Of a stretch of 25,887 nucleotides of DNA, positions 1 to 25,887 are shown in pieces (position 1 is the first letter of the stretch; every line of letters begins with the position of its first letter). The translations under genes and the position numbers were made by a program. The DNA is taken from the IMG/VR virus record IMGVR_UViG_3300002053_000067, positions 1 through 25,887 of that record. One strand, 5' to 3'. The notes under the pieces are model-generated. The model was not told the origin of the DNA and did not search any database. It was given only the letters and a program-made list of their open reading frames with translations. This DNA comes from a virus.

Positions 1-1
1 A

Positions 2-49
2 CAGTTGAAAGAATATGCTCAATTTGTTTGTCGTTTCTATGGATGTTAA
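2..49 (+). CDS. C-terminal end of an upstream gene, 5' end outside window
   Basis: A reading frame is open from base 2 and ends at TAA (47-49), giving the 15-residue tail QLKEYAQFVCRFYGC. The ATG of the HNH endonuclease gene follows two bases later, which is the usual spacing for consecutive phage genes, so this is probably the true end of a gene that begins outside the window. Its last residues (RFYGC) resemble the last residues of the endonuclease itself (RYYGC); see findings. Function cannot be told from so short a piece. Confidence 0.5.
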   Translation, partial: QLKEYAQFVCRFYGC

Positions 50-51
50 AA

Positions 52-504
52 ATGAAACAATGTCATAAATGTAAAAAATGGAAATCTGAATCTGAATTTT
101 ATAAAAGCTCTACTGGTAAAAACGGTTTAATGGAGCGATGTAAAGAATGTCATAAAACGTATAGTCGTAGGTATTTTCAGGTTCATAGATTTGATCGTTA
201 TCAATATACAAAAAAATATCGACAAACCATTAAAGGTTATTTGCGTGAGCGATTTTATGCAATGAAACAACGTTGTAATAATCCAAATTGTAAAAGTTAT
301 AAATATTATGGTGGGCGTGGAATTAAAGTTAAATTTATGTCTGTTAATGAATTTATCAATTATGTGATAAATGGACTACAGATTGATCCACGTGGTTTAG
401 ATATTGATCGTATTGATAATAATGGGCATTATGAAAAAGGAAACATAAGATTTGTTTCTCATGCCAAAAACAACAACAACAAACGCCGATATTACGGTTG
501 TTAA
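52..504 (+). CDS. HNH-type homing endonuclease, free-standing
   Basis: The 150-residue protein has an N-terminal zinc-finger-like set of cysteines (C4, C7, C30, C33). These are followed by the motif set of a common phage HNH endonuclease group: RCNNP, YYGGRGIKV near residue 88, then a DRIDNNGHYEKGNIRFVS stretch near residues 119-136. Such proteins cut DNA at a specific site and spread their own gene by recombination. In-frame starts also exist at 28 (TTG) and 43 (ATG); ATG 52 is chosen because the upstream gene ends at 49 and the cysteine motif begins directly after it. The C-terminus runs past the usual end of the family with RRYYGC, which resembles the end of the gene just upstream. Family assignment is firm; activity is inferred. 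Confidence 0.85.
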   Translation: MKQCHKCKKWKSESEFYKSSTGKNGLMERCKECHKTYSRRYFQVHRFDRYQYTKKYRQTIKGYLRERFYAMKQRCNNPNCKSYKYYGGRGIKVKFMSVNEFINYVINGLQIDPRGLDIDRIDNNGHYEKGNIRFVSHAKNNNNKRRYYGC

Positions 505-525
505 AAGGAAAGTGAGGGTTTGAAA

Positions 526-1035
526 ATGCGTATTGATGTTAAAAGAACAAAAGTCTATCTATTTAGAGAATTATCAGAGAACGCACAACAAAAAGCTCTT
601 GAAAAACTGTGGGAAATAAATGTGGATAGTGAATTTTGGTATGAATGTATTATTGAGGACGCCAAAGAAGTCGGTAAACTTATGGGGATTGATATTAACA
701 ATATTTATTTTTCCGGTTTTTGGAATCAAGGGGATGGAGCTTGTTTTGAGGGAAATTATGAGTATAGGAAAAACTCAGCTAAACTTGTACAAAATTATGC
801 ACCGAAAGATACAGAATTGCACCGGATAGTTACTGTCCAGTGGAACTACGATTATTATAAAAAACTCCCTGAAAATGTGGAAGATGATTTAGTTGAAACA
901 CTTCGAGATTTTATGGATTGGATTTATGATCAACTACGGAAAAATTATGAGTATTTTACAAGTAAAAAATCTATTATTGAAACCATTGAAGCGAATGAAT
1001 ATGAGTTTACGGAAGATGGAAAACTATATTTTTAA
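526..1035 (+). CDS. Conserved phage protein of unknown function
   Basis: The protein has 169 residues from ATG 526, preceded by a GAGGG site at about eight bases; an in-frame TTG at 520 is less likely. It begins with R-I-D-V-K-R-T-K-V-Y-L-F and has an ELSENAQQKALEKL helix, a region of E/D and W residues, and the segment SGFWNQGDGACFEG. I recognise this pattern (a 'sensor-like' ELS..AQ.KA helix followed by SGF..QGDGA.F) from uncharacterised phage and prophage proteins but know no proven function. It is acidic, probably cytoplasmic, with no membrane segment. It is the first of five closely spaced small genes (526-1972) that look like one early operon. Confidence 0.75.
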   Translation: MRIDVKRTKVYLFRELSENAQQKALEKLWEINVDSEFWYECIIEDAKEVGKLMGIDINNIYFSGFWNQGDGACFEGNYEYRKNSAKLVQNYAPKDTELHRIVTVQWNYDYYKKLPENVEDDLVETLRDFMDWIYDQLRKNYEYFTSKKSIIETIEANEYEFTEDGKLYF

Positions 1036-1054
1036 TAAACGCGGAGGGTGAAAA

Positions 1055-1342
1055 ATGTTAGACCAATATGGGAATGAAATACCAACAGACTTAGTATCAA
1101 TGCCAGATATAAATTTTCTCTCCGATGAAGGAATTAAAATCGTTGCTAATGCTGATTGGTACGATATTTATACTGGTGAAAATTATGGCTTTGATGCTTG
1201 GTTGTGTGTATCAGCAAAAGCAATTGATTATTTATCAGAAGAAAACATTGAGGATTGTTTAGATAGGCCAATTAAAGAAGTTTTAATAGTAAACGATGTA
1301 TTAAAACGTTGGTCTGAAGAAGATGGGTTTTATCACGCTTAA
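1055..1342 (+). CDS. Small acidic phage protein, unknown
   Basis: The 95-residue protein starts at ATG 1055 behind a strong GGAGGGTG site. It is rich in Asp and Glu and has no cysteine motif or membrane segment; recognisable stretches are ADWYDIYTGENYGFDAW and a C-terminal RWSEEDGFYHA. I do not recognise the family. It lies 19 bases after the previous gene and 15 before the next, which supports co-transcription. The acidic composition would fit a small protein that binds a host protein, but this is speculation. Confidence 0.7.
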   Translation: MLDQYGNEIPTDLVSMPDINFLSDEGIKIVANADWYDIYTGENYGFDAWLCVSAKAIDYLSEENIEDCLDRPIKEVLIVNDVLKRWSEEDGFYHA

Positions 1343-1357
1343 ATTGGAGGACTAAAA

Positions 1358-1651
1358 ATGCGGAACATAACTTATGCAATTGATCTGGAAACCGGCCTTG
1401 TTGTTTCTCGTGTCGGTAGTGAATTGGCTTGGCCGATTTTGGATTATGAAGGGATGTTACCAGAGAACAATTATGCAATGAATTATTGTCTTGAGAAAAT
1501 ATCCGTTTCTTCGGTAGCAGGATACTATTGGAGTTTGTTAAAATGGACACGAAAAATCCCTCTTGAAATCAAAAACATCCATCGCCGATTTTGGGGATTT
1601 AAGGAATTGAAAATCAGGGGGAAAAATGAAACGCAGCAAAACAGAGATTGA
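1358..1651 (+). CDS. Small phage protein, unknown
   Basis: The 97-residue protein starts at ATG 1358 with a TTGGAGGA site eight bases upstream. Its N-terminal half contains YAIDLETGLVVSRVGSELAWPILDYEGM, which has alternating hydrophobic residues typical of short beta strands; the C-terminal third is basic (KWTRKIPLEIKNIHRRFWGFK). The last 26 bases overlap the next gene in another frame. No family is recognised. The basic tail could bind nucleic acid, but nothing else supports that. Confidence 0.7.
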   Translation: MRNITYAIDLETGLVVSRVGSELAWPILDYEGMLPENNYAMNYCLEKISVSSVAGYYWSLLKWTRKIPLEIKNIHRRFWGFKELKIRGKNETQQNRD

Positions 1652-1820
1652 CAAAAAGATAAAATCTGTTACAACACGGCTAATTAATCTTGAAGATGAA
1701 ATCAAAGATATTACCGGAGATTTGTTTGCTTGGGCAGGATTAAAAAACGCCAAGAAAATTGTTGTAGCTGTCCGAAGGAATTTGAGGGCAGAGGAATTGA
1801 GACGGAAAAATTTGAAGTGA
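1626..1820 (+). CDS. Small basic helical protein, unknown
   Basis: The 64-residue protein starts at ATG 1626 behind a CAGGGGGAAAA site placed inside the end of the previous gene. It is strongly basic and predicted helical: an N-terminal TEIDKKIKSVTTRLINLEDEIKDI helix has coiled-coil-like heptad spacing, and the C-terminus is RRNLRAEELRRKNLK. This looks like a small coiled-coil or nucleic-acid-associated protein. No family is recognised. Confidence 0.65.
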   Translation: MKRSKTEIDKKIKSVTTRLINLEDEIKDITGDLFAWAGLKNAKKIVVAVRRNLRAEELRRKNLK

Positions 1821-1834
1821 AAGTGAGGTGAAAA

Positions 1835-1972
1835 ATGTACACACTTATTTTATGTCAAGAAGATTTCAAAGACGAAGCATATTGGGTTGCTCTATGTGAT
1901 TCTCTGGACGTACCTAATACTGTGGACTCAATAACAGTAGATATTACCGGAGTACAATATATTGAACCATAA
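1835..1972 (+). CDS. Very small protein (45 residues), unknown
   Basis: ATG 1835 follows a strong GAGGTGAAAA site, 14 bases after the preceding stop, and the frame ends at TAA 1970-1972. The product begins MYTLILCQEDFKDEAYWVAL and continues with SLDVPNTVDSITVDITG, an alternating pattern typical of a small beta-rich fold. Position, spacing and ribosome binding site match the genes on either side, so it is likely real although short. No function can be assigned. Confidence 0.55.
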   Translation: MYTLILCQEDFKDEAYWVALCDSLDVPNTVDSITVDITGVQYIEP

Positions 1973-2007
1973 CTCGCCGAGGTGATTGTAATTATTGAAT
2001 GGGGGAA

Positions 2008-2035
2008 GGTAGTGGCAGGGAAACTTGCCACTATC
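2008..2035. other. Stem-loop in the gap between two small genes
   Basis: GGTAGTGGCA (2008-2017) and TGCCACTATC (2026-2035) pair over ten bases with one G-U pair and an eight-base loop. No T-run follows, so it is a weak terminator candidate at best. It lies 25 bases before the next ATG, just ahead of its ribosome binding site, and could tune translation or protect a processed transcript end. A short GTG frame (1982-2038, 18 residues) also covers it but has a poor ribosome binding site. Confidence 0.5.
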
Positions 2036-2059
2036 TAAATTTCAAGTTAGGGGGAAAAA

Positions 2060-2242
2060 ATGTCAAATCAAACAATTCAAATCGGAGAAAATCTAATGTC
2101 AATTCATAGACCTGCTTATACCCAAAATGATCTTTATGCTTTTAACCATTGTTTCCGAGTTAAACGAATTGATAAAGGTTTTTTCACTCGGACTAAAGGT
2201 TTTGCTAAAAAAGAGGATTTAGCCTTGTTAAATTCGGTGTAA
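2060..2242 (+). CDS. Small basic protein, unknown
   Basis: The 60-residue protein starts at ATG 2060 behind a TTAGGGGGAAAAA site. It is basic (KRIDKGFFTRTKGFAKKED) and has no cysteine pair or membrane segment. It is the last gene before the AT-rich gap at 2243-2399. A second in-frame ATG at 2096 lacks a good ribosome binding site. No family is recognised. Confidence 0.55.
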   Translation: MSNQTIQIGENLMSIHRPAYTQNDLYAFNHCFRVKRIDKGFFTRTKGFAKKEDLALLNSV

Positions 2243-2359
2243 TCCAAAAAATTGATATAGGTATTACAGTCGGAAATAAAAAGTGAAAATTTTTTAATTA
2301 GTAAAGCTTAAAAATAACCAAAATTTACTAAAAAATGAGTGTAAAAACGATAAATTGCC

Positions 2360-2365
2360 TATAAT
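2360..2365 (+). promoter_or_regulatory. Possible -10 promoter element (TATAAT)
   Basis: The 157-base gap 2243-2399 is the longest AT-rich noncoding stretch in the left part of the window. It holds a perfect TATAAT at 2360-2365, 35 bases before a gene with a GGGGGG ribosome binding site. No good -35 match (TTGACA) is found at 16-18 bases upstream, so it may need an activator or a phage-specific polymerase, or be chance in AT-rich DNA. Confidence 0.3.
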
Positions 2366-2399
2366 TATGGATACTGTAATTTCATTTTTGGGGGGATAA

Positions 2400-2744
2400 T
2401 TGAAACTATATGAAAAATTTCTCAAGTTTGCATCTAAACGTCTTAAAAAAGATTTAGAAGTAACAAAAAAAGTTGTTGAATTTTTTCTTGAAAAATACAA
2501 CCTCACACCACGAACAATTGAATGTTATCTTCATTGGGGGCGATGGAAAACACAACACCAAATTGCAAAAGAAATGAAAATTAGTCAACCAAGAGTATGC
2601 GAAGAATTAATAAAATTAAAAATTGTTTGTCCTGAACTTTTCTATCGGGGTTTTTATGTTCCTGATATTCCACAGATGGTTTATTTAACGCCAGAAGAGT
2701 GGAAAATTTTTGAAGAACAAGGTTTAATTAAGGAAAAATTTTGA
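2400..2744 (+). CDS. Putative helix-turn-helix DNA-binding protein
   Basis: The 114-residue protein starts at TTG 2400; the GGGGGG run four bases upstream and the absence of an in-frame ATG near the N-terminus support this start. The central part, TQHQIAKEMKISQPRVCEEL (about residues 52-71), fits a helix-turn-helix: I-A-K-E-M, a turn at K-I-S, then a recognition helix Q-P-R-V-C-E-E-L. This is like sigma-factor region 4 or Trp-repressor-like proteins. The N-terminus is a long basic helix. It is preceded by a possible promoter and could regulate the neighbouring early genes; this role is inferred. Confidence 0.7.
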   Translation: MKLYEKFLKFASKRLKKDLEVTKKVVEFFLEKYNLTPRTIECYLHWGRWKTQHQIAKEMKISQPRVCEELIKLKIVCPELFYRGFYVPDIPQMVYLTPEEWKIFEEQGLIKEKF

Positions 2745-2761
2745 AAATTAAGGGGGTAAAA

Positions 2762-3043
2762 ATGTCAATGATTAAATTAGGTAATGGTGTTGAAATTTCA
2801 GAGGATACTGTTGTAGCTGCTCTGAAAAAAGCAGGAATTGAGACAAAACCACCAGAATCAAAACATATTTTTGGGGCAGGAGATGTGGCTAAAAATGAAG
2901 ATGGTGAATGGAGATTTATTGTTTATGTAAATGGAAAATTATATAGTGTTGATAGAGGTGGATATTCACTGAGCGAAGGACAAAAGAGTTTTGAACGTTG
3001 GGGTTATCAATTTGTCGGCAAATTAAAAAACTTATTAAAGTGA
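2762..3043 (+). CDS. Small phage protein, unknown
   Basis: The 93-residue protein is read from ATG 2762, which follows an AAGGGGGTAAAA site; an in-frame TTG at 2741 overlapping the previous stop has no suitable site. The N-terminal part (MIKLGNGVEISEDTVVAALKKAGI) is a short strand followed by a helix, and the middle (GDVAKNEDGEWRFIVYVNGKLYSVD) looks like a small beta sheet. The family is not recognised. A long structured gap follows. Confidence 0.7.
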   Translation: MSMIKLGNGVEISEDTVVAALKKAGIETKPPESKHIFGAGDVAKNEDGEWRFIVYVNGKLYSVDRGGYSLSEGQKSFERWGYQFVGKLKNLLK

Positions 3044-3075
3044 CTTTCGTAGGGGTAGAATCTTTTATTCAAAAA

Positions 3076-3142
3076 CCAGCCCACAACACAAGCCCCGCCT
3101 TATTCGGTATAGTATAAATTAGGCTGATAGTGTGTGGGTTGG
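3076..3142. promoter_or_regulatory. Long stem-loop in intergenic region, possible regulatory RNA element
   Basis: CCAGCCCACA (3076-3085) pairs with TGTGGGTTGG (3133-3142) with one G-U pair; after a bulged A the stem continues as CAC (3087-3089) with GTG (3130-3132). Inside, AGCC (3091-3094) pairs with GGCT (3122-3125), and CCG (3095-3097) with CGG (3105-3107). This is the most GC-rich patch of the region and fills the gap 3044-3173. TATAAT occurs just after it (3150-3155). Read on the minus strand, the stem is followed by TTTTT. It has no complete tRNA pattern. Confidence 0.5.
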
Positions 3143-3173
3143 TAGGAATTATAATATATGAAAAAACGTGATT

Positions 3174-3450
3174 ATGAAAAGTAGAGTATGCGAAAATTGT
3201 AAAAAAGAATATCTTCCTACAGGAAAAAATCAAAAAGTTTGTAAAATTTGTAAACCTGTTCGTATTAAAGAAACAAATAAACGATATTTTAGAAGTGAAA
3301 AAAGGAAATTAGGAAAAAAGCAATATAGGAACACTATTGGGGGAAAATTAGGAGTTGTATTTTCACATATTAAAGAACGTTGTAAATATTGAGTTTATTA
3401 GTCCAAGTGAACATAAAAAGAAACATTCAAAAAGAGTGAGAACTAAATAA
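3174..3450 (+). pseudogene. HNH homing endonuclease remnant with internal deletion and frameshift
   Basis: The frame from ATG 3174 gives the N-terminal half of an HNH endonuclease like the one at 52-504. It has a zinc-type cysteine set (CENCKKEY, CKICK), a basic linker, then NTIGGKLGVVFSHIKERCKY, and it stops at TGA 3390-3392. In the +1 frame directly across that stop the C-terminal end of such a protein appears: NIEFISPSEHKKKHSKRVRTK, ending at TAA 3448-3450. The whole catalytic middle (YGGRGI and DRIDNNGHYE parts) is missing. Left and right parts meet at AATATT, suggesting deletion between short repeats. No ribosome binding site is seen. It should be inactive. Confidence 0.8.
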
Positions 3451-3620
3451 TGGGAAAAGGATCGACACGCAGACCGAGTAGTATAACAAGAGAGGAAGAA
3501 AATTTGCGTTGGAAACTGGCTTTTGGTCATATTACTTTTGAACAATTTGAGCGGAAGTATAAGGAATTATTAAAAGCGGGGAAAATAAAACGTAATGGGA
3601 GGGTGATTAAAAATGCCTGA
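3450..3620 (+). CDS. Small phage protein of the 'GKGSTRRP' type
   Basis: ATG 3450 overlaps the stop of the endonuclease remnant (TAATG), and the frame ends at TGA 3618-3620, giving 56 residues. The start MGKGSTRRPSSITREEENLR is a pattern seen at the N-terminus of many short uncharacterised phage proteins. It continues WKLAFGHITFEQFERKYKEL and a basic end. It overlaps the next gene by eight bases. Function is unknown; the basic, helical make-up would suit a small DNA- or protein-binding factor. Confidence 0.7.
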   Translation: MGKGSTRRPSSITREEENLRWKLAFGHITFEQFERKYKELLKAGKIKRNGRVIKNA

Positions 3621-4092
3621 GTGCATTGATTGTGAAAATTATTCAGGAATGGGGTGTATATGTCTAAAAGGTAAGGTTTCTATATTAGCAAATTTACCTT
3701 GTGCGGATTTTCAATCAAAACAACCAAAACAACCCAACCCAAAAACCCGCCAATTTGATTCTGGGGCTACACGGGATACTGATATTGGAAAACTTGATTA
3801 TGAGGGATTTCTTTCCCCGATAGTTTTACAACGATATGCTCAATATCTTCATAAACACCGCACACAATCAGATGGACAATTGCGAGATTCTGATAATTGG
3901 CAAAATATGTTTGGGGAAAAACATTTTGATATATGTATGAAATCCGCATGTAGGCATTTTATAGATTGGTGGTTGCAGCATCGTAAAATTAAAACAGAAA
4001 ATGAGTTAGAAGATAGTATATGTGCAATTATTTTTAATGCAATGGCGTATCTTTATAAAATTGAATATGAAAAAAGAAATAGTAAAAATTAA
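3613..4092 (+). CDS. dATP/dGTP diphosphohydrolase-like protein (DUF5664-type)
   Basis: The 159-residue protein starts at ATG 3613 behind GGGAGGGTG. Residues 1-35 hold a cysteine-rich segment (CIDCENYSGMGCICLKG) that may bind a metal. From about residue 50 the sequence follows the pattern of the phage DUF5664 family: TRDTDIGKLDYEGFLSPIVL, then RYAQYLHKHRTQSDGQLRDSDNWQ, then MKSACRHFIDWWLQHR, and finally CAIIFNAMAYLYKI. Pfam names this family dATP/dGTP diphosphohydrolase N-terminal domain, and it is related to MazG-like enzymes that remove pyrophosphate from dNTPs. Its last 17 codons appear to have been replaced when the following LAGLIDADG gene arrived; the final residues (EYEKRNSKN) share DNA with that gene's start. 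Confidence 0.75.
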   Translation: MPECIDCENYSGMGCICLKGKVSILANLPCADFQSKQPKQPNPKTRQFDSGATRDTDIGKLDYEGFLSPIVLQRYAQYLHKHRTQSDGQLRDSDNWQNMFGEKHFDICMKSACRHFIDWWLQHRKIKTENELEDSICAIIFNAMAYLYKIEYEKRNSKN

Positions 4093-4489
4093 ACCGTCAA
4101 AAGATATATTGTGCTATGTTGCTGGTTTGTTTGACGGAGAGGGTTGCATAAAAATTTGCAGAGTAAATGCTAAATCCATCAATAGACCAAATGATAGATT
4201 TACTCTTGATATTCAATTACAGATGACTGATGAAAATGTAGTTAAATGGCTTTGGGGTACTTTTGGTGGTTATTTCTATATACATAAAACTAAAAATCCC
4301 AAATGGAAAACTTCATATAGATGGATACTACAATATCAGAGATGCAAACTGTTTCTTCAATGGATAATGCCATTTTTGAAAACCAAAAAACGATTAGCAA
4401 AATTGGCATTAGAGTATTTAGAAATATCAAAAAGAGATATAGAAGCAAAAAAAGGAATTTATCAACTGATAAAAAAGATGAACCATTAA
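4067..4489 (+). CDS. LAGLIDADG homing endonuclease
   Basis: The 140-residue protein from ATG 4067 has one clear LAGLIDADG helix, YVAGLFDGEGCIKI (about residues 16-29), then a beta-rich saddle region (FTLDIQLQMTDENVVKWL, SYRWILQYQRCKLFLQWI) and a helical end. This is the layout of single-motif enzymes that act as homodimers and cut a long specific DNA site. An upstream TTG (4022) would put the start deep in the neighbour and lacks support. The first 26 bases overlap the DUF5664 gene in another frame, and a second copy of that gene's end follows at 4488-4559, marking the insertion site. No good ribosome binding site is seen, so translation may depend on coupling. Confidence 0.85.
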   Translation: MKKEIVKIKPSKDILCYVAGLFDGEGCIKICRVNAKSINRPNDRFTLDIQLQMTDENVVKWLWGTFGGYFYIHKTKNPKWKTSYRWILQYQRCKLFLQWIMPFLKTKKRLAKLALEYLEISKRDIEAKKGIYQLIKKMNH

Positions 4490-4559
4490 TACAATGAGGT
4501 ATTTGTTTGAAATTTTGAAAAAAAATCGGAGGAAAAATGAACATAATAGAAAGCACTAA
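4488..4559 (+). pseudogene. Displaced 3' end of the DUF5664 gene
   Basis: In the frame beginning AAT 4488 the DNA reads NTMRYLFEILKKNRRKN and so on to TAA 4557-4559. This matches the end of the intact gene upstream (NAMAYLYKI) at N, M, Y, L and I in register, about 20 of 27 bases being identical, and it looks even closer to the usual end of the family. It follows the LAGLIDADG gene directly and has no start of its own, as expected if the endonuclease gene entered near the 3' end. Its GGAGG serves as ribosome binding site of the next gene. Confidence 0.6.
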
Positions 4560-4947
4560 TCGAGGATTATGGTATTTTGCCCATCCTTACACTTGTAAAG
4601 ACAAAAACGGAAATTTTGTACCAGAAGGAGAGGATGCAAATTTCCATCTTTGTAATATTCGAGCAGCGGAATTGTTAATTCGGGGTTATAATATTTATGC
4701 CCCAATTTCACACACACACCCGATTCATCGGGCTTGTCCCGAATTTCTTGCCCGGCATGAGCATGAACTTTGGTATCAATTAGACAATGAATTTATTGAC
4801 AAAACAAATTGGGCGGGAATTATTCTTGCTCCTGGGTGGGAAAAATCATCTGGTTGTCAGGCTGAAAAAGAACGAATCGAAGTTCGGGGACTGCCTGTTC
4901 TTTTTTATTCTGATATTATTGCGGAGGTAAAATGTCACGAGTGTTAG
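4537..4947 (+). CDS. DUF1937 / nucleoside 2-deoxyribosyltransferase-like protein
   Basis: The 136-residue protein starts at ATG 4537 behind TCGGAGGAAAA. Its pattern fits the DUF1937/DUF4406 group, which has the fold of nucleoside 2-deoxyribosyltransferases: WYFAHPYTCKD at residues 8-18, an N-x-R-A-A-x-L-L-x-x-G-Y-N-I-Y-A-P-I-S-H-T-H-P stretch, and the second half WAGIILAPGWEKSSGCQAEKE with the acidic residue usual for catalysis. Such enzymes exchange or hydrolyse the base of a deoxynucleoside. Together with the DUF5664 protein and the phosphoesterase it suggests a nucleotide-pool function, though most DUF1937 proteins are uncharacterised. It overlaps the next gene by 16 bases. Confidence 0.75.
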   Translation: MNIIESTNRGLWYFAHPYTCKDKNGNFVPEGEDANFHLCNIRAAELLIRGYNIYAPISHTHPIHRACPEFLARHEHELWYQLDNEFIDKTNWAGIILAPGWEKSSGCQAEKERIEVRGLPVLFYSDIIAEVKCHEC

Positions 4948-5636
4948 CAATTGGAGATTTGCATGAACCTGTATCTCATCCAGGTTATTTGCAATTTTGC
5001 AAAGACCTCCGATGTAAATATCGGTGCAATGAAATAGTTTTTATTGGTGATGTAACCGACCATCAAGCTATCAGTTTTCACGCTAATAATCCAATGTGTC
5101 CGGGACCAGATGATGAATATCAATTAACTAAACAGGCTATTAAAAAATGGTATAAAGCATTTTCAAATGCCAAAATTTGTGTTGGAAATCACGATGATAG
5201 AGTGATTCGATTAGCTGAATCAGTTAATATCCCCCCCCAATATTTGCGAAATTACGCTGAAGTTTGGAAAACTCCTAAATGGAATTGGGATTACGAGCAT
5301 ATTATTGATGATGTTTATTATTGGCATGGAACAGGGCGGGGAGGGATTCATCCAGCTTACAATGTAATGAAAGATATGTTAATGCCGGTTGTAATGGGAC
5401 ATTGCCACGCAGCAGCAGGAATTAAATGGCTTGCAAATCCACTTCGGCGTATTTTTGGTGTGGATGTTGGATGTGGTATTGATGTAGATGCCTGGCAATT
5501 TGCTTATGGGAGACATGAAAAGAAACGGCCAATTTTAGCAGCGGCTGTAATTATTGATGGGGTACCGCAACATTTTATTATGCCATGCGGTCGGGGTGAA
5601 TTATATCATAAAAGTAATTTCAAAAATGGGGGTTGA
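4932..5636 (+). CDS. Calcineurin-like metallophosphoesterase
   Basis: The 234-residue protein carries the full metal-binding signature of this superfamily: GDLHEP (D9, H11), FIGDVTDHQ (D40), VGNHDDR, YYWHGTG and MGHCHAA in the expected order. These enzymes hydrolyse phosphomonoester or phosphodiester bonds with two metal ions; phage members include nucleases, nucleotidases and RNA/DNA end-repair enzymes, and the substrate cannot be told here. The start ATG 4932 lies inside the previous gene and has GCGGAGGTAAA in front. The C-terminal half contains GVDVGCGIDVDAW and the motif set is complete, so it should be active. Confidence 0.9.
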   Translation: MSRVLAIGDLHEPVSHPGYLQFCKDLRCKYRCNEIVFIGDVTDHQAISFHANNPMCPGPDDEYQLTKQAIKKWYKAFSNAKICVGNHDDRVIRLAESVNIPPQYLRNYAEVWKTPKWNWDYEHIIDDVYYWHGTGRGGIHPAYNVMKDMLMPVVMGHCHAAAGIKWLANPLRRIFGVDVGCGIDVDAWQFAYGRHEKKRPILAAAVIIDGVPQHFIMPCGRGELYHKSNFKNGG

Positions 5637-5639
5637 AAA

Positions 5640-6020
5640 ATGAAAAAGAAATATCTAACACGAAAAAAAGCAATTGAACTTTGTATTGAGTTATGGGAAT
5701 GGTTAGCTAAAACAGGAAAAAGAAAAGAGGACTGGCCTGATTGGGAAAAATATGAAAAATATTTTAGAACTTTTATTTTTTCAGCATCAAATGATTGCTG
5801 GTTTTGTGAATATGATAATCAGCAAGTCCAACAACAACATAAATGTGATATAGGAATTTGTAAATATTGTCCATTTTTTCAACATATAGGTCATTGTAAT
5901 TCAAATAAAAAAAGTAATTTTAGCTTATGGGATAGAGCAAAACTTCCTAAAACCCGCAAAAAATATGCTACTTTGTTTTTAGAACAAATTAAAAGTATCC
6001 CAATAAGGAAAAGAAAATGA
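5640..6020 (+). CDS. Cysteine-rich phage protein, unknown
   Basis: The 126-residue protein starts at ATG 5640 behind AATGGGGGTTGAAAA. The N-terminus is helical (TRKKAIELCIELWEWLAKTGKRKEDWPDWEKY). The middle has two CxxC-like groups, CWFCEYD and CDIGICKYCPFF, plus a further H/C pair (HIGHCN), suggesting a zinc site, and a helix KYATLFLEQIKSI ends it. I recognise the general pattern from uncharacterised phage proteins but not a function. It overlaps the next gene by four bases (ATGA). Confidence 0.75.
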   Translation: MKKKYLTRKKAIELCIELWEWLAKTGKRKEDWPDWEKYEKYFRTFIFSASNDCWFCEYDNQQVQQQHKCDIGICKYCPFFQHIGHCNSNKKSNFSLWDRAKLPKTRKKYATLFLEQIKSIPIRKRK

Positions 6021-6550
6021 CAAATAATATTCCATTACCACCCGAATCACCAAAGAAATCGGGTAAAAAAGAAGTTGATGCGGTAACAAATGAAATGCGG
6101 AAAGAAGCATTTGAAAAATGCCATCTTCCAAAAAATATAAAATCTAAAATTCAATTTGATAATCCTGAAAAGTACCAAACTAAAAAGAAATTACATCAGG
6201 AAATCAGGCAGACATTACTTGAATTACGAAAAACCCTACCTTATGCCAATCATCGGGAAATAATAATGCAATTTATCGGCGTGATTAACCCCGGTTCAAT
6301 GGGCGGGGATGTCACCCGATTACCGTATGAATCATCGGGGCCAGTTGCTCGAACTGCAAGCAAGATGGAATGTGTTTTTGCTTTGGTTAGTTATGTAATT
6401 CAGGAATATTGGAAATATTGTACTGATATTTATAGTCCGATTTACATTAATCAAAATCTTGAATTTTTGCAACAAATCACCAAAAATGGCCTCAATCAAT
6501 ATCAAGTTATAGGAAATGTGCGGGAAGGATTCAGTTTGGGGGGGTTGTGA
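6017..6550 (+). CDS. Unknown phage protein with N-terminal IPLPP motif
   Basis: The 177-residue protein starts at ATG 6017 (AAGGAAAAG upstream, ATGA overlap with the previous gene). The N-terminus MTNNIPLPPESPKKSGKK is proline-rich, then basic and probably disordered; the same I-P-L-P-P string opens the HD protein at 10406 and the methyltransferase at 14140. After a basic region a mostly helical part follows (HQEIRQTLLELRKTLPYANHR), a Gly/Pro-rich turn (GVINPGSMGGDVTRLPYES) and a helical end. The family is not recognised. Its place just before the DNA polymerase suggests a part in replication. Confidence 0.7.
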   Translation: MTNNIPLPPESPKKSGKKEVDAVTNEMRKEAFEKCHLPKNIKSKIQFDNPEKYQTKKKLHQEIRQTLLELRKTLPYANHREIIMQFIGVINPGSMGGDVTRLPYESSGPVARTASKMECVFALVSYVIQEYWKYCTDIYSPIYINQNLEFLQQITKNGLNQYQVIGNVREGFSLGGL

Positions 6551-6879
6551 ACAAAATTTATGAGGATGCTTTTATTCAATGTTTTAATCTTATTTGCAAA
6601 AATTTCAATATTCCCGCCGGTTTTAATATAATTGAACCGTTTCTTGATCGCACTTTTCATAACCAAATAAATGTGTTTATTGATCTACATACAGCAAGTT
6701 ATGTTAGTTTTTCTGAAAAAGAAATTTGGAAAAATTTAATGCAAGAAGGAATTAATTCCAAAAAAAGATACAGAATGTTTCGGTCACTTGTGCGAACAAG
6801 GTTGATAGATGCAATTTATCAAATACGGAATTTAACAGAAGAAAGTTTACGAAACTTAGGGGTAAAAGAGTTTAAGTGA
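6547..6879 (+). CDS. Small phage protein, unknown
   Basis: The 110-residue protein starts at GTG 6547, overlapping the stop of the previous gene (GTGA) behind a GGGGGG run. It appears all-helical: an N-terminal MNKIYEDAFIQCFNLICKNFNI helix, a hydrophobic middle and a basic C-terminal RYRMFRSLVRTRLIDAIYQIRNL. It overlaps the polymerase start in the same way. No family is recognised. Tight coupling to the polymerase gene hints at a replication-linked role. Confidence 0.65.
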   Translation: MNKIYEDAFIQCFNLICKNFNIPAGFNIIEPFLDRTFHNQINVFIDLHTASYVSFSEKEIWKNLMQEGINSKKRYRMFRSLVRTRLIDAIYQIRNLTEESLRNLGVKEFK

Positions 6880-8894
6880 ACCAATGGCAAGAAGTTCTCA
6901 AGTCTGCCGGTTTTCCAACCACAGCTTTAGTCCTCGATTTTGAAACTTATTATGATGATGAATATAATCTCAAGAAAATGTCAATGGTGGAATATGTGTG
7001 TGATGATAGGTTTGAGGTTTTGGGATTAGGTCTTGAAATTATAAATGATAATCTTAAATTTTTTGCAAAACCAGAACCTATATCATCTTCTCCATTAAGT
7101 ACTTTAAATACTTTACAAGTTACTTATGGTGAAAGAGATTTACACGAATTGACAATTGTCGGTCAAAACCTTAAATTCGATGCCCTAATTCTTCGAGAAC
7201 ATTTTGGAATTATGCCCCGATACACAGTTGACATTATAGATCTCAGCCGTCATTTAGACGCCCGCAACAAACACAGTCTTGAAGCTCTGGCAAAACGATG
7301 GAAAGCTCCGGCATTAAAAGGTGATACTAAGCAATTCAAGGGCTTGCGTTGGGCTAATATGACGCCAGAACAACAACAAGCTCTTGAAGAATATTGCAAA
7401 AATGACATTGAAATCGAAATTTTCCTATTCAAAAAACTTCTCCTGATGATTACTAATCCACAGCTTGAACTCCCGCTTGCTAATCAAACTTTGCAACTAT
7501 TTTTGAAACCACAAATCCTTATAGATAAAGAACTTGGAAAAAAACTCAAGAAAGAAATGCGACAGGAAATGCTCAAGCCTTTGAAAGATTTATATGACCT
7601 GGGTATTGATTGTAGTGAAAAGGAAATATCGGGGGATAAATCTTTTTTAGAATTATTGAACCAGCATCTTGATGAAAATGAACAAGTGCCAATGAAGCCC
7701 GGTAAAAATGGAATGATTCCAGCCCTTGCTCGTGAAGATGAAGGGATGCGGTATTTGTTGGAAGAACACCATAATAAAAAAGTACAAGCATTAGCTGCTG
7801 CCCGATTAGCAATAAGCTCGTGGCCGTTACATATTAAACGAGTTCAAAATTTAATGAATCAGGCAAAAACCCGCAATGGTAAAATCGGAGCACCACTGAC
7901 TTATTACGCTGCTCATACGGGACGTTGGGGTGGAACTGAAGGAATTAATCTGCAAAATCTTGGAGGTCGTGGGCGTAAAGGTACAGGCACACATTCATTA
8001 ATTAGAAATATACGAGGGATGCTTTGTGCCCCTGATGATTTTATTTTTGGTATCGGTGATTTTGCTCAAATTGAATTTCGTATAAATGCTTGGTTATCGG
8101 AACAGGATGATATATTACAAGCATTTAGAGAGGGTCGTGATCTTTATTCAGAATTTGCAACTGAAGAATTATTTCATCAACCAATACGAAAACCAAAAGA
8201 AAATGATCCTGAACCCATTGCTCGGATGCTTACTTTTAAGCGTGGGTTTGCAAAAGATGGTATGCTTGGATTTGGTTATGGAATGGGGACGGATCGACTT
8301 TATAGTGATTGTCGAGCAAATAATGCTTTGCGACCTGCTTTTGATTCTGGGGAATATGACTGGAATTTTATTAATAGACTTATTAAAAAACTTCGTACCC
8401 GATATTCTAAAATTCCTGAATTCTGGCAAACAGTAGAAAAAGCGTGGAAGTTTGTTACTAAATATCCGAAAGAAAGATATGATGTTTGGGTTAAAAAAGG
8501 TGTTTTTAAAATTCCAATATTAAATTTTTATAACCAAAATGGCACTACAATAATCCAACTCCCATCAGGCCGCTGTCTTTATTATCCCAAAGCCAGCATC
8601 AACAAACAAGGTGATTTACTCTACCGATGGGGCCACTTATGGGGCGGTTCTATTACAGAAAATATTGTACAAGCTGTAGCTCGTGACATTCTGGGGGAAG
8701 CATTGTTGCAATTACAGGAACACAATTTCAATATTCTATTTCATAGTCACGATGAGATAATTTGTTTACTTCCTAAATCGAGTGCTGAAAAGGATTTACA
8801 ACAGATGATTGAAATAATGGAAATTGTTCCCGATTGGGCAGAGGGATTACCTATAAGTGTTGAAGGTGAGTTAAGTGAAAGATATAAAAAATGA
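6876..8894 (+). CDS. Family A (Pol I-type) DNA polymerase with 3'-5' exonuclease
   Basis: The 672-residue replicative polymerase of the phage lacks the 5'-3' nuclease domain. The DEDD exonuclease is complete: D21-x-E23 (LDFETYYD), GQNLKFDAL, and YCKNDIEI. The polymerase domain has motif A GDFAQIEFR (D395), the O-helix motif R456-GFA-K460-DGM-L464-G-FG-YG, and motif C HSHDEI (D626, E627). Residue 464 aligns with E. coli Phe762 and is leucine. All metal-binding residues are present, so it should be active in synthesis and proofreading. The start is GTG 6876, overlapping the previous stop (GTGA). It heads a replication block with a nuclease, an HD protein and a Sak4-like ATPase. Confidence 0.95.
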   Translation: MNQWQEVLKSAGFPTTALVLDFETYYDDEYNLKKMSMVEYVCDDRFEVLGLGLEIINDNLKFFAKPEPISSSPLSTLNTLQVTYGERDLHELTIVGQNLKFDALILREHFGIMPRYTVDIIDLSRHLDARNKHSLEALAKRWKAPALKGDTKQFKGLRWANMTPEQQQALEEYCKNDIEIEIFLFKKLLLMITNPQLELPLANQTLQLFLKPQILIDKELGKKLKKEMRQEMLKPLKDLYDLGIDCSEKEISGDKSFLELLNQHLDENEQVPMKPGKNGMIPALAREDEGMRYLLEEHHNKKVQALAAARLAISSWPLHIKRVQNLMNQAKTRNGKIGAPLTYYAAHTGRWGGTEGINLQNLGGRGRKGTGTHSLIRNIRGMLCAPDDFIFGIGDFAQIEFRINAWLSEQDDILQAFREGRDLYSEFATEELFHQPIRKPKENDPEPIARMLTFKRGFAKDGMLGFGYGMGTDRLYSDCRANNALRPAFDSGEYDWNFINRLIKKLRTRYSKIPEFWQTVEKAWKFVTKYPKERYDVWVKKGVFKIPILNFYNQNGTTIIQLPSGRCLYYPKASINKQGDLLYRWGHLWGGSITENIVQAVARDILGEALLQLQEHNFNILFHSHDEIICLLPKSSAEKDLQQMIEIMEIVPDWAEGLPISVEGELSERYKK

Positions 8895-9076
8895 AAAAGA
8901 AACTAACACATTATCTTATACCAAAATGGTCTGTATATGGTGTTTATGTTCTGTGCCGGTTAAATTGGTTGTCGTGTGGTCTTACATGCTATTACGATGT
9001 CAAATGGACAACCAACAAAAAACAAGTCACTTGTAAAAATTGCAAAAGAACAAAATTATTTAGGGGGGTGAAATGA
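8891..9076 (+). CDS. Small zinc-ribbon-like protein
   Basis: The 61-residue protein starts at ATG 8891, overlapping the polymerase stop (ATGA). It contains an N-terminal hydrophobic stretch (YGVYVLCRLNWLSCGLTCYYDV) and a C-terminal VTCKNCKRTKLFRG, a half zinc knuckle; with the two upstream cysteines it may form a four-cysteine site. It is basic at the C-terminus. The pattern of a small CxxC protein next to phage replication genes is common, but the function is unknown. Confidence 0.6.
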   Translation: MKKKLTHYLIPKWSVYGVYVLCRLNWLSCGLTCYYDVKWTTNKKQVTCKNCKRTKLFRGVK

Positions 9077-9282
9077 TGAAAAAACAATGGGGTGAAAACC
9101 CTGAATATACTTTTTATCTATTTAGCAATTTCAATGATTGGGCCATTCCTTTTAACATCAATTGGCATTATTTTTCTGATGGGTTAGAAAATAAATGCTT
9201 TAGTTTTGGTTTTAGATTTTTATGTTTTGGTTGTGCAATTGAAATTTGGAAATGGGGGAAACAATGCAAGAACTCAGATTAA
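9073..9282 (+). CDS. Small aromatic-rich protein, unknown
   Basis: The 69-residue protein starts at ATG 9073 or at the ATG directly after it (9076), behind TAGGGGGGTGAA. It is unusually rich in Phe, Trp and Tyr; FSFGFRFLCFGCAIEIWKW near the C-terminus could be a beta hairpin or a weak membrane-associated stretch. It overlaps the nuclease gene by 19 bases. I do not recognise a characterised family. Confidence 0.55.
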   Translation: MMKKQWGENPEYTFYLFSNFNDWAIPFNINWHYFSDGLENKCFSFGFRFLCFGCAIEIWKWGKQCKNSD

Positions 9283-10406
9283 GTGTTTCTACAATCCAAG
9301 ACTTCAAAGCCTGTCCTCGACGGCATTTATATCGGAAAGAATATGGCTTACAACCGATCAAGGAAAAAGATTCAACCCGTATCGGTACAATCTGGCACCG
9401 CTGCCATGAAATTCTTGAAATGATTCCACAAGGTCGCTGTCCTGATTGTTTCAAACAAGAAGAATTACAACCTGATTGTTATCTATGTCAGGGTACAGGA
9501 GTTCTTCCTTCCGATTTAATGGATGCTGTAATGCGATATTTGAATGTCACTTATACTAAAGTGCCAGAAAACAAAACCCATGGTGAATGGGAAACAGAAC
9601 GGATAATTGTGCTTTATAGTTTATCAGGCTATCGTTGGCTTTTTCCCGATTATCACAAACGATTTAAACCAGTTGCAAATGAAATTTGGTTTGAACTCCC
9701 GATTATCAACCCTGCGACTGATAAGAAATTATCAAAAGCTATTGAAGTCGGAAAAATAGACGGGATTATTCAAGACACTGAAACAGGGTTATATTATCTC
9801 AAAGAACGAAAAAGTACAAGTTGGACAATTGAAGGTACAAAATACTGGGACCGGCTCAAAATTGATCCGCAGATTACCAGTTATTTACGGGCTGCCCGAA
9901 TTTATCAAATATTGGGTAAGTTAGAAAAGTTTGGAATAATGCGGGATGATTCATTGATTCAGGGGGCCTGGTATGATGTTTGGCGGAAGCCGGAGATTAG
10001 ACCAAAGAAACCAGTAAAAAAAGATATTATACAAGTTCCAGATGAACATATCGAATATTATGATGAACAATTTGATGTCCGTGATTTTGATTTTGATTTT
10101 GAAACCCCTGAAATGTTCGGTGCCCGATTACTTAGTGACATCGCAGAACGCCCCGATTTTTATTTTGCACAACGGGAAATTCCTCGTACTGATGAACAGC
10201 TTGAAAAATTTGAACAGGAATTGTTTAAACAAGCTCAAATTATGAGATATATAAAAGAAAAAGAATTGTGGACTTCAAATGACCGGGCTTGTGAAGTGCC
10301 GTTCAAATGTGATTTCAAAGATATTTGTTATGCAGGAACAGAGCTTGGGCCGGATGATGTGCCGGAGGGGTTTGAGAAATATAAGAAAAAATCGGAGGAG
10401 AGATAG
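9264..10406 (+). CDS. Cas4/RecB-like PD-(D/E)XK nuclease with Fe-S cysteines
   Basis: The 380-residue protein is read from ATG 9264 (GGGGGAAACA upstream; an in-frame upstream start at 9246 has no site). It opens with LSVSTIQDFKACPRRHLY, the usual first helix and first cluster cysteine (C17) of this nuclease family. The active site is seen as GKIDGIIQ followed by YYLKERKST (D, then E-x-K). The C-terminus has C343, C349 and C355 in CEVPFKCDFKDICYAG, expected to hold a 4Fe-4S cluster with C17. Between them (about residues 50-75) sits a CPDC...CYLC zinc-knuckle-like insert. Such enzymes act as 5'-3' or end-processing exonucleases in phage recombination. Confidence 0.85.
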   Translation: MQELRLSVSTIQDFKACPRRHLYRKEYGLQPIKEKDSTRIGTIWHRCHEILEMIPQGRCPDCFKQEELQPDCYLCQGTGVLPSDLMDAVMRYLNVTYTKVPENKTHGEWETERIIVLYSLSGYRWLFPDYHKRFKPVANEIWFELPIINPATDKKLSKAIEVGKIDGIIQDTETGLYYLKERKSTSWTIEGTKYWDRLKIDPQITSYLRAARIYQILGKLEKFGIMRDDSLIQGAWYDVWRKPEIRPKKPVKKDIIQVPDEHIEYYDEQFDVRDFDFDFETPEMFGARLLSDIAERPDFYFAQREIPRTDEQLEKFEQELFKQAQIMRYIKEKELWTSNDRACEVPFKCDFKDICYAGTELGPDDVPEGFEKYKKKSEER

Positions 10407-11074
10407 TGTCAAAAATACCATTACCGCCACCTTCATTATCAAAAGCAGAAAAAATATTTAAAAATGAATTCAAATTAATTAAAAATAAAAAAATTAAAAA
10501 ATTTGTAATTGAGGTTTTTAAACAATTTTGCCCCGATTATTTCTGGACGGTGCCTTGTAGTACTACTGGAAAATATCATCCACAATTAGCACTCGGTAAA
10601 AATGGTTTATTGCGACATGTTAAACTTGCTGTTTATTGGGGAATTGAATTAGCAAGAGCTTTTGAATTAGAAAAACTTCAAGATGAAATAGTTGCTACAC
10701 TTCTTTTACACGATTTGATTAAAAATGGCAAAGGTCTGGATTCAAACGGTCGTTCGCTTGAATCAGGGGTTACTGGTACTCATGGAGTAACGTTAGCAAA
10801 CAAAATTAACTCTTTCGATTGTGAAGCTTATTTAGATAAAAATGACGGTTTTTATAGAATTTGTGCAGGTATTGCAGGGCACATGGGTATTTGGACAACT
10901 GATTCTAAATTTAGACCAAACAATCTTGAAAATCCAGAAATAAAAGAATTTGCTCAATTAATTCACCTTGCTGATTATTGTGCAAGTCGGAAAGTTGATG
11001 AAATAATAAAATCTTTAGAACAAGAAAAATTGGAGGAAGATGAAAATGGCGAAAGCCCCAATACCAAAAACTAA
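10406..11074 (+). CDS. HD-domain phosphohydrolase-like protein with IPLPPP N-terminus
   Basis: The 222-residue protein starts at GTG 10406 with GGAGGAGAG in front, overlapping the preceding TAG. Residues 4-9 are IPLPPP. The HD signature is present: H71 (LRHVK), H102-D103 (LLHDLIKNG), a further TGTHGV and AGHMG, and a late D in HLADYC; this set binds a metal pair or single metal. A WTVPCSTTGKYHPQLALG segment precedes it, typical of a phage-associated HD group. HD enzymes hydrolyse phosphate esters, often of nucleotides (some phage members act on dATP), but the substrate is not known here. The acidic tail overlaps the next gene by 29 bases. Confidence 0.85.
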   Translation: MSKIPLPPPSLSKAEKIFKNEFKLIKNKKIKKFVIEVFKQFCPDYFWTVPCSTTGKYHPQLALGKNGLLRHVKLAVYWGIELARAFELEKLQDEIVATLLLHDLIKNGKGLDSNGRSLESGVTGTHGVTLANKINSFDCEAYLDKNDGFYRICAGIAGHMGIWTTDSKFRPNNLENPEIKEFAQLIHLADYCASRKVDEIIKSLEQEKLEEDENGESPNTKN

Positions 11075-11897
11075 AACTGCTATTAAAAAACCAGCACCTC
11101 CGCCGCCCACTAAAGTTGTAAGGCCAAAAAGTTATCAGCTTACAACTTTAGGTACAAATAATCGGGGGAAGAAAATTATTGTTTACGGTGTTACTGGAAT
11201 TGGAAAAACGACACTTTGTACTCTTGTTCCAAATCCTGCTTTTATTTCACTTGATGGTGGGGCTGATGAAATAGTTCACCCTATTACTGGTGAAAAATTA
11301 TTAGGTATTAATGTTGAAACTTTTGCTGGTGTTCGGTGTGTTTTACAATCTAATATTTTTGATTCTATTGATACTATAATAATTGATCACATTACTGAAC
11401 TTCAACACCTTGCTCAAAATTATATGTTTGACACTATTAAAAAACAGGGTGGGCAACGGGCGGAAAATATCGAAGATTATGGCTATCATAAAGGCTATAC
11501 CCATTGGCACGACACAATGCGGCTTATTCTTTCCGATTGTGACCAACAGGTGCGAAAAGGTAAAAACATTATTTTGATTGCTCAAAGTGGAATTGTCAAA
11601 TGGACACAAGCCGGGGCTGAAGATTTTGTAATGGAAGGTCCAGGGCTTTATCACGATAAAAAAGATTCTATTCTCATACCCTATATGTCTTGGGCTGATC
11701 ACGTATTTAGAATTGGTTATGCAAACCTTACAGTTGAAGATGGTAAAGCTGCCCCAGTAAAAAATCGGGCAGTATTTATTCATCCCGATGCTACGTTTTT
11801 TGCAAAATCAAGAACAATTCCAGCTAAATTTGATGTTGTGGAGTTTAGCGAACCATCAGATAGTGGTATTTGGCGATTATTATTTGGAGGTGATTAA
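11046..11897 (+). CDS. Sak4-like RecA-fold ATPase (single-strand annealing type)
   Basis: The 283-residue protein is read from ATG 11046, nine bases after GGAGG; ATG 11040 is too close to that site. A disordered Pro/Lys-rich N-terminus (APIPKTK, then KPAPPPPTK) precedes the ATPase core: Walker A GVTGIGKTTL (K54), an ISLDGGADEI strand and Walker B DTIIIDHITEL. The rest fits the AAA_24/Sak4 group of phage recombinases, which are RecA-like ATPases without the full RecA body, usually working with an SSB protein. A nuclease upstream and an SSB-like protein downstream match that setting. Substrate preference cannot be read from sequence. Confidence 0.85.
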   Translation: MAKAPIPKTKTAIKKPAPPPPTKVVRPKSYQLTTLGTNNRGKKIIVYGVTGIGKTTLCTLVPNPAFISLDGGADEIVHPITGEKLLGINVETFAGVRCVLQSNIFDSIDTIIIDHITELQHLAQNYMFDTIKKQGGQRAENIEDYGYHKGYTHWHDTMRLILSDCDQQVRKGKNIILIAQSGIVKWTQAGAEDFVMEGPGLYHDKKDSILIPYMSWADHVFRIGYANLTVEDGKAAPVKNRAVFIHPDATFFAKSRTIPAKFDVVEFSEPSDSGIWRLLFGGD

Positions 11898-12091
11898 TGA
11901 CACAAATCTTTTGCGAAAAATGTAAATTTTTAAAAAATAATGGGGGTATGTATGAACCTCCTGTTTGGAAATGTTCTCACCCCACTAATCAACAAGTATA
12001 TAAAATAAATTGGTTAAGAAAATGGTATAAATCTATTCGTAAGCCAAAACACATTAACAAAAATAATGATTGTTCTTGGTTTATGAGTTAA
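11897..12091 (+). CDS. Small zinc-binding phage protein
   Basis: The 64-residue protein starts at ATG 11897, overlapping the previous TAA behind TTTGGAGGTGATTA. Cysteines are arranged as CEKCKFL near the N-terminus, then WKCSHP and a final NNDCSWF, which suggests one zinc site. I have seen this pattern (CxxC..., PPV.KCSHP, NKNNDC) in short uncharacterised phage proteins. The lysine-rich middle could contact nucleic acid. Function unknown. Confidence 0.7.
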   Translation: MTQIFCEKCKFLKNNGGMYEPPVWKCSHPTNQQVYKINWLRKWYKSIRKPKHINKNNDCSWFMS

Positions 12092-12097
12092 TTAAAA

Positions 12098-12196
12098 ATG
12101 GGTGTTCAAATTAAAGGCGACAAGTCACCACCCCGCAACTCACCTTGTCCCTGTGGTTCAGGATTAAAATTCAAATATATGGAGGATTCTTTTTGA
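12098..12196 (+). pseudogene. Stranded 5' end of the SEC-C zinc protein gene
   Basis: The frame from ATG 12098 codes for a SEC-C zinc motif (PPRNSPCPCGSGLKFKY) and then stops after five unrelated residues at TGA 12194-12196. A complete gene that starts with the same kind of sequence (MGV, then SRNSLCPCNSGLKTKHCHGD) lies just beyond the HNH-AP2 gene. The piece is therefore best read as the original start of that gene, cut off by insertion of the endonuclease gene. It has no good ribosome binding site, and the final His/Cys ligand of the SEC-C motif is lost. Confidence 0.7.
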
Positions 12197-12654
12197 TGAA
12201 GCGAATTCCACTAACACAAGGTAAATATGCTTTAGTTGATGATGAAGATTATATGTTGGTATCACAATATAAATGGTATGCACACAAGGAACGAAATACA
12301 TGGTATGCTTGTTGTGATATTTATTTTACACCTAAATATAAAAAATGTTTGCGTATGCACCGTTTAATTTTAGGTCTTGGTTGGTTTGATAAACGACAGG
12401 GGGACCATGTTGATCACAATGGATTAAATAATAGACGGTTTAATCTTAGAATATGTACTCACCAACAAAATCTTCAAAACAGAAAAGGTGTTAAAGGGGT
12501 GTATTATCATAAAAAAGCATGGATGGCTATAATTGGAATAAATGGAAAATCAGTCTATCTTGGTCGTTTTAAAAGAAAGAAAGATGCTCTTGCAACTCGT
12601 AAAAAAGCAGAACAAAAATTCTTTAAGGAGTTTACCTATGGGAGTTGTGCCTAA
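12196..12654 (+). CDS. HNH homing endonuclease with AP2 DNA-binding domain
   Basis: The 152-residue protein starts at ATG 12196 (TGATG overlap with the stranded fragment; GGAGGA nine bases upstream). It opens with the usual MKRIPLTQGKYALVDDEDY, has the HNH core from LRMHRLILG to GDHVDHNGLNNRRFNLR, and ends with an AP2-like DNA-binding domain (GVYYHKKAWMAIIGINGKSVYLGRF). All parts are present, so it should be active in site-specific cutting. Its last 17 bases also encode the first residues of the SEC-C protein in another frame, and its own 3' end carries that gene's ribosome binding site (AAGGAG 12625-12630). Confidence 0.9.
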   Translation: MKRIPLTQGKYALVDDEDYMLVSQYKWYAHKERNTWYACCDIYFTPKYKKCLRMHRLILGLGWFDKRQGDHVDHNGLNNRRFNLRICTHQQNLQNRKGVKGVYYHKKAWMAIIGINGKSVYLGRFKRKKDALATRKKAEQKFFKEFTYGSCA

Positions 12655-12952
12655 AAATAAATTACCTTCTCGGAATAGTTTATGTCCTTGTAATTCTGGA
12701 CTAAAAACAAAACATTGTCATGGTGATGTTCTAAAACAAGAAGTCTGCAATCGAGTTGCGAATGAGAAAATGGTGCAATTAATTAGGGAAGAACAGAAAA
12801 AACAAGGGTTAATTCCGAGAGATTATAAATGTAATAATTGTGGGCATACTTTTGATGTGCCTGGACTTTCAATAATAACAGGTCGAGATATGTGCCCGAA
12901 ATGTAATAGTATTGAAATTGAAAAAATTGGAGGAAATAATGGAGAAAGTTGA
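12638..12952 (+). CDS. SEC-C and zinc-ribbon protein
   Basis: The 104-residue protein starts at ATG 12638, seven bases after AAGGAG. It begins with a SEC-C motif (SRNSLCPCNSGLKTKHCHGD), as in the SecA C-terminus, which binds zinc and often a protein partner. A helical middle follows, then a zinc ribbon with CNNCGHTF and CPKCNS. SEC-C motifs occur in many phage proteins of unknown role. Its first 30 or so residues are a diverged double of the stranded fragment at 12098-12196, so the gene seems to have received a new start from the endonuclease element. Confidence 0.8.
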   Translation: MGVVPKNKLPSRNSLCPCNSGLKTKHCHGDVLKQEVCNRVANEKMVQLIREEQKKQGLIPRDYKCNNCGHTFDVPGLSIITGRDMCPKCNSIEIEKIGGNNGES

Positions 12953-13133
12953 TTTTACAAAAATAAAAGTTGGTGAATGTTTTCGATTAACAAAAAATGG
13001 GCCAATTTATATGCGGGATTGTGAAGACGGTGGTCAATGTATTCTTGGAAAAAGTGTAGGAAAAGTAACTGATTTGCTTGCAGGAATTAATAAAAAAGTT
13101 TATCCAGTAAAAGTAAAAATTACAGTTCAATAA
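12939..13133 (+). CDS. Small phage protein, unknown
   Basis: The 64-residue protein is read from ATG 12939 behind TTGGAGGAAATA; an upstream TTG at 12912 lies far inside the previous gene without a site. It is beta-rich (FTKIKVGECFRLTKNGPIYMRD, VYPVKVKITVQ), possibly a small barrel, with two cysteines that do not form a CxxC pair. It overlaps the SEC-C gene by 14 bases. Not recognised. Confidence 0.65.
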   Translation: MEKVDFTKIKVGECFRLTKNGPIYMRDCEDGGQCILGKSVGKVTDLLAGINKKVYPVKVKITVQ

Positions 13134-13165
13134 ATCAACAAATCAATAATTGCGGAGGAAAATTA

Positions 13166-14068
13166 ATGAGCCAAATTAATCGCACAGGTACATTTCGTGG
13201 CTATCCAATTGATTCGGGAATGGGCAAAACAAAAAATGAATTTCCACAATGGATAGCACAATTACAGGCCGTTGAATATTATGATGAAGATATACAACAA
13301 TGGGTTGATTGGTCGGAATATGCAGAAAAAGAAATCACAGGTTATTTTGTTTTGTTTGGTAGTGATGGCAACCCAACTCTAACAGCCAAGCAAATTCAAA
13401 AAGCTCTTGACTGGTCGGGTGAATCTTTCCAAAGTCTTGTTGTTGATTTCAGTGGCACTTTGATTCAATTCCGTGTTGAGGAATCAACTTATAATAATGA
13501 AACACGGCTTAAAGTCACTTGGATTGATTCCGCCGATGCAGAACCAGGGCGTTCACTTCAAAAACTTGATGGTACTGAAGTTAAAAAGTTAGATTCAAAA
13601 TATGCTGCTGCTCTGCGAAAACTTAGTGGTGGTCCAAAACCCAAAAGTGTTCCTTCCAAACCACCAGTTCCAAAACCTGAAACCCTTGCATCAGAGCCAG
13701 AAACAGACAGAAAAGCCGTAATGAAAACTGCAATAGAAGAAAAAGCAGCACGAGGAAAAGCAGCAGAAGCAAAAGCTGCAAAGCGGGAAAAGCCAAAGGA
13801 TAGGCCAGCAAAGCCGCCAGTACCGACAGCCAAAGCCTCAGAGCCAGCAGAAGCATCAACTAATACCTACACGAAAAATGAAGCTTATCAAGATTGCTAT
13901 ACCCAATTAGTTGAACCAGGAATAGTAACTATTAACCAGCTTAATGATACTTGGCTCAATACAATCGAGACAATCGAGGAACAAGGCGGCGAAGAAGCTC
14001 TTGATGGTGAAGGTTGGGCGACGGTGAGAAATATTATTTTGGATGAATTAAGAGAAGTTTCTATATAA
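13166..14068 (+). CDS. Putative ssDNA-binding protein / recombination partner
   Basis: The 300-residue protein starts at ATG 13166 behind GCGGAGGAAAATTA. Residues 1-150 form a beta-rich domain (GYFVLFGSDGNP, FQSLVVDFSGTLIQFRVEES, TRLKVTWIDSADAEPGRSL). Residues about 155-235 are a Pro/Ala/Lys/Glu-rich linker with two PPVP blocks, and the end is an acidic helical domain. No family name can be given with certainty. The position after a Sak4-like ATPase, the globular-linker-acidic tail plan and the known pairing of Sak4 with SSB proteins suggest an SSB role; this is inference. The linker has locally higher GC and Ala-rich codons than its surroundings. An intrinsic terminator follows. Confidence 0.55.
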   Translation: MSQINRTGTFRGYPIDSGMGKTKNEFPQWIAQLQAVEYYDEDIQQWVDWSEYAEKEITGYFVLFGSDGNPTLTAKQIQKALDWSGESFQSLVVDFSGTLIQFRVEESTYNNETRLKVTWIDSADAEPGRSLQKLDGTEVKKLDSKYAAALRKLSGGPKPKSVPSKPPVPKPETLASEPETDRKAVMKTAIEEKAARGKAAEAKAAKREKPKDRPAKPPVPTAKASEPAEASTNTYTKNEAYQDCYTQLVEPGIVTINQLNDTWLNTIETIEEQGGEEALDGEGWATVRNIILDELREVSI

Positions 14069-14085
14069 AAATAACAGTTCCCCCG

Positions 14086-14109
14086 AATGGGCAAAGGAGT
14101 GCCCATTTT
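14086..14109 (+). terminator. Intrinsic terminator after the recombination block
   Basis: AATGGGCA (14086-14093) and TGCCCATT (14100-14107) form a perfect eight-base stem with the six-base loop AAGGAG, followed by a short T-run (14106-14109). It lies 18 bases after the stop of the SSB-like gene. The T-run is short, so termination may be partial, allowing some reading into the methyltransferase gene. Confidence 0.6.
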
Positions 14110-14139
14110 GGTTGGGATTATTATAGTGGGGGGTAAATT

Positions 14140-15477
14140 TTGAACATTCCTTTACCACCACCGCCGAGAAACATGGTGATTTGTGGTGATAATTTGAAAG
14201 TGACATCTGGTTGGCCTAATAATTGTATTAGTGGAATTTGTACAGACCCGCCATATGGATTAGAGTTTATGGGAAAAGATTGGGATAGAGGTTTGCCAGG
14301 AATTAATTTTTGGAAAGAATTTTTGCGAATCACCAAACCCGGCGGCTTCCTTCTCTGCTTCGGCGGAACTCGAACTTTCCACCGATTGACTTGTGCCATT
14401 GAAGATGCGGGGTGGGAAATCAGGGATTGTATGATGTGGCTTTATGGTTCGGGGTTTCCGAAGTCACATGATATTAGTAAGGCAATTGATAAAAAAGTAG
14501 GGGCTAAAAGAGAAGTTGTTGGAACAAAACTCGGACAACCGGGTTATTCTCTTACCAATGCGAAAAATCAAGGAACATCTTTACAGTGGAGCAATTCAAA
14601 AAGAAATGGTAAAAAAGAATGTGATGTAACTGCCCCTGCCACTTCCCTCGCCCAACTCTGGAACGGTTACGGCACTGCTCTAAAACCCGCTTGGGAACCC
14701 ATTATTGTTGCGATGAAACCTCTTGATGGTACATTTGTTAATAATGCTGAAAAGTGGGGGGTTGCGGGGTTGAATATTGATGGGGGAAGAATAAAAGGAC
14801 AAAAAAGAAGTCCTGAATTTAGAAATCCAAAAAGTAAAGGTCAATTCAAACAATCAGATAATAAAAATCTTATTAATTGGGATAGTTCTCAAGGCCGCTG
14901 GCCTGCCAATTTAATTTTGGATGAAGAAGCGGGGAAGATGTTGGATGAGCAGAGTGGAAAAATTAGTTATGGTAAGAAAAAAGGTGGCTATAAATATCAG
15001 GGTAAAGAATATCAAGTAGAGGGTTTTGTAAAAGATTGTAAACCACAAGCTCCGAGTAATTATGCTGATTCCGGCGGTGCTTCCCGATTTTTTTATTGTG
15101 CAAAGACTTCGAGAAAAGAACGTGATTTAGGAATGAATGGGGCTGAAGAAAAACTTTTGGCTCGCTCTGGTGGGGCACAGGGAGCAGAAAATCGGGGAGA
15201 AGATAAATATTTACAAGACCATATTGGATTGAATCGGGTTGCAAAAGTTAAAAACAATCACCCGACTGTGAAACCACTTGCTCTGATGAAATACCTCTGC
15301 ACTCTGCTTAAAATGCCAGGCCAAAACCAAATTATCTTAGACCCGTTTTTAGGATCGGGAACAACAGCAATGGCCTGTAAAGAGTTAGGAATCAATTACA
15401 TCGGGATTGAAAAAGAAAAAGAATATTGTGAAATTGCAAAAAGAAGAATTGCAGCAATCAAACCCTGCCCAAATTAA
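14140..15477 (+). CDS. DNA (adenine-N6 or cytosine-N4) methyltransferase with IPLPPPP N-terminus
   Basis: The 445-residue protein has the catalytic motif DPPY at 36-39 (TDPPYGLEFMGKDWD) and the AdoMet-binding motif DPFLGSGTT at 401-409 followed by YIGIEKEKEYCEIAKRRI. This order places it in the beta class of amino-methyltransferases; DPPY leaves N6-adenine and N4-cytosine both open. Residues about 120-380 are the variable, target-recognising part. The start TTG 14140 lies six bases after GGGGGG and gives the N-terminus MNIPLPPPPR; a start at ATG 14173 would remove this but has no site. No restriction enzyme gene is next to it, so it probably protects phage DNA or marks it for regulation. Confidence 0.9.
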   Translation: MNIPLPPPPRNMVICGDNLKVTSGWPNNCISGICTDPPYGLEFMGKDWDRGLPGINFWKEFLRITKPGGFLLCFGGTRTFHRLTCAIEDAGWEIRDCMMWLYGSGFPKSHDISKAIDKKVGAKREVVGTKLGQPGYSLTNAKNQGTSLQWSNSKRNGKKECDVTAPATSLAQLWNGYGTALKPAWEPIIVAMKPLDGTFVNNAEKWGVAGLNIDGGRIKGQKRSPEFRNPKSKGQFKQSDNKNLINWDSSQGRWPANLILDEEAGKMLDEQSGKISYGKKKGGYKYQGKEYQVEGFVKDCKPQAPSNYADSGGASRFFYCAKTSRKERDLGMNGAEEKLLARSGGAQGAENRGEDKYLQDHIGLNRVAKVKNNHPTVKPLALMKYLCTLLKMPGQNQIILDPFLGSGTTAMACKELGINYIGIEKEKEYCEIAKRRIAAIKPCPN

Positions 15478-15494
15478 GCATTTGTAGATGTTCA

Positions 15495-15562
15495 GCACAG
15501 GGGGCGGTTCGTGGGTGATAAAATTGGCACGTGACAATTGACTACCTGTGCAAATGAGAACC
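15495..15562. promoter_or_regulatory. Structured noncoding region with palindrome and interlocking repeats
   Basis: The 152-base gap 15478-15629 before the primase gene is richer in GC than its surroundings. ATTGGCACGTGACAAT (15523-15538) is a palindrome with one mismatched pair. Around it, GCACAGG (15495-15501) pairs with CCTGTGC (15545-15551), and GGTTC (15506-15510) with GAACC (15558-15562), in an order (a, b, a', b') that would give a pseudoknot in RNA. It may be an operator, a leader RNA or a replication origin feature. Confidence 0.45.
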
Positions 15563-15629
15563 TGCCGCAAAACGTTGAAATGGGTGGGGTTTTTGAAAAT
15601 TTTTAATAGGGGGACAAGGATGCAAAAAA

Positions 15630-17906
15630 ATGACAAAAAACTTAGAAGATTTATGGATAACATTTCAACAAAATGTCTATCCGACAATGATAGATTGTCT
15701 TGCCGAAGATTTAGGAGTTACGGTTGAATCAATTAAAAAGTTGGGGATAGGGTTTTTTCCCGGCGAACAAGCCTGGATTTTTGCCGAGCGTGACCATCGG
15801 GGGAATGTAATTGGATTGCAGCGGCGATACAAGGATGGTAAGAAGTTTATGATTAAGAGTTCAAAGCGGGGGTTGATTTATGAAATCAACAAATTCGGCA
15901 TGTTTCGTAATACTGCCAAAAAGACGAAACCTAATTATTTGTATTCGAACTTTGTCCGATGTTATAACGCCGGTGTTTGTTGCCCACTTTGTAACAAAGA
16001 TGATTGGTGTCTCGTCAGTTCTGATGATGTCCACAATCCATCTGCTGTTATCTGTGGAAGAAGCTCAGAAGGTGCTAAAAGATATATTCAAAATTCAGGT
16101 TACTTGCACCAACTTCAAGAAACTATCAGTAGTGGGCAAAATGAATCATTGCAAGTTTCAAATAAGCCGTTGGTCGTGGTGGAAGGTTCTTCTGATGTCT
16201 TATGTGCTATGGACTTGGGCTATACTGCAATCGGCAAACCATCGGCGGAAGGTGGTAATGATTTATTGGTTAAACTCCTTAAAGGCAAAAATCAAAAAGT
16301 TATTATAATCGGGGAAAATGATGAAGCCGGGCAGCGAGGGCTGGAATCTACTTTTCAAATATTAAAACCAATTTGCAAATCAACAATTAAAATTTTGCCG
16401 CCCGATGGGTTTTCTGATTTGCGGGATTGGGGGCCGACTGTCGATGAATTTGAAAAATGGATCAAGAAAAATAAGATTACAAAAACTGCTGATGGAATTT
16501 TTGAAACCACACAACACTATCCATTAGCTTTAGAATGGTTGGAAACACAAAAGAAAAACGGGAAACTTCAATTACGATATTTCAATAAAGATTGGTATCG
16601 TTATTCAGGTTTGTGCTATGAAAAATTAGCAATTGAAATTTTGGAGCGTGAGTTTTATAAATTTTTCGGAAAACGGGAAGCTGTTGTTTCAAAAGTTGGC
16701 GAATTGCGGGAAATTAGACCATTAAATGTGAATGAATATTTTATCCGAAACATCCGGCACATTGTCAGTCGGCAGTGTTTTATTGAAGCCCCCGGAAATA
16801 TTTATCAACCCTTTCATATTAAGGAGCAACAAATGTTTGATATTAAACAGGCAGTTGTTTTCAAAAACGGCATTTATTATGTCAATGATAACAGATTTGA
16901 ATCACATAACCCCGATATATTTATTACTTCAACCTTGTCATATAATTATAATCCAAATGCTAAATGCGATTTATGGCTTTGGTTTGTTGAAGACATTTTT
17001 AATGGAAATCAAGAATGTATAGATTTGCTTCAAGAATGGTTTGGCTACAATCTCATAGCCAGCAACCACCTTGAGCAATTTATGTTTTTCTTTGGAGTAC
17101 CAGGATCGGGGAAAAGTACAACCACTGATGTTTTATATGCAATGCTTGGTTCTAATAAATGTGGGGCAGCAAATTTGGAAGATTTAAGCAACCGCTTTGG
17201 GCTTCAACCATTTATTCATAAACAAGCAATTATAATATCGGAGGACAAAGCTACTCGAAAAGTTGAAGCTGATAAAATTCTACAACGCTTAAAACGTATT
17301 ACAGGACAAGATTGGTTGCCAGTGGATATAAAATTTCGTGACCCGATTCAGATCAAACCTATCTGGCGAATTACTTATGCGGGGAATGATATTTTGCCAT
17401 TTGATGATGCAGCCTGGGCATTAGGTCGCAGACTTAATTTGCTATATTTTGAAAACAGTTATGAAAAACCAGACCGAACACTTAAAAACCGGCTTGTCCG
17501 AGAAGCACAGGGAATTGCAATTTGGGCGTTAGAAGGATTAAAGCGACTTTTGAAAAATGGGGAATTTACTGTGCCGCTTGTTTCCAAAACTCATATTCAA
17601 GATTTCAAAAGTTTCACAAATTCTTTAGCAGCAATGATAGATAGTTGTTGCCGAATTTACGATGAACCCGCAGAACAAGAAAAACATTGGGCGGCGTTTG
17701 ACCATTTATATGAATTGCATAAAGTATGGTATGAAGACAATGGTCTGAAACCAATGACAAAAATTGCCTTTGGAATGAAGTTTAAAAATACATTTCCGAA
17801 TTTACAAAAAACAAGAATTCGAGAACAAGGATTACAAGTTGCAGTTTATCAGGGAATTGAAATTACACAAGAAGCCTTTAGACATTATTTGGGAGGGTTG
17901 AAATGA
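15630..17906 (+). CDS. TOPRIM primase - SF3 helicase fusion (phage/plasmid primase type)
   Basis: The 758-residue protein joins priming and unwinding. The N-terminal part includes a zinc motif (CCPLCNKDDWC to ICGR, from about residue 117). The TOPRIM domain has VVVEGSSD (E185) and GENDEAG (residues 228-234), where the usual D-x-D first Asp is Glu. The C-terminal half is a D5/SF3 helicase: Walker A GVPGSGKST (K495), IIISEDKA as Walker B, and TYAGNDILPFDD as motif C. Start ATG 15630 is chosen by homology-like content; ATG 15620 is better placed behind GGGGG but in another frame. It is the replicative primase-helicase expected to work with the family A polymerase. Confidence 0.9.
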   Translation: MTKNLEDLWITFQQNVYPTMIDCLAEDLGVTVESIKKLGIGFFPGEQAWIFAERDHRGNVIGLQRRYKDGKKFMIKSSKRGLIYEINKFGMFRNTAKKTKPNYLYSNFVRCYNAGVCCPLCNKDDWCLVSSDDVHNPSAVICGRSSEGAKRYIQNSGYLHQLQETISSGQNESLQVSNKPLVVVEGSSDVLCAMDLGYTAIGKPSAEGGNDLLVKLLKGKNQKVIIIGENDEAGQRGLESTFQILKPICKSTIKILPPDGFSDLRDWGPTVDEFEKWIKKNKITKTADGIFETTQHYPLALEWLETQKKNGKLQLRYFNKDWYRYSGLCYEKLAIEILEREFYKFFGKREAVVSKVGELREIRPLNVNEYFIRNIRHIVSRQCFIEAPGNIYQPFHIKEQQMFDIKQAVVFKNGIYYVNDNRFESHNPDIFITSTLSYNYNPNAKCDLWLWFVEDIFNGNQECIDLLQEWFGYNLIASNHLEQFMFFFGVPGSGKSTTTDVLYAMLGSNKCGAANLEDLSNRFGLQPFIHKQAIIISEDKATRKVEADKILQRLKRITGQDWLPVDIKFRDPIQIKPIWRITYAGNDILPFDDAAWALGRRLNLLYFENSYEKPDRTLKNRLVREAQGIAIWALEGLKRLLKNGEFTVPLVSKTHIQDFKSFTNSLAAMIDSCCRIYDEPAEQEKHWAAFDHLYELHKVWYEDNGLKPMTKIAFGMKFKNTFPNLQKTRIREQGLQVAVYQGIEITQEAFRHYLGGLK

Positions 17907-18157
17907 ATTTTGAATGTAAAGTAGAAGCTGACGCCGAAAATCTTTTTAAACAAGCTAAATTTTATACGGCAAATATTTTATTAAATGCTGAAGAAGAAAT
18001 TGACGGTATTTTTGGGAATAAATATGCAGAAAAGCACCCTGAATTAGTTATTGCATATTTACAAGCCGTTCAAAAAGATTTTCACACCGCAGTTTTATTG
18101 GAAACAGTTCAAAAAATTGCTGAAGTTCTGGAGGAAAAATTAAATGATTCTAAATAG
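17903..18157 (+). CDS. Small helical phage protein, unknown
   Basis: The 84-residue protein starts at ATG 17903, overlapping the primase stop (ATGA), with GGGAGGG inside the primase gene. It is acidic and almost entirely helical (AKFYTANILLNAEEEIDGIFG, KHPELVIAYLQAVQKDFHTAV). I have seen this pattern of NAEEEID.IFG and HPELV..Y..A in uncharacterised phage proteins near replication genes. No function is known to me. Confidence 0.7.
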   Translation: MNFECKVEADAENLFKQAKFYTANILLNAEEEIDGIFGNKYAEKHPELVIAYLQAVQKDFHTAVLLETVQKIAEVLEEKLNDSK

Positions 18158-18314
18158 TTGTGAACATAATGACAGTATTATTGTTTATATGGGAATGCAG
18201 TGCCCTGTTTGTGAAATGGAAAGTGAAATAGCAGAGTTAGAAGATAAACTTTCTATATTAGAAGGTCAGTATGATGAATTGGAGAGGGGATTGAATGAGC
18301 TTAAAACAAATTGA
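18144..18314 (+). CDS. Small CxxC coiled-coil protein
   Basis: ATG 18144 follows CTGGAGGAAAAATTAA, and the frame ends at TGA 18312-18314, giving 56 residues. It contains CPVCEMESEIAELEDKLSIL, that is one CxxC pair followed by an acidic coiled coil, plus an upstream Cys-Glu-His that could complete a zinc site. Such short zinc/coiled-coil proteins are frequent in phage early regions. It overlaps its neighbours on both sides. Confidence 0.6.
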   Translation: MILNSCEHNDSIIVYMGMQCPVCEMESEIAELEDKLSILEGQYDELERGLNELKTN

Positions 18315-18384
18315 TTGGTGGGCGTTGATTGTATGTAGTTTATTAATTGTTTTATTTATTTTAATTGTTTGTAATAGTTTGTAA
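18295..18384 (+). CDS. 29-residue single-pass membrane peptide
   Basis: ATG 18295 lies behind a strong GGAGAGGGG site inside the previous gene, and the frame ends at TAA 18382-18384. The product, starting MSLKQIDWWALIVCSLLIVL, is a short polar head and one membrane helix of about 20 residues. Such peptides may act in lysis control, superinfection exclusion or membrane anchoring. The good ribosome binding site and coherent hydrophobic stretch argue that it is real. Confidence 0.55.
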   Translation: MSLKQIDWWALIVCSLLIVLFILIVCNSL

Positions 18385-18391
18385 CGGTTAA

Positions 18392-18631
18392 ATGGGAAAA
18401 AAAAAAATGTTAAAAGAGTTTGATATTAGCCACGAAATGTGGCGGGAATATGATTGGAACGGACGTATTTATCGTATCAACAACCCTGTAACATTGTATC
18501 TTCGTTCAGGTGGAACAACCCATCGGGTTGTTGATAAAGATGGTGTTGCACATTGTATTCCTTCAGTTGGTGTAATGGGTTGTGTTCTTAGGTGGCAAAA
18601 TTCACCAGGAATAAAACCAGTTAATTTTTAA
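18392..18631 (+). CDS. Small conserved phage protein, unknown
   Basis: The 79-residue protein contains FDISHEMWREYDWNGRIYRINNPVTLYL, then RSGGTTHRVVDKDGVAHCIP and GCVLRW, a pattern I recognise from uncharacterised phage proteins. Two starts are possible, ATG 18392 and ATG 18407, with a run of 11 A (18397-18407) between them. Neither has a strong ribosome binding site. An A-run of this length may cause slippage in transcription or in sequencing, but the protein frame itself is not disturbed if ATG 18407 is used. Confidence 0.7.
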   Translation: MGKKKMLKEFDISHEMWREYDWNGRIYRINNPVTLYLRSGGTTHRVVDKDGVAHCIPSVGVMGCVLRWQNSPGIKPVNF

Positions 18632-18653
18632 TAAAATTTTGGAGGGGTGAAAA

Positions 18654-19091
18654 ATGAAAAAGTTTGGTAAGGCGTTAGTAATGTTGATTTGTGTAATCGG
18701 GTTGGTAATAACTTTTGGCTGTGCCGGATTACAGGATTTAGTTGTACCTTGCCACATCAATGAGGATGTTATTGAATATTCCGGCCAAGAACCAACAAGT
18801 TATTTGCCCTGGACCACAGTATTTGACGCTGAACGGATTAAAGCGTATGTAGATTATCAGCACGCAGATTTTCAAAAAACATTAAGAGATTGTATAGCTT
18901 CTGATGATATGAAATATGATTTTCTTACTGGTAGAATTGAATTAAGTATTGCCGATGCTCGACAATTACAGCAAAAATTATTCAATCCAAATGGTTCTGT
19001 TGGAATGGCAATTACTGCATTATTCGGCGGAACAATTGGAGCATTGTTTATTAACACGCCGAAGAAAAATAATAACAATAAAATGGTGTAA
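18654..19091 (+). CDS. Phage lipoprotein with C-terminal membrane segment, candidate u-spanin
   Basis: The 145-residue protein starts at ATG 18654 behind TTGGAGGGGTG. It has a basic N-terminus (MKKFGK), a hydrophobic core and a lipobox-like VITFGCAGL (Cys23), so it should be exported and lipid-modified. A soluble middle of about 95 residues follows, mainly helical in its second half (DARQLQQKLF). Then comes a glycine-rich hydrophobic segment, VGMAITALFGGTIGALFI, and a short basic tail KKNNNNK. Lipid anchor at one end and membrane helix with positive tail at the other is the plan of unimolecular spanins such as T1 gp11, which fuse the two membranes at lysis. The lipobox is imperfect (Phe at -2), so the call is tentative. 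Confidence 0.65.
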   Translation: MKKFGKALVMLICVIGLVITFGCAGLQDLVVPCHINEDVIEYSGQEPTSYLPWTTVFDAERIKAYVDYQHADFQKTLRDCIASDDMKYDFLTGRIELSIADARQLQQKLFNPNGSVGMAITALFGGTIGALFINTPKKNNNNKMV

Positions 19092-19092
19092 A

Positions 19093-19281
19093 ATGACAGA
19101 CCAAGAAGTTAAAAATTGGTGTCACGCAGAATTTGAACGGGCAAAAACTGTTGAAAATAAACAGGAAGCAAATCAGATTAGGTATCGGGCAAAATTAATA
19201 TTTGATAAGCGGTTTCCTAATCCTGATGTTTGTTTTTGTTGTAAACAAGTAATAAAATGTTCCACCACCGCCAACAATTAA
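19093..19281 (+). CDS. Small protein with C-terminal cysteines, unknown
   Basis: ATG 19093 follows the lipoprotein stop by one base; no strong ribosome binding site is visible, so translation may be coupled. The 62 residues are a basic/acidic helix (VKNWCHAEFERAKTVENKQEANQIRYR, split over two helices) followed by DVCFCCKQVIKC, a cysteine group that could bind metal. It overlaps the next gene by 25 bases. Not recognised. Confidence 0.5.
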   Translation: MTDQEVKNWCHAEFERAKTVENKQEANQIRYRAKLIFDKRFPNPDVCFCCKQVIKCSTTANN

Positions 19282-19589
19282 TCAACTGGCTATTCAAAAA
19301 TGTCACCGACCGTGTAATCAAAAACGCATTGGAATCAGGGGGTGTCGAATGTTGCGGGAGGTTCGACACTCTCCCGACCACTAATTTACCGGGTTGGATT
19401 GTTGTAATTACTGGTAGATTCAAGACTTACAATATTGGTATTGTTGCCGATAATTTCAAATTGCGGTGGTTTCGAATAAAAGAAATTCCCTGGCAGAATT
19501 GGATTGGTGACATTGCAAAAAGTGATATTTATCGGGGAGATAATCCAGAGAAATATCAGGAGTTGAAAAATGGGAATAGAAATAATTGA
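19257..19589 (+). CDS. Phage protein of unknown function
   Basis: The 110-residue protein is read from ATG 19257, inside the preceding gene, without a clear ribosome binding site. The coherent part is NLPGWIVVITGRFKTYNIGIVADNFKLRWFRIKEIPWQNWIGD, a beta-rich segment with many aromatic residues. A pair of cysteines (ECCGRF) lies just before it, in DNA that forms strong overlapping inverted repeats (19342-19376). The family is not recognised. A later start is possible, since the first 40 residues are less protein-like. Confidence 0.55.
   Translation: MFHHRQQLINWLFKNVTDRVIKNALESGGVECCGRFDTLPTTNLPGWIVVITGRFKTYNIGIVADNFKLRWFRIKEIPWQNWIGDIAKSDIYRGDNPEKYQELKNGNRNN
19342..19376. other. Two interlocking inverted repeats inside a gene
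   Basis: GTGTCGAA (19342-19349) pairs perfectly with TTCGACAC (19362-19369), and CGGGAG (19355-19360) pairs perfectly with CTCCCG (19371-19376). The two stems interlock, so RNA can form one or the other, or a strained pseudoknot. The patch is far richer in GC than its surroundings. It has no T-run and is therefore not a standard terminator. Confidence 0.55.
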
Positions 19590-19818
19590 AAAAGAAATAA
19601 AGCGGCTCCAATTTGAAAAACAAAAACTTAAAGAAGCATTAAAACCTTTAATAAATATTGCAAATGCTTTTTGGTTAAATGGATTAGATGAAGCTCGGCC
19701 AGATTGGGGACATACAGAAAATAGTGATATTGAATTATTAACTGGGCGTGGTGGAAAATGTTTGCTTACACTTAAAGATGTTTTTAACGCTCAAAAGATT
19801 TCAGAATTAGTACAATGA
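19570..19818 (+). CDS. Small coiled-coil phage protein, unknown
   Basis: The 82-residue protein starts at ATG 19570 behind CAGGAGTTGAAAA. The N-terminus is a coiled coil (EIIEKEIKRLQFEKQKLKEA), the middle has WLNGLDEARPDW, and the end is ELLTGRGGKCLLTLKDV. This plan, a leucine/lysine helix followed by an LLTGRGG motif, occurs in uncharacterised phage proteins. It overlaps the next start by four bases (ATGA). Confidence 0.65.
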   Translation: MGIEIIEKEIKRLQFEKQKLKEALKPLINIANAFWLNGLDEARPDWGHTENSDIELLTGRGGKCLLTLKDVFNAQKISELVQ

Positions 19819-20108
19819 TTCCTGATTATCTCCACCAATCCGAAATCCGAAACTATATTTTCCAAAAAACCGGTGTGAGCTTAACTAAATGCCAAATAGA
19901 TTTGTTATTAAAATCGGGCGAAATCAAAAGTTTTAGAACCCGAAATGGCAAGCGAGCTACAACAAAAAGGAGAATAGATGAGTTTATTAAAAAACATACA
20001 AGGAAAGAAACTATTGGTAATAAGCTGCAAAAATATGGAGTTTTACTTAAATGTCACCGAAGAATCAGAAATAATAAAAAACCCAATTCCGATTCTATGG
20101 AATCTTGA
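19815..20108 (+). CDS. Putative small DNA-binding protein; C-terminal third overlaps the next gene
   Basis: The 97-residue frame starts at ATG 19815 (ATGA overlap). The first 60 residues are convincing: PDYLHQSEIRNYIFQKTGVS, then CQIDLLLKSGEIKSFRTRNGK and KRRIDEFIKKHT, a helix-rich, basic layout reminiscent of excisionase-like DNA-binding proteins. From about residue 55 on, the frame overlaps the next gene for 131 bases and looks less protein-like. It may be a true long overlap, or the gene may originally have ended earlier. Confidence 0.5.
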   Translation: MIPDYLHQSEIRNYIFQKTGVSLTKCQIDLLLKSGEIKSFRTRNGKRATTKRRIDEFIKKHTRKETIGNKLQKYGVLLKCHRRIRNNKKPNSDSMES

Positions 20109-20307
20109 TGGGTTATATGGTTGGATTCCAATTGAAATTGTTAGAAACACAACATCAACTTGGGTAGATTTTGCGAGAGAAAATCGAGGATTTTATAGTG
20201 GAAGTATTCAATTTACTTGGCACCAAGCCTATCGGCTGCGGCAGGATGTTGGGAGAATGTTAGAGCAACTTAATCAAAGTAACAGCCAAAGTGACAATAG
20301 CTCCTAA
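19978..20307 (+). CDS. Phage protein of unknown function
   Basis: The 109-residue protein starts at ATG 19978 behind a strong AAAAGGAGAATAG site. The sequence is coherent throughout (GKKLLVISCKNMEFYLNVTEE, GLYGWIPIEIVRNTTSTWVDFARENRGFYSGSIQF) and probably beta-rich in the middle with a helical end. The last 48 bases lie antisense over the minus-strand membrane protein gene. It is the last plus-strand gene before the structural genes on the other strand; no terminator separates the two. Not recognised. Confidence 0.65.
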   Translation: MSLLKNIQGKKLLVISCKNMEFYLNVTEESEIIKNPIPILWNLDGLYGWIPIEIVRNTTSTWVDFARENRGFYSGSIQFTWHQAYRLRQDVGRMLEQLNQSNSQSDNSS

Positions 20308-20433
20308 AGCAACACCCCAAGCCATTAAAGTATATCGAAAATGGTGAACATCGTGATTATTACACCATTTATCTATTCGTGCAACTCGTTCATCTAACCG
20401 AACAAGTAATTCTTCTTTTTGTTGCTCGTTCAT
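20260..20433 (-). CDS. Small membrane protein, XhlA/holin-like
   Basis: The minus-strand frame starts at ATG 20433-20431, overlapping the stop of the upstream large gene (ATGA), and ends at TAA 20262-20260, giving 57 residues. It begins MNEQQKEELLVRLDERVARI, followed by a His-rich stretch (NNHDVHHFRY) and one membrane helix (MAWGVALGAIVTLAVTLIKLL). A helix with LxRxDERVxxI, then HxxHH and a C-terminal membrane span is the plan of XhlA-type hemolysin/holin-associated phage proteins. GAGGA stands upstream. It may help the endolysin cross the membrane; the endolysin is not in this window. Confidence 0.7.
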   Translation of the reverse strand: MNEQQKEELLVRLDERVARIDKWCNNHDVHHFRYTLMAWGVALGAIVTLAVTLIKLL

Positions 20434-23400
20434 TTTCTCATTACATCCTCAATATTGGCTGTCAAAATTATTTGCTGCCGCACATGCTTTCTGCATTGGT
20501 CAACTAAAGCATTCAAAATTTCCCGCTGTGTATTTTCATCTAATTTATTCCATCCCGACATCCTAACTTGTGGAACCACAACCCGTTTCAATAATTTCTT
20601 CAAACCTTCTTCGTATTGCTTATATCGTCCCTGATTTAAATACCAGTTAGAACCAATCCGCCGACTTAAATCTTTTACTTCCGCTCCAACCCTATCAAAT
20701 TCTTTTTGCACGTCTTTGGGCAAACTTTTGTAAACCCGCCTTGCAGCTTCATTCTGTTCCTCAAACATTTCCTTTGCAAAATCAAAATTCTCCCGCTCCA
20801 TCCTGGCTTTTCTTTCCTGTGCTTCAATTGCCGGTCGGGTTAATTTAATTGCCTTCTGAACCATCGGGCCAAGTTCATCCCAATCAACGCCGTACATTTG
20901 ATGGGCATAATGATTTTTAATTCTTGCCGATTCACTGCCCGCAGTTGGCTCATAAATCTGTGCTCCGATTCCATGAATAGCTAATGGTGAAGTCCACAAG
21001 GCTGTTCCTACTCCCTGGTATCTAACAGCATCAGCTACATCTTGCAAAAACATCGGAGCGATTTTTTCAACAACATACTCCTCCATAAACTCCGGTTCCC
21101 ACCGCATTTTTTTACCAAGAAAAGTTGTACCGGTTGCAACATCAATCGGGATTGTTGCTGTCGGACTTAGTTTACCCCGCATAAATCGCAGGGCAGTATC
21201 CAGCCAGTCTTTATGGTAAATCCTCCCTGTAGCTGTGGCTTTTTTCTGCTGTAATACCATTTGTGCCACAACTCGCATCATTTGCGTATGTTGACCAAAG
21301 AATGTAATACGGGCATTATCTTTTCTGATTTTTGCAAAATCTGAAGATCGGGGATCAAATTCGACAGTAACATCAGGAATCAAATCAGCCAATGCTAAAA
21401 TCAACATTCCGATTCCAAACGCCTGTAATAAATCAGCCGCAGCTTCTTTCCGAATGTGGGATTTGGTCGCCCAATCTGTCATACTTCTGGCTGTTGCCAG
21501 ATACAATCGGGGGGACCAGAATATTGCACCTAATTCTGGGGCATATTTTTCAAATTTACCACCGGGCTTTCCCAATGCCCGGCCAGTAAGATTTCCAATA
21601 TGGTTTAATACTTCTTTGATTTCTGCTATTGAAATGTTTTGTGGAATGATGGTATCAGAAACTCCATGTTGTTCGCACCATTGATAAAAAAGATTTGAAC
21701 GGATATTATTTAGAGTAGTAACAAAAGCTCTATCAGAAGCCTGCACCATTTTACCAATGCCGGGAATTCGATGGGCTAATTCGCTAACAAATAATTCCTC
21801 ACCTTTTATTCCGCCCCCGATTTCTGTAATTAGTTTGGGGCCATATTTTTGAATTAAATTATATCGGGGATCAGTTTTCATTTCCAGTTCGGCAAGTTGT
21901 GTATATTCAGAACTAAAAAATGCTCGATAGCCTTTGCCTACACCTTGTCCCCAGATTTTAGGATGGTTTGGTGCGACCATTAGAGCTTGAATTCCACCGG
22001 CTGAAAAGTCGCAGGAACAGACCATTGCTTTTAATAAGTTAAATGGTTCACGGGCAATTTGTAATAGTTTTTGAGTTTTAGTTAGCGGGCGTTTTCTGAA
22101 ACCTTTTTCTAAAATGTTTGTTCCAAAAAATTTATCAAACATTTTAATCCCGCTTTTATGCGGTTGGACATCAGCCAATAAATCTTCAAAAAATCGGGAC
22201 AAAGTTAAATAATCACCAGTAGGCAAATTTGATTCTCGAATAGATTGAGCTAATTCTGTAATTTCATCCCGACTAAATTTTTCCTGAAACTCAGTTAACA
22301 TCGAGCGGGCATAACCTTCTGCTGCTTTTCTTGCAATCCGGCTGGCAATAATCGGGTCTTTGGTTTCAAGGTCTTTCCGCACTTCTTCAATCTTGCCAAA
22401 CTTTTTATGAATAGCTTCTTTCATTTCTTTCCGAAGTTCTGGTCGTTTAGCTTCATATTCAATCAATTCAGTTTCAAATTTTTTGGCAATTTCTAATCGG
22501 CGGCGAGTTGATTCTGGAATGTCTTGAGTTTCCCCTGTAATTTCTTCTAATTCTGCTAAATACCTTGCTTTTTCAACATCCCCCAAATTACTTTCCCTGA
22601 TCCTTTTCGCAGCGGTTTGTATATTTTCAACTGATGGTGCCGCCATTTCAGCTAATCCGTGCGGCACATTCATTCCACCAGGCACCAAGAAACCAAGCAA
22701 ACCCCCACCAGCAGCAGCCTCCCCAATTTGTTTTACCATTGACCCCCAGGCTACAGAACCATCCGCCCTTCTCGGAACACTACCACGCAAAGCGGCAGGA
22801 ATTATTAAACTTGCTCCCTCTTGACTGGCTTCTTCTAAACTTTCAACAAGAGCACTTTTTAAAGCATTGCCAGTGATATTTCGCAAATCACCCACAGCTT
22901 GTTTCCATAATTTTCCTCTAAGATTTCGGGCAAGTCCTTTAAGTGATGCTTTTCCCGCTTCTTTAAATTTTAGTATTTTACTAACCCCATACATTTCAAG
23001 AGCAGCTTCAGCTAAACCCCCAAGCCCGTATTCCAATAATGCCTGCCGCTCCGATGCTCCTTCAGCTATTGCCCCTTTATATGCCGATTCTCCTCCTACT
23101 GCAAAACCAATCATAAACGGATATGCCAATGAATAACCACCGCTTGCAACTGTTGATGCCAAATATGGTGCTCCTTCCCCGATTACATTCAATGCCCATC
23201 CACCAAGACCAGCACGAGTTCGAGGTAATTTTTCTGCGGCTGCTGCAATATTTTCCTGCACTACTGCCTGTTCTTCTTCAAATGATTTTCCAGTAAGCCG
23301 TTCTATTCCCCGCATCGGCAAACCAAAGCCCGGAGTTTTCTTCAACAACGGTGTAACTTTCTCAACCGCACCAACAGCAGCTTCACCGAGTGTCAAAAAC

Positions 23401-23540
23401 CCTCTGGCAGTAGCAGTGCCGAGTTCTGCAATTCGGCCACGAGGTTCAATATCAACCCAAACATTTTTCTCTGAAACATCTTCCCAATCATCGGCAGGAA
23501 AAATTTCTGCTTCAGTTGCATCTACCCAATCACCTGCCAC
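20430..23540 (-). CDS. Large putative internal virion/ejection protein with LPD38-like domain
   Basis: The 1036-residue protein starts at GTG 23540, five bases after GGAGGT. The N-terminal 300 residues are rich in Gly and Ala with hydrophobic segments (about residues 110-190 and 265-300), suggesting contact with membranes. A charged helical middle (residues 310-440) follows. The region near residues 640-860, with VEFDPRSSDFAKIR, FGQHTQMMRVVAQMVL, and RGKLSPTATIPIDVATGTTF, resembles the LPD38 domain of phage polyvalent and giant structural proteins. A helical end includes SRRIGSNWYLNQGRYKQY. Such proteins are often injected with the DNA. Neighbours on the same strand are a coiled-coil protein and a tail fibre, in line with a virion role. 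Confidence 0.7.
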   Translation of the reverse strand: MAGDWVDATEAEIFPADDWEDVSEKNVWVDIEPRGRIAELGTATARGFLTLGEAAVGAVEKVTPLLKKTPGFGLPMRGIERLTGKSFEEEQAVVQENIAAAAEKLPRTRAGLGGWALNVIGEGAPYLASTVASGGYSLAYPFMIGFAVGGESAYKGAIAEGASERQALLEYGLGGLAEAALEMYGVSKILKFKEAGKASLKGLARNLRGKLWKQAVGDLRNITGNALKSALVESLEEASQEGASLIIPAALRGSVPRRADGSVAWGSMVKQIGEAAAGGGLLGFLVPGGMNVPHGLAEMAAPSVENIQTAAKRIRESNLGDVEKARYLAELEEITGETQDIPESTRRRLEIAKKFETELIEYEAKRPELRKEMKEAIHKKFGKIEEVRKDLETKDPIIASRIARKAAEGYARSMLTEFQEKFSRDEITELAQSIRESNLPTGDYLTLSRFFEDLLADVQPHKSGIKMFDKFFGTNILEKGFRKRPLTKTQKLLQIAREPFNLLKAMVCSCDFSAGGIQALMVAPNHPKIWGQGVGKGYRAFFSSEYTQLAELEMKTDPRYNLIQKYGPKLITEIGGGIKGEELFVSELAHRIPGIGKMVQASDRAFVTTLNNIRSNLFYQWCEQHGVSDTIIPQNISIAEIKEVLNHIGNLTGRALGKPGGKFEKYAPELGAIFWSPRLYLATARSMTDWATKSHIRKEAAADLLQAFGIGMLILALADLIPDVTVEFDPRSSDFAKIRKDNARITFFGQHTQMMRVVAQMVLQQKKATATGRIYHKDWLDTALRFMRGKLSPTATIPIDVATGTTFLGKKMRWEPEFMEEYVVEKIAPMFLQDVADAVRYQGVGTALWTSPLAIHGIGAQIYEPTAGSESARIKNHYAHQMYGVDWDELGPMVQKAIKLTRPAIEAQERKARMERENFDFAKEMFEEQNEAARRVYKSLPKDVQKEFDRVGAEVKDLSRRIGSNWYLNQGRYKQYEEGLKKLLKRVVVPQVRMSGWNKLDENTQREILNALVDQCRKHVRQQIILTANIEDVMRK

Positions 23541-24508
23541 GTTTTACCTCCATCGTAGGAAACTCTTGTTTCACCTGTTTTTTTATTTTGTTGATATTTT
23601 GGTTCAATAGTTTTTTCTTTTTTCTTTGGTATTACTTCACCTTTAAATATCGGGGCAAAACCTCTAAATTGTGTTGTATCTATTTTTAATGCTTTTTGTT
23701 TTTCCCGCAGCATCCCCTCATTTAATGTTCCCGGCTTTCTTCCTGCTCCCGCTGCTGCTGTCGCTTCTGTTAATTTTGAGGCACTCTTAATCGGGGCAGA
23801 AAAATCAGGGATCAATCGAGACATTACTTCCCGTCTTTCCTGATGCAATGTTTCAATTTGCGACAAAACATTTTTCCGTATTTCTCCCGTAGCCGTTTCT
23901 GCCTGCTCCTCCAATGCTGCAATTGAAATTGTCAGTTCCATTAGTCTTTGTTGCGGGTCTGCCTGTTTAAATGCTGAAAGCGGAAAATTGTAACCAATAG
24001 CCTGAAGTTTTTTTTGTTGCACGGCTTCTGGACTTAAAGACCATTCTTGTCCAAGTTTATCAATTATAGCCAATTCTTGTAATTTATTCTGTAAACCAGT
24101 TTGAATTTGCTGTATTGCCTGTTGCCGCTGCGTTTGCAAACCATCTAAATCAGGCTGAATTTTTCCTCGAATTGTTGTTGCCGCCAGTTCATATTTAGTA
24201 TTCAAAGCTAAGAGTTTTTCCCGTTTCTTGTCAATTGGACCCCGCATATTTTCTATTTCTCGCCGTTCAATTTGATATTTTTGTTTCAGTGTGTCCATTT
24301 GATAGCGAGCATTAGAAGTGGCAGTTTGTTGAGCAATCTTAACTTCTTGTTCAATTTGATTTAATTGTTGCTGGTATTGTTGATTCAACAATCCCTCTGC
24401 ACTAAAATCTTCTTCCTGCTGTATCGGCAGGGGTGTTGATTTCACATATTGTCCACCAGCCCCGTAATAAGTCCAACCGGCTCTTTGTTGAGGTTCTAAA
24501 AGCGGCAT
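23522..24508 (-). CDS. Coiled-coil putative virion protein
   Basis: The 328-residue protein starts at ATG 24508 behind AAAGGAGAGAAA. After a short Pro/Gly-rich head it is dominated by Gln/Glu-rich coiled coil (about residues 38-240; for example LNQQYQQQLNQIEQEVKIAQ, ERREIENMRGPIDKKREK). The C-terminal part is basic and disordered and ends in a small strand motif (GETRVSYDGGKTWQVIG). Such proteins occur beside ejection proteins in short-tailed and other phages as internal or tail-tube-associated components. The gene overlaps the large gene by 19 bases, so the two are probably translated together. No enzyme motif is visible. Confidence 0.65.
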   Translation of the reverse strand: MPLLEPQQRAGWTYYGAGGQYVKSTPLPIQQEEDFSAEGLLNQQYQQQLNQIEQEVKIAQQTATSNARYQMDTLKQKYQIERREIENMRGPIDKKREKLLALNTKYELAATTIRGKIQPDLDGLQTQRQQAIQQIQTGLQNKLQELAIIDKLGQEWSLSPEAVQQKKLQAIGYNFPLSAFKQADPQQRLMELTISIAALEEQAETATGEIRKNVLSQIETLHQERREVMSRLIPDFSAPIKSASKLTEATAAAGAGRKPGTLNEGMLREKQKALKIDTTQFRGFAPIFKGEVIPKKKEKTIEPKYQQNKKTGETRVSYDGGKTWQVIG

Positions 24509-24530
24509 TTTCTCTCCTTTTATTCTTCCG

Positions 24531-24555
24531 ATTTAAGGTTTTTCGCACCTTAAAT
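24531..24555. promoter_or_regulatory. Perfect palindrome between divergent genes, operator or leader hairpin
   Basis: ATTTAAGGT (24531-24539) and ACCTTAAAT (24547-24555) are perfect inverted repeats around a seven-base loop. They lie 23 bases upstream of the minus-strand coiled-coil gene, in the 24509-24643 gap between genes read in opposite directions. This fits a dimer-binding operator, or a hairpin in the 5' leader that protects the structural transcript. On the minus strand TTATTA and TACTAT stand 17 bases apart just upstream of the palindrome, a weak promoter candidate. Confidence 0.5.
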
Positions 24556-24643
24556 ATAGTAATTTCCTATAATGTTTTTAATAATAACAAAGCGATATAA
24601 AAATATGCTACTATTAATACGCTTTGGTTCAATCAAGGTCTTA

Positions 24644-24802
24644 ATGAAAAAAGCAGAAACTGCTCTAAACTCACAAAATTGTGATGAATTTCTAAAGTTA
24701 TTGGCAGAAATCTCTTTTGAAACCAACTGGCTTAAAAATCAATTACAAGAGCAATTACAAAAGAAACCTGAAATAATAAATAAACTCATTGATATTCTTT
24801 AA
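24644..24802 (+). CDS. Small helical protein, isolated on the plus strand
   Basis: The 52-residue protein is read from ATG 24644, six bases after AAGG; the frame stays open upstream to 24572 but that part has no ribosome binding site. It is acidic-basic and helical (KKAETALNSQNCDEFLKLLA, KNQLQEQLQKKPEIINKLID). It stands alone on the plus strand between two minus-strand virion genes and shares the bases TTAA of its stop with the stop of the tail fibre gene. It could be a small regulator or an added cargo gene. Real coding is likely but not certain. Confidence 0.5.
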   Translation: MKKAETALNSQNCDEFLKLLAEISFETNWLKNQLQEQLQKKPEIINKLIDIL

Positions 24803-25887
24803 GTAATACTTCCACCAGTATCTGTAAATTCATTTGCTGTGCTTCCTGCCGGTTGTGTTCCTGCTTTATAAATCCACCCCATTGAACGGGCACTTAATCC
24901 CCAAGCGGGCCGCGTCCCTGTATCATCATTTTCATAAGAATAAAGATTACTTCCTCTTTCAGCAGAAATTCCTCTTGCTATATTACTAACATAATTCTCA
25001 TTAAGCTGAACATAAGTGCATGCAAAAGCTTTCAGACCATGCCCTTGTGTTGCACTTGTCCCTAAATAATAACCGTATCTTATAAATTGTGTACCAAAAT
25101 TACTTATAAGAGCAATACATTGGTCAGAGTCACCTGAATCAGATTTAGTACGTATTTTAAGATTATAAAGTCTAATTTCATCTAAGTGACAAGCACTAAT
25201 TTCCACAGCATAACCATTGTAACCCCCGTGGTCTAAATATACTGATTGTGTAGTATGCAAATCAGTAGCATTGGCTTCTCCTGTATTTCCATAAATATAT
25301 AATCTACCCCCGCCCCAAAATCCTCGAAAAGCTAAAGTATCAGTCAAAGTATAAGTACCATCAGCAAACTGAACTGTAATTACTACTCCTGTTTTTATAT
25401 TCCTACCTATAGCATCTATTGCAGCCTGTAATTCTGCTTGTGACATACTATTATTAAGATTTACAGTACGAGTAGTATCCTCTATTTTAACTCTATCAAG
25501 AAATTCAAGAGCCGTTTCCCCAGAATTTACTACGGCAGATTTTCCAGCCGAACCAGTAAAATTAGCAGGCGTGTCAGTTAATCCAACAAATGTGCTTGCC
25601 CCACCACCAGCATTATCATCAACATACTTTTTATTAGCAACCTCATAATCAGCATCAGGTGCAGCAGATGGTGTTATTGGAAATACACTAAACGTAGTAT
25701 TGCCAGAAGCATCAATAGTCATTACATCCGTATCAGAAGCAGAACCTATAGTACCGCCATCAGGAATAATTAAATTACCACCTAATGTTATAGTAGTAGA
25801 TGTAATTGAAATTTCTGCTGTTCCGCCGATTTCAAGTGTTAGTGTATCGGCTGCACGATTAATACTACCACAAGTTAATTCACCTGT
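24799..25887 (-). CDS. Tail fibre / tail spike protein, N-terminus outside window
   Basis: The minus-strand frame is open from the window end to TAA at 24801-24799 (362 codons seen); an internal ATG at 25722 is not the true start. The N-terminal visible part has the repeat style of phage fibre proteins (LTLEIGGTAEISITSTTI, NLIIPDGGTIGSASDTDVM, TIDASGNTTFS) and a PDADYEVANKKYVDD linker, a common fibre motif. From about residue 125 of the visible part a Gly/Asn-rich region (VQFADGTYTLTDTLAFRGFWGGG, LDEIRLYNLKIRTKSDSG, QLNENYVSNIARGISAERGS) has the repeat rhythm of a right-handed beta helix, as in tail spikes that bind or cut surface polysaccharides. No catalytic residues can be named. Confidence 0.8.
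   Translation of the reverse strand, partial: TGELTCGSINRAADTLTLEIGGTAEISITSTTITLGGNLIIPDGGTIGSASDTDVMTIDASGNTTFSVFPITPSAAPDADYEVANKKYVDDNAGGGASTFVGLTDTPANFTGSAGKSAVVNSGETALEFLDRVKIEDTTRTVNLNNSMSQAELQAAIDAIGRNIKTGVVITVQFADGTYTLTDTLAFRGFWGGGRLYIYGNTGEANATDLHTTQSVYLDHGGYNGYAVEISACHLDEIRLYNLKIRTKSDSGDSDQCIALISNFGTQFIRYGYYLGTSATQGHGLKAFACTYVQLNENYVSNIARGISAERGSNLYSYENDDTGTRPAWGLSARSMGWIYKAGTQPAGSTANEFTDTGGSIT

Follow-up and report, generated by a model that had tools for sequence, protein, structure and literature searches.

Homing endonucleases of phages have been described in introns, in inteins or in intergenic gaps. The closest described layouts come from fungi. In the mitochondrial genes atp6 of Allomyces macrogynus and atp6, atp9, cox2 and nad3 of Glomus, mORFs with a C-terminal duplication have been reported, in which mostly a LAGLIDADG endonuclease follows the gene, a second, diverged 3' end lies downstream and the living gene is complete (PMC3630166). 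In the WHO elements of Torulaspora and Lachancea yeasts, the endonuclease gene lies 3' of the complete FBA1 gene that it targets, and fragments of the FBA1 3' end follow it; allele-specific cleavage has been shown in this system, and the 3' end of the target is replaced and made resistant (PMC7282813). In phages, the free-standing seg and mob endonucleases of T4 lie in intergenic positions, cut hundreds to thousands of bases away and co-convert the flanks (PMC2988022), and homing endonuclease genes (HEGs) are known at exchange boundaries (PMC10448857). A phage precedent for displaced target tails was not found in the literature searched, which may not cover all papers.

The window analyzed here, which is the whole of the IMG/VR virus record IMGVR_UViG_3300002053_000067 from an uncultured phage (25,887 bases), carries a complete DUF5664-like gene, a LAGLIDADG endonuclease gene and, directly 3' of the latter, an in-frame, 5'-truncated tail of the DUF5664 family of about 24 codons, which we call the relic (Table 1). 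We propose that this locus represents a phage homing element composed of a gene allele and a LAGLIDADG endonuclease gene joined to the 3' end of that allele, a reading to which we assign a probability of roughly 0.7; phages appear to possess a gene-end-replacing mobile element of their own, comparable to the one known from fungi. The layout matches that of the fungal mORFs (PMC3630166), and the mechanism that we propose follows that of the WHO elements (PMC7282813). The mORFs differ in belonging to fungal mitochondria and in that nothing but the C-terminus is foreign, whereas an apparently whole allele is involved in the phage window, where, moreover, the gene end and the endonuclease start share bases in different frames. 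The WHO elements are nuclear, encode an intein-like endonuclease with a zinc finger and often occur in tandem clusters, and cleavage, which is experimental there, is deduced in the phage. The T4-like seg/mob genes (PMC2988022) and HEG islands (PMC10448857) resemble the window in that endonuclease genes stand beside nucleotide-metabolism genes and neighboring sequence is co-converted; unlike the window, the T4 types are GIY-YIG or HNH enzymes in intergenic positions, no displaced target tail is described for them in the passages considered, and the mobE/mobA insertions split the host gene.

Table 1. Positions of the features of the element and its flanks in the window.
Feature	Coordinates	Strand	Evidence or remark
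56-aa ORF, left-hand flank	3450..3620	+	L078, which is HEG-free, has a homologue immediately 5' of DUF5664
DUF5664/dGTP_diPhyd_N-like gene, complete, 159 aa	3613..4092	+	ORF; putative dNTP pyrophosphohydrolase family; K-type allele
Conserved end segment of the living DUF5664-like gene, N-A-M-A-Y-L-Y-K-I	4036..4062	+	in last helix of model
Bases coding the last codons and stop of the DUF5664 gene and the endonuclease start	4067..4092	+	ORFs
LAGLIDADG endonuclease gene, 140 aa, one motif copy	4067..4489	+	PF00961 E=1.2e-5; phrog_5046
LAGLIDADG motif VAGLFDGEG	4118..4144	+	alignment with Streptomyces phage and IMG/VR relatives
Relic (I)NTMRYLFEILKKNRRKNEHNRKH and stop, most likely the 3' end left by a displaced E-type DUF5664 gene	4485..4559	+	position-specific matrix, 29.1 bits; L078 match
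DUF1937 gene, right-hand flank	4537..4947	+	PF09152 1.5e-14

The endonuclease ORF opens with an ATG at 4067 and stops at 4487-4489, with a GTG at 4022 and an ATG at 4037 also in frame, and it overlaps the DUF5664-like gene out of frame, the 26 shared bases encoding parts of both proteins. A preliminary description of this DNA had recognized this dual coding as well as the insertion of the LAGLIDADG gene at the 3' end of a complete gene, and the ORF coordinates agree with it on both points. The frame of the relic begins with bases that overlap the endonuclease stop codon and ends with 23 bases that overlap the DUF1937 ORF; it has no gene start, yet the M of its NTM is an ATG. An identical locus is present on a second contig, IMGVR_UViG_3300002052_000039, which may come from a related sample.

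The match of the endonuclease to PF00961 (26.5 bits) exceeds the curated cut-off of 23.1, which together with the motif marks it as a predicted LAGLIDADG homing endonuclease, and a longer form of its ORF matches phrog_5046 (E=3.8e-22); the single LAGLIDADG motif implies that the predicted enzyme is homodimeric. The upstream protein matches PF18909 at E=0.024 and 15.1 bits, below the gathering score of 27, and is accordingly called DUF5664-like only; in a six-member alignment of close relatives, four match this family (best E=2e-4). A PDB fold search with the DUF5664 model returned nothing significant (best AF_0060, E=1.1). In the AlphaFold model, the last helix of the DUF5664-like protein comprises residues 132-157 and is prolonged by the residues after Ile150, where the sole new tail, residues 151-159 (EYEKRNSKN), is a read-through into the first codons of the endonuclease.

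The relic is more than a chance resemblance, since its matrix score exceeds both nulls given below. About 100 relatives of the DUF5664-like gene were collected, and a position-specific matrix was built from 92 distinct C-termini; the full set of 16 aligned DUF5664 relatives proved too heterogeneous to scan the collection with. The C-termini of the family share the register F-N-x-M-x-Y-L-x-[E/K]-[I/L]-L-K, the ends of the roughly 100 relatives reading F-N-x-M-G-Y-L-x-E-[I/L/V]-L-K, and the relic falls in this register, including the N-x-M-x-Y-L pattern named in the preliminary description. Only two places in the window score above 6.6 bits, the relic at 29.1 bits and the living end at 21.4 bits; 60 shuffled 26-kb windows yielded no score higher than 17.4. 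Of the 929,436 stop-free 12-mers taken from the fetched loci, all those scoring at least as high as the relic lie in DUF5664 genes or in copies of the same relic. DNA identity between the relic and the living end (20/27 nt) is non-significant by itself in AT-rich DNA, and an unrelated 26-nt pair at 73% identity is present nearby; a DNA repeat search was rejected as a proof in its own right, similarity over 26-29 nt being unremarkable in AT-rich DNA.

Seven HEG-free loci (L078, L004, L009, L011, L012, L013 and L014) lack an equivalent of positions 4092-4487 and have one DUF5664 gene with one tail at the site. The end of L078, NTMGYLFEILK, matches that of the relic, NTMRYLFEILK, at 10/11 residues and 27/33 nucleotides, the best match of any relative in both DNA and protein, and the downstream copy in the window is nearer to the HEG-free orthologue than the living end is. 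This match and the matrix score bear out the earlier proposal that the start-less second version of the end at 4488-4559 is the displaced old one, and both of the checks suggested with it, namely that family C-termini are nearer to the relic than to the present end and that genomes without the inserted segment exist, gave the expected result. In the L078 locus, a homologue of the 56-aa ORF stands immediately 5' of the DUF5664 gene and is itself preceded by an HTH ORF of weak similarity (E=2.5e-4); the metallophosphoesterase further downstream is shared as well, and another gene takes the place of DUF1937. In the other six, a DUF1937 gene follows the DUF5664 gene directly or past a short gap or small ORF, and all six have E-type ends as defined below. 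The closest HEG-free relatives are 70-74% identical in protein to the DUF5664 gene and 81-85% to DUF1937. A HEG-free K-type donor genome with the same backbone was not found among the relatives collected.

Two types of end, K and E, can be distinguished by a diagnostic position, and we examined which end belongs to which gene body. In a tree of 98 DUF5664 gene bodies, from which the last codons were left out, the window gene falls in a 13-member clade (support 99/92); K occupies the diagnostic position in 13/13 genes of this clade and in 0/85 outside it, where nearly all have E. The ends in the clade read A-Y-L-x-K, like the living gene's own end, and the preceding diagnostic position is A in 10/11 members of a group bearing CMKS residues and G in 88/93 genes elsewhere. 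The living end NAMAYLYKI has A and K, whereas the relic has R and E at the same positions and is of the E-I-L-K type found in the rest of the family. Two relatives absent from the tree stand apart from this rule: L056 combines the CMKS residues of the window's clade with an E-type end, and L054 has D at the K/E position. Most likely, an E-type gene was displaced and left the relic as its end, and the gene now upstream is a different, K-type allele. Since the body and the present end, up to Ile150, share the clade signature (A, K) and the relic carries the other type, the whole gene, and not the tail alone, probably came with the endonuclease, the resident gene having been replaced by the allele of another lineage; this choice rests on one or two diagnostic residues together with synteny. 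The preliminary description, which held that the gene was kept whole while its tail was exchanged, was right about the complete ORF; the exchange probably involved the allele.

The layout recurs at thyX. We examined 118 distinct phage LAGLIDADG loci for similarity between the 250 bases after the endonuclease and the C-terminus encoded by the gene that ends at it; 108 loci were testable, and three of these (the window, L167 and L227) have a relic. The relic of the window scores just 30 in this unguided test, so short relics like it would be missed and 3/108 is a lower bound. L167 and L227 score 81 and 73, against a 99.9% point of 47 and a maximum of 59 in the null. Both come from uncultured phages, and their thyX genes were assigned by PF02511. 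L167 (654-2000) has a complete ThyX, a LAGLIDADG gene and a diverged tail, KKVAEAMRTILEDLFPETLAAYNEVKKL and stop; in L227 (764-2035), the last thyX codons contain the ATG of the endonuclease, and the relic, MIRCYANAAAITLGKVMPVTHDAFVRNDWTAP and stop, begins at the endonuclease stop, a compact geometry that is the same as that of the window. All three loci show the order of complete target gene, HEG and truncated, diverged target 3' end. The two thyX endonucleases are 41% identical, and their insertion points, read from the two ThyX ends, are at nearly the same position.

The two thyX tails at each locus are about 52-63% identical in DNA with the ThyX protein sequence kept, and 0/20,000 random-substitution controls were as similar in protein, which indicates that the tails of L167 and L227 descend from two working alleles; a decayed duplicate tail is ruled out at these loci by this control. 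In the window, where nine codons are aligned, the corresponding control is weak (p ~0.065) and speaks weakly against a decayed K-type duplicate; with this relic alone, independent divergence can hardly be told from decay after the insertion, and the thyX cases carry that argument. Among ThyX relatives, L218-L224 lack an HEG and carry one tail each; in L167, neither tail is clearly nearer to the relatives, which do not show which of the two is older. In cultured phages, related endonucleases beside or near thyX in Pseudomonas phage KIL1, Vibrio phage 496E54-1 and the Streptomyces phages Faust and Navo are not accompanied by a detectable relic. In KIL1 (L307, 594-1935) and 496E54-1 (L311, 498-1947), the LAGLIDADG gene starts 11 bases inside the thyX end, and the thyX of 496E54-1 is annotated as 'partial'. 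A mirror-image test of the LAGLIDADG loci revealed no displaced gene starts 5' of HEGs. At L108 (2622-3363) and L117 (2639-3336), LAGLIDADG genes lie directly 5' of DUF5664, with a stop near or overlapping the DUF5664 start and no duplication.

From these arrangements we infer how the element could cleave and move. In a resident or co-infecting phage with an E-type allele, the endonuclease would cut the conserved 3' end of that allele, around the F-N-x-M codons, and the break would be repaired from the element-bearing allele. Leftward copying through the gene would replace the resident gene with the resistant K-type allele, and on the right, rejoining of the recipient at or just past the cut would leave the recipient's last codons behind as the relic. 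Since a working end comes with the element, the host gene would never be lost; the present protein is predicted to read on for nine residues past Ile150 into the first codons of the endonuclease.

A strict Allomyces/WHO model would assign both the gene body and the relic to the original gene and have the endonuclease bring in nothing but the final codons. Such a tail-only exchange would produce the same final layout, is documented in fungi and is consistent with L056, where CMKS residues occur with an E-type end. We consider this version unlikely: the A...K signature shared by body and end (13/13 versus 0/85) argues against it, and the window shows no visible foreign joint and no foreign end on a native gene body. 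The different DUF5664 types of the body and the relic would also be expected if the relic were the end of a second, tandem DUF5664 gene, most of which was lost after the endonuclease arrived between the two. This seems more improbable still, given that no tandem pair occurs in the 104 loci encoding the family, that the thyX cases would need the same coincidence and that in L227, as in the window, the relic starts precisely where the endonuclease stops.

Splicing can be set against the proposed element in a similar manner. The position within a conserved gene and the downstream piece in register would suit an endonuclease inside a group I intron whose removal joins the gene body to the downstream tail; we give this hardly any weight, because no Rfam intron family was found at E<=5, the endonuclease ORF fills 423 of about 450 bases and leaves about 30 non-ORF bases with almost no room for a ribozyme core, and the gene upstream is already complete with a conserved end. 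An intein was rejected, the HEG being in a different frame and the host gene stopping at 4092. As implausible as the intron is a chance match or a part of some other gene; the relic is short and the DNA repeat alone is non-significant, but the matrix null tests and the L078 match contradict this explanation.

An endonuclease that carries along a working end, or even the complete allele, of its target, as in the proposed element, would explain how the coding part of a useful gene can be invaded without splicing, and would give phages the same trick that was found independently in fungal mitochondria and yeast. The exchange of nucleotide-metabolism genes between phages would also become directly testable, with alleles predicted to be sensitive (E-type) and resistant (K-type) already available. 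As a more tentative extension, to which we give slightly less than even odds, a class of phage LAGLIDADG elements may move together with all or part of a nucleotide-metabolism gene in a form that resists cleavage (cleave-and-rescue). The displaced tail would then provide the homology on the right for the following transfer, and whole dNTP-metabolism alleles would be swapped between phage lineages.

Other endonuclease genes are present in the window. An HNH-type homing endonuclease gene a short way upstream, at 3168-3449 of the window, appears dead, its N-terminal part being joined out of frame to its last codons at AATATTGAG, and the catalytic part of this gene is retained at 1-175 of L001, a contig otherwise identical from 3384 on; the putatively exchanged DUF5664 gene thus stands between two homing endonuclease genes. 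Two more endonuclease-like genes lie at 28-504 and 12145-12654 of the window, one of which resembles the HNH gene in L001, and the other has weak HNH_3 and AP2 matches.
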